Source of the DNA: Prorocentrum cordatum
Lineage: Eukaryota; Sar; Dinophyceae; Prorocentrales; Prorocentraceae
Reading direction: 5' to 3'
DNA length: 64,000 bases
Assembly (NCBI GenBank): GCA_963575745.1
Contig: CAUYUJ010017782.1
Coordinates: 192,001 to 256,000, forward strand
Position numbers and translations under genes: made by a program. Shown piece after piece: positions 1-64,000 of the stretch. The notes below the pieces were generated by a model. It made no database searches. It had not been told where the DNA came from and saw only the letters and a program-made list of their open reading frames with translations. The first letter of the stretch is position 1; each line of letters opens with the position of its first letter.

Positions 1-255
1 CGCGGTTGGCAGGGGGGGAAGCCGCGGCAGAAGCTGAACGATACCATCGAAGACCCGAAAACGGCATGAACATATTCTTCCGAACATCCGCACGGTTTCT
101 CGGTTCGGCGCCGGGCCACCCCAGGCGGCGCCTCCTGCGGCGCCCCTGGCGCGCTCCAAGCGCCAGGGAGGGGGTCCGTCGCCGAACAAACAGGTTCGCG
201 CGGCCCTCCGAAAGCACATGTTTGTGCCGAGCTCTGTTCCCCTGAGCCAGCAGGG

Positions 256-333
256 CAGATCTGTAGATCTGGGTCGGGGGGCTGCAGACCTGGGCTGTAG
301 ATCTGTAGATCTGGGTCGGGGGGCTGTAGACCT
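256..333. repeat. Two copies of a 37-bp G-rich direct repeat
   Basis: Two adjacent copies contain GTAGATCTGGGTCGGGGGGCTG (256-292 and 297-333). A diverged third copy lies at 1288-1350 (CTGTAGATCTGAGTAGGG, then CTGCAGATCTGGATCGGGG). No gene was seen in bases 1-390. Confidence 0.6.
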
Positions 334-389
334 GGCCCGGCACAGAAACGGAAAGAGCACTTCAGAAACAGAAACCGAAATTACTCACA

Positions 390-632
390 TCACCGTTCGT
401 ACTGGGAGCCTTGGCGTTGAGAGCTTGTTACGTCACCCCTTGCTCTTGGGAGCCTTGGTGTTCAGAGATTGTTGCGTTGCCGCCCGTTCCTGAGCCTTGG
501 CTGGGCCTTGGTGTCAGGAACTTGTTACGTCACCGCTCTCTGCTGGGAGCCTTGGTCTTATCAGCTTGTTTACGTCACCGTTCGCTCTTGGGAGCCTTGG
601 TGTGAAGAGCTTTTTGCGTTACCGATCGCTCT
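390..632. repeat. Degenerate tandem repeat of about 45-55 bp
   Basis: GGGAGCCTTGG recurs near 403, 448, 491, 545 and 588, usually followed by a GTTACGTCACC-like segment. About five diverged units are present. No coding signal was recognised. Confidence 0.65.
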
Positions 633-639
633 CTATTTG

Positions 640-1135
640 GCGTCTCTGGGCCTTCTTGGGAGTCCTATGGGGGCCCTTGTCGGGCCCTGTTGGAGGCCTC
701 TTGGGACGCCTTTTGGGGGCCTCTTGGGGCTTCTTAGGGGGCTCTGGGGGCCTCCTGGGAGCGTCTTGGGGCGAAAGGCTAGACTTTTCGGTTCGTGGTC
801 CCCCTCTTGGGGCCGTCTTGGGGCTCTCTTGGGCCGTCTTGGGCGCCTCTTGGGCCGTCTTGGGGCCCTCTTGGGCCGTTTTGGGGGCCTCTTGGGAGCC
901 TCTTGGGCCGTCTTGGGGCGGTCTTGGGGGCCTCTTGGGCCGTCGTCAACGCCGTGAAAGCCGACAAAGCGCATATGCTAAAATATAAGTTTCCTTTGGA
1001 AAATCTATGATTTCGGCCTCTTGGGGCCCTCTTGGGACGCCCCTTGGGCGCCTCTTGGGGGCCTCTTGGGGGCCTCTTGGGCCGTCTTGGGCGGTCTTGG
1101 GCTCTCTTGGAGCGCTCTTGGGCCGTCTTGGGGGG
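640..1135. repeat. CTTGGGG array, copy 1
   Basis: A near-continuous array of a 9-11 bp unit alternating CCTCTTGGGGG and GCCGTCTTGGG. It is broken at 943-1015 by a non-array spacer (GAAAGCCGACAAAGCGCATA onward). Related spacers interrupt the other CTTGGGG arrays in this window. The long open frames on both strands follow from the low-complexity unit and are not taken as genes. Confidence 0.85.
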
Positions 1136-1433
1136 GAACCCGAAAAACATGCAAAAACCCGCGGGAAAACCCGAAAACGGCCATTAACACGCAAATGCGC
1201 ACGCTACCCCCCTCCTCTGGAACCCCTCCCTTTAGGGCTTCGCCCACACCAGAACGTCATCACTCGTACCTCGCTCTTTCCGTTACCTGGGCTGTAGATC
1301 TGAGTAGGGATGCGCACGACGTGGCTGCAGATCTGGATCGGGGGGCCCGGTCATGGCCCGGGCTCGCCGTGGCCCGAAGAGCCCCCCCCCGTTCCTTCTC
1401 TTGCGTGCTTTCCCGCGGCGCGCCCAGGGGGGG

Positions 1434-1583
1434 GGTGAGAAGGGGCGGGCCCTCTGAGAAAGCTCGGAAGTCCCCCGGCCTCCCGAGAAGGTCTCGGAGC
1501 CTTCCCCGAGGACGCCGAACATGTCTCAGGTGGCGCGAGGGCTTCCGAGAAGTCCCGCCACCTTCTGAGGAGACCTTCTCATG
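1434..1583 (+). repeat. Dispersed repeat related to the core of the 39.2-39.9 kb palindrome
   Basis: About 150 bp (GTGAGAAGGGGCGGGCC through CTGAGGAGACCTTCTC) matches the reverse complement of about 39489-39640 over nearly its whole length with scattered substitutions. A further partial copy in the + orientation lies at 39665-39730. Confidence 0.7.
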
Positions 1584-2403
1584 CTCATTTCCCCCCCTCG
1601 CTCGTCGCCGGTCCTTGTGGCATCACGCTCGGATTGGCCCGCGAGGGCTCGCATGTTGAGCCTCCAGCTCAACCCTGGCGGTTGCCTGCAGCACAAACTG
1701 TGACAGCGAGGGCCTGAAGCCAGGAAGGTGTGGTGTTGGCACAGGTGGCGACAGAGGCTGTTGAGCCTCCAGCTCAACCCTGGCGGGTACCTGTAGTACA
1801 GACGCACGTTGGGTAACACGTGACTAGGCGCGTCGAAAGGTTGAGGAAGTGGAGGTGGAGGTGTGTCGATTACGCGCAGCAATTCAGTAAGCGGGAAAGC
1901 GGTGGCAGTGAGCGGTGGCGTTCCCTAGTCACGCTCGCCGAGTCGCATGGCACAAGGGCTTCTCCCTCTGCTCGTAGGAATCCCCCACAAACGTCCCCGA
2001 GGCCAAAGTCGGGATCCCTCGCCTGCAAGCTTGCGTAGGGTTCCCAGCACTTTGACCTCGGGGCCGCCTCGGGGTTTTCCCCCGAGCGCGAGGGAGGTTC
2101 GGGCCATCCTGGCGTCGGCGGGCGCCACTCGCCGTGGGCAGTGGGCCAGCCAGACTCGCCAAGTGGGAAGGCAGAAGGGCCTCTCCCGCAGCACACAGGA
2201 GATCCCCCGAAGTGGCCCCCAGCGCCACGACTGGTTACCCCCCCACCCCCCCTCTGCAAAGCAGGAGTGGGGTGCCCAGATCGTGGAGGTGGGGGCCACC
2301 TGGGGTATTTCCACCGTGCTTGGGGGAGGTTTCTGCCTTCGTGGCGGCGGTACGGTGACGGTTGGTGCTGCTGATGACGTCGTCGCCGTGTGCTGAGATA
2401 TTA
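1584..2403. other. Gene-poor stretch with a duplicated hairpin
   Basis: A direct repeat occurs at 1654-1690 and 1759-1797. Each copy has the perfect inverted repeat GTTGAGC/GCTCAAC around a CTCCA loop. No supported gene was found; frames here lack splice-like boundaries and a protein-like composition. Confidence 0.55.
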
Positions 2404-3236
2404 TTCAATCGCTTCGCTCATTCCGCCGGCCCATGTTGCCCTGCCGCTTGACGGCCGTGTTGGGGCCTCTTGGGGGCCTCTGGTAGCTAGTTGTGGATCC
2501 TCTTGGGGGCCTGGTTGGGGCCTCTTGAGGCTTCTTGGGGTGCCTCCTGGGGGCCCCTTGGGGCCTCTTGGGGGCCTCTTGGGGCCTCCTGGGAGCATCG
2601 TGGGGCTGAAGGCTGGACTTTTCGGTTTCTTGTCCCCGTCTTGGGCCTCTTTTGGGGCCGTTTTGGGGCCCTCTTGGGCCATCTTGGGCGCCTCTTGGGC
2701 TGGTCTGGGGCCATCTTGGGCCGTCTTGGGGCCCTATTGGAGGTTTCTTGGGCCGTCTTGGGGCGGTCTTGGGGGCCTCTTGGGCCGTCTTGGAGCGTTG
2801 GAAAGCCGAAAGACGAGAACAGTCGCACATGCGAAAAATGTATGGTTTCCGAAGGGAATGGGGCGATGCTTGCTTGTTGGGGCCCTCGTGGAGAGCCTCT
2901 CGAGGCTCTCTTGAGGCCTCTTGAAGCGTCTTGGCGGTCTCTTGGGCAGTCGTGGGGCCATCTTGGGCATCGTCGGCCGACCTTTCGAGGACTCCAAGGG
3001 CTCTTGGACTGTCTGGGCGCTCTCTTGAGGCCGTCTTGGGCGCCTCTTGGGCCGTCTGGGGGGCCTCCAGCATATCTAACAGGCATTTGCTGGGGCCTTG
3101 CTGGGGACTTGCCCGGACTTTGGCGGGGTACTTGTCGCGTCGGGTCCCCAGGGACCGCCTCGCGCGCGCGAACTTGTTATATGGTTGACTTGTTACCGGA
3201 GATCTTAGCACGCCTCTGGCCCGTTGGACCAGCAAA
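2404..3236 (+). mobile_element. CTTGGGG composite element A
   Basis: The left end (ATCGCTTCGCTCATTCCGCC) matches element D at 33033 and resembles B and C. The middle is a CTTGGGG array (2460-3065) with a spacer at 2795-2885. A right-end module (3100-3236, with GATCTTAGCACGCCTCTGG and CCCGTTGGACCAGC) is shared with 5220-5362 and 33820-33955. The ends carry short related inverted sequences (CCGCCGGCCCA at left; rc of the consensus right end gives TTCGCCGGCCCA). No protein is encoded, so it would be non-autonomous. Confidence 0.6.
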
Positions 3237-4034
3237 CTTCAGCAGACACGTCGGGTGACCTAGCATAGCTTGTGGGTGAGACTGCCCCCGAGTACTCACT
3301 GCATAGCATAGCTGCTGTTGAAGTTGTCGTCATGTGCTGAAACCTGTGGGAGTCCCTTTGCCGCTGCCGTCGGAGAGGTGAGTCTAGGTTTGACGACCAG
3401 CTGTGATGGTGCCGATCCTGTCGATGAGTGCGCACATTTGGGTCAAAGAATAATGCACATATTGGGTGTAGGAATATAGCAGCTTGTGCGACGTCTCCTG
3501 TCTGTCGTTATGCGAAAATTGAAAAAACTGAGCATGATGGGTGAGGAGGTAGGTGCACTGACGGGCCGCTATAGGGCTGGTCCTACCGAGAGGCTTGAGC
3601 CTCGTGGTTGTGGGCAATCGGGGGGGGTCTCCTGATTTGCCGTGGGTTGGTCGGGCTGGTGGTCCTTGAGGTACACTGCTTGTATTCAACCTCAAACGGT
3701 GGCCATGGCACTGAGCCACCAGCTGCTGTGGTCCCTTCGACTTTGCCGTCGTCGTGGGCCTGGTTGCAATGGTACCGCTCGCTTGATGGTCTGGTTAGAA
3801 TCGCGTCGGGGTTCGGTTGCTGGCTGTTGCTTGGGAGCGTGGCTGCACCCTGGTCTTTCTCCCCCCGTGGGCTTCTCAGTCGTCTTAATTTGGCTGCTAG
3901 AGTCGGTCGTGGCCCATTGTGCCCCTGGCAGTGGGTCCGTTCGCTGAAGCATGCCGGTCTCGGTTGCTGCGTTTGCCGTTGCTTGTTAAGTACGGCGCTG
4001 TTGCTGCCACGTTGCGGGTTCTGCTAACGCTGGC
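3237..4034. other. No recognised gene
   Basis: Non-repetitive sequence of ordinary composition between two CTTGGGG arrays. Short frames occur on both strands, but none shows a domain or convincing exon borders. It could hold relic retroelement sequence. Confidence 0.5.
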
Positions 4035-5362
4035 GGCGTCATGGGCCGTCTGGGGGCCATCTTTGGCTTCTTGGGGCGATCTTGCGGGTCGGCAAGCTAG
4101 GAAGTTCAATTCGAGTTCCCCCGATGGGGCCCCTTCTTAGGGCTGTCTTGGGCTGTCCAGGGGGCCTCGTGGGACGTCTTGGGGTCCTCTTGGGCCGTGT
4201 TGGGCCCATCTTGGGAGTCTGTTGGGCCGTCATTGGACGATCTTGAAGGTCTCTTGGGCAGTGTTGGACGCGCTGGACCTCGAAACGTCTTACATGGGTA
4301 AACTGTAGGTTGAAGGGAACGGGACACTTCTTGCATGTCGAGGCTCCCTAGGGGAGCCTCTGGTGGCTCTCTTTGGGCTTCTTGGCGGCGTCTTGAGCCG
4401 TCTGGTGGCCATCGTGGGCGTCTTGGGACGATCTTGCGGGTCGGCAAGCTAGGAAGTTCAATTCGAGTTCCCCCGATGGGGGTCCTCTTAGGGCTGTCTT
4501 GGGCTGTCCAGGGGGCCTCGTGGGCCGTCTTGGGGCCCTCTTGGGCAGTGTTGGGCCCATCTTGGGAGTCTGTTGGGCCGTCTTGGGGCGATCTTGAAGG
4601 TCTTGGGCAGTGTTTGACGCGCTGGACCTCGAAACGACGCATTTGGGCAGAATGTACGTTTTCTGAAGGGTATGAGACATTATTTGCTTGTTGAGGCTCT
4701 CTCGGAGAGCCTCTTGAGGCTCTCTTGAGGCTCTCTTGGCGGCGTATTGGGCCATCTGGCGGCCATCTTGGGCGTCGTGGGCGATCCTGCGGGTCGGCGA
4801 GCTAGAAAGTTCAATTCGTGTTCCTCCGATGGGGGTCCTCTTAGGGCTGTCTTGGGCTGTCCAGGGGGCCTCGTGGGCCGTCTTGGGGCCCTCTTGGGCA
4901 GTGTTGGGCCCATCTTGGGAGTCTGTTGGGCCGTCTTGGGGCGATCTTGAAGGTCTCTTGGCCAGGGTTGGACGCGCTGGACCTCGACACGTCGCTGATG
5001 CGCTGAATGTTTGTTTTCTTAAAGGAATGCGATACTTGTTGTTTGTTGAGGCTCTCTAGGAGAGCCTCTTGAGGCTCTCTTGAGGCTCTCTTGGCGGCGT
5101 CTTGGGCCGTCTGGCGGCGACCGAGGGCCCCTCGGACCGTCTCGAGCACGTCACGGGCTCTCTTGGAGCGTTCCTGGGGCGCTTAGGAAAGCCTGGAAGG
5201 CAGCGCCGAGGAGGAAAACCATCTCTGGGCCTCACCTGGCCGGGACCTGGCCCGGTACTTTTCGTTCGGGGGCCCCCAGGGGCCGCCCCACGCGGGTGAA
5301 CTAGAAACTTGTAAACCAGTTACCAGAGTTCCTAGCACGCCTCTGGCCCGTTGGGCCGGCGA
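4035..5362 (+). repeat. Three ~350-bp higher-order repeats of the CTTGGGG family with right-end module
   Basis: The spacer starting GCGCTGGACCTCGA recurs at 4270, 4620 and 4974, so array plus spacer is duplicated at a 350-355 bp period. Each unit also carries GGTCGGCRAGCTAGRAAGTTC followed by an AATTCG stretch. The tract ends with the right-end module (5220-5362) seen in elements A and D and abuts the left end of element B. Confidence 0.8.
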
Positions 5363-5365
5363 ATT

Positions 5366-6372
5366 GACGCTTCGCGTATCCCCAGCAGCCCATCCAGAAA
5401 CGATCAGCAGGGGCGTTGGTAAGTCAGGGACGGCTGGAAGCATGCAGTTGCGCGGCCGTCGTCAGGAAAACAAGGATCACAAATAGCTTCCCACACTGAA
5501 GTTTAAGATGGGCATCAGTGCAAGATACGACGTGGTGTTCCCCGTGGTAAACGTTTCTTGCGCAGGTGGCTGTATCCACCCTGGGCCATGAGAAAGGATC
5601 ACACATAGCTTCGCGCAGCGAAGTTTAGGATGGACACCAGTGCAAGAAACGCCAGGGTGTTCCCTGTGGTAAGCGTCTCTGGCGCAGCGGACCCCGTCGT
5701 AGAATCGGATTTTCTATTCTTGGACCAGCTTGGGCTCTCTTGGGGCTCTCTTGAGGCTCTCTTGGGGCTCTTTCGGGGAGTCTTGAGGCCCTGTTGGGGC
5801 TCTTTTGGGGGGTCTGGGAGGCCTCTTGGGGCCGTCTTGGACCCCTTCGCTTCAAGAGAGGGGGGTAAATTTAGGTCCTCCCCTCGGAGGCCCAAAAGGG
5901 GGGCGTCTTAGGTCCCTCTTGGACCGCTCTTGGGACGCTCTTGGGCGCTCTTGGGGCCGTCTTGGTGCCCTCTCGGGCCTTTCTTGGGGCTATGTTGGGC
6001 CATCTTGGGGCCAACTTGACGCCTCAAGAGTCCATCGGAAGCGAAACAACGAGAAGGCAAACAGCATTGATTTTCCAAAGGTTTTGAACCCATGTTGGCC
6101 TCTTGGGGGAATCCTTGGAGGCCTCGGAGAGCACTTGAAACCGCCTTGAGGCCGTCTTGAGGCCTCTTGGATGCGTGTTGGAGGCTATCTTGAGTCGTCT
6201 TTAGCTCGAGCCCTCTTGAAGCTATCTAGAGCCATATTGGACGCTCTAACCTCTCGCGGTGGAGCCCGTCCAGACCCAGGGAGGGGGGAGGAGGTAAACC
6301 TTCCGAGCAGGGAAAGGAAGGAGGTTAGAAAAGGAAACGCTCTAGACCACCTGCGCCCAGAGGGCTGGTGGG
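5366..6372 (+). mobile_element. CTTGGGG composite element B
   Basis: The left end GACGCTTCGCGTATCCCC and right end CCAGAGGGCTGGTGGG match element C (11950-12546). Both sides are flanked by ATT (5363-5365, 6373-6375). Inside are a 97-bp direct repeat, a CTTGGGG array (5725-6200), and a purine-rich tract before the right end that closely matches 12410-12546. No protein is encoded. The left neighbour is another CTTGGGG tract and the right neighbour is LINE-A sequence. Confidence 0.6.
5471..5690. repeat. 97-bp direct repeat inside element B
   Basis: Copy 1 (5471-5568) and copy 2 (5593-5690) align from AAGGATCACA(A/C)ATAGCTTC to the end, offset by 122 bp, with scattered substitutions. Confidence 0.75.
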
Positions 6373-6375
6373 ATT

Positions 6376-7160
6376 CCAAGGCCGCGTAGGTGCACTCCTT
6401 GGATAAAGTGTCACATTGTGGTCCTTCTCGAGCTCAATCTGGCACCCGTGCTGCTGAGGCTGCAAAATGCGCGTCGAGACGTTTGTCGTCGGGAGGTAGG
6501 TCGTCGACGAGCTCCATGGCAGGTCGGATGTTCTGGCCGAGCAACCTCGGCTGGTCTTCCTGCTGGAACTCTGCTGCTGCACTCGGTGAAATGTCGCGTC
6601 TGGCATGTTGTTGCAGTTACTGTACTCGGTCTGCGTTTGTTTGCGGTCAGATTTTTGTGGCCCTCCATGATCCTGATTTGGGAGTTCCTTGCGAATGTTA
6701 TCTTAGGTAGTAGGTTGAATGTATTGTAGTCGATCTTCTCGATACATGGGTCGATTCCGCCGCCCAGCTGTCGGCCCCAGTTGAGGTCGACCGCGGGCTC
6801 CATGACGGACTGGCCCATGGGGAATTGCATTCTTCACGGTTGGGATACGGTGGTTTAGCGCCCCGGTCCTTGAGCTGCAAAAGGGTCTGGATGGAGGGGG
6901 AGATGGTCTTGTGGGCAACGGTAATGTGATCGATGTGGTCTTTTCGAATTGCGTAGTCGCTCCTGTCCGTTACTGGTCTACTGAGGGGGTGCAGTTTCCC
7001 CTGGGATCAGGCGCACGAGAACCCCTGGTAGACGTCGCTCATGGTGAAGTTGAGGTAGTGCCTATCAGGGGACAAGCTCCGAGTTATGTGGGCCGCACGG
7101 TTGGCCAATTAGTCCTTGTCAGTCGTAATGCGGCGAACGGAGCTCGTAGAGCACATTGTG
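6376..7160 (-). pseudogene. LINE-A 3' coding remnant
   Basis: Protein-like segments continue past the methyltransferase-like domain in shifting frames: MQFPMGQSVMEPAVDLNWG (6830 down), IDYNTFNLLPKITFARNSQI, and AMELVDDLPPDDKRLDAHFA (about 6520-6460). No domain was recognised. The segment stops at the right end of element B. Confidence 0.35.
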
Positions 7161-8516
7161 TTAGGTTGAGGTGGTACGTTGGTCGGTCTGTGCGAGGTGG
7201 CGGTGGGTCATGCAATAATCGCTGTGTCTGATGTCGATGTAAGGGTCAAGTGTCGCGTAGAACAGTGGGTACGCCTCCTCGATGTACCTCTCTTCTGTGG
7301 TTGTTGGCGTTGCCGTCCATCTCTTCCTCATTGCCTCAGACAGTGATGCTGCTAGTAGATGGTTGAGCTCGGTCGGGTAGATCTTGGCCGCTGCGCTTCG
7401 CCACGCGCCGTCCTCGTTACGCCCCTGCAAAGGTGGATCAGCCCCTGGTCCACGATTACACCTGCATCTGCTGGGTTTTGCGAAGATACGCACGGGCAGG
7501 CCTGGGACACCAATCCCTGTTAGGCTTTTAGGTTTGCGGGCCAGTTGTTCCATCATGCGCTGGTCGGAGGATACCAGTCGTACATTGGAATGACGCAAAA
7601 GGTGTTCTACCTCAGGTAGTAGCCAACTGCTTAGCGCCTGCCTGCTGTAGTGGACCGCTTCTGGGTGCTCCATGATAGCCGGTATCCCCGTGGCGTGTGC
7701 AACGTACAACATGAGTATCGTGGTGCGTAGGAGTAGATTGTCGATCTGGTCGTTTTCTTTCTCCGCCAGGTAGTTTAAACCCTGCGGTTGATCCCTGCTC
7801 CGCAATGGTCGAATTTGGTGCTTGATGTCAGGTAGGTCTCTCGTTCTCGCTGCACTCCATACCTCGCATGGTGGCCCGGCCAGAAAGGTTGCAGCCCTGC
7901 CTTCTCGCACCTTGTTGATCCAGAAGTCGATTGTGGCACAGCTGGTCATGTCCCCAGCAGTGGCGTGGTTGGCCACGTCGATGGACAGAGCGAAGCCCTG
8001 CGTGCTGCGTAGCGGTTGGAAGTGCTCCATCCATTCTTGCAGGTCTTCTTGTCGTCTGCGCCCACTGTAGAGGTACAGAACGAAGCGCGCCGGCTGTCCC
8101 GCGGGTCGCGGCATGGTTGGTTTAGTCGTCTGTCTGCCATCTGCTGGTAGTTCCACAGGTGAGATGTTGTCGTGAGTTGCACTCTTGTCCTTAGTGAAAG
8201 TAGGCACGATGACCGTCTTATAGCTGGGGATTTGGGCGTAGTCGGGTGGGCTGTCTGCTTCGATGTTGGCTCGCTGAGAAGCTCGTCTGTCTTCGCGGTT
8301 GCGCTCAGTCTCCTCGTCGTTGGACGGTTGGACTGCTGCCAGCCTTGGTGCCGAGCATGATGGTGTCGCCTGAAGGCGCTTGAACAGCCTCGCGCACGCG
8401 TGGCACTGGCAGCTGCAAGTCATGCACATGGAGCCGCGAGCCCGACGCGCAGGGCGGGTCCCGTTTTTGCGGCGCCTGCCGAGGTGGGCGCAGGTTGCAC
8501 CAGATTGGTAGCGCAT
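7161..8516 (-). pseudogene. LINE-A C-terminal methyltransferase-like domain
   Basis: This 451-residue frame is the longest intact block of LINE-A. After a Cys-rich basic N-terminus (CMTCSCQCHACARLF, residues about 32-46), residues 145-420 form a domain I recognise from dinoflagellate retroelement proteins. It has FVLYLYSGRRRQEDLQ (a SAM-binding loop-like start), an acidic position in LSIDV, FLAGPPCEVWSAAR (a PPC motif as in cytosine-C5 methyltransferase motif IV), IMEHPEA (in the place of the ENV motif) and AAKIYPTELNHLLAASL near the end. Several canonical motif-I glycines are absent, so activity is doubtful even in intact copies. The frame has no internal stop. Retroelement-borne cytosine methyltransferases are known in dinoflagellates; whether this domain belongs to that lineage is inference. 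Confidence 0.6.
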
Positions 8517-9112
8517 GAGGGTCGGCAGATCTGGTGGCGGCGGGATGCTTGGTAGTGACGGTATGTTGTCTGCGTTTCGGCATGGCTCGAGGGCTCTGTA
8601 CCACTGTTCCCGATGGGCTTGGTCTGCGTGCCGTCGTAGATGTATCGTGATTGTTTTTTCGTTGTGGTCTTGAACATGTCAGCTTCTGCGCGTGCTACTT
8701 GTACCTGACCGAAAAGTCGGACTGCAAGCCTCGTGGCGGCCAGGGGTAACTTGATGATGGCAGTATCTGTCGACGACAGTCTTTCCCCAGAGGCGGCGGA
8801 GGGCATCAAGGCCAAGGAGGTAGAGGGGGCCTCCAGCAGACGCAAGTGTGCCGTGACGGCGGTCCGTGGCAGCCGACCCAGGGAGTGTAGGCCTAGTGCC
8901 TTGACTTTATAGTCCTCGCCGCATCGGGGGGGTGCGGTCACGACTCCTACTGGGAAGGCTGTCATTGGGTGCATCCTGATCGGCACACCTCGCGGACTTG
9001 AGTTCCGCGAGCAAGGGAAGGCTTGTGAGGGGTGTCTGGCCTCCCTGGCAGTGCTCCCGAGTACTGCCACGCACAAAATCGCCCTGCGGCGGATGGCTAA
9101 GCCAACCGCCAA
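8420..9112 (-). pseudogene. LINE-A segment between RT and methyltransferase-like domain
   Basis: A 230-residue frame has protein-like composition (LGLHSLGRLPRTAVTAHLRL; IIKLPLAATRLAVRLFGQV) but no recognised domain. Bases 9113-9522 carry no convincing frame. An RNase H domain, if ever present, was not found. Confidence 0.35.
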
Positions 9113-9608
9113 GAGTGGTCATGTTGACCTTTGCAGCTCTTGTTTTGCGTGCTGATTTTTAGCACCTCGTATATGTCGGCTGTCTCGGTCCGCTTATCTG
9201 TGGTGTCCATGTAGTCGCACATCCATAATACATCGTCCGCTACCGTTGTGGTCCATCATGCATCTTGTCGTAGTTCCTGGCCAAACAGCCTCAGCAATAC
9301 TGTGGATCCGTGAAGTAGCAGTCGTGGTAGATACCATAGCCTTCAGGCCCATCTTGTCACGCCGCGCGGCATGTGGTGTGTGAGAGCTAGGACATGGAGC
9401 TTGAAAACCTGGTCCTCAGAATGGTAGCCGCTTGCTTGTCGGTGTCCATCCATGCGCTCGATTGCGAGTGGTCCGTTCGTTGTCCGCGTCTGCGAGGTTG
9501 CTCCACACATGGTCGTTGTAGGTCAAGGTTGAGAGGGCCAATGAGTCGATGCACAGTATGTTACTGTCGATTGTGATGTTTTCGTTTGAGAATCTCCTTG
9601 CGTAAGGG

Positions 9609-10830
9609 TCATAGGCTTACCGTGGCCTTGGTCGTTCGTCGCTTGACCCCCGGCCCCATGGTGGCTGTAGCCGCGATGATTGTGACGAGCGCTGTCTGGG
9701 AGTCCACCGGGTCGACGGTCTGGTCGGTGTAGCTGGTGGGTATGGATGCAAAGTTCTTGTTGGCCATGCGCTCCTTTGTGGAGCCGCTGCCGAAAAGTAG
9801 TAGCATGATCTTGGTATTCTTGGCGTTGAGTCGCATGGCGTGGCCACGCACTCTTGCCTCGACAATCTCTAGTAGCGTCGTTGCCACATGCACTGCTTGC
9901 TGGGGGTTGCGCAGCGCCAACAGTCAGTTCGTTTACGAAGGAGGCATACGTGAGTGATATGCCCCCGTCGTGTCCGTTGGTCGGCGTTCGTCGGCCTGAT
10001 GCTAATGTGAGACGCGCTTCGTTGTCGTGGCCGATGTCGCAATGCATCACTCGCTCGATCATGTCCGTAGCAGTCGCCTTGGTGATCCTCGCAAATGCCA
10101 CGTTGAAGGAGAAGTCGGACATACGTACTCCTAGTCGCGTGCCCGCGCGCGGTTGGGCGACGCAGGTCGATCCTCTCGTTTTCGCCCAGAGGTCAATGTG
10201 AGCATCATCAAGTAGTGCAACCAGGTGTTCGTCGTCTATGTCGTTGTCGAGTGAGGAGAGCCTTGCAGTGATCTCAAGAAAGGGTTGGAGCGTCGGAGGA
10301 ATGTCCATGCCGTCGATTCGGTCGTGTAGGTCGCTTTCATCAGTCGGTTGGTTGTAGAGAAACTCCAGCAACACCGTGGTAGAAAGAGTCCTTCGGGTCC
10401 AAAAATAGGAGGACGTCATTTCTCCCGTCGGCCTTCAAGATATTGATGTGGGTGAGCGTGGCGTGATTGACAAAGTCGGTGCTTTCGCTGGGTCTGGCTC
10501 CGCATTGGACATCACGTAGTAGGTTGGCTGTGATGTCTCTGAGATTGGTCCTCAGTAGTCGATGACGGTGCTGTGCTACCACGTTGTTCAGCAAGGTCAT
10601 CCGTCGCTCGGCAAGCCGTTTGCTGTTGGTGCCGTTTTTCGCGAATGGTGCTTGCCATCCTCCCTTGTTTGGCAGTGGCTCCACTGTTGCAAACTGGGCC
10701 TTCACGAGGAGAGGGTGGTAAAGACGTGCCATCTCGTCGCTGGCGGTACTGCACATGTCGTCAGTTAGTTTGCCAGAGCCTCCTGGCCGATGCGGTCTGG
10801 CTGCGTGGAAGCTGGCCCAGAGCTCGCTAT
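9609..10830 (-). pseudogene. LINE-A reverse transcriptase, catalytically dead
   Basis: Blocks in RT order are visible on the minus strand: a fingers motif EPLPNKGGWQAPFAKNG (about 10680), LLFLDPKDSFYHGVAGV (about 10400; RT motif A, phe/asp region), PRAGTRLGVRMSDFSFNVAFARI (about 10110; motif B-like), SLTYASFVNELTV (about 9940; motif C) and, in another frame, AMRLNAKNTKIMLLLFGSG (about 9800; motif D/E and thumb). Motif C should read (Y/F)xDD; here it is TYASF, so both aspartates are lost. A frameshift follows near 9920. The family makes cDNA by target-primed reverse transcription; this copy cannot. Confidence 0.7.
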
Positions 10831-11062
10831 CCGCGATGATGTTGGCAACGGGGGTGCCATTGTTGATGCGAGGGTTGATGGCCTGGTTCGCGTTCTTGTT
10901 GCACGTGCTTGCTATGTCGCTGGCCTCGCGTGTCCTCGCGCGGTGATCATTAGCGAAGTTGTCTAGTTGTGTTTCCGCCGATGCCTGCTTGCAAGTGATC
11001 GGTTCCCCGTTGTCGTCGAGGTTGTAGCGGTACTCTGCAAACAGTCGTGGCGGCCTTTTTTC

Positions 11063-11263
11063 CTAGCGTAGCAGACTCTTGACTCCTTCCCACTCAGCTC
11101 GGATGTTCTTCAGCTCGTTGGCGTTGAGGATACGGTCGGCGCATGCCTCAAGGTAGGCGCCCTTGTCAGCACGAGTTCTGCACGCCAGTTGCTTGCTCGA
11201 ACGTTGCTGGGAGGCGTTGGCAGCAAGCTGCAATTCAGCGTGATCTGCCTGATGCCGTATCAC
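11063..11263 (-). pseudogene. LINE-A linker between endonuclease and RT
   Basis: A 66-residue frame with a helical stretch (KGAYLEACADRILNANELKN, ending WEGVKSLL) resembles the segment before the RT fingers in LINE ORF2 proteins. The coding signal continues in a shifted frame (11062-10757; NPRINNGTPVANIIADSELW) into the RT block. Confidence 0.45.
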
Positions 11264-11412
11264 AAGAAAGCCGCCTTTATCAAGTTGGTGGGAGATTATG
11301 GGTCATCTAGCGCGTGGCAAGTTGTGGTTGTAGGCATCATCACCTCTGCTAATTGGCATGCCAGCTTGGTTGTGCTGACGCGAGCCCGCGTTGATTGAGG
11401 TTCCGCGTTCCG

Positions 11413-13117
11413 TTATCGTCGCGGCTTTTGGCAAGCCCGGCGTAGTCCGATCATAGTGAGGATGGCGTCGGTGATGTAGGGCGCCCGAATCCTGATAGGT
11501 TCTCGCGTGTGCACTTTGTCCGCGACCTCTCTGACGCTCTGGTTCAGACTGTAGGCGTGGTCGTTGATGTCGCTATCCCATGGTTGGAGTGGGATCTCTT
11601 GAAGCTCTGCTGAAATAGCGTCTGATAGCCCGCATCTGCCAACTTGCTTTGGTCTCATCGTGGTGCTGCATGCTTGTCGTGGGAGACTGCCACGCATGTC
11701 TCGCGCATAACGGTGGGCAGGTGATCCTCGCCCTCCTAGATCATGTCCGATACCCGTGACGGCGTCGAGGTCGTTGGTCGGAGTGGCGATGCAATCAATG
11801 CGTGTCGCGTGGCTTCCCTTTTTAAGGTCTATGTAGATGATCTGCATTCCATTGCCGCGTTGACTGCAGTGAACTGGCGCGCCTAAAGGTATTCGTGGAA
11901 GTGGGTGCCTGCCTCGTTCTCCCCGAGTCTCTCACCGTAGTCCCCAATTCTTGACGCTTCGCGTATCCCCACCAGCCCATCCTACACCAGGCACTCGAAC
12001 GAAGAGCGCCGATGATCGGCAGCTGTTCTCCTCCCCTCTTCCTCCTTCTCCTCCGCCTTCTCCTCCTCCTCCTCTCCTCCTCCTCCCTCTCCTCCTCCTC
12101 CTCCTCCTCCTCCTCCTCCTCCTCCTCCTCCTCCTCCTCCTCCGCCTCCTCCGCCTCTTCCTCCTCCCTGGTGGCGTATTGGAAGTGTCTTCGAACGTTT
12201 TGGTGGGCTCTTGGGCCTTGCGGGCGGGCGGGCGGCGCTCCGCCCGCCCGCGCGCAGAGCCCAAGAGGGGGTCCAAGACGTCTTGTGGAACAATCTTGGA
12301 GGAGATCGATCAACGAAGGGGGGTTCCCTAATTACAGTCCCCCCCTCAGGAGCCACGATCCTTGTGAGGGGTGTCGAATTTTAGCCTTCCCAGGAGTCGA
12401 TCTTGGACGCTCTAACTACCCGCGGCCCCCCCTGTCCAGGTCAGTGGGGAGGGGGTAGGGGGAGGGGTAAACCCCTCCCCGAAGGGGAAGAAGGAGGGGT
12501 GGAAGAGGAAACGCTCTAAACCACCGACGCCCAGAGGGCTGGTGGGATTGAATCCATGACGCGCTCCCCCGTCTTAGCGTTGGCGTCAATCAGGATCATG
12601 TCGACACTGAACGTGTTGGTCATGTTGGCTAGGTCTGTCCAGGATATGTTTGCCTCTTCCTGGCCCGAGTGTCCATGGGTTGCGCGAGCTTCTTTTAGAC
12701 CTGGCTCCGTGATCCGGACGACAGGTAGTCGTGGCCCTTGGCACAGAGGTTTACAGTGGCAGGGGCTGCGGTATTTATTGTCGCCCTTGCTCTCTACATA
12801 GGGCAGGTCCATCTTGATCAGCAGTGAGCAGCCCTGCTGGAGATGACGCGTAAGCCGCGCATGCTCGTCGTGCCTCTGGGCAGCTTGATCCCCTGCATGC
12901 CAGTGAGGTGGATGTCCATGTGCTCCAGTCGGTGGCTGATGACGTCAATCCTTGCGACCTGCCTCGACTGTCTTCTGTGGGCATGGCTTCCTTCTTTGAA
13001 GCTGCGCACGTTGAACGTCATCGCGCTGAGGTTGACGGTCATCTCCGTGCTGGTCTGTTCTTGTCTTGGTTCAAGGTGTTGTGGTGCCGTTGTGGCCGTA
13101 AGTGGTGTGGCTGTCAT
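11413..13117 (-). pseudogene. LINE-A endonuclease (EEP/APE type), broken
   Basis: The N-terminal strand reads LSAMTFNVRSFKEG (about 13035), the typical start of an endonuclease/exonuclease/phosphatase domain. The expected catalytic Glu of the QE-x-K-L motif is Gly (LTGMQGIKLP, near 12895; GGG for GAG). A middle block (12516-12812) ends with ILIDANAKTGER, equivalent to the GDxN motif. Element C then interrupts. After it come GDYGERLGENEAG and, past a stop and a frameshift, ATRIDCIATPTND (11760-11847), matching the usual RIDY(I/V) strand. In LINEs this domain nicks target DNA for target-primed reverse transcription. One lost catalytic residue, a stop, frameshifts and an insertion make it non-functional. 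Confidence 0.7.
11950..12546. mobile_element. Composite TIR element C with 3-bp target duplication
   Basis: A 597-bp element starts CTTGACGCTTCGCG and ends GGGCTGGTGGG. ATT flanks both sides (11947-11949, 12547-12549). The ends are imperfect inverted repeats (TCCCCACCAGCCC against the complement of GGGCTGGTGGGA). Removing the element and one ATT rejoins the LINE-A endonuclease frame (MDSI to GDYGERL). Inside are a CTC microsatellite (12050-12170), a palindromic GGCGGGCGGGCGG/CCGCCCGCCCGC segment and a purine-rich tail. No coding region is present. Confidence 0.8.
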
Positions 13118-13578
13118 ACCATGTTCGGCAACGTTAATTAGGGGATGCCGTCAGAGATGCGCCGTCTGACTGTAATATGGATTCCCGTCGTCGCTGGTTG
13201 TTGGCGTCGAGTGCATCGTTCCAATCTGGTTGTTGGCATGCTTAATGACGTAAGCTCTGCCTCTTGGCTATTGGGTAGGAAAGTTCATTGCATGTGTGCC
13301 CTTCGTTTGCGTAGACGGGGCCAGTGTGTAGGTGAGTGGCGCTCGACGTTAGCTGGTGAATCTGGTTAGTAAGCGCTGTCATATCATACCTGCGGCGTGG
13401 TATGTAGTTGCCTTTCGCAAGGCCGATCGCTACATTTGAATCCGTACGCGCTGTTGTTGTCGCGTTGTTGTTGGTGGATCCCTGGTTGCATATCCACGCG
13501 TATGCTCATATCAGCGCTGACAATTCTGCTATAGTTGAGGTCGATTTCTCTAGGTCGTTCAATGTAGAGCCGGGCGGT

Positions 13579-15263
13579 CTAGCTGCCATTGTGCCGACGT
13601 AGGCGAAGGAATCCTCGCCTTGCATAGTGCTGACGACTCCCATGCGGTGTTGGTTGAGTCGGTTTGGTGTGTGCCGTCGGTGTATAAGTGGATCCGCTCG
13701 ACGGTTCCATGGGTCCTTGGTTGTGTGGTTGTGTTAGTTCCATCGCCATGATGGTGACTGGGCGGAACTTCTCGGGTTCACGTAGATCGGGAAATGTGGC
13801 TGTGAGGTCGGGCGGGGAGGTGCGCCTGAGGACGTCGGCGATCGACTCGGTCATTGCGAAGGTGGATAGAACCGCTTCTGTTGCTTGACGTTTCTCTCTA
13901 TGGTCTCCCGATGTCGTTACCTCTCGCACGGGGCAGGGTCGGGTATCGGTAGACCGTCGTGCCTGGTGGGCGCGGTTGCCGCTTTGGCAGGTCCTTCAGC
14001 AGTAGCTTGTGATATGTTGTCCCTGCAGTTGTAAGGACTTTCCGCCACATCCGCCTGAGGTGTGTCGTGCATTCGTCGAGTATGGAGTCGGTATCTTGCA
14101 TCCTCCTCCAGTCCTCGAATAGTTCGAAGCCGCGTCCCATCCCTAGCCCGTGCTGTTGTAGTGGTGCTTTGTGGTTCCGTCGAATTTGGCAGTGGTGGTA
14201 GCCGTCGTGCGTACACTACGTCGCCTACCACTGCCCTGAATGTTAGAGCTGCTCGGTTTATTGGACCGTCGGAACGGTGCCATAGCAGGTCCTCTTGTTT
14301 TTGTCGGGGCTTCGTTGTGCGCCCGTCTTAAGTTTCCTCCCCGATGGCTGTTGGAGTGGGTAGTTGTCCCATTTCGGTGGGTCTCGCCAGTCTGGGTCGG
14401 TTACACGTAATAGTGCTCCAGACTTCACCATGCGCTGCGTGGACTGACCCTCGTCTGTCGCCGCGTCAATACCGTCAGATGGAGTCCGTTGGGTCTCCAC
14501 CTGCGTCGGCTGCGTCGTCGCTGGTGGCAAGATCGGTTGGTGTGCTGGCATCAGGTGCTACCGCGACAACGATGTGGTTCGTTTGGGTCGATGGTCGCCT
14601 TTCTGATTCTTCGCGCACTTGAGGTTTGTGCGGGTGGAGCTGTGCGCTTGCGCGTTGGCGGCAATGATGAGCCCCGGCCAGGTGTACTGATGAAGCGTCG
14701 TTGTGGGCTGATAGCGTGTGGCGTCATCTGTTCGGTTGGAGTGATGCCGTCACTCCTCCTCGTAATTTGCGACGGGGTGTCGACCGAGATGACCTCTTGC
14801 GTGGATGGGTCATGCTGAGCTGGAGGTATCGCGCTGTCGGTCCGCGCTGCAGCCGCAGGACACTCCTGCTCGTCACCGGGAACGTGTGCCGCCTGTGGTG
14901 CCCTGTCCTTGATGCCCGTGTTGCCCTCGTCGGGGTAGACATGTGGTACACGGCTCGTTCGTGTGCGATTGGTTGTGGCAAAAGAGTGGCGTGCAAGTCA
15001 AACTCCCTGGCCATGTCGTCGGACTGCGATTGCGTGGGCCGTGTGCGTCCGTCCTCAAGCAGATGTTGTGACATCGGCTGCACGGGCGGTAGGAACTGAT
15101 GTAAGCCTTCGCCGTCCGTAGCGATAGGCGTGTTAAGGGTCTGCCAGAGAGCGCCCACCATCTCCGTGCTGTTGAGGCGTTCTTGGACTTTGTCGCACTC
15201 TTGTCGGGCTTGACGGTATTCTTCGGTTGCATCCTCGGTGTGCCTCTCGCAGGTAGTCCTCAC
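13579..15263 (-). pseudogene. Degenerate LINE-A region between coiled coil and endonuclease
   Basis: Several overlapping minus-strand frames (14724-15263, 14258-14551, 13579-13929) have protein-like composition but no recognised domain. The first begins with a Glu/Arg-rich helix (ATEEYRQARQECDKVQERL). Frame changes about every 300-500 bp indicate decay. Confidence 0.35.
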
Positions 15264-15361
15264 TTTCCTCCATTGGGCTTCCCCTTCGCGGCGGATTTGT
15301 TTTTCTTGTTGCGTGCGTGGCGTTGCTCTGCCGTGCCCAGTTCCGCCCTCTGTTCCATGAG

Positions 15362-16196
15362 CTATACTCGTCCTCCGGCCTGGAGCACGTTGTAGTGCGC
15401 TTGCCGATCGTACGTGTTCATGTCGGTGAGTATTCTTCGTGTGTGCTCCTGCTGTCGAGCATGTCGTTCCATGTCGGTGACTCGCTGTTGGTATTCGACT
15501 TGTGCATGTTGGATGGTGGCTTCCGTGTGCATCTCCTCATTCTCCGCGTCGCCCCATGTATTGCACAACAGGGTGTGATCGTTGTACTATTTGGCGTGCA
15601 CCTCTGCCGCCTTTGCTTCTACGTGCGCGATCTGCTGCTGGGCCTTGAATGGTCATGTTGTAGTACTTTTGTCTTTCGTCCGCAATAGTTGTCGCCTCTC
15701 TTACATGCTGCTCCACGTTGACACGGTCGCCGTTGCTGTCGATGAGTTTCTTCTGTGTCTTTTGGAGTTCCTCCTTCAGCTTTTCAGTCGAAGGTGTACG
15801 TGGGAGGAGGTTGTTGGCCTCTGTCTTCCGCAAGGCCTCCTCCAGCTCCTCTTTGGTCTTTTCGAGGGCCGCCTCATTTCGCATAAGTATGTATTGGTGG
15901 TGGGATGTCATCTTCTCGGTTGTCTGTTTGGGACTCTGTATTTCCCTCAGGAGCTCGTCGTGGTACCCTTGTGCCCTGGTTGCTTCTGTGTGCCGGTTGC
16001 GTTCATGTTTTTGAGCTGCTTTTTCTGCCTTTCGAAGGTGATGTTTGAGGTCTTGGATCTCGTTGTTGGCGTCGGTCTCGTTTGTCTTGATGCCGTAGGC
16101 CATGCGCCGATTATCCTCCTTGAGGTTCCTGAGCAAGGTGCCGACGTCTTGACCTTCTTTAGTCTCCCCGGCCCTCGTTTGCCTCCTAGGCGCTGA
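15362..16196 (-). pseudogene. LINE-A coiled-coil segment
   Basis: The 199-residue frame at 15537-16136 is rich in Glu, Lys, Gln, Arg and Leu with heptad-like spacing (EIQDLKHHLRKAEKAAQKHE; ALEKTKEELEEALRKTE). A second helical frame lies at 15362-15568. Long coiled coils are common in ORF1 proteins of LINEs, where they mediate trimerisation. No start or end of the original protein can be assigned because of flanking frameshifts. Confidence 0.45.
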
Positions 16197-16519
16197 GGTG
16201 GGTACTCTTTTTTGCGGTACCTCGCGTTGTGTTCTTTTCGGCCTCGTCGTCGGCAGCTTCGTGTCGCTGTACCAGGTCGTCCGTGGCGTTGCTGATGTCC
16301 CGCTGGAGAATGGTAAGTTCCTCGATCTTGTTCTCTAGCTCGCTCGTGTAGACCTGTATATTTTGTAAGCGGTGCTAGCTGTGCTCGTAGGGATCCTCCA
16401 TGGTCTGCTTTGTTGTCTCGATCTCACTGGCCTGTTAAACCAGTGGCATACTGTTAAGGATCACGGCCTTGATCAAGGCGATCTGTGCCACGGCATCCGT
16501 CGTAGGTAGTCGTGCTGCA

Positions 16520-17115
16520 CTATGTTTGGCAGTGGCCGTTGCAGACCGCCTCATCTCGATGCGTTTGACCTTCTTCCAGTCGCCCCTCAGCTTGGGGCCG
16601 TTGGGCGGTAGCTCCCAGTCGTGCCTCCTGGAAGCGTAGATCCTCTACGTTGCTGATGGTGTTGGCGATGTGGTCGTTGTAGTCATGAGTAGATTCCTTC
16701 TTTGTGTTCTGCTGTTCTCCATGATAAAATTGATGCTTTGTGTTGCCCTTGCCCTCGTTGGGCTTCTCCTTACCTTTCGGGGTCCAGTTGTCGGGCTCGC
16801 TGTCGTCCTTTACCATCTTTCCTTTACCTCTGTAGTTGTTGCCCGTGCCGCTGTTGTTGTTGTGGCTGTGGCTGTGGCCCCAGTTATTGTCGGGGTGCTC
16901 CTTGGCCCACTGGTCCGTCCAGTTGTGGTTCGTCCAGCGTGCGAGTCCCGCTCCGATTGCCGGCGTGGTGGTTCTCGGCGTAGTTGGTCTGTTTTGTGGG
17001 CGGTTCGATGTTGTCGTCCAAGGTGGCAGTGCCGTTCACGATCCGCTCGCAGTTGCACTCCATGACGTCGCCATGGTCGGAGTTTGTGGTGGATGTCGTG
17101 GTGGCTGCTGGGCAC
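16520..17115 (-). pseudogene. LINE-A ORF1-like segment, Asn/His/Lys-rich
   Basis: Across two frames joined by a shift near 16930, the minus strand encodes a hydrophilic segment: Cys/Glu-rich first (VMECNCERIVNG), then Trp/Asn/His/Lys-rich (WTDQWAKEHPDNNWG, NYRGKGKMVKDD). The composition suits a nucleic-acid-binding ORF1 protein, but no zinc knuckle or RRM is recognisable. Its place upstream of a coiled-coil block on the same strand is the main support. Confidence 0.4.
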
Positions 17116-17583
17116 TGGTCCGCGGCGAGGAGCTGGCGTGCGGTCTAGAGTTGGTGCTGGATGTCGTGTTCAAGAAGGTCTCGTGCAGCGGCGACTCGTA
17201 GCAGCACTCGTGCTTGAGCTCGCTATTCGCGTAGCCGACGGTGCCACGTTGGGTTGGTCGACGAAGTCGTGGTGTCCTGATGGGAAGAAGATGTAGTCGA
17301 AAATAATGCAAAAGGCATGGCTTGGAAATGGATGTAAAATGGAGGGGAAGTAGTGCGGCTTTACGGTCGAGGCTGGCCCCCTAGGGCTGGCACATTGCCG
17401 CGGCTTTCCGGGCCCGAGGCTTCCTCATTCCTCCTCTTCTTGCTTCGTCCTCCTCCCCCCCCTGCTCCGTCCTCCTCCTCCTCCTCCGTCCTTCTCCTCC
17501 TCCTCCTCCGTCCTCCTCCTCCTCCCCCTCCTCACCCTCCCGACACTGCTATCGCAGATTTACTTTGCAACTTGCCCCTGCAG

Positions 17584-18809
17584 GTTGACCTGTGGGCCAA
17601 GCGGCAAGAGCTTGAGATGTTCCTGGTGCACCCCAGCTTCGAGCCCGCACAGCGCGCCCACGTGCTCGAGCGCCTCCGGGAGTGGCGCCAGCGCGGCGTG
17701 CTGAGCGCCATGAGATACGATTCCAGGCTGATGGAGGAGGGGGGGGAGGTGGGAGGAGGGAACTGGACAGGAGATGGGGGGATGAAGGAGAAGGGCTGGG
17801 CTCCTGGGCCCAACCATCTCCACCTCCTCCTCCTCCTCCTCCTCCTCCTCCTCCTCCTCCTCCTCCTCCTCCTCCTCCTCCTCCTCCCCCTCCTCCTCCT
17901 CCTCCTCCTCCTCCTCCTCCTCCTCCTTCTCCTTCCTCCTCTTCTTCGTCCCTCTCCTTCTCTCCTCCCACTCCTTTGTCGCGAGCCGCGCCAAAGTTAA
18001 CCTCCTTCTCCTCCTTCTCCTTCTCCTCCTTCCCCCCCCCCCCCTCCAATCCCTCCTTCCTCCCCTCCTCCTTCCCTCCGGCCCCCACCCGTCTTGCCCC
18101 TCCTCCTCCCCGTTTTCCTCCGAGCTCCTCCCCCGCCTCCTTGTCCTCCTCCTCCTCCTCCTCCTTCTCCTCCTCCACCTTCCTCCTCTCCTTCCTCAGC
18201 TTCTTCGTCCCTCTACTTCGCTCCTCCCCCTCTTGCTTGTCGCGGGTCGCGCAAAACTGAACCCACTCCTCCTCTTCCTCCTCCTTTCCTCCTCCCCCTC
18301 CTCCTCCTACTCATCTTCCTTCTCCTCGTCCTCCTCATCATCCTCCTCATTCTCCTCCTCGGCCTCCTCCTCCTCTTCCTCCTCTACCTCCTTCTCCTCC
18401 TCCTCCTCCTCTCCTCCTCCTCCTCCTCCTCCCCTTTTCTCCTCCTTCCGTCCCCCCCCCCGCATCCCCGTCCTTCCTCCCCCCCTCCTCCTTCTCTCCT
18501 CCCCCCCGCCTCTTTTTCCTCCCCCTCCCCCTCTCCTCCTGCTCCGCCGCCTCCGCCTCCTCCTCCTCCTCCTCATCCTCCTCCTCCTCCTCATCATCAT
18601 CATCATCCTCATCCTCATCCTCATCCTCATCCTCATCCCCCTCCTCCTCCTCCTCCTCCTCCTTTTCATCCTCCTCCTCTTCCTCCTTCTCCTCCTTCTC
18701 CTCCTCCTCCCCCTCCTCTTCCTCTTCCTCCGCCTCCTCCTCCTTCTCCTCCTCCTCCTGCTCGTGCTCCAGGCCGAGCGACAGCATGCCCACCGATGCC
18801 CACATCCTG
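17584..18809 (+). CDS. Two exons of a TMEM209-like gene (partial)
   Basis: Exon a (17584-17726) follows a CCCCTGCAG acceptor and encodes VDLWAKRQELEMFLVHPSFE and on to LREWRQRGVLSAMRYDS. Exon b (18773-18809) follows a CTCCAG acceptor and encodes PSDSMPTDAHIL. Joining AG|GC at 17726/17727 to AG|G at 18772/18773 keeps the frame (SRPSDSMPTDAHIL). The pattern ERL-x(8)-GxLSxxR then PTDAxIL resembles the C-terminal region of the TMEM209/cytochrome-b561-N family, a nuclear-envelope protein in animals; this is by resemblance only. The intron (17727-18772, 1046 bp) is almost entirely CTC-type pyrimidine repeat on the sense strand with a GC donor. Exon b would end at CTG|GATATC, an unusual GA donor. 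No following exon (expected to encode an LFCTY-like motif) and no upstream exon was found, so the gene is partial or broken. Confidence 0.45.
17727..18772. repeat. CTC microsatellite filling the TMEM209-like intron
   Basis: Long (CTC)n runs at 17815-17940, 18140-18180 and 18340-18770, with CTT, CCC and CAT variants (18595-18640). The sense strand is pyrimidine over almost the whole length. Confidence 0.9.
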
Positions 18810-19182
18810 GATATCGGCGGCGCGCCCAACGGGGGGCGGGGCGCGAGGAGGAACTTAGGGCTTCAGGATTATACGAGGAGGAAGGTTCTAGGATCTAGAA
18901 GGATTCGAAGATTCTAGGGGAGGAGGAGGAGGAGGAGGAGGAGGAGGAAGAGGATTCTAGCATCCTAGGTTGGCCTCGTGCGCGCCCCGAAAAGGAGCGA
19001 GGTCCAGGCAGAGAGAAGGGCGGCTGCCACCGACGCGACGGCGGCGGCGGACGGCAACGGCGAGGATGAGGACGACAGACGAACGAGCGCAGCGACGACG
19101 ACGGCGGCGGCGGCAGCAGCCGCAAGAGGAAGCCGACTACAGCGGCTACTTGACGGGGGCTTTACCCTGCGAGATTAAGCAG
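18810..19182. other. No recognised gene; short GAG and GGC tracts
   Basis: Contains GATTCTAG repeats, (GAG)n at 18918-18950 and a GAC/GGC-rich run at 19035-19120. No coding exon is supported. Confidence 0.5.
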
Positions 19183-19330
19183 GCATGCCGCTCAGCCTCA
19201 TAGTTGAGGCGTCTTGCAAGGCGTTTCCAGGATCAGAAGAGGAGGTGGACGCAGAAGCCGATGACAATGGAACCGCACCTGCATCCCAGGGGTCGCTGGC
19301 GGCGCGGCGATCAGCTTCGCCATCCTCGCG
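19183..19330 (+). CDS. Possible small exon of unknown function
   Basis: This 148-nt segment lies between an acceptor-like TTAAGCAG and a strong donor-like GTGAGT (19331). An ATG at 19185 opens a frame: MPLSLIVEASCKAFPGSEEE, then an acidic/Ala/Ser-rich end up to the donor. A second tiny candidate exon (19392-19428, acceptor GCACAG, donor GTGTGAG) follows, but the phase to join them is not settled. It could be part of the gene at 17.6-18.8 kb or of a separate gene. No domain is recognisable, and chance occurrence cannot be excluded. Confidence 0.3.
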
Positions 19331-19929
19331 GTGAGTTCTGTACACATCCTCCTCCCGTGGCGCAAACCCCCGCAGCAGCAGCAGGATGCACAGCTTCTTG
19401 AGCCGGAGGCGGAGTCGTCGTCGGACCGAGGTGTGAGCGCCAGGTTGTATTCCCTTGAATCGACTAGCTCGAGGAGGAGGAGAAGGAAGAGGAGGAGGAG
19501 GAGGAGGAGGAGGAGGAGGAGCAGCAGGAGGATCAGGAGGAGGAGGAAGAAGAAGAGGACACGCTCACGACTGGATGCTTGGGTGACTTCGCCGCGGCCT
19601 CACCGCGATGAGCTGCGAGGCCTTATGCCCCTGCACTGCCTGCACTGATCTTGGCTCACTCTTCTCTGGCAAGCCTGGCCATCGGGACAGGGGGCAATTG
19701 GAGCACTATGGGAGAACTCTTGTTGCCCTTGGGGGGTCTACCTTCCTGGGCTCTGGCCAGCTGTGTGGCTCTACCCTGGGAAGTCACACTCCTGTTGCAA
19801 AAACTGGGCAGCCCTCTGCCGCCACACTCTGCATAGGAACCGCACCTGTGACAGACCAATAAACTGGCTGGGATGTCCAAGTGCCCATCGTAATGTAAAT
19901 CGTGGCCTCTCGGATCACTCACCAAGCAC
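19331..19929. other. No supported gene; GAG microsatellite at 19475-19560
   Basis: After a (GAG)n tract, 19600-19920 is non-repetitive with moderate GC and TTGG-rich wording. Open frames exist on + (19608-19862), but without domains or clear exon borders. It may be the 3' flank of LINE-B. Confidence 0.45.
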
Positions 19930-20570
19930 TAAGTGCTTGGCATAAGTCTGGGGTAACTTCGAGCCACGTTTCTAAGCCTGACGGGGGCCATGGGGCCCAG
20001 GGCAACGCGGTCATCGATGTTCGGAACCAGCTGGCAGTGAGCCAAACTAGAGGTTGGCCAAATCCCTGAGAGCTGATCTGCTTCTACTCGCAAAACATGT
20101 TGAGGCGGCCCTGTAAACAGAGGTTTATACTGGACCGAAGCTGGGCGCCGAGCTTCGAGTTTTTTCGTCCATATGCGTGCCCATCCCATTCCACCCTTCG
20201 CGTTGGACTGCACCCGTCTCCCCCATTCCTTCCCGACAGCAGCGTGCTCGGCAGCCTGCTCCTGATGCAGTTGGTTGGTGACCTGCTCGAGCAGATCATC
20301 CAGCACCTCGAGCGCCAGCCACTGGTCAAGCGTGCCTGCGCAAAAATCATCATGCAACAGTCCTGCTGCAACTCGGATGCCCTGAAGCCCCTCACGCAGG
20401 GGCTCGGCGGTTGAGAACAGCTCCGGGCCATCCTCGAGGCCGTCCATGCAGTCCTGGACCCCTTGCAAGCCCCAATCCTGAACGCTTCGTCTAAGTCTTG
20501 AGCTCGATTGCACAACCACCTGACGGGCCTGCGTAGGCCACCAACTTAGACTGCCCCGAGCGCACGCGGC
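19930..20570 (-). pseudogene. LINE-B ORF2 linker segment
   Basis: The minus strand encodes PELFSTAEPLREGLQGIRVA, LEVLDDLLEQVTNQLHQEQA and SNAKGGMGWARIWTKKLEA. The GG-x-G-W-A-x-x-W-T-K wording is like the segment between endonuclease and RT in dinoflagellate LINEs (recognised by resemblance). No RT follows: the coding signal fades near 19930. Confidence 0.4.
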
Positions 20571-20639
20571 CTCAGCAGGAACCAGAAGGATCGGGAGGGG
20601 GCCTGGGAAACCCTGCTGAGTTGTTTGCTGTGTGTGTGT

Positions 20640-20880
20640 TTCTCCAACCCTCCTCGGTTGGGCATTCGTTTTGAATACAGCACCGCGGTCGCGTCTCCCT
20701 CCTCCTCCTCCTCCTCCCGCCTCCTCCCGCCTCCTCCCGCCTCCTCCCGCATCCTCCCGCCTCCTCCCGCCTCCTCCCGCCTCCCGCCCCCGTGTCTGTC
20801 CCGTCCCCTCCCGCATCGTGCGCATCTCTTGGGCATGCATGTCGTCTGCGGTTCCTGTCTCCGATCTCGCCGACTCTAGG
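20640..20880 (+). repeat. Left part of a minisatellite composite, shared with 48.9 kb
   Basis: Contains GGTTGGGCATTCGTTTTGAAT, GCACCGCGGTCGCG and a CTCCCGC-rich tract (20700-20790). The same order occurs in reverse complement at 48840-48960, again next to the 101-bp minisatellite. Confidence 0.75.
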
Positions 20881-20883
20881 CGG

Positions 20884-22306
20884 CTGAGATATGCGACACT
20901 GTCGCCATGTTCGAGGGCTGCTGGCGGGTCCAGCGGAGTGGGGCACCGCGCAGATCTGAGCGGGACCTCGCCGTCTTGGGGGTGCTGCGATCTGCGACAT
21001 TGTCGCCATTTTCGAGGGCTGCTAGTGGTCCAGCGGAGTGAGGCACCGCGCAGACCTGAGCGGGACTTCGCCGTCCTTGGGGGGGCTGCGATCTGCGACA
21101 TCGTCTCCATTTTCGAGGGCTGTTGGTGGGTCCAGCGGAGTGGGGCACCGCGCAGACCTGAGCGGGGCTTCGCCGTCCCTTGGGGGCTGCGATCTGCGAC
21201 ATTTCCGCCATTTTCGAGGGCTGCTGGTGCGTCCAGCGGAGTGGGGCACCGCGCAGATCTGAGCGGGACCTCGCTGTCTTGGGGGGGGCTGCGATCTGCG
21301 ACATTTCCGCCATTTTCGAGGGCTGCTGGTGGGTCCAGCGGAGTGAGGCACCGCGCAGACTTGAGCGGGACCTCGCCGTCTTGGGGAGGTTGCGATCTGC
21401 GACATTTCCGCCATTTTCGAGGGTTGCTGGTGGGTCCAGCGGAGTGGGGCACCGCGCAGATCTGAGCGGGACTTCGCCGTCCCCTGGGGGCTGCGATCTG
21501 CGACATTGTCGCAATTTTCGAGGGCTGCTAGTGGTCCAGCGGAGTGAGGCACCGCGCAGATCTGAGCGGGACCTCGCCGTCCTTGGGGGGGTTGCGATCT
21601 GCTGCATTTCCGCCGCTTTCGATGGCTGCTGGTGGGTCCAGCGGAGTGAGGCACCGCGCAGACCTGAGCGGGACCTCGCTGTCTTGAGGGGGCTGCGATC
21701 TGCGACATGTCCGCCATTTTCGAGGGTTGCTGGTGAGCCCAGCGGAGTGGGGCACCGCGCAGATCTGAGCGGGACCTCGCCGTCTTGGGGGGCTGCGATC
21801 TGCGACATGTCCGTCATTTTCGAGGGCTGCTGGTGGGCCCAGCGGAGTGAGGCACCGCGCAGACTTGAGCGGGACCTCGCCGTCTTGGGGGGGGCTGCGA
21901 TCTGCTACATTGTCGCCACTTTCGAGGGTTGCTGGTGGGTCCAGCGGAGTGGGGCACCGCGCAGATCTGAGCGGGACCTCGCCGTCCCTGGGGGGTGGCG
22001 ATCTGCGACATCGTCGCCACTTTCGAGGGCTGCTGGTGGGCCCAGCGGAGTGAGGCACCGCGCAGACCTGAGCGGGACCTCGCCGTCCTTGGGGGGCTGC
22101 GATCTGCGACATTGCCGCCGCTTTCGAGGGCTGCTGGTGGGTCCAGCGGAATGGGGCACCGCGCAGACCCGAGCGGGACCTCGCCGTCCCTTGGGGGGAT
22201 GCGATCTACGACAATGTCGCCACTTTCGATGGCTGTTGGTGGGTCCAGCGGAGTGAGGCACCACGCAGATCTGAGCGGGACCTCGCCGTCTTGGGGGCTG
22301 CGAGCT
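20884..22306 (+). repeat. 101-bp minisatellite, about 14 copies
   Basis: The anchor TCTGCGACAT occurs at 20991, 21092, 21193, 21295, 21396, 21497, 21598, 21699, 21799, 21901, 22002, 22103 and 22205, spacing 100-102 bp. Units share GGGCTGCTGGTGGGTCCAGC and GGCACCGCGCAGA; differences are mostly single substitutions. Because 101 is not a multiple of three, each frame is revisited every 303 bp, giving long open frames on both strands that are not genes. It interrupts LINE-B. Confidence 0.95.
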
Positions 22307-22429
22307 TCACGAATTCCGCTCGCAGAAGTATATGCGCCCATGTCACGTCATCACCTCCGTATAACGTTTCCCAAGGTACTCATGCCCCGCATTGCGCAGG
22401 GGTTGGGTACGTCGCCAGGGTAATGTTGG

Positions 22430-23124
22430 GGGTGGAGCACGGGCGCTTAGTGTCATTACCAAGCCCTCAAGCCCTGGGCCAACGCGGAGTAGACGTGGTC
22501 CAGTATGGCATCCATCTGCTGATCGGCGAGGGGCGTAGCATGCTAGATCAACTGCATAGCGTAGTTCACTGCGGCGGCAGCCTGGTGCCAACTCACTTCT
22601 GGGAGCTGCGGTCCCACGGGCAGATGCGTGGTGGTAGGGGGGTGGCTCCTTTGGCCAGAGGAGCGCGGGGGTCTTAAAGTCAGCATGCGCCACAACACCC
22701 CGGAGCACAGGCCTGTGGGGGGGAGATGGGGATAGAAGCCAAGGGCGCGAGGATTCTCCCGCCATCCCGCGAGGCTTCGGCTGACCATAAAAGAATCAAG
22801 AACCGATGTGGTATTCTTAGCTTTGTGCGTGGCCGAGGGTGGGGCGTTCAAAGACATGGTCGCTCTCGCGAGAAACTCCGAAAGGGGCGAGGTTGAGCCC
22901 CCCGCGATCAAAACTGGGAGGGACAGCTGATCTTGAAGCTGTCCTATCTGAGCAAGCAAAGTTACATGGATGGCAGACAGACCAGCGGCCCCTTCAAAAC
23001 AGGCGTTGGAACGATCAGACTTGGGGGCCCCGGGAGCCTCCAGGATCACCCCGGGCAGACGCGCAGGATCCGCTCCACTGGGGAACTCAGGCGGCTGGAC
23101 TCCCAGGTCCAAGCCGCCCCTCAC
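22430..23124 (-). pseudogene. LINE-B endonuclease (EEP type), mutated
   Basis: The minus strand encodes IHVTLLAQIGQLQDQLSLPV followed by LIAGGSTSPLSEFLARATM. The second part aligns with the LIxGDFNxSPxEF motif of EEP nucleases, but GDFN is replaced by GGST, removing the catalytic Asp and Asn. Further on, TTSVLDSFMVSRSLAG matches the usual (R/I)DY(F/V)VVS strand. The last part (YAMQLI, stop, then HATPLADQQMDAILDHVYSA) continues in frame to about 22480 through one stop codon. Confidence 0.5.
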
Positions 23125-23861
23125 TCACACAGCAGCCCCAGACACGAGTCCTCCGTTGGGGCTCACGGCGGCAAGGGTGATACACGCGAGCCACCCTGGG
23201 CGAGGCACCATTTTTTCACGCACAAGATTATCTCCTGCCGCAAGTCTGCACCCCTGTGCACATGCAAAAGTGACTGCCTTAGCTTGGGGCGACTGTGAAG
23301 GATCCTTCATCGACTTCCAGCATGACCCGTTGATCGTGGCCAGCGTGTACTTGAGTGCGTCACCCCAACGGCTTGCTAGCCGCCTGGGCCGCCCCAGCAG
23401 CCGCCTTGGCCTTCTTGGCCTCGTGGCCGTCTCCTTGGATCTTGATCATGCCCACTCCGACCTGCTCCATCGCCAATGCTGCGCGGGTGAATCTGGCCTT
23501 GATGTCCATGGACGTGCCATCGGGCTCTTCGTCGCGTGGAACCACTTGTTCCGCTGCCAGCCGCTGCTGGCTCAGGGGAACCATCGTGGGCGGTCGACTC
23601 TGGTTCTCCGTGGGGCCGCTCTCCAATAGGAGCGAAGCCATCCGCATCATCCTGAGACATGGGAGCGGGAGCATTGGTATTGGCCAACGCTTCCCCTCCT
23701 CCGCCTTTGCCCGCCTCGTCATGCTGCCGATGTGGATCATCGAAGAGGGCGGCGAGCTGTTCCACTTTGCTCGGAAGCACTGGTGGCTCGGTGCCTCCAC
23801 GCGGCATGCGCGCAGCCCGGGCACCCTGCAGCGTCTCCAGCGGGTCTGCGTCCTTGGCAGC

Positions 23862-24540
23862 CTACTGCATCGCCGCTTGCTTCGCCATGTTGAGCTGTGA
23901 CTCCAACTGTTGCACCTCGATGATGGTGGTCTCGATGTCTGCCACCATCTTAACGTGGCGCTCACTGCATTCCACAACGTGCTCAGCCAGCGCGACTTCC
24001 TCGCACTTGGCGTCCTCGAGCTTCTGACGCTGCACTGACAGCTGGTCCGACAGTGACTGCGCCTGCTGCTCGAGACTCTTGTTCGACATCACCTGGGCTT
24101 TGGCTTGCTTGAGCTTGCCGATGGCCGCCTGGCGCTCATATCCGCTGGGCTTCCACTTCTTCCAGGACGTGACCTGCACCTGAGCCAGGGCCACTGGATC
24201 ATCATCTCGCTGCGAAGCCGATTCGTCTTTCTCGAAAGCGACTGCATCACGGCGAGGCAGCCTGAACGGTTTCTTGGGCCCTCGCGACGACAGGCGCCAT
24301 CGCCCTGGCTTGTGGGGGACAGGGCCGTCGCTCTCCGAGCAAGTTCGATCCTCTGCCCCGCCACCGCCGCCTCCACCGGCACCGCCACCGTCTCCAGCAG
24401 CACCGCCCTGGGAATCAGCCTTGAACTTGCTACCACACTGCACACAGTGACGAGCATGAGAGCTGTGCCACGCCCAGCTAGGAGGAGGAGTAGGAGGAGG
24501 ATAAGCGCCACAGGGAAACCTCAGGCTGGTTCTAACGTAA
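23862..24540 (-). pseudogene. LINE-B ORF1-like segment with Cys pair and coiled coil
   Basis: The frame encodes WAWHSSHARHCVQCGSKFKA (a single CxxC pair, perhaps half of a zinc ribbon), a Gly-rich linker, a basic stretch (KPGRWRLSSRGPKKPFRLPR) and then about 120 residues of coiled coil (SLEQQAQSLSDQLSVQRQKL; CSERHVKMVADIETTIIEVQ). The next block continues in a shifted frame down to about 23360 (SKVEQLAALFDDP; GVGMIKIQGDGHEAKKAKAA). Such Cys-ribbon plus coiled-coil proteins are usual N-terminal parts of dinoflagellate retroelements. The upstream (GAG)n at 24570-24605 appears as poly-Leu if translated and is not considered coding. Confidence 0.45.
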
Positions 24541-25000
24541 AAAAGGAGGAGGCGGAGAAGCATCCGCAGGAGGAGGAGGAGGAGGAGGAGGAGGAGGAGG
24601 AGGAGGACGGCGGCTCTGAGACGGCAGGGTGTGCTCGGAAGGGGCGCCGGGGCGCGGGCGACGGGAGGCGGCGCCAAGTCTTCTCACAAGATCAGCCCAT
24701 CCTGCGAGGCCTGCAAGACTGGGAAGAAAGCAAGCACAGCAGCCGCATGCAATGTTTCGGAGGGCCGCGCGGATTGATCGGACTGGCGCTGGGTCCGCTT
24801 TGGACGTCAGCGCCGACCCAAGAAGTCTGCGCAGACCTCCGAACGCTTAGGTTAACTCTGTGCCCTGCTCTTCTCCAGGAGGCATCCTAGAAGGCAAGGG
24901 CCTCCAAGAAGCCCGGGGCCTCCTTGAATGGCCGCGCCCCCGGAGGAGGAGGAGGAGGAGGAGGAGGAGGAGGAGGAGGAGGAGGTCCCCGGACCACGCT
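24480..25000. repeat. GAG microsatellites around 24.5-25.0 kb
   Basis: (GAG)n runs at 24480-24505, 24568-24606 and 24938-24986. Between them (24610-24930) no supported gene was seen. Confidence 0.8.
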
Positions 25001-25141
25001 GCGGGTCCCTCCAGGCCAGTGTTGCGAGCCGCGCCGTGCCGTGGCGGCGAGGACGCCCCAAGAAGCCCTTGCAAGGCGCAGGCGCAAACCCAAAACAAAA
25101 AAGACAAATAAACAAAGCAAAACAAAAAAGCGGGTCGGCTC

Positions 25142-25353
25142 CTCGGTCCCTTCTGCACGCCGCCGAGGAGAACATCGTCGTGAAGATGCTCCAGAGGCAC
25201 CTCGACTTCGCCGACTGCTTCATGGCGTCGGGGCTCTCGCCGCCGCAGAGCAAGCACCTGGGCCAGTCGGCCACGGCCTACATTCGCCAGGCGACGGACC
25301 AGACCTTGACGCCACGCCCGCCGCCCCACTACGAGGCGGCCTCCTGGCAGTAA
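25142..25353 (+). CDS. Possible terminal exon, unknown protein
   Basis: The + frame reads LLHAAEENIVVKMLQRHLDF, ADCFMASGLSPPQSKHLGQS and ATAYIRQATDQTLTPRPPP, then stops at 25351-25353. The composition and balanced codon use look like real protein, unlike the low-complexity sequence upstream. The 5' border is uncertain; candidate acceptors lie just upstream of GAGAACATCG (25167). The frame stays open further 5' through a Lys-rich stretch and the GAG repeat, which I consider non-coding. No family was recognised. Confidence 0.4.
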
Positions 25354-25854
25354 TGCCTCCCTCTTTCGCCACGGTCAAGTCGAGACGGCCCTGCTCGCTT
25401 TTTCTGCTATCATAGTTCTCTTAATATTCGCTATCATGTACTCGTTCGGATTCTCTTTACCCGCCCCTCTCTCCTATCCTGTGGTATCTTCCTTTGTCGA
25501 TGCACAGTGTCGTCCTGTTCGCCCCATCAACATCCTTGCCTTCGGCGCTGCTTACTGCCACTGCTTCCAAGACAGCTTAGACAGCTTTCACAGGGGGGTC
25601 GCGCAGCTTCTGCACATCACAAATTGTCTCGGATGGGCTCGTTGATTTTGCCACTTGTCTGTGAGGGCTTGTGGTGGACTAGAAACGTCCCTGGAAATTT
25701 GCTTTGTCTGGGAGGGCTTGGGCCCCCTCCTTTGCAGCCACACTGGGGCGTTTGGGATGGATGTCACTGGTCTTCTCCCGACCTCATGGAATCCGCCAGC
25801 ACCTCGAAGAACCCGCCAAAGCCTCTTGGAAACACCCAGGACACTGCCCCCACC
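25354..25854. other. No supported gene
   Basis: Mixed sequence following the possible terminal exon; likely 3' untranslated and intergenic. Frames here (for example 25436-25645) show no domain. Confidence 0.5.
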
Positions 25855-26333
25855 CCTCCTCCCTCCTCCTCCTTCTCCTCCTCCTCCTCCTCCTCCTCCT
25901 CAGCCTCCTCCTCCTCCTTCTCCTCCTCCTCCTTCTCCTCATCCTCATCATCATCAGCATCATCATCATCATCAGCGTCACCATTCATCATCATCATTAT
26001 CAGCATCAGCATCAGCATCAACATCATCACCATCATGATTCGTCATCATCAGCAGCATCATCGCCGCCATCATGCACAACAACAGTAACAGCAACAGCAG
26101 CAACAAGAACAACCGCAACATCAGCAGCAACAACAACACATCAGCAACCACCTTATCATACTCATCATGATAACCATCATCTTCAACACCATCCTCATAA
26201 ACAACATCAGCAACATCAGCAACAGTTGCATTGCCATCTTCATTGCCACCATCATCATCAGCAGCAGCAACAACAACATCATATTGCTCATGCACATCAT
26301 CGTCATCATCCTCAGCATCATCATCATCATTGG

Positions 26334-26400
<67 letters not shown>

Positions 26401-26600
26401 GTCATCGTCATCGTCATCGCCATCGTCATCGTCATCGTCATCAGCAGCAGCAGCAGCACCATCAACGTCAGCAGCATCAGCATCGTCGTCGTCATCGTCG
26501 CCGTCATCAGCAACACCAACACCAACACGAACACAAACACCATCATCACCATCACCAACACCGTCACCGTCCTCGTCCTCGTCCTCGCCCTCCTTGGGGG
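25855..26600. repeat. CTC tract running into CAT/CAG/CGT triplet tract
   Basis: (CTC)n at 25855-25935 grades into CAT, CAG and AAC triplets, with an uninterrupted (CAT)n at 26330-26400 and CGTCAT units to 26455. Translations are poly-His, poly-Ser or poly-Met and are not accepted as genes. Confidence 0.9.
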
Positions 26601-27184
26601 CTGCGAGCGGAGGCCGCCCGCCCGCACTGCAGCGGACCTCCTCCTGCGAGAGACCTCCGCGGGCCGACTATTGCCCCTGGGCGGAGAGGAGGTGCCCTCC
26701 TGCCCGGCCGCCGGGGCACCGAGGCTTCGCCGGCCCCGGGCCCAGACAGGATCGCGTCGTAACAAAGCAGGACGGCAGGTCCTGCGTGACTCTGGGCCCT
26801 TTTGGGGGCCCTCGCCGGGCCCCGGGACCCTCAAGAAACGATTTGGGATGAAGCACCGGCCCCGGGGAGCGGGTCTGGACTTCCGGGTATACACCCTAGG
26901 CGATGCTTCAGAAAACGTAAGGTTTCGGCCAGAGTCTTGATTATTCTTATTGCTTCAATGGAAAACCTAACTTTTTAGTAGAAGTCGGGGGGTTTTATTC
27001 AAATTCTGAGACTATTAATTTCTTAACCCATGATTTCTAAAGCATTTCGCAGGGTGTACGCTGCCAGGACGTCGCACGTCTGGGGGGGGGGCGGGCCCCT
27101 CGTGGTCAGAGAGAGCTCCGGGGGGTGCCAAAAGCCGTGCGGTGGCCCAGACCCCCGTCGCGTCGCGCAGAAAATTTGCTTGGC
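26601..27184. other. No supported gene
   Basis: GC-rich sequence (26600-26880) followed by an AT-richer stretch (26930-27040). No conserved domain or exon-like borders were seen. Confidence 0.5.
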
Positions 27185-27304
27185 ATCGCTCGGACGTGTG
27201 CATTGTTCCTTCGGCGAGGACCATCGAGGAGCATCCTTGATCATTTGGCGAAAAAGCCACGCACGAGACCGCAAAAAAGCACAGGGAATGGACGTCCGAG
27301 CGAT
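27185..27304. mobile_element. MITE-2, copy 1
   Basis: A 120-bp element has terminal inverted repeats ATCGCTCGGACGT / ACGTCCGAGCGAT. The inverted match extends imperfectly outward (GCTTGGC / GGCCAGC). It shares most of its sequence with 52475-52592, including CGGCGAGGACCATCGAGGA. No coding content. Confidence 0.8.
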
Positions 27305-28369
27305 GGCCAGCTTGGCCCCCGGGGGTCCTCGCCCGGCCTCGGTCCAGGCCGGTCCAGGCAAAGAGCCGCGCGGGATGAAAAGCCGGCCCCGGGGGGTGGG
27401 TCGAGACCCCCTGGGGGTCGACGCTATGAAGAAGTCATGACGTCGGGTCGTGTGTTGCTACAAGTGCCCCTGGGCCAAGGTGTTGCTACGAGTGCCCCTG
27501 GGCCACCCCGAGAATCCTGGGGGTACCTTGGGCCAGGGGCACTTCTAGCAGCACCCGATCGGGGGTCTGGGGCCCGGGGCTCCCCAAAGCGTGCGGTGAC
27601 GCACCGCGCGGCGACCTCGAGATGCCAAGAGGCCTCGGAGGCCGCAGCCGCCCGAGACGTTCTCGGGGGAACGGCACGAGTGCCAAAGCCGTGCGGTGGC
27701 CCCGGATCCCCACCTGGCTCACCACGGCGTGTTGTCATCACACCGTCTGGTCGGCGTCCCCCCAGCGACGCGCGCACCGAGAAGTCTTAGAGTACGCGCG
27801 CGTCGTGGCGGGCGCTTTCTGGCCACACCGCTTGGGAAACGACATGGCAATACCACAAGACAGGTATACTAGATGTTCGGTTCGGACGCGCGCCTCCAAG
27901 GAAAACATACAGCACCAGCATGTCATTGTGCGTAGACAAGATGTTCGGGTCGGACGCGCGCCCCCCAGGAAAACATACAGTACTAGCTTGTGATCGTTTT
28001 TTTATTCATTGTTTTGCCGATCGGCGCGGGCCCTCGCACACACCCCTCTCCCCCCCGTGGAGTACATCTTGGCTGTTTTTGGCGCCTGTTTCGAGCAGGC
28101 GGAGTCCCTACCGCAGGACGCACGGTCCCAAACAGTCTCACTACGCAGAGGTCTGGAGCCCGACCCCCCCCTTTCCGCCCCATGTCGATACGCCGAATGA
28201 AAAAAGCTCACCTTCCTGGGGCCCCCCGAGCTATCGCCTTCTCCCCGTGCCGGACTCTGCCCCCCGCCCCCCGAGACCCCCCCCTCCCCTCTAGGAGTTC
28301 CGGTGCCCGCCGCACGCCACGGCGGTCGGCCGTGCCGAGCCGGGGCCCCGAGACCACTCAAGAGGGGAA
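27305..28369. other. No supported gene; 68-bp direct repeat at 27871-27991
   Basis: AGATGTTCGGKTCGGACGCGCG, then CAAGGAAAACATACAG, occurs at 27871 and again at 27939 (period 68). Duplicated words GTGCCCCTGGGCCA (27467, 27496) and CCGTGCGGTG (27136, 27686) also occur. No gene was recognised. Confidence 0.6.
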
Positions 28370-28506
28370 AAAACACACAGACACAATTAATCGTCGATTC
28401 CCCAGAAAATATGGGAAAATATGGGAAGTGGGGGGGGAAGACAGAAACCCAGAAAATATGGGAAAATATGGGAATATTTTTATTAGTGTATATTTATTTG
28501 TGTGTC
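28370..28506. repeat. Dispersed repeat R-ATATGGG, copy 1
   Basis: Contains ACACAGACACAATTAATCGTCGA, two blocks of AAATATGGGAAAATATGGGAA, and TGTATATTTATTTGTGTGT. The same order occurs at 30412-30582. Confidence 0.8.
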
Positions 28507-28782
28507 TCAGGGCCCCTTCAACCACGAGGTCGCCCGCAGCCAGAAGTTTATCGGCTGCGGACTTCGGGCGCGCCGCCTTTCGGTCGCGACCGGAGGGGGC
28601 CGGCTCTCGGTGGCGAAGAAGCGGCGCGTCGGAGTCCGAGCGAGGGTTTCGAGGCCACCGAAGGCTCGCGGGTTACCGGCCGGAACGCTCTCAGAGCGTC
28701 CTGGAAAGCTCTGGGAAGGCGGCGGCGCCCGAGACATCCTCCAGAGCCGCCGCATCTCAGAGATTCCCAATGTATCCTCACC

Positions 28783-29033
28783 TTAGTGGGCCTTGGAAAC
28801 GACAGGGCCGTTTTTTTACCAGTTCCGTTTTGCCGTTTTGTTGCCGACTCCGCCGCCGTTTGTTTTCTTGCGGGTTCCATGTTGCCGGTTCCGGTTCTGG
28901 GTTCCAATCGCGGAGCCGTTTTATTGTTGTTTCCGGTCGCCTTTGTTTTTTACCGTTTCCATTTTCCCCCAAAAAAAACATGTTGTCGACAACGGTAAAA
29001 AAACGGCCTTGCCGCTTCTGGGGCCCACTAAGT
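28783..29033. mobile_element. MITE-3 with 8-bp target duplication
   Basis: A 251-bp element starts TTAGTGGGCC and ends GGCCCACTAAGT. About 37 bp of each end pair with a few mismatches (both arms include GGCCGTTTTTTTACC or its complement). The direct duplication TCCTCACC flanks it (28775-28782, 29034-29041). The interior is a set of GTTTCCGTTTT-like words. No coding content. Confidence 0.85.
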
Positions 29034-29041
29034 TCCTCACC

Positions 29042-30411
29042 CGATTTTATCTTCGTCTTGGCTTCGTCTTAATTCGAGCGTGCTGGTGCAACCCCCATTC
29101 GGTTTTGCTAATCGATGCGCATTTCGTCAGATCGGTGCCGTGCGCATGTGGGGCGTCCTTGGGAACCTTCACTGAGGGTCGTGTTGCCCAGGGGTCTTCC
29201 GTCAATCTTCGAATGAGCGTGGGAGGATCGATGATTGCCGGATCGCCGGTTTCTCGACTTCTCCTCACCCGATGTTGTCCTCGTCCTGGCCTCGTCTTAC
29301 CCGTCCGGGCCCCGCCTCCTGGGACCGACAAACTGGCACAACGTAAGGCTCGAGTGTGCCAGCACTCGGGTCTGCCGCCGCTGTCGGACGAGCGCGCCTT
29401 GGATTTTGACGCTCCGGCTCTCGTGGGATGTCTGCAGCGGGAGGTTGCGCCAAAGTTCAGACTGGGTCTCGTCATTTTCGTGATGGCCCCTGTCATGACA
29501 GGCCAACCCGAGTCCCCCGAACCCGAGGATTACATCTCCCCACGCAGAGAGTGGTCCGCGCGTGGCTTTGGGCCCCGGCGGCGTGCCAGGCCAGCCGCGG
29601 GAGCGCGGCAAAGCGGTGTGCGAGCGGCGCGCCCCGCGGCCTTGGGTGGAGGGAACGGCGCGGGAGAGCGCAGGGGCAGCGCGAGGAGGTCCAGAAGAGG
29701 ACGAGACACCCACAGTTACTGCTGCCCCTCCCTCGGTTTCCCCCTTTCGAGGGGGCCTCCTGGGAGGCCCTCGTCGCCACCGCTGGATTCGCCTCAAGAT
29801 TCGGGTCCGAGCGCACCCTGCTAGAGGTCTGGGGAGAAGGAAAAGCGGCGTCAGTACCTTTTGGTTGCCCCAGGGGTGGGCGACCTGCAGTACTGAAAAG
29901 ATCGGGGCGTCGGGAGTCAAGGTCCTCTCCCTCCTTCAGGCGCTAACGCAAAGACGTGCGTGTACAGGAGCGTTCGTGGGCTGCGAGGGAATGCGTTGCG
30001 GGAACGTTCGTAACTCGAGGTTTGCCTCGCAGACTGGGGGGGGGCCATATTTATGAGGTTGATAAACCTCCTACCCTGACACGTCGATTAGCGAATTGGC
30101 CGTTTTCGGTTCGCGAGAGGGCGTCGCGGCCGTCGTTTCTGCGGGTCCAGGTCCGTCGGTTTCGGTCCCAGGCCGTTTTCACTAAAGGATGGTTTGCTAA
30201 AGGGAGGTTCGTCCACCGCCGAACACTCGTGCGGGTGCTGGCCAGAACTTCGATCGATGGAAATCCGTTTGGGGATGATGTGGTCGGCGTGCTGAGGGAA
30301 AGCGCCGATGTCGGCCAGATTTGGGGCCCCAGAGGGCCTCCAAACCCTTGTGCTCCTTGTTTTTTGGTTCGGACATGCGGACAGCGCCGACGTCGAGAGT
30401 TGATCAGGAGG
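29042..30411. other. No supported gene; dispersed repeat at 29751-29832
   Basis: A 43-bp segment after MITE-3 (CCTCACCCGATTTTATCTTC onward) recurs diverged at 29261-29305. Bases 29751-29832 (CCTCCTGGGAGGCCCTCGTC to AGAGGTCTGG) match 36640-36720. A + frame through 29400-29530 has mild protein character (ALVGCLQREVAPKFRLGLVI) but no borders I would trust. Confidence 0.5.
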
Positions 30412-30415
30412 GGAC

Positions 30416-30454
<39 letters not shown>

Positions 30455-30582
30455 AATTAAACGTCGACTCCCAGGAAAGTATGGGAAAATATGGGAACTG
30501 GGGGGGAAGACGAACACCCAGAATATATGGGAAAAGATGGGGAATCCTGGGAATTGTGTGTATTTATTTGTGTGTATCTGGG
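30412..30582. repeat. Dispersed repeat R-ATATGGG, copy 2, with (CA)n
   Basis: Starts with a (CA)n run (30420-30448), then ACAGACACAATTAAACGTCGA, TATGGGAAAATATGGGAACT and GTGTGTATTTATTTGTGTGT. It matches 28370-28506, with the (CA)n expanded. Confidence 0.8.
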
Positions 30583-31095
30583 CTTCTTTAGTTGATTCCC
30601 GCGCATGTGTGCACGGCTGGTCGCGCACGTCTTTTGTGGCTTCTCCCCACGGCGGGGACGTTCGTGAAGGAATGTGTCCAGGAGGCTGCAGACCCCGGAG
30701 GATCCCTTCATTCGTGAGGGCGACGGTGATATATCCATGGCCGATCCGCGGTTGGAGCCCCACCGGCTTCCAAACCCTTGATTCCTTACCTAAGAGTTCC
30801 TTGTCCAATGCCCCCACCTTATTGCGAAGGCCTTACGGCCGGTGCCGCCGACCCTGAAGATGAGGACGTTGACCACGACGAGGTAGGACGAGCAGGGGGG
30901 AGGAGCCACATAAGGAGGAGAAGGGTGAGGAGGATGGGAAGGAGGAGGTGGAGGCAGAGGCAGGGGCCCCCACCGTATTCCCGCTCTCCAGGGAGGATTG
31001 CGATGTGCGCGGGTGCCGGGCAGGACTGCGGCCGATCCCCATCGCCTCCGGGATGCCAGAGCCAGGCCCCGGCCGAGGTGCGCCATCCTTTTGAC
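30583..31095. other. No supported gene
   Basis: GC-rich, with a GGA-rich stretch at 30890-30970. Both strands have short frames without domains. Confidence 0.45.
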
Positions 31096-31250
31096 TAAGT
31101 CGGGCCTGCCCCTCTACAGAAGGAGTAGTCAAAAATAGTCAAAATTAGTCTGCGGACAATTTGTTGACCATTTCTGACTATTTTGGAGCAGTCTTTGACT
31201 ATCTCTAATTTCTCGTCCATAATCCGCCTGTGGGGGGACATGCCCGACCG
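31096..31250. mobile_element. MITE-1 (introner-type family), copy a
   Basis: The left end TAAGTCGGGCCTGCCCCTCTACAG and right end CCGCCTGTGGGGGGACATGCCCGACC are inverted copies of each other. The 155-bp size and AT-rich TGACTATTTT-like core match copies b-e. No clear target duplication was seen. Confidence 0.8.
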
Positions 31251-31433
31251 AACCCTTCGATGCCAGGACCGTTTTTCTTTCTTCGGGGGCTGGGCTCGCC
31301 GATTCCAGCCAGATTCCAGGCCCCTGGATTACAAGCTCTCCCCTTCCCCGCCCACGACTCACTGACCGTCGCCGCCGTCAAGAGTAGATCATCGTGCGCG
31401 CGTGGATTTGCGCGCGCCTTCCCCCCCGCAGGT

Positions 31434-31611
31434 GGTGACCCTGCAGAAGACGTGGAAGTTCCGGCCAGGCAACGCCAACCTCCTGGAGGTCCTCGCCCTG
31501 CTTCTGCAGGCCCGGCGTCAGCTGGCCACCCTGAGGGGCAGGGGCACCCAGGAACAGCCAAGCGGACCCTCGGGAGGCCAAACAAATCATCAAATCGATT
31601 GGGGCTTCTGA
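31434..31611 (+). CDS. Possible exon, unknown protein
   Basis: After a pyrimidine-rich acceptor (CCCCCCGCAG) the + frame reads VVTLQKTWKFRPGNANLLEV, LALLLQARRQLATLRGRG, then a polar tail to a stop at 31609-31611. A Leu-rich helix is evident. The polar tail may lie beyond a donor site, so the true exon may be shorter. No family was recognised. Confidence 0.35.
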
Positions 31612-32194
31612 CCATTCTTTCTATCTTTCTAACAGCATTTGTTCGGTTTCCGAAAGGTCTGTTTGGTTGGTCCTAGGCCTTCTTGCCCTCCTCGTGGGCA
31701 CATGTAAGAAACCAGTTTGCTAATAGGTACCCCGCGACACTCTCCTATTCCATGACAGTCCCTAGGACCCATTGGAACTCTGGGGGGCCTTACGAAACCC
31801 AGAACGTTATCTTATCCAGTTGCGCTGCCGCGCTTATCCGCCACCGCGCTCGGGAAAGCTATGCAGCGAGGCGGCAGCGCGGAAAGGCAAGCAAGGCAAC
31901 GTACGACACAAACAGTGCACCACACAGATCGGACCACACGCGTCGCACCACGTATTGTTCCACACTGACGTGTTCTGAGACACCAGTGTCAAATCCGGTG
32001 CCCGAAGATAATAAGCCGAGTGTCCAAGGGTCACGGGAAGAGGACGAGGAGAAGGAAGACGATGAGGAGGGTAGGAGGAGAAGGAGGAGGAGGAACCTTC
32101 GGACGCGAAGTGAGTCGAAACAATAATTCAAAAGGGGTCCTGCTCGGCGTTCAGGAGAGCTTATGGGACTGTTACTGCGCCATGGCGCCCGTCT
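31612..32194. other. No supported gene
   Basis: Unremarkable sequence with a GGA-rich stretch at 32040-32095. No domain or repeat family was identified. Confidence 0.45.
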
Positions 32195-32475
32195 TGGGGC
32201 TTCCTGAAGCCTCTCGGATGCTTCTTGGAGCCTGTCAGGGTCTACTGGGGGCCTCGTGGGGCTTCTGGGGGGCCTCTTGGGACCTCCTGGGGGCCTCACG
32301 GAGGCCTCTTAGGGGCCTCGTGGAGGCTTCTTCGGGCCTCTTGGGGCCTCTTGGGGGCTTCTCGGGGGCCTCGTGGAGCTTCTTGGTGCGTCGTGGGGGC
32401 TCTTGGGGACGTGCGGGTGGCCTCGTGGGGGCCTCCTGGGCTGTCTTGGGGCGATCGTTGGAGCCTCTTGGGCCG
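32195..32475. repeat. CTTGGGG array, copy near 32.3 kb
   Basis: Consists of GGGGCCTCTTGGG and GGGCCTCGTGGAGG units, followed by a spacer-like segment (32478-32560: GCGATCGAGATTAGACAGGC, GAGAACGCCAACAATG) akin to those in the other arrays. No element ends were found next to it. Confidence 0.75.
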
Positions 32476-32560
32476 TCTTATGCGATCGAGATTAGACAGG
32501 CGAGAACGCCAACAATGCACTACAACCGTCACGCGCTTGACAAGTTGATCACCATCGTGG

Positions 32561-33032
32561 GGATTCTGGGCGAACTCTTGGGGCCGTCGTGGAGGCTGTA
32601 GAGAGCCATCCCGTCCGACGTGGAGGCCATGTTGGCTGTCTTGGAGTCCGTCTGGGGTCATCTTGGTTGTTTGAAAGCCTTCTCGAGGTCGCCATGGGTG
32701 CGAGGGAGGGCGGCGGGGCGGCCAAGCTGGCGCCCCAGGGGGGGGGTCCACGGGGCGCGCCTACACTCACATCAATTGTTGAGAATTGCCTGGAAGGCCA
32801 AAAACGCCAGGACCTGGAGCGACAAAAATGAATGCGTGTTGGGCTGGGTGCGTCGGGGGCTATAAGTGCTGCTTCGCAGGAAGCGACAGTGACCAACAAC
32901 TAAGGGCCCGACACACCAGCCGCTGCAAGCGCTGTGGCGGGGATTTTTTGCGTGCAGCACATTTGTTGCCGTATACGTGCTCTGAAGCATCCGGTACCCG
33001 TGCAGAGTCGGATAACCCAATGTAGGTTTATT
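32561..33032. other. No supported gene
   Basis: Contains the tail of the CTTGGGG tract to about 32660 and then non-repetitive sequence. No exon was recognised. Confidence 0.45.
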
Positions 33033-33955
33033 TAATCGTTTCGCTCATTCCGCCAGCCCACATTGTATCGCTGGTGCTATATGTTTGTGTGTTCGTGGCG
33101 AGCGAGAAGAAGTTGGAGGAGGGGGAGGAGGAGGAGGATGAAGAGGGGAGGATGAGGACGAGGAGGCGGTCTCTCGATGGCTTCTTGGAGTATTTTTGGG
33201 GCCAACCCTGGTCGTGGACAAGACGCCTCTTTGGGAGGCTGCGTGGGGTCTCTTGGGAGGCCTCTCGGGGGCCTGTTGGAGGTGTTTTTGGGGCCTCCTG
33301 GGGCCTCTTGGGGGCCTCTTGGGGCCTCCTGGGGGCCTCTTCGGGCAAAGATGTCGAAATGCCCGTTCGGGTCCCCCGTCTGTGCCCTCTCTTGGAGCCG
33401 TCTTGGGGGTGTATTGGGCCGTCTTGGAGGCCTCTTGGGCAGTCTTGGGGCCATCTTGGGCCGTTTGGGGGCCCTCTTGGAGACCTCTCGGGCCGTCTTG
33501 GGGCGGTCTTGGGGGCCTCTTGGGGCGTCTTGGAGCGTCGGAAGCTGAAAATACGAGAACGCCAAAAACCTTCAAAAACCAATGGAAAATCAACGATGTT
33601 TGCTTCTTGGGGCCCCTTTTGGAGGCCTCTTAGATGCTTCTTGGGCCTTCTTGGAGGCCTCTTGGGCCGTCTGGAGGCCATCTTGGGCGTCGTGGAGCGA
33701 TCTTCGGGCGTCTGGGGCCCCTCTTGGACCATGTTTGGGGCCTCTTGGGGCCCTCTTGGGGCGATCTGGAGCCCTCTTGGGCTCCGAAACAGAATTCCGG
33801 CATCTCTGACCCCTAGTCTGCCGGGGATCTGCCGGGGATCGCCCGGGGTACTTTTCGCTCGGGGACCCCCAGGGGCCGCCCTGCGCGCGCGAACTAGAAA
33901 TACTGTTTACCTGTTACCGGAGATCTTAGCACGCCCTGGCCCGTTGGGCCGGCGA
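33033..33955 (+). mobile_element. CTTGGGG composite element D
   Basis: The left end AATCGTTTCGCTCATTCCGCC matches element A. The interior is a CTTGGGG array (33185-33785) with a spacer at 33530-33610. The right-end module (33820-33955) includes GGAGATCTTAGCACGCC and CCCGTTGGGCCGGCGA. ATT occurs at both borders (left TTTATT, right GAATTT). No protein is encoded. Confidence 0.65.
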
Positions 33956-34429
33956 ATTTACCCTGTGAACATGCAGCGATATCGTTGGAGCGGCCCCTTC
34001 GGCGCACAACGCTCCACAAACCGAAGGGCTTCTGCGGACAGGCTGACGTTGCCAGGCCGGTCACGTCGTGATTAGTTTGACTCGGTGCCAGTCGACCTCT
34101 CGACCCTATCCTGGGGCCAGGTGTTTTCTCCCAAACAGGCTTCTGGTGGCCCCAGGGGGGCCGAAAGCTGATTCCGACCAACCGAAGTTGCGACACACAG
34201 CATGCCTTGCATTGTTGCAAGGCGTTGCAGGCCCGGGTCAGCGTCGACCCGAGCGTCTTCGACCAGCGTTTCGAGGCAGGCCATGCCGTGGCGACGAGGG
34301 CGCCCCTGGAGGCCCACACGGGGCCAAGACCACCCAACGTCCAGATTGCGCTTCCTCACAACACGGAGTATGAGTGAGCGCGGAACCTAATCACTGAGTT
34401 GCTGCATTGTGGAGGTGGAAGTTATCATG
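33956..34429. other. No supported gene
   Basis: Includes at 34270-34310 a reverse-complement partial match (GTGGCGACGAGGGCGCC) to the dispersed repeat at 29751 and 36640. No coding signal was accepted. Confidence 0.45.
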
Positions 34430-34745
34430 TGCACGCTGTAGAGGGCCAGCGATGGCGTGCAAGTTATGTGGCGCAAGCTATGTGGCATAAGGTATGTGGT
34501 GTACGGTTTGGGTTGTGAGCTATAGGGTGTAAGCTATGGAGTGTCAGCTATGCTGTATGAGCTTTGTGGGTGGTCTATGGAATATATAGATATGCTGTGC
34601 GCTATGTGGTGGCAGCAAGCAATGTGTTCTATGCGGTGCGAGCTATGCTGTGCAAGTTCTGTGGTGTGAGCTCTGTGGTTTGAGCTACGCGCTGTAGGCT
34701 GTGTGGTGCAAGCTGTGCTGTGCAACCTATGTGGTGGAAGCGCAC
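34430..34745. repeat. Degenerate TATGTGGTGCAAGC repeat, locus 1
   Basis: About twenty diverged words like GTGGTGCAAGCTATG spaced 14-20 bp. The same word class occurs at 45560-45824 and 47350-47450. At each locus a triplet microsatellite or GC-rich tandem repeat follows. Confidence 0.65.
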
Positions 34746-34827
34746 GAGGTACCCACGAGCGGGCACGGGCGCCAACGCGGCGAAATCTCGGGAAACCCAC
34801 CCAGCGAACGGGGCGTTCACGAGGCGC

Positions 34828-35405
34828 TCCTCCTCCTCCTCCTCCTCCTCCTCCTCCTCCTCCTCCTCCTCCTCCTCCTGTTCCTCCTCATGCTCCTCCT
34901 TCTCCTCCTCCTCCTCCTCCTGCTCCTCCTCCTCCTCCTGCACCTGCTCCTGCTCCTGCTCCTCCTCCCTCTCCTCCTTATCCACCTCCTCCTCATCATC
35001 ATCATCATCATCCTCCTCATCCTCCTCCTCCGTTTCCTCCTCCTCGTCTTCCTCCTCCACCTCCTCCGCCCCCTCCTCCTCATCCTCATCCTCGTCCCCC
35101 TCCTCCTGCATATGCTCCTGCTCCTCCTTCTCCTCCTCCTCATCATCATCATCATCCTCCTCATCCTCCTCCTCCGTTTCCTCCTCCTCCTCGTCCTCCT
35201 CCTCCGCCCGCCTCCTCCTCCTCCTCCTCATCTCCTCCTCTCATCCTCCTTCCTCCTCCTCCTCCTCCTCCTCCACCCTCCTCCTGCTCCTCCTCCTCCC
35301 CCTCCTCCTCCTCCTCCTCCTCCTCCTCCTCCTCCTCCTCCTCCTCCTCCTCCTCCTCCTCCTCCTCCTCCTCCTCCTCCTCCTCCTCCTCTTCCTCCTC
35401 CTCCT
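34828..35405. repeat. CTC microsatellite, 0.58 kb
   Basis: Nearly continuous (CTC)n with CTG, CAT and CGT variants; the cleanest run is 35300-35395. A 480-codon + frame crosses it but is Pro/Ser-rich low complexity. Confidence 0.95.
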
Positions 35406-35566
35406 ACGAGCAGGCACGGTCGCCAACGAGGCGAACCTTCAGAAAACCTCACCCAGGCTCGGGGGGCGCCCACGAGCGGGCCCTTGGCGCCGATGTGGCG
35501 ACAGCCCGGGAAACCATCCAGTTCTTGAAGAAAGCCAGAGAAGAGCCCTTAATTGCAAGTTCTGTG

Positions 35567-35741
35567 CAGTGGGGGTCCATGCCAAGAAACACCCTGCTTG
35601 CCTCCAGGGTGCCTTGGGTTTCTTGGGTTTCGATGGCTTTGCTTGGAAAACGTGACGTTCCCACACCAAAAATCAATGGACGTCCTGGGGTCTCAGGGTT
35701 GGGTTTCTTGTGGAAGATTTCTTGTGGACTGGCCTCCACTG
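35567..35741. mobile_element. CAGTGG-ended element, copy 1
   Basis: A 175-bp repeat begins CAGTGGGGGTCCATGCC and ends GGCCTCCACTG, short inverted ends of the hAT-like CAGTG type. It matches 53345-53514 over its length (CAAGAAACACCCTGCTTGCC; GGGGTCTCAGGGTTGGGTT). Flanks share TGCAAG(T/C)TCTGT on both sides (35554 and 35746), possibly a long duplication. Confidence 0.7.
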
Positions 35742-36180
35742 TAAGTGCAAGCTCTGTATGGGGAAGACGCGAAGGGCAGCCAGGCCAGCAGGGTTCATGT
35801 CGATCCGATCGATCCGAGTCGAGTTATCGACTCCAGCGGGTCCGGTTCGGTTTGATCCCGATTGTCGGGCGATCCGATGCAACCAGACGTGTGCATCTCG
35901 GCGCCGCGGACTCGATTCGATCCCGGTTCCGTGCCGATGCGGTCCGATTCGACACGTGTTCCGGAACGGTCCAGTTTACCGATTCGGTGTTGGTCGATCT
36001 TGGCCCAGCCGCGGCTCCGCAGGCGCTGCGGCGGAACTCCAGGTCCTACCAGTCCTTCCCCCAATCGTTGCGCGCCGCCGTGGAGCCCGAGGCGGGCTGG
36101 CAGGGGCCCGAGGCGCGGAGGAGCCCCGCGCCGTGGTCGCTGTGAGCGCCGCGGCCCTATCAGGATGTGACGCTTGCGCG
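35742..36180. other. No supported gene; GATCCGAT-like words
   Basis: Bases 35800-35995 repeat degenerate GATCCGATTCG-like words. A + frame at 36023-36145 after GGCTCCGCAG is possibly coding but too weak to call. Confidence 0.45.
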
Positions 36181-36184
36181 CGCG

Positions 36185-36545
36185 AGGGATCCTCCTCCTC
36201 CTCCTCCTCCTGCTCCTCCTCCTCCTCATCCTCCTCCTCCTCCTCCGCCTCCTCCGCCTCCGCCTCCTCCTCCTCCTCCTCCTCCGCCTCCTCCTCATCC
36301 TTATCCTCCTCCTCGTCCTCCTCCTCCACCTCCTCCTCCGCCTCCTCCTCCTCCTTCTCCTCCTCATCCGCCTCCTCCTACTCCTCCTCCTCCTCCACCT
36401 CCTCCTACTCCTCCTCCTCCTCCTGCTCCTGCTCCTCTCCTCCTCATCCTCCTCTTCCTTCTCCTCCTTCTCCTCCTCCTCCTCCTCCTCCTCCTCCTCC
36501 TCCTCCTCCTCCTCCTCCTCCTCCCCCTCCTCCTCCTCTTCCTCC
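36185..36545. repeat. CTC microsatellite
   Basis: (CTC)n with CGC and CAT variants; clean at 36470-36525. It ends in GAGAGAGAGG. Confidence 0.95.
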
Positions 36546-36639
36546 GCCGAGAGAGAGAGGGGGACTCTCGGCCTCCCTCAATTGGGTCGAGAGGAAGAGG
36601 TGCCGATACCGCTGCGCTTTTGCCCAGGTGTCCCCCCCG

Positions 36640-36720
36640 CGGGTCCTCCTGGGATGCCCTTGTCGCCACCGTTGGGTTCTCCTCGAGATTCTAGTCAGAA
36701 CGCACCCCGGGAGAGGTCTG
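36640..36720 (+). repeat. Dispersed repeat matching 29751-29832
   Basis: GGTCCTCCTGGGATGCCCTTG through GGGAGAGGTCTGG aligns to 29751-29832 with about a dozen substitutions. Confidence 0.65.
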
Positions 36721-36775
36721 GAGAGTGGCGACATCCTTCTCTTCTGTCCATCTCTCTCTCTCTCTCTATCTCCCC

Positions 36776-36905
36776 CCAGGCCTCCCAGATGGGGACGGAG
36801 GTTTGCGCCGCATCGCCGATGCATCGGCGATGCGGCTCGATGTGGAGCCCAGGCTTCTCCACACCGACGGCGCCGATGCATCGCCGAAGGCGGCGATGCA
36901 TCGAC
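36776..36905 (+). mobile_element. Foldback MITE-4, partial copy
   Basis: Starts GGCCTCCCAGATGGGGACGG and continues GCGCCGCATCGCCGATGCATC, matching the left arm of 52606-52810 and its core (CGGCTCGATGTGGAGCCC). The right arm is missing. Confidence 0.65.
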
Positions 36906-37558
36906 GATCAAGCAGTGGCGAAGCGTCCTGGTTCGCCTATAGCCCCACCAACAAAAATTGTCGAAAAAACTTGTGTGGCTTCAGCGAAATTGTATCAGAA
37001 CATTTCTGGCTGAGTCTGTCTTGCTTTAGCACGTCGGGCTTATGCTATAAGAACCTTGTTTTTCTTCTAAGAACATGTTTCGGGTACCAGGAACATCTCG
37101 TGGTAGGCCTCGTAGGCAGGCTGGGACGGTCGGTCCCTGCTCACATGCCGCGTCTGCTCCGACCCCGTCTGGGAGGCCCTCCGGGGAGACGGCGGGGGCG
37201 CCACGCGGAGACGGAGGCAGCCGTCGGCGCGGCGGCGCGAGGGGCGCGGCGGCGCCCCTGTCGGTCGGGCGAGAGAGGGCGGGCCGCGAGCACCGCACGC
37301 GCGCTGGCAAAAAAAGCGGCAGGAAGAGCACGGCGGCGGCCCTGCGCCACGGTGCTCTGCCCGTGGCCGTGGCGCCAGCACCGCAGAGCGGACGTCGCCC
37401 GGAAGACGGCGGGGTGGGCCCGGAGTGTCCCGCAGAGGCTCGCTCCGGAGCTCGAGGTGCATTTCGTGCGGACTCTTTGGGGCCAGGATCTTCACTTCGT
37501 TTTTCGCTCGCCGCTTCGGGCAGAAATCCACGCAGAGATCCGCTGCAGCACGTCTGCA
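36906..37558. other. GC-rich stretch without supported gene
   Basis: Bases 37130-37540 are very GC-rich and open on several frames. One + frame has ELEVHFVRTLWGQDLHFVF, but no acceptor/donor pair or family supports an exon. Confidence 0.4.
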
Positions 37559-37714
37559 AGGCCGGTGCAATGACCTCTGGAGGAATCGTCAAAAAGAATG
37601 ACAAAAAATAGCCTGGGGGCGATGTTGGGGACAATTTTGCAGCATGTTTGGAAAACTGTTTGACAATGTTTAAGTTTCCTCCGAAATCCGTATGTAGGAG
37701 GTCATGCCCGACCT
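37559..37714. mobile_element. MITE-1 copy b, left end diverged
   Basis: The right end ATGTAGGAGGTCATGCCCGACC is typical. The left end (GGCCGGTGCAATGACCTCTGG) is recognisable but altered. The core has GGGGGCGATGTTGGGGACAATTT, as in copy e. Confidence 0.6.
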
Positions 37715-38200
37715 ACTGTTTGGGGTTCTCGGCAAGGGAAACTCAGCCCGCGGCGAAAAGACAGTCCCGGAGATGGGGGTGGGGATGGGGATGACGATCA
37801 GAAAGCCGTCCTCTTCCCCCCTCTCCGGGCAGCACGGCCTGCCCGGCACCAGCGTGGCGGCTCGCCGAGATTCTCCCGAATCCTCTGGAGTTGTTTCGCG
37901 ACCTTTTGGTGCCCTGGATCCTTTGGAGTCCTCTTTTGCATCCCTCTTTTCGCGAGCTCTTCTGGTGCCTGGCCCTCTCAGCGACCTCGTTGGATCCCTT
38001 CCTCGCGCAGAAATTCTCTGGCATCCTTTCTGAAATCCTCTGGACTCGCTTGCTCTCGTGGTCCTTGAGAGCTCCCTGGGCCCACGCGACGACAACAGCA
38101 CGGCGGCTGGGCCTGCAGGCGGCGAGCGCAGGAGAGGCAGGGCCAGGGGGCGGCGCTCTGCGGAAGCCCCCGCCTCTCGGGAGGCGACGGGCGCATGGCG
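37715..38200. other. No supported gene
   Basis: Repeats of CTCTTTTGCATCC/TTTCTGAAATCCTCTGG-like words at 37900-38060. No domain was seen. Confidence 0.4.
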
Positions 38201-38360
38201 TTAAGTCGGGCTTGTCCCTCTACAGGAGGAATATTCAAAGATAATAGAAAAATCGTATGGAGACGGTTTTGTTTACTAAGCTGAACATGTTTGCATATTG
38301 TTGGCTAGTCTTTTGATTTTTCATCAAAAATCCCCCTGTAGGGAGACATGCCCGACCTAA
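38201..38360. mobile_element. MITE-1 copy c
   Basis: A 160-bp element with ends TTAAGTCGGGCTTGTCCCTC and CTGTAGGGAGACATGCCCGAC plus CTAA. Flanks GCATGGCG and GCACGGCT may be a diverged 8-bp target duplication. Confidence 0.8.
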
Positions 38361-38824
38361 GCACGGCTGCAGAGGCAGACCTTCTCCACGAAGGCCCCCC
38401 ATGCCTTCTTTGCGTAACGCTTCACTCTCAAACTCATGGGAAGTGTTCGTTCCATGGAGCCAAGGCTTCGAGTTCCAGATTCTGAAACAATCGCGCACTG
38501 CGACATCTGAGTTTCAGCGCTCCGGCGCCCCCGCCGAGCTCTTGGAGGGCCGCCCCGCCCCCCCCCCCCCCGGGCGAACATCGGCGAGCGATCTGTCCAG
38601 CGCCCGCAGCTGCCACAGCAGCGGCCAGGCAACGCCCGGCGGCGAGGCACGAGCCGCGCGTCATCGGCTACAGAGCGGAGGTGGGCTCGGGCGATCGTGC
38701 GAGGCGGCAGAGAGTGGCTCTGGACTCGCTGCAGGCGGGGGTCGTGCGAGGCACCTCTCACTTACAGTGCAGGGTCCAGCCAGTGCTTAGCAACCAGAAA
38801 AGGACCCCCATGCCTGGCCTTGCC
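38361..38824. other. No firm gene call
   Basis: The minus strand (38560-38361) encodes a plausible peptide (LGSMERTLPMSLRVKRYAKK, then AWGAFVEKVCLC) running up to MITE-1 copy c, but no partner exon was found beyond the element. The + strand frame is Ser/Gly/Ala-rich. Confidence 0.35.
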
Positions 38825-38988
38825 TTAAGTCGGGCATGCCCCTCCTCCACAGGGGGAACTCACAAATTGTCAAAAAAATATTCAGGGGACGATTTCTCGA
38901 CCATTTCTTAAACTATGTTCAAGCATCTTTTTACCCTTCCACTTTTTCGCGACCAAAATCCGCCTGCAGGAGGGCATGCCCGACCTGA
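38825..38988. mobile_element. MITE-1 copy d
   Basis: A 164-bp element with ends TTAAGTCGGGCATGCCCCTC and CTGCAGGAGGGCATGCCCGACCTGA. The core has GGGGACGATTTCTCGACCA. About 38 bp before it (AGCAACCAGAAAAGGACCCC) is repeated immediately after it. Confidence 0.85.
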
Positions 38989-39184
38989 GAGCAACCACAA
39001 AAGGACCCCCTGCCCGGCCTGGCCCTGCCCTCTCCGGGGGCCGCACCCCTCCTTCGGGCCCCGCGGGCTCGCCGTCGGGCAGACTCCGCGGCGGGAGGCG
39101 CTGGCCGGCGTCGCCCACTCGTCGCGGAGCAGCGCAGGCCCAGCCACCCCAGGTCGGCGCTGGCCTCCCTCCACTTCGCACCCC

Positions 39185-39957
39185 CCCTCCTCCCTCCTCC
39201 TCCTCCTCCTCCTCCTCCTCCTCCTCCTCCTCCTCCCCTCCTCCTCCTCCTCCTCCTCCCCTCCTCTCCTCCTCCTCCTCCTCCTCCTCCTCCTCCTCCT
39301 CCTCCTCCTCCTCCTCCTCCTCCTCCTCCTCCTCCTGGGTCTCAACCAATACCCCGAGGCCTCGGAGGTCCCCCAGCCCCGCAAGGGCAGTGGAAGGCAA
39401 TCGTTCTGTTTGGTCTGGGTCACCCTGGCTTGCGAGATCCAGCCTTGTGCTCCCCCTCCTCGGCGGCGAGCGAGGGGGGGGGAAGGAGAAGGAGAAGGCC
39501 TTCTCAGGAGGCGGCGGGACTTCTCAGGAGCCCTCGCGCCTTCCGCGAAGTTCCCCTGTGGCTTCGGGGAAGGCTCAGAGACCTTCTCGGAAGGCCGGGG
39601 GGCTTCCGAGCCTTCTGAGAAGGCACGCCCCTTCTCACTCGCCTCCCCCGCAGACAGAAAAGCTCTCTCAGAAGGCGCGAGGGCTTCCGAGAAGGCCAGC
39701 CGCCTCCTGAGAAGGCCTTCTCCTTCGCGTTTCCCAACCCCTCGCTTGCCGCCGAGTAGGGGGAGCACAAGGCTGGATCTCGAAAGCCAGGGTGACCCGG
39801 ACCAACCAGAACAAGTGTATTCCTTTGCCCTTGCGGGGCTGGGGGGCCTCCGAGGTCTCCGGGTGTTGGTTGAGACCCAGGAGCAGGAGGCGGAGAAGGA
39901 GGAGGTGGTGGAGGAGGAGGAGGAGGAGGCGGAGGAGGAGGAGGAGGAGGAGGAGGA
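39185..39957. repeat. 0.77-kb palindrome (foldback) with CTC/GAG outer arms
   Basis: The left arm runs (CTC)n 39185-39335, then GGGTCTCAACCAATACCCCG, ..., GGAGAAGGCCTTCTCAGGAGG. The right arm runs in complement: CGCCTCCTGAGAAGGCCTTCTC (39700-39722), ..., CGGGTGTTGGTTGAGACCC (39864-39882), then (GAG)n to 39957. Each unique arm is about 200 bp with roughly 85-90% pairing by eye; the central unpaired part is about 39550-39665. The centre resembles 1434-1583. No coding region is accepted. Confidence 0.85.
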
Positions 39958-40153
39958 TTTGTCCCCCTCCTCCCCTTCCCCCCCTATGGCGGACGCCACG
40001 TCCGCCGTCGAGCAGCAGGGGCGCGGGCCGATCAGCATGAATCGAGCCTGGTCCGCGCCAGCATGCGAGAGAGGCTTTCAGGCCATCGCCCCCGCTCAGG
40101 ACGTCCATCTCCCGTGTGCCTATCAGAAATCTTAAGAAACGCATGCGTAGCAC

Positions 40154-40330
40154 CCCGCAGATGCGGATAAGAGTGAGGCGGCGGTGGGGACGTCGGCAGA
40201 TCGCGAGACTCTGGAGAAGCCCGCCGCAGGCGCCACAGTTTCACAAATTCTACAAGGAGCCCGCCGCAGGCGCCGATTTGTTCGTTAAACCAATGTGGGT
40301 AGGTCGCGGGTGGGTCGCAAATGGGTCGCG
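40154..40330. repeat. Dispersed repeat matching 48036-48285
   Basis: Shared words in the same order: TGCGGATAAGAGTGAGGCGG, GAGCCCGCCGCAGGCGCCGA (twice at each locus in variant form) and GTGGGTNGGTCGC. Confidence 0.65.
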
Positions 40331-40377
40331 GGTAGATCTGGCGAGCGGGCATGAGGCACGTCTTCCACCTGGAACCG

Positions 40378-40567
40378 AGGCACGGCACGGCGCACTCTTC
40401 ACATTTCGGGACTTAGGCATGGCACGGCACGCGGGCACCGCGCGGCACGGCACGCCCTCCACGTGGTAGAGCCAAGGCACGGCACGGCACGGCCTTTTTT
40501 GTTCTCACACGTTTTGACCACGGCACGGCACGGCACGCGGGCACAGCACGGCACGGCTCGGCATTCC
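40378..40567. repeat. GGCAC/GGCACGGCAC short tandem repeats
   Basis: Clusters of (GGCAC)n at 40381-40395, 40421-40460, 40474-40492 and 40521-40560, in a shared context ending GCGGGCAC(A/C)GC. The remaining 40568-41115 has no recognised gene apart from the in-frame region upstream of the ATRIP-like start. Confidence 0.75.
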
Positions 40568-41115
40568 GACGTGTGATGGCTCGCATCTCAGCTCTAAAGT
40601 AGAAGTGTCTACAATGCACTTCGGATCCCTTACAGAATGCGTTGCTTGTGGAACTGAATGTTTATCCCTGTGCTTCATACGCTGTGTATTGCGTTGCCCC
40701 CTAATGCGGGCGATCCGATCGGGCAGTCTTTCAACATTGCAGCTCCGAGCAGTCGAATCCAGGAAGCCCCCAAAAAGAACACTGACATACAACAGGCATG
40801 GGCCCATCCGCGCAAAGTTCGATGACACCAGTGATGCTGACAGCTCGGCAGGCGCAGGCACAACATCGAACATCCACCCCGCGCGGTCAGGGCCAAGGAG
40901 CAAATCCTTTCAGGATACTTCGAGCCCTGAACACCAAATGCCCCTCCCCCTGTCCCCTCTTGCGAGGGGGGAGGAGGTTCCGTAGCCGTCCCGGCTCGAG
41001 CGCCGAGGTGCCCCTCGGGGCGGACCGCCTCGGCAGCTGTCGGGAGCGCCCGCCCGCCCTGCCTTGCCAGGACGTGCATGGGATTGGCCGTCTTGGCGTG
41101 GCGGGCGGCTCTCCA

Positions 41116-41300
41116 ATGGACGGCCGCTCCGCCCGCGGCGGCGCGCCGCCGCCGTTCGGCGCCGCCTCGCTGCAGCGGTTCGGGTCCTGCAGCGCCGCCG
41201 CGGCGGCCCAGGGTGGCGCCGGCGGCACGGCGCGCGGAGGGCCAGCGCAGGGCCTGCACGGCTTCCCGCCACCCGCGCACGCGGCGCCGCACGGCGGGCC

Positions 41301-41350
<50 letters not shown>

Positions 41351-41415
41351 CGCCGTTCCACCAGCAGCAGCACCAGCAGCACCACCAGTTGCAGCACCAG
41401 CAGCATCAGCAGAAT

Positions 41416-41468
<53 letters not shown>

Positions 41469-43922
41469 CGCCTGGCGCGTGGCCTACGCCGCGTACGACC
41501 TGGCAGGTCCCACGCAGGGCGAGGCACAGCGTCCGCCAGCGGGGCTCCCTACGCCCCAGCAACAGCCTCCCCCAGCGCCTCTGGCACAGCAGTCCCCCCC
41601 AGGGCCGCAGCCACCTCCGGCGCAGCACCCTGCGCCGCAGCAGCCGCCTGCAGCGAACGCGGAGTCTCTTTCCGGGGCGGACATATTGAAGGCAGAGGCG
41701 TCGGTGCTCCGGGGTCGATTGAAGCGTTTCGAGGAGGAGAACGCCCGCCTGCAGGCGGAGCTCGCCGCAGCCAGGGACACGGCTCCGGCGGGCGAGGCGG
41801 CCCGGCAGCGCAAGGCCGACCTCGACCGCGCGCAGAACGACCTTCAGTACGCCAGGCAGGATTTGCTGACGTCCGAGGAGGAGAACAAACGCTTGCGCAC
41901 CAGCCTCGAGGGCACGAAGGCAGACTTGGAGGCCCTGCGTTCCCGAGGCATCCCCCCAGCGGCGGCTGCGGCGCCTCGGGCGCAGCCGCCAGCTGCGCTG
42001 CCCGCCGCGCCGCCAGCCCAGGCAGCGCCGCCAGCCCAGGCAGCCCCGCCAGCTCCGGCCGCGCCGCCGGCAGCTCCCCCCGCTGCCCAGGCCGCGGGCC
42101 CTCGCCCCGAGAAGCTGGCTGGCACGGCCCCAGGCCGCGCCAGCCCCCACGGGCAGTGGCGCCGGGAAGCGCTGGTGCGGGAGGCGGCCCAGTGGGAGGC
42201 GTCGGCGCAGGCGGCGCCTGGCAGCCAGTGCGGGCAGGGCACCTGGTTCGCGCTGTGGGACGCCGTCAGCCGCCTGCCTTGCGACGCCGTCGGTCGCGGG
42301 CCTCCTCCCGGAACAAATCCTTCGGGACTGCCCGCAACAGTGGACGAGGGGGAGGAGGTTGCAGTGGCGGCCGCGGCACAGCTCGGCTGTGCGATTGATG
42401 CCCGCCGCTGGAGGACGGTCCGCTGCGGCGCCCGCTTCGTGCAGGTGTGGGCGGGCCTCTTCCCGGAGTGCATCAAGAGCCTCGCGGCCAAAGCCACGGG
42501 CGAGCAGACAGCTCGGCCTGGCGACGGCGCCTGCCGGCGGCCGCCGCGATTCCCTCTCTTTGGCGAGCTGTGCCGCGCCCTGCACGAGGTCGTGCTTGCT
42601 GCAGAGCCCTCGGGCGCAGAGGCTGACGTGGACGCTGGCGCGCAGCGGCAGGCGTGCGCAGCGCAGCTCGTTGCCACGCTCACAGAGGTTGCCGGGAGGC
42701 TCGGCCAGGGCGAGCTGGGGCTCTTGGCGGACGTCCTGCGCCGGCCGTCCCTCTGTGCCTTGCTGGCAGCGCCTCCCGCCGAGAGGTCCCTGCACCTTCC
42801 TTGCATGCAGCTGCTGCAGACGCTCTTCCAGAGGGGAGAGCTGTTCGAGCTTGCCCACCAGGCCGACTCGGAGGAGAATCCGCTCCTGGCTGCGGCGAAC
42901 CTGCTGCTTCTGCCGGCCATCCGCAGCGGGGCCACCCTGGACCGCAGGAGGGACGCCGACGCGGACGCCGCAGCAGACCTGGCCGACGCCTCAGCCACGG
43001 CGGCCGAGGAGGAGCGCGACGGCCGTGAGCACCAACGCTGCAGGGTGGCGGCGCTGGAGCTCTTCTGCTCCTGCCTGGCCGCGGCGCCGAGCCCAGACAT
43101 CGTCCTCCAGCTGCGGGGCACTCCCGCCGCCGGGGGCCAGGCGATAGACACCGTGCTGCAGCTGGTCGTGCTCCTCTGCCACCACGAGCTGCTGTGCCTG
43201 GGCATCCACGGCTCGACCGAGGCGCCCTGGCTCGACCACGTGCTCCGAGAGTGCGCGCAGCGGCGCCAGCGCTCGGTGCAGCTCTCGCTCGCGCTGCTGG
43301 CGAGCTACGTTTGGCACGCGGCGCCCTGGTCTCCGGACACAGAGGGTGCAGCTCACGCCGCCGCTTGCGCCGAGGCTTGTGTCAAGTCGGGCATGTCCCT
43401 CTACAGGAGGAATAGTCAAAACCATAGTCTGGGGACGATTTTCCCACCACTTTGAATGATGTTTGATTATGTTTTGGATATGTTTGATTTTTCTTGTAAG
43501 ATCCGCCTATAGGAGGACATGCCCGACCCAAGGCTTGTGCGTCACTGGGCAGGGTGCGCCCCCTGCTGGGGTCCATCATCGACATGGTGGCCCGCCGCGC
43601 GCACCAGCAAGGGGCGCCGTACCGCGACCTCCTCGGAAGCGTGTCCGCCCTGCGCAGCCTGGTGGCGCACGCCGACGGCGACGCTGCGGCCACTCGCGGG
43701 GACGCCTCAGGCGCCGCCCGCGGCTCCGGCGCCCAGGTGCAGAGCGCAGCGCCCGCCGCTCCCATGTGGCGGCGGGCAGAGGGGGGGGCAGGGCGAGCGG
43801 GGCAGCCTGCTGAGGATGCCAGGGCGCCTCGCAGAGCAGAGGCAGCGATAGAAGGGGGGGATAGCCTGGGGGGGGGGTGCATCGAGCCCATTTTCGCCCA
43901 TGGATCTCCGATTGGGGCCTGA
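41116..43922 (+). CDS. ATRIP-like (ATR-interacting) protein, one introner intron
   Basis: Exon 1 41116-43374, intron 43375-43532, exon 2 43533-43922 with stop: 882 residues if the ATG at 41116 is used. The frame is open further upstream to 40798, so an earlier start or exon is possible. Residues 1-60 are Gly/Ala-rich; 63-117 hold two polyglutamine tracts; 185-275 form a coiled coil (KAEASVLRGRLKRFEEENAR; KADLDRAQNDLQYARQDLL); 280-340 are Ala/Pro-rich; 355 on is a helical, HEAT-like region (ELGLLADVLRRPSLCALLA; SVQLSLALLASYVWHAAPW). ATRIP proteins pair an N-terminal coiled coil containing an ILRxxL...LQF-type core with a C-terminal helical repeat that binds ATR; both features fit, but the call is by resemblance. 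Function would be recruiting ATR kinase to RPA-coated DNA. The last about 20 residues (after about 43860) look non-coding, so a further donor may precede them. Confidence 0.5.
41302..41466 (+). repeat. Coding CAG tracts (polyglutamine)
   Basis: (CAG)16 at 41302-41350 and about sixteen CAG at 41417-41466, separated by His/Gln codons, inside the ATRIP-like reading frame. Confidence 0.9.
43383..43530. mobile_element. MITE-1 copy e acting as an intron (introner)
   Basis: The ends CAAGTCGGGCATGTCCCTC and TATAGGAGGACATGCCCGACC are inverted copies. The 9-bp target duplication AGGCTTGTG flanks it (43373-43381 and 43531-43539). Reading the first duplication as GAG|GCTTGTG (GC donor, 43375) and the second as AAG|GCTTGTG (acceptor, 43531-43532) removes element plus one duplication exactly and keeps the frame (AEACASLGRVRPLLGSII). 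Read through, the frame would stop after about 27 residues. Confidence 0.85.
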
Positions 43923-45350
43923 CAGCCCACCCAGGCCGGGAGCGTGCGGTTCCGCTATCGAGGGTCTGTCGCCGGTCTGTCGGCGATGTATCGCCGATGC
44001 CAGGTCGATGTTTCCCCCCCCCTGCGCCAGTCCCCCTTCATCAGAAGCGGCAGGCCCTTCAAAGCCTCGCCCCACATATCCCGAGAGGCGGGGGGCCCTG
44101 CTTCAAATGCTGCCCTCCCACGCCCAGGCTTCAGGCCTCCTGATTTCTCGATTGCTCCAGAGCTCCCGATTCCAACAGTCGCGCACGCGGACCCCACACC
44201 GCAGGTAGTTTTTGGTAGTCCTGGGGCCCTGAGCCTCCGATGGCCCCCACTCGAAAAAGCCAGCCGCCCTGGCTTGTTCTGGAAACCCGGATTGGGAAAC
44301 CTGGATTCCGCATTATGGGTAGTCTTGCTGATCTTGGAGCCCGAAGAGAGAAGCCCGAAATGAGTTTCCGAAGGCTCACACTCGATATCACCCCAGCAGG
44401 GCACCCCAGTAGCAACAAAGGTGAAGATGCTGGTCGAGAAGTAGGAGGTCGGTTACAGGAGACATGGACATGCATCTTGGGAAGTCTCAGGCGAAACGGC
44501 TGCCCGACGGGGCGGTCTAGGTCTTCAAGACCCTTTCTATGGAACTCTTCTGGGGTCCGCTTCTGCCTCTGCCAGAACCATCTAGCAGAACCTTTTTGTT
44601 TTTTACCGAAAGAGTGGTCCTAGAGGTCTTGCGTGGGAGGTCTTGCATGGGCTCTTGTGCCGGGCTCTGGGCGTCGATTCGTGTTCTCTTGCCTCGTTCT
44701 CCTGCACGCGTCGTCTTGGGCGCGTCTAGGGCGCGACCACTCTCCCCTCGACCATTGCTTCTGTCAAGACTCAGGCGATCGCAAACATGGATGAAGTGGG
44801 CCCGGATTAGCGACTGGTCCCATTTCCATTGGAAATCGCGGATTTCCGCCGCCGACCGAAGCTGCGCCGGCCGCACTTTGGGGAGGGCACCTCCTCCGAT
44901 CCATGGGTTTGGCGACCGCGCTCCAAATCAATGGATCGCTAATTCGTGTTTGCACGCCCCCGAAAGAGCAGTACAGTGCCGTTTTTTTATACATGCTCCG
45001 CGTGCGGATCATGTACTAAAAATGCAGGGATTTGGGATTACAAACAACGAGGAGTTCATGCAAAAATTGATTCATAATTTGATCATGTATTAAAAACCAT
45101 ATATTAAAAAAAAATCCGATGTATTAAAAACTGCCCTGTAGGGAGAAAGCCAGCCATCCTGATGCCTGTCATCGCCCTGCCCTCCTCGTGCGCGCCTCCA
45201 GCCCATGGTGGTGGACCAGTAGGGTTTCCCGGCGGCGGAGGGCCTGGGCGGCGGAGGGGGGCGCGGCGCGCGGTCCCGCGGCTCGTCCGCCCCCGCGTCC
45301 CGGAGAAAAAGCCACGCGGCGAGGCCGCGTGCCCCTGCAGCGCGCCGCGC
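43923..45350. other. No supported gene
   Basis: Contains GATGTATCGCCGATGCC (43985), a word of the MITE-4 family, and an AT-rich segment (45000-45130) with ATGTATTAAAAA repeated three times. The segment ends CCCTGTAGGGAGAAAGCCAGCC, which resembles a MITE-1 right end. No left partner was found. Confidence 0.45.
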
Positions 45351-45354
45351 AGGA

Positions 45355-45500
45355 CGAAGAGGAGGAGGAGGAGGAGGAGGAGGAGGAGGAGGAGGAGGAG
45401 GAGGAGGAGTAAGAACACGAATCGGGAAGGCAGTGTTCGCTAGCGTGGACCCCAGGCGGCTTGTCTCGGGCGATAGCAGTGCTGCGATCCGTGCTGTGTA

Positions 45501-45533
<33 letters not shown>

Positions 45534-45540
45534 TCTCTCT
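45355..45540. repeat. GAG and CT microsatellites
   Basis: (GAG)n at 45357-45410 and (CT)n at 45501-45540. Confidence 0.95.
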
Positions 45541-45559
45541 GGTGCAATGTCTGCGGTGC

Positions 45560-45824
45560 CGCCCATGTGGTGAATTCTATGCTTTTCAATATGTGTTGTG
45601 CTACCTATGTGTTGCAGCCTAAGTGGTGCAACATATGTATATATATATATATATATGTGGCGCAATCCGTGTTGTGCAATATATGCGGTGCAAATGTATG
45701 CGGCGCACCTCATGCTGTGCACTCCATGGTGGGCAAGCTACGGGTGCAATCTATGTTGTGCACTCGATGTTGCCCATTCAACGTGGTACAATATATGTTG
45801 TGCAACCTATGTGGTGCAATTGCC
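45560..45824. repeat. Degenerate TATGTGGTGCAA repeat, locus 2
   Basis: Words such as GTGGTGCAACATATG and GTTGTGCAATATATG every 15-20 bp, with a (TA)n run at 45637-45656. Confidence 0.7.
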
Positions 45825-45891
45825 TTTGACCGTCTTGAAGCTGTCCTCTCCACTGCTCGTGCAAACACCCCACCCTCCCACCCGCAACTTG
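45825..45891 (+). repeat. 67-bp dispersed repeat, copy 1
   Basis: TTTGACCGTCTTGAAGCTGTC through CCACCCGCAACTTG is repeated at 48558-48624 with a single difference (C/T). Both copies are in the same orientation. Confidence 0.9.
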
Positions 45892-45954
45892 GTCGCAAGA
45901 CCTCTTAAGACAAGATCGTGACGGTAGGTACCACATGGCACTTGGCCACGTCGC

Positions 45955-46107
45955 CGACGACGACGACGACAGCGACAACGACGACGGCGCCGCCGACACC
46001 GACTACGACGACACCTACAACGTCTCCAACGACGTCGACGACGACAACGACGACGACGACGACGATGACGACACCGACGACGACGACGACGCCGACGACG
46101 ACGACGA

Positions 46108-46151
<44 letters not shown>

Positions 46152-46634
46152 CCGCCGCCGACGACGACGACGACGCCGACGACGACGACGACAACGAAGA
46201 CAACGACGACGACGACAACAACGTCGCCAACGAAAACGAACGAGGGAGGAGGGAGGACGACGACGGCGACAACGACGACAACGACGACAACGACGAGGGA
46301 GGAGGGAGGACGGCGACGACGCGAACGACGAAGAAGGAGGAAGGACGGCGACGCCGACGACGACAACGACGAGGGAGGAGGGAAGACGACGACGACGACA
46401 ACGACGACGACGACGACGGCGACGAAATAGGAAGGACGACGACGAGACGCCGACGACGGACGACGACGACGACGACGACGGGAGGAGGAGAAAGGACGAC
46501 CACGGCGACAACGACGACGGAAACGACCACGACGCCAAAGAGGACGACGACGACGAACACGAGAAAAGACAGAGGACGACGTAGGCGACGACGACGACGA
46601 CGACGACGACGCGGGAGGAGGGAGGACGGCGACG

Positions 46635-46668
<34 letters not shown>

Positions 46669-46680
46669 AAGAGCGCGCGC
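45955..46680. repeat. GAC microsatellite, 0.7 kb
   Basis: (GAC)n with GAA, AAC and GGA interruptions. It gives poly-Asp, poly-Thr or poly-Arg frames on + and poly-Val/Ser/Arg on -; none is taken as coding. Confidence 0.95.
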
Positions 46681-47111
46681 GCACGCTTTTGTTGAAAATC
46701 CGTGTTGCGAAACCTTGTGCTTTTGTATGTTATTTGGACACACGATTTTGAAATCCTTCCGAAACCGATGGGTCTTGAAGGATTTCGGCACACGCGCGCG
46801 ACGACGCGCGCGTCTGCACTTCGTCTCAATTTTTCTCGCGACCGCACACACGCAAGGGCGTTCGACAGATTTCGACATGCGCGCGCGAAGCCCATGTGGT
46901 AGAATGTTGTGAAAATATTGAAAAACCTAGGGTTTCCTTCTGATTTCGCAAGAGCTCGCGCGTCAGCTTTTTTTAGCAAATCAGTGTTGCGAAACCCTTT
47001 GTTTGTTGTATGTTTTTTGGAAGCTCGATTGCGAAATCCTTCCGACACCGAAGGTTTTTGGAGGATTTCGGCATGCGCGCGCCCGACGGCGCGCACGTGT
47101 GCACGTCGTCA
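46671..47111. repeat. Two hairpin-bearing direct repeats, 283 bp apart
   Basis: Copy 1 (46671-46821) and copy 2 (46946-47111) share GTTGCGAAACC, TTGTATGTT and GAAATCCTTCCGA-ACC. Each has an inverted pair GAAATCCTTC / GAAGGATTTC (copy 2 GGAGGATTTC) and a GCGCGC-rich border. No gene was found to 47349. Confidence 0.75.
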
Positions 47112-47349
47112 CCTTCGTTGCAAGGGATTTGCGACAAAGTCTTATGTTAGAACAAACTATGTCCCCGCGTATCGTTTTTTACACGGGAACTTCAGGGGGG
47201 TCGATACCGGCCCCCCTGGGATAGTGTAAATTCATAGTTAAGATGGACGTGTGGTCAGAATCATAAATGATATACATACCCGACAGGGGGACCGATAACG
47301 CCAGGGGGGGTAGAGTCTATTCTTTTTTAAACAAAAAAAAGGAGAATCC

Positions 47350-47750
47350 ACGTGGTGCTATTTATGCGGTGCAACCTATGTTGTGCAGTCTGTGCAGAGC
47401 AGTCTTCGTGGTGCAAACCAGTCTGTACAATCAATTATGTTGTGCACTCTTTGGCGGCGACGAGGCGGCGATCGCGGCAAGATGGCCACCAGACCGACGG
47501 ACAGGCCCAGACGACGGGCGGCAACGAGGCGGCGACGGGGCGGCGAGGGGGCGGCGACGGCGGCAAGATAGCCGCCAGACCGACGGGCAGGCCCAGTCAA
47601 CGAGCCGCGACGGGGCGGCGACGGGGCGGCGACCGCGGCAAGATAGCCGCCAGACCGACGGCCAGGCCCAGACGACGGGCGGCGACGAGGCGGCGACAGG
47701 GCATTGACGGCGGCAACAGCGCCGCCGGACTGGCAGGCAGGCCCAGTTCC
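47350..47750. repeat. TGTGGTGCAA locus 3, then 75-86 bp GC-rich tandem repeat
   Basis: Degenerate words at 47350-47450 are followed by four units anchored on AGACCGACGG at 47491, 47577, 47652 and (diverged) 47727. Units contain CAGGCCCAG and GGCGGCGACGGGGCGGCG. Confidence 0.75.
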
Positions 47751-48035
47751 CTCAGAGCAAAAGCAAGGACCCTTGCGCATGTGCAAGCACCGCTTGGAAA
47801 ATAAGGATACGACTGCTACGACTTATAATAACAATAATCTGGGTTTCTTCATAAGTGTGGGGGGTACCCCCCCGACGGGGGTCAACCATGCATCGTCGTC
47901 GCGCAGCGCCGGGGTCGGAGCGCCTTCGGCGCAAGGTGGCTGCCCGCGACGGGGGTCGATCTGGGGCTGTCGGCGGGGGTGGCGCCCCCCCCCCGACGCT
48001 TATCAAGAAACTCGGAGTAGTTATACAGAGTCCCA

Positions 48036-48285
48036 GCAGTTGCGGATAAAAGCGAGGCGGATAAGAGTGAAGCAGTTGGGGTCGTCGGCGGTCTGTGAGG
48101 CTCTGAAGAAGCACGTTGCGGGCGCGCCCGCATGATTTTCGCACATTACACAGCGAGCCCGCCGCAGGCGCCGAATTTTCTTCACGTGGAACTTTTATAC
48201 ATTACATTACACAGCGAGCCCGCCGCAGGTGCCGAATTATCTTCAAAGCTGAGTGGGTGGGTCGCAATATGGGTTGCGACGACGG
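48036..48285. repeat. Dispersed repeat matching 40154-40330
   Basis: Two copies of CAGCGAGCCCGCCGCAGG(C/T)GCC at 48160 and 48216, preceded by GGATAAGAGTGAAGCAG. Bases 48286-48557 hold no recognised gene. Confidence 0.65.
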
Positions 48286-48557
48286 CGGTAACAAGCATTT
48301 TGATACGATTTGCTTTCATATGCTCGCGTCTCGCTCGTCGAACGTACTTTGGCGGGCATATATGCCTTGCCTGCCACGCTTAGTTGGCGCAGTCCCTAAA
48401 ACATGAACGGGAAGAAGGGAGAAATGGAAGGAGCGAGGAGGAAAAGGATGGCAGAAGGGTGGGAGGAGGGAAGGGGCAACAGGGAGGGGGGAAGATGGAG
48501 GACAAGAGAAATTAGAAGGAAGCCTATGGGGGCGAACTCTACGAGGTCGAAACCCAC

Positions 48558-48624
48558 TTTGACCGTCTTGAAGCTGTCCTCTCCACTGCTCGTGCAAACA
48601 TCCCACCCTCCCACCCGCAACTTG
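48558..48624 (+). repeat. 67-bp dispersed repeat, copy 2
   Basis: 66 of 67 bases are identical to 45825-45891. It directly abuts the relocated minisatellite at 48625. Confidence 0.9.
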
Positions 48625-48960
48625 AGGGACGGCGAGGTCCCGCGCAGATCTGCGCGGTGCCTCACTCCGCTGGACCCGCCAGCAGCCCTCGAAAGTCGCG
48701 ACAGTTCCGCGGATCGCAGCCCTCCAAGGACGGCGAGCTGCCGCTCAGATGTGCGTGGTGCTTGAATTCCGGTGGGCCCACCAGCAGCCCTCGAGAGCGG
48801 CGACGGCTTCGCAGATCGCAGCCCCCCGGGCAAAGCAAGAGGAGACAAGAAAGATGGGGCGGCGGGCGGCGGGAGGCAGGAGGCGGGAGGGGGGGCGGGA
48901 GGACGCGACCGCAGTGCTCTATTCAAAACGAATACCCAACCAAGGAGTGTTGGGAATCAG
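48625..48960 (-). repeat. Relocated piece of the 101-bp minisatellite composite
   Basis: Two diverged 101-bp units in reverse complement (GGACGGCGAGGTCCCGCGCA; GCCTCACTCCGCTGGACCCG; CCAGCAGCCCTCGA twice) are followed by a GGCGGGAGG-rich tract and ATTCAAAACGAATACCCAACC, the mirror order of 20640-22306. Confidence 0.85.
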
Positions 48961-49089
48961 TTTAAGATTGTTCGCTCTTACTGGCACGCTTGTTTTGCAT
49001 TCTGTATGCCCCAGCCCTCGATACCCGCCCACTTCGTCTTCGATCGCACCCCGTCGCGGGGGGAATATCGTCCTCGTCGGCCATGGACT

Positions 49090-49620
49090 GCCGTGCGAGG
49101 AACTCTCGAGCGAAAGCGCCGTTCCTGAGTTCGGGGGCCTCTCTGGCCAGGCCAGGGGCTTCGGGAACGCTTGTCACCGTGTCTGGGCCTCCACCAACTC
49201 GCCGGAACTACGAACAAAAGCTCGAGCGAGAGCGCCACTCTTGAGTCGAATACATTTTGAGGAAGTATCGAACGAGAGCCCTTGTCGTCGTAGTTGGGCC
49301 TCCACCAATTTGATTGAATCACGAGGAAGTCTCGAGCGAGAGCGCCGTTCCTGAGTTCGGGGGCCTTCCTGGCCAGGAGCTCTCAGAGGAGCTAAATCGT
49401 GCGGACGTATCGAGCAGGAGCCCTTGTCGTCGTGGCTGGGCCACCGCCAACTTGATTGAACTGCGAGGAAGTCTCGAGCGAGAGCACCGTTCCTGAGTTC
49501 GGGGGCCTCTCTGGCCAGGGTGCCTCGGGGTAAATTGCGAGGAAGTATCAAGCGGGAGCCGTTGTCGTCGTAGCCGGGGACCCCCAGGGGCCCACTTTTA
49601 CACTCGAGCCAACGCTCGCG
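49090..49620. repeat. Degenerate repeat with CTCGAGCGAGAGCGCC
   Basis: CTCGAGCGARAGCGCC occurs at about 49107, 49220, 49333 and (as GAGAGCACC) 49470, each near CTGAGTTCGGGGGCC or a GAGGAAGT word. GAGCCCTTGTCGTCGTNG recurs at 49274 and 49420. No gene is supported. Confidence 0.7.
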
Positions 49621-49744
49621 CGGGAGCCTCGTTTTCAGAGAAAATGTAGCCGGCGTCGGGGCGAGAGCGCGCGGAACCGTTTCTGGAGATCAGCTATCAT
49701 TATTCTCTAGGAATGAGTATTCAACAGCGGTTCTTGCAGACTAC

Positions 49745-49950
49745 TTCCTCACACTGGATTCCCACATCGCGCTCCCGCGCTGGATTTCTTCACGATTGAT
49801 GCAGAAATTGTGCTCTCGCGTTGGATTTCCTTTCAATTGATTTAGACGCCGCGCCCTCGACACTCAGGAATCGCGCTCTCGCTGTGGATTTCCTGACGAT
49901 TTATGTGGGAATCGCGCTATCGCTAGAGATTTCCTCGCGATTCATGCAAG
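49745..49950. repeat. Roughly 40-60 bp repeats with GGATTTCCT...CGCTCTCGC
   Basis: GGATTTC(T/C)T occurs near 49783, 49824, 49886 and 49928, each followed by an A(T/A)TGAT(G/T)-like word and a GCGCTCTCGC-like word. No gene was seen from 49951 to 50279. Confidence 0.65.
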
Positions 49951-50279
49951 ACTCAGACTTCAGCAGCCCGCCTGCAGGACCTGGCCGCCTGGGCCCGCCT
50001 TCCCGACCCGCCCGCTAGGGTCTGCCCGTCCGATCTGCCCGTTTGGTTTCTGTTCCGAGCCCCGCTCCTGCTACGTTCTCTCATGCTCAATCCTTCTCCC
50101 TCCCCTTTCCATCCGTCCTATCCTACCCTGTTTGAGGGGTTGCGCTACATGCGCGTGGCAGGTAAAGAAGATAGACTCCCAAGGAGAAACGATAGAAGAC
50201 GAAGAGGGCGGGTATCGAGGGTTTGGGATATACATACGTGTTGCATGGCACGCGAGCAGATAAGAACGATCAGACGTAA

Positions 50280-50610
50280 AGTGATTGGTTGTAGTTTTGC
50301 TGCTGTTGTTGGTGGTGTTGTTGCTATTGTTGGTATTGGTGTTGTTGTAGTTGGTGTTGTTGTTGGTGTTGTTGTCGTTGCTATTGTTGGTGGTGTTGTT
50401 GCTGTGTTGGTTGCTACTGGGGTTGATGATAAGGTTGTTGTTGTTGTTGGTGATGTTGATGCTGGTGGTGGTGGTGCTGTTGTTAGTCATGTCGTTGGTA
50501 TTGCTGTTGTTGTGGTTGTTGCTGGTGTTGCAGGTGTTGTTGTTATTGGTTATGGTGATGGTGGTGGTGGCGCGTTTGTTGTTGGTGGTGTTGTTGTTGT
50601 TCGGGGTCCG
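50280..50610. repeat. GTT microsatellite
   Basis: (GTT)n with GGT and GAT variants. It translates as poly-Val/Gly or Leu, or on minus as Asn/Thr-rich. Bases 50611-51000 carry no recognised gene. Confidence 0.95.
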
Positions 50611-51011
50611 GTTTGGACAGTATCCCGAAACGTTCGAGCGTGAGCCTCAATGTCAAAGAAAATGCAGTCGGCGCCAGGGCGAGAGCACCAGGGCGCCTGT
50701 AGGGTGGTCCAACAATGCGAATGGTTGAACAGTTGTCAGTCTGCAGCAACAACAGCAACGAGTGCATGACGAGTCGCTCTTACATGCTCACGTGCCACTG
50801 AACATGCATCTGAGTGCTTGCGTGTTGTTCCCGCTGCCTTCGGAACATGTTTGTTGGACATCACGGCCATCACGGGTGTAACATATCCCAGGCTTGTCGG
50901 CGCAACCCACGGCGTGCTTCCGCTGATGATTACAGTCCTTCCTTGGCAGTTATCCCGAGAAAGAGCGAGCGGGAGAGAGAGGTAGAGGGAGAGGGAGAGA
51001 GAGAGAGAGAG

Positions 51012-51046
<35 letters not shown>
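51012..51046 (+). repeat. 35-bp A-tract after (GA)n
   Basis: An unbroken run of 35 A follows (GA)n at 50990-51011. It could be the tail of a retroposed sequence, but no source gene or duplication was recognised. Confidence 0.9.
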
Positions 51047-51047
<1 letters not shown>

Positions 51048-51389
51048 GTTGAAACAACAGGGGACAGAGAGCGAGGGACGCTTCGAGAACCCAGAGCCAG
51101 GACAATGCCCCGAGGAGCGCACTCTTCATGCGGATCAGGGGGCTCCTCATGTTCGCAGCCGTCCCCGGGACCCCTGGGGACGGCAGGCCCCGGGGCGCAG
51201 CAGCAGTATGCAGCAGCAGGCATCGGCGGGCAGCAGCAGGCCGTGAGGCAGCAGAGGTGGGCAGCGAGCGCAGCAGCAACAGGGCGCGGCAGGCAGTGAC
51301 GCGCAGCATCTCTGCCCCCAGGCCCTGGATGTGCCGCAGCCCAAGATCGACCGAATTCGGGCTGGGTCCCCGGCATGCCGGGGGCAGGG

Positions 51390-51725
51390 AGCGCTTGGGA
51401 GCCTGGAGGCAGCACAGGGTGGTGTGCTGGAGCCCAAAAACGACCAACCTCACAGAGAAGACTAGCATTGGGGAGTTCGTTTTCGCAGCCGTCCCCAGGA
51501 TCCCAGTCCCTGGCATGCCGGGGACAGGTGTCTTGGGGAGCGCCAAGGAACGCTTGGGAGCCTGGGGAAGCACCTAAGAGCGCACACCAGAGGCGCCCGG
51601 GAGCGCGGGATGGTGCGCGGGAGCTCAAAAACGATTGATTTCGCAAAGAAAAACGTGATTGGGGAGTTCGTTTTCGCAGCCGTCCCCGGGATCCCAGTCC
51701 CAAGAATTCAGAGGACAGGTGTCCC
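51390..51725. repeat. About 185-bp tandem duplication
   Basis: GGGAGTTCGTTTTCGCAGCC with GTCCC(C/A)GGATCCCAGTCCC occurs at 51473 and 51661. The preceding CGCTTGGGAGCCTGG and AAAAACGA words also repeat (51393, 51550). A shorter relative is at 51146-51180. Confidence 0.75.
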
Positions 51726-51905
51726 TGGTATGGAGGGGGATCGGAAGATGAGCAGGTGGGGTCGAAGAATCGCGCCGCAGCGCCGATGCGGCTCGATATG
51801 GAGCCTGTGTCTCTCCACGCCGTCGGCGCCGATGCATCGCCGACGCATCGGCGACGCGCCGCGATCCTCTGGCCCCATCTGGTCGGACCCCATCTGGGAG
51901 GCCTG
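51724..51905. mobile_element. Foldback MITE-4, copy 2
   Basis: The core CGGCTCGATATGGAGCC, GCGCCGATGCATCGCCG and right arm GGACCCCATCTGGGAGGCC match 52606-52810. The left arm is diverged (GCAGGTGGGGTCGAAGAATCG). Confidence 0.75.
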
Positions 51906-52064
51906 TCGTCCTCGCCCCGAGCAATAGCCGCGCCCCCGCCGCCCGTCGTGGCGCCGCCAACGCCTGCGACCGCAGCCGGCTCGTCTCCGTGGTCGTGGTT
52001 GGGCGGGGCGGCTGCGCCCGAGGCGCGCGTTTGCGCGCCTCGCACTGTCATGCCCGGGAGACGG

Positions 52065-52300
52065 CGGCGACGATGACGGCAACGACGGCGACGGCGGCGA
52101 CGGCGATGGCGACGGCGACGACGACGGCGGCGACGACGACGGCGGCGACGGCAGCGGCGACGGCGATGGCGACGGCGGCGACGATGGCGGCGACGGCGGC
52201 GGCAGCGGCGGCGGCGACGACGAGGGCGGCGACGACGACGACGGCGGCGACGGCGGCGACGGCGACGGCGTCGGCGGCGGCCGCGAAGGCGGCGACATCC
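52065..52300. repeat. GGCGAC microsatellite
   Basis: GGCGACGAC/GGCGGCGAC units; all frames are low complexity (Ala/Thr, Gly/Asp, Arg). Confidence 0.95.
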
Positions 52301-52474
52301 AACGGCGGGCGGCGGCGAGGCGCAGACGCACGGCCGCGTCATCGGCGGCCGGGCGTCCAGCGAGCCGCTGTCGCCCGCGCGGCCGCCCTCCCGCGGGGCC
52401 CGCGGAGCGTCCCCGCAGCGGCAGTGGCGGCCCAGACGTCGGAAATGGGCTGCGGTGGACTTCCTCTTCCTGGC

Positions 52475-52592
52475 ATCGCTCGGACGTGTGCGTTTTTTCT
52501 CGGCGAGGACCATCGAGGACCATCCTGGACCATCGATGAAAAAAAGCACGCACGAAACCGGAGAATGCACGGGAAATGGACGTCCGAGCGAC
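52475..52592. mobile_element. MITE-2, copy 2
   Basis: Ends ATCGCTCGGACGT and ACGTCCGAGCGA. The interior CGGCGAGGACCATCGAGGA and AAAAGC..ACGCACGA match copy 1 (27185-27304). Confidence 0.8.
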
Positions 52593-52605
52593 GACAAGTC
52601 TTAGG

Positions 52606-52810
52606 CCTCCTAGATGGGGTCCGAGCCGATGGGGTCAGAGGATCGCGCCGCATCGAGGATGCATCGGCGACGCGGCTCGATGTGGAGCCCGATCTTCTCC
52701 ACGCGGACGTCGCCGCTGCATCGCCGGCGTAGACGATGCATCGTCGATGCATCGGCGATGCGGCGAGATTATCCGACCCCATCTACTCCGACCCCATCTG
52801 GGAGGCCTCC
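52606..52810. mobile_element. Foldback MITE-4, full copy
   Basis: About 205 bp. The left arm GGCCTCCTAGATGGGGTCCG, GATGGGGTCAGAGGATCGCG pairs with the right arm GAGATTATCCGACCCCATCT, CCGACCCCATCTGGGAGGCC over about 47 bp. The inner part has further GATGCATCGGCGATG palindromes. A lone GATGCATCGGCGATGCGG core copy is at 53153-53171. No gene was accepted in 52811-53344. Confidence 0.85.
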
Positions 52811-53344
52811 ATTCCAGCGTTCATGTTCACGCGTTCTGTCCGCACTCCTGGTGGCCTGGTGGGTGTGCGCTTGGCCTTCTTCGGCTGCGCGTAAGAGTGA
52901 CCTTTACCAGAGTGACCGTTGGTACGGGCTCACAGGGGTCTCCCCAGCGCTGGCTTGCGCGCTCGGATTGGCCACCTCCCCTACCCCCCCGCGGCCCCCG
53001 AAGGCCGCGCACCAAAGGTCACTCTTGCCTAGGGTCACTCTCTCGTGTAGCCGACATCTGCTCGGGCTCTGGGAAGGTGTGGCCCCACTGTCGCACCGCA
53101 TCGCAGGCGCCTCGGAGACTACGGCGCGAGCCAGAGCCTGATCGCCCATCGCCGATGCATCGGCGATGCGGGGCGGTGCTGGGACAGACCCCACCCCTGG
53201 CCCCTTCGGGATGTTTTCAGCGGCGGGGGCGTTGAGCCGTTGCCTGGGATCTCTCCTGATCCAAGAGCGCTCGCGCGATCGCGTAAAGAACATATATTAG
53301 GCGCGGGAGGGGCTCCAGCTCTTGGGCCACCCCTTGGACCTGTG

Positions 53345-53514
53345 CAGTGGAGATCCATGCCAAGAAACACCCTGCTTGCCTTCAGGGTGCCATGGGTTTC
53401 TTGGGTGTTGATGGTTTTGCCATGGAAAGCTTGATTCCCCCGCACAAAAAATGGCGTCCTGGGGTCTCAGGGTTGGGTTCCTTGCGGAAGGTTTCTTGTG
53501 GTCGGGCCCCTACT
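53345..53514. mobile_element. CAGTGG-ended element, copy 2
   Basis: A 170-bp match to 35567-35741 with ends CAGTGGAGATCC and GGGCCCCTACTG. No target duplication was seen. Confidence 0.7.
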
Positions 53515-54354
53515 GTATCGATGATCTTGCTGCTCGTGGTCGAGGTTCGCTCCGGCCAGAGGAACAAAAAAACATGCCATTTCCAGATTGACATTCCATT
53601 GTGGCAAGACTTCCGCTGCAGCTTGCCCTTCTTCCCCACTCTCTCTTCCTTTTGTCCGACGCAGGTGTACCCATCGATGGTTGAAGGTAGGTATCTTTGG
53701 ACTCCCGGATTCTAGTCTGCTCGAAGCGCTTTCCTGCTTCGATGATCGAGTGGCTGCACCGCTTCCGTCCTCAGGGGGCGGACGGAACCCAGTCTACGTT
53801 CAACGCCTTCCTACTCCATGTTTCTACCTACTGCACTTCCTCGCGGCTTCTCGGGCGTTGCTTACCAGTTTGAAACATATCCCTATCCCTATGTTTGGCA
53901 TCACCTTACCTCGATACCGACCTGAAGGATTCCCTTCGTTTCTGAGGGCCTACCCCTAAGATTGTCATCGCGGTTGGCTTGCCCATCTCAGGGGTAGGGA
54001 TCAGGTTCAAGGCTGGCAGGTTGACGCCGCAGCCACGTCCGGGCGCGCACGGACCTCCGAGCCGGGCGGAGGACCGAGAGAGGCCCGGTTGCGCGGACCC
54101 ACGCACGGCCGCACGTTTTGCGCGGGAGAGCCAGGGAAGGAAGTCCAGATGCGCGGGAGAAGGACGAGAGAGGGCGATCTTTGAGGGCCCCCAGGCCGTC
54201 TCGGTCCGTCGGAAGGCCGAAGAGAAGCAGATGCCACGAGCCTGGCCTCTTCGGGCCTTCCTGGAGGCCCGTCTCGGCGACCTCTTGGGGCAGAGGCCGG
54301 CGGGGCGCTCAGTCTGGAACGTTCTTCACGAAGGTGACGCGGCCCAGGCTCCGG
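53515..54354. other. No supported gene
   Basis: Ordinary sequence to 53990, then GC-rich. No exon with domain support was found, although it lies 0.5-1 kb upstream of the exon at 54823 and could hold its leader. Confidence 0.4.
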
Positions 54355-54585
54355 GTGAGGAGAAGGCGGAGGCGGAGGAGGAGGAGGAGGAGGAGGAGGA
54401 GGAGGAGGAGGAGGAGGAGGGGGGAGGGGAGGAGGAGGAGAAGGAGGCGGAGGAGGAGGAAGGGAGGAGGAAGAGGAGGAGGAGGAGGAGGAGGAGGAGG
54501 AGGAGGAGGAGGAGGAGGAGGAGGAGGAGGAGGAGGAGGAGGGGGAGGAGGAGGAGGAGGAGGAGCAAGAGCAGGAGCAGCAGGA
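54355..54585. repeat. GAG microsatellite
   Basis: (GAG)n with few interruptions, cleanest at 54475-54545. Confidence 0.95.
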
Positions 54586-54822
54586 GGTTGTCTTGCACGC
54601 GTCGGCTCATCCATGCGTTGTCCGCCTTGTCTGCATCGCCTACTCCCAGCGAGATGCCGCGCGCATGCCCTGCCTGTCAGGCAGGGCGCTTGGTACTGGA
54701 AGAGGTCATCGCATGAAGGCGCGTCAGTGGCAGACCTCTTCTTCGTTTGCAGCCCTGTGGGGCTCCAGTCTGCACCTCGCTGCCATTTACTTAACTACCG
54801 AATAGATCCAGTTACATTACCG

Positions 54823-55362
54823 ATGGCGGCAGCTGGCTTCCGCACCGCGGCCCAATTTTGCGTGGTCGTTCATGCGGGCGCTGTCCTGATGTTGCACAAG
54901 CAACTTGGAGAGGAGAGCGGGGGTGGCGGGGAGACCCGAAGATACGAGCAGGAAGATGGCGCGGAGGTCCAGATCGGCGTGATGAGCAAGACCGGCGTCA
55001 CGCGATACAGCGCCGAGCGGATCAGGAAGGTCTCCAGCAAGGACGGCTTCTACATGGGGGATCCAGGTGCGGCGGACGGTTCCAGATACGTCGGCGCCAC
55101 CGACCTGACCGACAACGTCTCGTGGGGTTGGCACCACCCGAACGGCGTCTACAACAGCATCCCGGTCGGCGCCCCTCTCATCGACGACGAGATGAGCATC
55201 TACCTGGGCTCGGACGACGCGGTCCGGAAGTTCACCGTCAACGGCGACCTCGTGTGGACCTACGCCCCCCGCGGAGCCCTCGCAGCCGCGCCGACGCTCG
55301 TGACTCCCAGCGACAGGAGCGGAGCGGATGAGGAGGAGAGGGAGGGGGAAGAAGGGGGATAG
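54823..55362 (+). CDS. Beta-propeller (PQQ/BamB-like) N-terminal exon
   Basis: ATG at 54823 gives 179 residues. Residues 1-24 (MAAAGFRTAAQFCVVVHAGA) form a possible signal or anchor sequence. Residues 45-120 are polar (VQIGVMSKTGVTRYSAERIR; VGATDLTDNVSWGWHHPNG). Residues 125-162 read PVGAPLIDDEMSIYLGSDDA, then VRKFTVNGDLVWTYAPRG, the IY-x-GS-x-D-x(n)-G-x-x-W-x-Y wording of PQQ-type propeller blades. A propeller needs six to eight blades, so this is only the first part. The Asp/Glu/Gly tail after about residue 165 is probably intron read-through; a donor probably lies near 55310. No following blade was found to 55990. Substrate and pathway are unknown. Confidence 0.5.
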   Translation: MAAAGFRTAAQFCVVVHAGAVLMLHKQLGEESGGGGETRRYEQEDGAEVQIGVMSKTGVTRYSAERIRKVSSKDGFYMGDPGAADGSRYVGATDLTDNVSWGWHHPNGVYNSIPVGAPLIDDEMSIYLGSDDAVRKFTVNGDLVWTYAPRGALAAAPTLVTPSDRSGADEEEREGEEGG

Positions 55363-55989
55363 AATTGACGCTGCTGGCGAATCGCCTCCGCAGCTGGCCT
55401 CGGAAGAGGGGCGGAGAGCGCGGGACAAGGCCCAGCCGGGCGGGAGGTTGGGCGAGGCCTCAAGAGGGGGAAGCATATGCATTGCCAGCATGGAGTGACT
55501 CTGAGTTCGAAAGGGGCCCAGGGGAGTCCTGAGGTCCTGCTGCGGGCTCTTCCTCGAGCGTCCCTCGCAGATCTGGGCGCAGCGGGGGCCACAGGGGCTC
55601 GACCCCAGCTTGAGACTCTGACTGCGTGCAGATGTGGACAGGCCTTCCCTCCCCCCCCCCCCCGAGTGCCCCCTCCTCCCCGCCTCCCTCCACACTTGGC
55701 CCTCACCCCATCTACCTACCCCCCCCCCCCCCCGTGTCTCTGAGAGGCTGGCCGACCCTCGACTCCTCGGACCCCGGAGGGTCGCCCCTCGGGCTTCCGC
55801 GGGGGCTTCCTCGGTCCGCGGCCCTGCCGCTGCTGCTGCTGCGGCTGCGGCTGCGGCTGCTGCGGCTGCTGCGGCTGCTGCTGCTGCGGCTGCTGCTGCT
55901 GCTCCGGCCTCTCTCCTCTCCCCTCGCTCCCGCCCTCCCCCCCCCTCGCTTCCCTCGGGGGGGCGGGGCACTCGGGGCCCCGATGTCCG
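55363..55989. other. No supported gene; C-runs and GCTGCTGCGG tract
   Basis: C-homopolymer runs at 55650-55662 and 55720-55733; a (GCTGCTGCG)n-like run at 55825-55905. Confidence 0.6.
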
Positions 55990-56019
55990 ACATCCGCGAC
56001 GACGACGACGACGACGAAG

Positions 56020-56112
<93 letters not shown>

Positions 56113-56225
56113 ACGACGACGACGACGACGGCGGCGGAGACGACGGCGACGACGACGACGACGACGGCGGCGGCGACGACGACGACGACGACGGCGGCCG
56201 CGGCGATGACGACGACGACGACTCG
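55990..56225. repeat. GAC/GGC microsatellite
   Basis: (GAC)n with regularly placed GGC, reading as poly-Asp on +. Confidence 0.95.
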
Positions 56226-57500
56226 GCCCCAACAGTCGCTCGGATCACTCGCCGCGGGTCGCGCTTTTTGTGGGAGCCGTGCCCGAAGCGGGTCTTGGGA
56301 GGGAAGCTCTGGAAAGCGGGCCGTCTTGAGTTCGGGCGTGGCCCGAGCTTGTTTTCGGGAGAACTGAATTGGTCGCACCCCGTAGCAATGCCGCAACGAG
56401 AACCCGGCCGTTGCAAGTCTCAACGGCGGGGGGCGCATCCTATGGCGCACCCCCCCGTGGCGTAACCTCCCCATGCCGCAATTGCGCAGCTTTCCATGGC
56501 GCAGCTCGTGGCGACACCGCCCATTCAGCGCAGCCTGCAGCGCAGCCTGCAGCGCAGCCTGTGACGCAGCCTGTGACTCAACCATGGCGAAGCTCATGGC
56601 GCAGCCACTGCGAAGCCTGCGGCGCAATCTCGCCGCAACCTACGGCGCAACAGCATGGCGCACCGTGGTCACCGGCGCAGCCTATCAACGCGTTTGGCTG
56701 GAGAGGGTGCCAGCGTGCCGCCGCTGCCGGCGCCTGCGGGCGTGGTGGGCCGCGGGCGTGGGAGGGGGTGAGAGGGCGGAGGAGGAAGGAGAGAGAGGAG
56801 GGAGCGAGGAGAGAGGATTCGGGCATTGAGGGAACGCGCTTCCAGACAAGTCGACTGAGGAGCTCTGCACGGGCTCCTTCGAAGACACTGAAGCTATCCT
56901 TGAAAAGGCGGTGTCCTTCAAAGCGAGTCTGCGCCAACCCAGGCCCGGGGGGCGGGAGCAGGAGCGAACAAGGGCCAGGGAGGAGTGCACTGACCCAGCA
57001 CACTCACTGGAGCGCTGGGAGACCGGAGCTAAAACCCCGTGGACGGAGCGGCCACGGACAGAGCGGTGCGGAGAGTGCGAGCCTGCACGAAAGCAACGGA
57101 CCGCCGGCAAGGGAGAAGCTCGGGGGTCGAGAAAGCGGGGGAGCGGGCAGGGCGGGGGCAACCCGCAGCGAGAGCCCAGCACTGCGCCGCGACTGCGCAG
57201 AAGACGCGCACCGAGAGCGACTGAGGCAGCAAGCAGAGTCAACAGATTGCCTGCGGCAGGCGTCGCGCAGGGCCACGGCACACGAGCGGGCGGGGCGGGG
57301 GCGGCCCAGCAAGAGGGCAGGGACACGCACTGCATGACAGCGGCAGCACCTGCGCTACGCACTACGATCCTGCACAAAGACGGGGGCCAGCAGCCACACA
57401 GGAAGACTGCGCAAGGTGAAAAGGAGGCCTGGAGCAGGAGGGGCGTGGGCGACCCATCAAGAGGGCAGGGGGCACGCAGTGCGAGACGATGAGCCTGCAC
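56226..57500. other. No supported gene; GCGCAGCCTGTG-type repeats
   Basis: Bases 56460-56690 repeat ATGGCGCA(G/A)C and GCGCAGCCTG(C/T)-type words about every 12 bp. Bases 56830-57490 are G/A-rich and open in several frames with Arg/Ala-rich, non-domain translations. Confidence 0.5.
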
Positions 57501-57533
57501 ACTCAGAGGCGTGATCCTGCAGGCTGCCGTGCG

Positions 57534-57853
57534 TCAGGGGGCCTCGGCCTCTGGAAGGCGACGGACCCACATTGTCACAAAATCTAGATGTTGCCAGCGG
57601 ATGCCCGCCATGGTCCACCTCGGCAGCTCCCAAGCCGCCCAGTCCATGGGCTCTGGCTCCGCTGCGCAGCGGAGCGCTCGTGTTGCCCTGGGCGCTGCAC
57701 TGGACGTTGCCCTCCACTGCACAGCGGAAGGGAGCAGCAAGTCCACTCGCGCTGGTGCAGGAAGCACTTCGGGTGGGACACCAACGCGATCGCGACTGGC
57801 CCACGTCCACTTGGCCTCGAGAGGGCTCCGAGAGGTAGGCGACGCCCCTGACA
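57534..57853 (-). other. Possible further coding sequence of the membrane-protein gene
   Basis: The minus strand encodes PMDWAAWELPRWTMAGIRWQ and HLDFVTMWVRRLPEAEAP before a stop near 57534. It could be a later exon of the gene at 57990-58366, but no splice borders are settled. Confidence 0.2.
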
Positions 57854-57989
57854 CTACGACAAGCGTCGGTGGGCAATGTGTCGCCAGGTCGCCCTCCACT
57901 TGGCTCGCAGGCGGGCCGCCTCCCCTGTCACGGGACGGCGGCTTCGATGGCGGAGGCGCATCGCCCGCCCTTTGCGCCTCCCTCGTGGT

Positions 57990-58366
57990 TCCAGGACCCG
58001 CAGGAGGAACACCAGGGACCCCAGGAGAAGCAGCACCCGCAACTCCAGGTACGTCTGACACGTCATGGCGCAGCGGCTGGGGTGGCGCTCGAGCTTGCGA
58101 AAGGGGTGGTGCAAAGTCCGGCGACGCCCTGCGAAACTGTACGTCAGGGCGCCTTACACGAACAGAAACGGCAGCAGAAGCTGGCCCCACAAAGTCTTCA
58201 CGAACGAAAAGGAGATGCCGAGGCGGCGCACGAAGATGAGGTTCACGCAGACAAACTGGTGGCGGCTGCAGCGGCGCATGGGCCTGCGGCCCGTAGCGCT
58301 CATAAACAGCAACAGGAGCACGTTGATGTGAACGATGATTCCCAGGGCGACGAAGGCTACATGCCT
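57990..58366 (-). CDS. Two exons of a membrane protein, unknown family
   Basis: Exon 1 (58366-58160, minus) follows TTGCACAG and encodes VAFVALGIIVHINVLLLLFM, a basic loop RRPMRRCSRHQFVCVNLIFV, and FVKTLWGQLLLPFLF before GTGTAAGG. Exon 2 starts at 58093 after TTCGCAAG and encodes LERHPSRCAMTCQTYLELRV, LLLLGSLVFLLRVLEP. The 66-bp intron keeps the frame. Two or three membrane-spanning helices are evident with Arg/Cys-rich loops. The 3' border is uncertain (about 57990). The sense strand upstream is a 1.7-kb CTC-type tract, comparable to the intron at 17.7-18.8 kb. No family was recognised. Confidence 0.4.
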
Positions 58367-58599
58367 GTGCAAGGGCGGCTACATCAGCCACCTCGGGGCA
58401 ACAGCCTGCTCGGTCCGCGTAGCCCATGCGCGCTACGGCGGCGCTGACGGGCCTTGTTGGGCAGGTGACACTACGCCGAACGACTACATCTCGTGAGACG
58501 CGATCGGGCCTGGACATAGCAGCCTGACTGGTGCGCAGGGGGCTGACCAGCAGAAGGTAAGTGGCAGGCCAGAGCCTTGACCGAGCAGGAGGAAGGAGG

Positions 58600-60240
58600 T
58601 AGGAGAGGCGGCGGAAGGTGAGGAGCATCAGAAGGAGGAGAAGCAGGAAGAGGAAGAGGAGGGAGGAGAGGGGAGGGACAGAGGGAGAATGATGAGGAGG
58701 AGGAGGTGAGGAGAAATGGGGAGGAGGAAGGGGGGAGGAAGGAGGACAAGGAGGAGGAGGAAGGGAGGAGGAGGAATGAGGACAAGGAGGAGGTGGTGGA
58801 AGAGGAGGAGGAGGGGGAAACACAGAAAGGAGACGAGAGGAAGAGGAAGGGCAGAGGACATGGATAACAAAGGGCAGGTGTAGGCAGAAGAGGAAGTGGA
58901 GAGAAGAAGGAGGAAGGAGGATGGAGGAGGTAGGAGCAGCACCAGCGGGACGGAGAAAGAGAAAGAGGACGAGGAGGAAGAGGAAGAATGAGGAGGAGAG
59001 TGAGGGATCAGAGACTGAAATCGGGAGGACGAAGGCAGGGAGGAGACGGAGGGAGAAGGGGAAGCTAGGACGATGGAGGAGGAGGAGGAGGAGGAGGAGG
59101 AGGAGGAGGAGGAGGAGGAGGAGGAGGAGGAGGAGCGAGGAGGAGGAGGAGGAGCGAGGAGCGAGGAGAAGGAGGAGGTACGGACGGACGGCGGGACGGA
59201 GGGTCATCGAGAAGGAGGAGGAGGTGGTGAAGGAGGAGGAGGAGGAGGAGGAGGAGGAGGAGGAGGGAGATAGAGTTGGAGGAGGAGGAGGAGGAGGAGG
59301 AGGAGATGAACGATGTGGGCGAGAAGGAAGCAGGACGAGGGGCAGAAGGGAGGAGTATGTTCGAGCGCCGCAGGGCCAGAGGTGACAGGCAACAGACAGC
59401 AGACGGGAATGGCAGGGAGAAGACGTTGGAGGAGGCTGATAGAGATGGAGATGGCGGGCAGGAGGAAGGAGGGCGGGCAGGAGGAAAGAGGAAGCAGGGT
59501 TCAGGATTCACGGGGCAGGGAGGGAGAAGGGGAGAGGAGGAGAACAGGAGGAGGAGGAGCAGGAAGAGGAGGAGCAGGAGGAGGAGGAGAGAAGAGGAGG
59601 AGCAGCAGCAGACGCAGCAGCATCAGGAGCAGCAGAAGGGGGGAGGAAGGAGGAGGGAGAGACGAGGAAGGAGGACGAGGGATGAAGTAGAGGAGGATGG
59701 GGAGGATAATTGAAGGAGAAGGGGGAACGAGTGATGAAGGGATGAGGAGGGAAGTAGGCGGATACGGGAGGAATGTGCGATTGAGGAAGAACGAGGAGGA
59801 ATGAGGTGGGCGAGGAAGGAGAAGCGAGGGAGGATGAGGGAGGAGGTGGAGGAGACTAAAGAGGAGAAGGGGAGGAGGAGGAGGAGGAGGAGGAGGAGGA
59901 GGAGGAGGAGGAGGAGGAGGAGGAGGAGAGGAGGAGAGGAGGAGGAGGAGGAGGGTGAAGGAGGAGGAGAGGAGGAGGAGGAGGAGGAGGAGCCGAGGAA
60001 AAGGAGGAGGAGGAGCCGAGGAAAAGGATGAGGAGAAGGAGAGGAGGAGGAGGAGGAGGAGCCGAGGAAAAGGAGGAGGAGGAGGAGAACGACGACGACC
60101 AAGCGGGACGAAGGAGGGAGGGAGGGAGGGAGGGAGGGAGGGAGGGAGGAGGGAGGGAGGGAGGGAGGAGGAGGAGGAGGAGGAGGAGGAGGAGGAGGAG
60201 GAGGAGGAGGAGGAGGAGAAGGTAGAAGGAGCATGCAGAA
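58600..60240. repeat. GGA/GAG microsatellite, 1.6 kb
   Basis: Purine-rich on +, with clean (GAG)n at 59072-59135, 59870-59935 and 60160-60215 and (GGGA)n at 60113-60165. Long low-complexity frames cross it on both strands. Confidence 0.95.
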
Positions 60241-60514
60241 GGGATGAGGGAGGGGAGAGGAAGGAGAGAGGCATGGAAGCAGAACCAGGGAGGGGTGGAG
60301 TCTCTCCCCCGAGGAGGACGCAAGAGAAGTCCGCCTTGCTCATCGGGACCGCGCAGGAGGCGGAGGCCGAGGACGAGCTCCGGCCTCAGCGGCCAGGCGC
60401 CGATGGGATCCAGAGCAGGGGGGGGCAAAGAACAATTATCCTGGCAAAGATCCCAGCCATGTGCAGCTGCGCGCATCGCGAGGCAGGTGGAACGAAGGAG
60501 AAGTGCCGCGGAGC

Positions 60515-62260
60515 ATGCCGGAGGCGTGCCGAAATGGGCGCGGCGGCGCCATGCGGAACCTCCCTCTGGGCCTTCGGTGGAGCTCCTTCTTGGGCCACGA
60601 AGCGTCTGAGGGGCGTGCAGAAGTCGGCGCGGCAACGCCCCTCACATTGGGGCCTTCGGTGGAGCCCCTCTGGGGCAACCAAACGTGTAAGGGGTGTGCA
60701 GAAATGGGCGTGGTTACGCCATGTGGACCCCACCACCGGGGCCTTCGGTGGAGCTCTCCCTGAGGCAACGGAGCGTGTGAAGGGTGTGCCGAAATCAATG
60801 CGGTGGCGCCATGCGGACCCAGCCTTTTGGGCCTATGCTCGGGCTTCCTGCGGGTTTCTGAAGCGTGTGCGGGGTGTGCCGAAGTGGGTGCGGTGGCGCC
60901 GTGCGGACCCTGTCACTGGGGCCGTCGGTGGAGCCCCCTCTTGGGCCACGAAACGTGTGAGGGGTGTGCCGTGTGCAGTGGCGACATGCGGACCCTCCCA
61001 TTGAGGCCTTCGATGAGGCTCCCTATAGGGTCACGAAATTTATGAGGGGTGTGCCGAAATGGGCGCGGTGGCGCCATGCGGACCCTCCCAATGAAACCTT
61101 CGGTGGGGCTCTCGATGGGGCCACGAAACATGAGCCACTGAGGCCTTCGGTGGGGCCACGAAACGTCGTGCGAGGGGTGTGCCAGCATGGGCGCGGTGGC
61201 GCCACGCGGACCCTCCTACTGAAGCTTTCGGTGGAGATCCTGTGGGACCAGGAAACATGTGAGGGATGTGCCGGAGTCGGCGCGCTAGCGCCATGCGGAC
61301 CCTCCTACTGGGGCCTTCGGTGGAGCTCCCTATGGGGCCACGAAGCGTGCGAGGGCCGTGCCGACATGAATGCAGTGGCGCCATGCAGACCCTCCCACTG
61401 GGACCTTCGGTGGAGCTCCCTATTGGGCCACGAAGCGTGAGAGGGGTGTGCCAAAATGGGTGTGGTGGCGCCGTGCGACCCCTCCCACTGGTCAAGCCCC
61501 CGTTGGGGCCACAAAACGTGTGAGGGGTGTGCAGAAACGGGCGCGGCTGCGCCATACGGACCCTCCCACTGGGGCCTTCGGTGGAGTTCTCTATTGGGAC
61601 ACGAAGCGTGTGAGGGGTGTGCTGAGATGAGCGCGGTGGCGCCGTGCGGCCCCTCCCTGTGGGGCCGTCGATGGAGCCCCCTATGGGGCCACGAAGCGGG
61701 TGAGAGGTGTGCCGAAATGGGTGCGGTGGCGCAGCGCGGCCCCTCCAATTGGGGCATTCGCTAGAGCTCCCTCTAGGGCAACGAGACGTGTGAGGGGTGT
61801 GCGGAAACGAGCGCGGTGGCGCCATGCGTACCCTCCCACTGGGCCTTCGGTGGGGCTCCCTATTGGGCCACGAAACGTATGAGGGGTGTGCCGAAATGGG
61901 TGCGGTGGCGCCATGCGGACCCTCTCACTGTGGGCTTCGGTGGAGCTCCCTATGGGGCCACGAAGCGTGTGAGAGGTGTGCCGAAATGGGTGCGGTGGCG
62001 CCGTGCGGCCCCTCCCATTGGGGCCTTCAGTGGAGCCCCCTCTGGGGCCACGAGACGTATGAGGGGTGTGCCGAAATGGGCGCGGTGGCGCCATGCGGAC
62101 CTTACCATTGGGGCCGTCGGTGGAGCTCCCCATGGGGCCACGGAACGTGTGAGGGGTGTGTCGAAATTGGTGCGGAAGCGCCATGCGGCCCCTCCCACTG
62201 GGGCATTTGGTGGAGCTCCCCATGGAGCCACGAAACGTGTGAGAGGTGTCCCGACATGAC
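60515..62260. repeat. 90-bp minisatellite, about 20 copies
   Basis: The anchor GGTGTG recurs at 60693, 60783, 60873, 60963, 61049, 61176, 61444, 61526, 61616, 61706, 61796, 61885, 61975, 62065, 62155 and 62245 (variants at 60605, 61264, 61354), spacing mostly exactly 90 bp. Units read AAATGGGTGCGGTGGCGCCA, then GCGGACCCTCCCA, TTCGGTGGAGCTCCCTATGG and GGCCACGAAACGTGTGAGG. Because 90 is a multiple of three, frames stay open for hundreds of codons on both strands as 30-residue repeats. Coding status is unknown. Confidence 0.95.
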
Positions 62261-63025
62261 AACGAGGAAGGAGAAGGGAGGAGGAGGGAGAAGAGAGGGG
62301 GACGGAGGAGGAAGAACGAGGACCATAACCACAGGGTGATTGGGAAAAGTGAGGGGGCAGCCTTTGCGTCGTCCCCCCATCCCTCCCCCAGCGCCGTCGA
62401 CGTTGAGATCGCGGTTATGGTGGTGGGCATGGTCGCTGTTGTCGCCAACGTCGTTGGTAACATCGTTATCGTGGTCGTCTTCATCGGTGTCTTCGCCGCT
62501 GCCGTCGTCGTCTTCGTCGTGGTCGGCGTCGCTAAGCTCTTGTTCTTTCTCGCCGTCGTCTTGGTCGCCGTCTTCGCCGTCGTCGGCGTGAATGCAGTCT
62601 TGGTCATCGTCGCCGTTGCGATTAGCGTCGGTTTCGTCGCCGCCTTTGTCGTCGTTAACATCTGCGTTCTCGTCATAGTCGTCGTGGGGGCCGTTGCGGT
62701 CATGATCGTGGGCGTCGTTGGCGGCGTCGTCGTCCTTCTCCTCCTTGTCGTCGACGTATTCGTTTCGGCCGTTGTCGTCATTGTCGTTGGCGTCGTGGTC
62801 GTCGTCGTTGCGGTCGTGGTCGTAGCCGTCGTGGTCGTCGTCATTGTTGCCGTAGTTGTGGTCGTTGTCGCCGCCAACGTCGTCAATTTCGGTCTTGGTC
62901 GCCGTCGTCGTGAACGGCGTCGTCGTGTTCCGTTTGTCGCCGCACTTGTCGTCGGCGTCCTCTCCGCCGCCGTCGCCGTCGATGCCGTCGTCATCGCGAT
63001 CGTCGTCGTCGCCGTCGTGCGTGGC
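62261..63025. repeat. GGA-rich stretch then GTC/GTT microsatellite
   Basis: Bases 62265-62320 are GGA-rich. Bases 62400-63025 are degenerate (GTC)n with GCC, GTT and GGT. Translations are poly-Val on + and poly-Asp or Thr on -. Confidence 0.9.
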
Positions 63026-63509
63026 AAGCCCCCGGGATGAGTGCACACGGACAGCCCCTTCGGGGGCCCCCAAACGGGGGGCTGACCACACCGTGTGGTG
63101 AGTCGGCGGGGATTCGGGGTCACCGCACAGTTTTGGGACTCGGGTCGTTCTCCGAGGACGTCTCGGGCGATGGGGGCACCCGGGGTCCCAAGACCGTGGG
63201 CTGACGGACCGTGCGGTGAGGTCTTGGGGGAGTTCGAGGTCACCGCACGGTCGGTCGCCGCACCGCTTCGGGACTCCAAACCCTTGGAGGCGGCCCTGGA
63301 TGGCATCCACAGGTCGCCAGGGCAACCCAGGGCGGTCTCAGCACGCAGCGCCGCCCTTGACAGCGCCCCCACGGGAGCGCCGTGCCGCCGTCGGGGTGCC
63401 GGGGCCGCCCCGGGCCACCCCGTGGACCTGCAGAGCAGCCAGGACCAACTCGACAGTAGATGGTAGACTGGACACGCACGCACACAGGTCGTCACCCGAC
63501 TCTCGGGGG
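63026..63509. other. No supported gene; repeated ACCGTGCGGTGA words
   Basis: ACCGTG(C/T)GGTGA and GGTCACCGCAC words recur at 63090-63265, forming short inverted repeats. A + frame at 63270-63465 (EAALDGIHRSPGQPRAVSAR) is possibly exonic but unsupported. Confidence 0.45.
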
Positions 63510-63595
63510 TCTCTTGGATGCCTCCTGGGGGCTTCTTGAGGGCTTCTCGGGGGCCTCCTGTGGGGGCCTCCTGTGGGCCTCTTGGGGGCCTCTTG
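63510..63595. repeat. Short CTTGGGG array
   Basis: CTCTTGGATGCCTCCTGGGG to CCTCTTGGGGGCCTCTTGG: about eight units of the family seen at 640, 2460, 4035, 5725, 32195 and 33185. Confidence 0.8.
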
Positions 63596-63718
63596 GCCTT
63601 CCGAGGCCCGGACTTCTGGAACGCCCGCGTGCACCTGTGTGCGTCCTGGCCTGGTGCTTCGCCCCCCTCTGTCGGCCGTCTCCCTCCCCCTAGCTTTCTA
63701 AGCCCTTCCGAAGCTGGC

Positions 63719-64000
63719 ATGGACTCGCAGACAGGCGACGCCCTGAGCTTGTTCAGCCACGTCAGGGTCGGCGACCGTCTTCGGGTGAGGGCGGGCATGG
63801 GATATCATGCCGACGGCAAGGAGTACTACAAGTCTGGCGACGAAGGTGAGATCATGAAGATCGTCACCGACACACAGGGCAGCGACAAGGCCGTTGTGCG
63901 GTGGGCGCGCACGCGTCAAAGCAGCGTCGCGCCGATCGCTTCTCTCCATAAGAGGTTCGTGCGCATCACTGAAGGATTGGCCAGGACCGTGGGCATGCTG
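63719..64000 (+). CDS. N-terminal exon of an unknown protein, cut by window edge
   Basis: ATG at 63719 opens 94 codons to the window end without stop: MDSQTGDALSLFSHVRVGDR, then LRVRAGMGYHADGKEYYKSG, EGEIMKIVTDTQGSDKAVVR and SLHKRFVRITEGLARTVGML. The pattern VGDRLRV...GDEGEIMKIV...AVVRW resembles a small SH3-like or KOW-type barrel in which a basic protein strand is bound, but this is only by resemblance. Balanced codon use and domain-like spacing support a real exon. Acceptor-like CCTAG (63692) and CCGAAG (63713) lie just upstream. A CTTGGGG array sits 120 bp upstream. Confidence 0.55.
   Translation, partial: MDSQTGDALSLFSHVRVGDRLRVRAGMGYHADGKEYYKSGDEGEIMKIVTDTQGSDKAVVRWARTRQSSVAPIASLHKRFVRITEGLARTVGML

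Follow-up and report, generated by a model that had tools for sequence, protein, structure and literature searches.

Comparison with described introners

Introns made by transposons, with splice sites derived from the target site duplication (TSD), have already been published, and the process considered here is thus not new. In the parts of the literature cited here, introner families are reported whose two splice sites derive from the TSD, either wholly or in part (PMC9860276). The original prediction stated that introners are known from dinoflagellates, and this is borne out by published work: the introns of Prorocentrum cordatum itself are enriched in introner elements (Dougan et al. 2023, PMC10666404), its donors being GC in 51.4% and its acceptors AGG in 79.7% of cases (PMC10666404), and a review credits Polarella glacialis with 12,253 introns from recent introner insertion (PMC11453091). 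Hairpin-forming introners with repeats at their borders were described from Amoebophrya (Farhat et al. 2021, PMC7789003).

The 64-kb stretch of P. cordatum DNA analysed here (the window) contains a MITE copy, designated e, which is probably a spliced introner. As far as the cited parts of the papers go, the closest described systems compare with it as follows: 1) Introner family 1 of Symbiodinium microadriaticum (Gozashti et al. 2022, PMC9860276, Fig. 2B) is likewise a MITE-like dinoflagellate element with terminal inverted repeats (TIRs), a TSD and a donor taken from the TSD, but its TSD is of 4 bp and its 3' splice site is carried by the element, whereas copy e has an 8-bp TSD and an acceptor that is half element and half TSD. 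2) Family 2 of Florenciella sp. (PMC9860276, Fig. 2E) also takes its splice sites largely from the insertion site; its element carries neither site, while copy e supplies the A of the acceptor. 3) The introner elements of P. cordatum (PMC10666404) come from the same species and have inverted repeats near both intron ends, but were defined by inverted repeats of 8–20 nt and direct repeats of 3–5 nt near those ends. 4) Those of Amoebophrya (PMC7789003) have inverted repeats inside the intron ends and direct repeats over the exon borders, with a hairpin proposed to join the exon ends; many of their splice sites are non-canonical, their repeats are of 3–5 nt and the mechanism was left open, in contrast to the GC-AG sites and 8-bp duplication of copy e. 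The parts of the introner literature examined contain no description of this MITE family, of its 8-bp GGCTAGGG target or of the split acceptor.

The element and its target duplication

The features of the locus, and the other copies of the family in the window, are as follows.

40786–43374, + strand: open frame of the ATRIP-like gene upstream of the intron (open frame and homologs; 40786 marks where the frame opens)
43374–43381, + strand: target duplication copy 1, GGCTTGTG, containing the GC donor at 43375–43376 (8-column flank match, 80 family copies)
43375–43532, + strand: putative GC-AG intron, 158 nt, phase 0 (frame restored; 30 of 30 homologs gapless; splice-pair enumeration)
43382–43531, + strand: MITE copy e, 150 bp, whose terminal A43531 supplies the A of the AG acceptor (family alignment)
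43386–43411, + strand: left inverted-repeat arm (repeat search; 26 nt, 85% complementary)
43502–43527, + strand: right inverted-repeat arm (repeat search), pairing with the left arm in the predicted RNA fold
43532–43539, + strand: target duplication copy 2, GGCTTGTG; the G at its start completes the AG acceptor (80-copy flank alignment)
43533–43736, + strand: downstream exon, conserved in homologs
43737–45201, + strand: probable next intron, GT-AG (join by reading); as far as examined, it does not belong to this MITE family
45202–45222, + strand: probably the final coding exon, encoding PMVVDQ and a stop; the C termini of several homologs read PMVVD or similar
About 31094–31252, 37565–37716, 38200–38360 and 38824–38988: other copies in the window (family comparison)

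Copy e was originally predicted to lie between two copies of a nine-base repeat. A repeat search found this direct repeat, AGGCTTGTG, at 43373–43381 and 43531–43539 (spacing 158), with the 150-bp MITE and its TIRs between the two copies. The nine bases had been taken for the target duplication, a length that was rejected on alignment of 80 genomic copies, in whose flanks exactly 8 columns agree (0.69–0.84, vs 0.17–0.38 outside). These 80 copies, from genomic loci and the window, were chosen for their closest similarity to two of the window copies and for having both ends recognisable, and are not a random sample. Among them, at least 6 of the 8 duplication bases match in 56 copies and all 8 in 27, the last base of the element is A in 72, and the first base is T in 71. 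Since the 8 matching columns and the terminal A recur across the family, the duplication of copy e is taken to be GGCTTGTG and the element to span 43382–43531; the ninth base (A) of AGGCTTGTG is the terminal base of the element on the right side and ordinary flank on the left. The claim that both splice sites lie inside the target duplication consequently stands for the donor, which is wholly within copy 1, but not for the acceptor, which is split between A43531 of the element and G43532 of duplication copy 2.

Members of the family measure about 150–165 bp and have a TIR stem and an 8-bp duplication of constant length, as MITEs do, and by its sequence the locus is a MITE insertion with a duplicated target. 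Copy e differs by 17.3% from the majority sequence of the family (rank 49 of 80; median 16%), so that the insertion looks old.

Host gene and probable splicing

The assignment of the host gene as ATRIP-like is supported: as in ATRIP, Rad26 and Ddc2, an N-terminal coiled coil is followed by a helical-repeat domain of the ATRIP fold, which agrees with the original prediction. Pfam gave no match above the cut-off for the gene product, and for the homologs it returned only coiled-coil families with weak scores, most commonly Rab11-FIP3 (18 of 26, best E 6.4e-5). A probable further intron, with GT at 43737 and AG at 45200–45201, would connect the downstream exon with a last exon of 7 codons that encodes PMVVDQ and a stop.

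When the element is retained, the + frame ends at a TGA (43453–43455), and when 43375–43532 is excised, the frame that opens at 40786 carries on into the next exon; both had been predicted. The excised length of 158 nt, which is not a multiple of 3, equals exactly the 150-bp element plus one 8-bp copy of the duplication, giving the borders expected of an introner. In a search that scored the 7991 candidates with the most words in common, 25 proteins matched the intron-removed product at E 2.3e-51 or better, and 5 further, shorter proteins matched the junction region. All 30 are gapless across the junction over 31 columns of the protein alignment, although, since some are 85–93% identical to one another, they amount to fewer than 30 independent witnesses. 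The best homologs are 42–61% identical to the gene product and none is from P. cordatum itself; no P. cordatum transcript was present among the 30 protein matches. Five are recorded under MMETSP, one is a EukProt entry bearing a Trinity name and one is from Polarella glacialis, the rest being JGI and 'lgn' records. We take the MMETSP and EukProt Trinity entries to be of transcriptome origin. On the evidence of these homologous proteins, we infer that the element is spliced in vivo at 43375/43532, and the same comparison indicates that insertion and splicing would have left the coding sequence unchanged, as in introners.

The stop met on read-through would also fit an element that is not spliced and has broken the gene, leaving a pseudogene or a truncated protein. 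We regard this as unlikely, since the exon that follows the element keeps an open frame and matches the homologs no less closely than the preceding one (mean identity over 45 residues of 0.585 and 0.507, respectively); such conservation behind an insertion that looks old would hardly be expected of a broken gene.

Splicing at other sites was addressed by enumerating frame-preserving donor/acceptor pairs around the element. There are 24 such pairs, 2 of which match the homologs in length, and 43375/43532 is the only one with both this length and the conserved GR. Two pairs with GT donors were rejected: GT 43381/AG 43532 adds two residues that occur at the junction in none of the 30 homologs, and GT 43395/AG 43552 gives a product of the same length in which ASLGR becomes VKSGM, losing the GR kept by all 30. 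The arrangement AG|GC...AG|G, moreover, combines the commonest donor and acceptor of P. cordatum in the cited part of PMC10666404. Use of such alternative sites, although they keep the frame, is therefore quite improbable. That the MITE landed in an older intron can be dismissed almost entirely, since 150 + 8 = 158 nt leaves no bases of such an intron, even though long introns (4709 bp on average) with abundant inverted-repeat elements are reported for P. cordatum (PMC10666404).

It is thus very probable that copy e is a non-autonomous MITE that inserted into a coding exon of the ATRIP-like gene, with an 8-bp duplication and splice sites at its edges, and that it is excised by the spliceosome. 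The proposed sequence of events is that i) a non-autonomous DNA transposon with TIRs would have entered the exon and duplicated the 8 bp GGCTTGTG, ii) bases 2 and 3 of the left duplication copy would have become the GC donor, iii) the final A of the element, with the G that opens the right copy, would have formed the AG acceptor, and iv) the spliceosome would excise the element together with one duplication copy (158 nt). As element and one duplication copy are removed, the mRNA would return to its pre-insertion sequence at AG|GC; the ancestral gene appears, from the sequence comparison, to have had no intron at this position. The predicted fold of the intron RNA contains the TIR stem (-52.4 kcal/mol, z -3.57), and the stem region was aligned for 8 family copies. 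Pairing of the inverted repeats may draw the two splice sites together, and the modelled hairpin may in this way aid splicing.

The MITE family in the genome

The genome searched comprised 4,128,499,153 bases in 21,875 contigs. Scoring of the best 40 of 3612 candidates for copy e, and of the best 40 of 3321 found with another copy from the window, together with a pattern consisting of AGGC..G.. plus the TIR start, which had 361 matches in the whole genome against 0 for its reversed control, indicates that the family has many genomic copies, as introners do. Five related copies, including a partial one, lie in the window itself. Three variations among the copies were observed. 1) The first base is G in 8 of the 80 copies, and L015, L016, L027, L039 and L045 start with GTAAGTC rather than TTAAGTC, placing a perfect-looking GTAAGT donor at the element edge. 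2) In L026 (element at 2001, minus orientation) the flanks form an 11-bp direct repeat, GCCGTGTTTCG, vs the usual 8 bp. 3) L049/L050 (contig C15589) and L034/L035 have identical sequence beside the element, reflecting segmental duplications or duplicate assembly.

Among the 80 copies with a coding score, e is the only one clearly above 0 on both sides with a duplication matching in at least 6 of 8 bases (0.5 and 0.5), the next being L043 with 0.0 and 0.16; the score was trained on the ATRIP-like gene itself, which biases it towards e. When local background is used, the values for e are 0.25 and -0.01, which is weak support. None of the other window copies had a score above 0 among the 25 best rows. 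Of the AGGC-type matches, the first 39 of the 361 places in contig order were taken, giving 38 usable rows; the duplication matches in at least 6 of 8 bases in 21 of these, and in the other 17 the right end is lost or misplaced. One further likely exonic copy was found among the 38 (L067/L087, contig C48, element from 339946). It has a perfect GGCTGGAG duplication, its removal gives an AG|G join in phase 2, and the open frame then continues through LRLELKQVFAELKG, with coding-like sequence on both sides; a homolog search with its C-terminal piece found none. Upstream of this copy adjoins a different repeat (L087:1285–1442), 90.5% identical over 158 bp to window positions 30066–30223 and possibly lying in another transposon-made intron. 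The long open frames in L022, L035, L051, L061, L063 and L102 were judged by eye to be of low complexity or to contain nothing recognisable.

Most copies lie outside exons; with one clearly exonic copy in 80 and one further likely copy in 38, frequent intron formation by this family is not established. The family appears rather to be a general MITE that would become an intron when it lands at a GGC site within an exon, and we infer that only splice-ready exonic insertions survive.

Target preference and a possible supply of splice sites

For statistics on the duplications, 3 duplicated places were removed (80 to 77) and the 54 copies with at least 6 of 8 matching bases were used. The consensus is G G C T A G G G. 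Positions 3–6 are the best defined (C 0.76, T 0.63, A 0.66 and G 0.69) and G stands at 0.35–0.45 in the others, so that the preferred target of the family is GGCTAGGG. GGC starts 15 of 108 duplications when both orientations are read, compared with 2.9% in the background (binomial p 6e-7, with the two strands of a site counted as independent); by strand, these are 13 of 54 on the + strand of the element and 2 of 54 on the opposite strand. Starts with GGT (1 of 108) and GGA (0 of 108) are not enriched.

Insertion at GGC yields AG|GC-type sites without mutation: a duplication that begins with GGC would provide the GC donor, and the terminal A of the element would complete the AG acceptor. Since an A terminates both ends of the element, this completion would be available in both orientations. 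It is possible, though doubtful, that a transposase preference for GGCTAGGG makes insertions splice-ready and thereby helps explain the excess of GC over GT donors in this and other dinoflagellates.

The locus offers an unusually legible case of intron birth, in which the element, the duplication, the donor, the acceptor and the uninterrupted homologous proteins can all be read at one place, and it corrects the assignment of the acceptor to half element and half duplication. It also makes countable the question of how often the target preference of a transposon supplies GGC, and whether dinoflagellate GC donors are fed by it. If the suggestion is true, the choice of targets by this family and its relatives would help account for the GC-donor excess of dinoflagellate introns.
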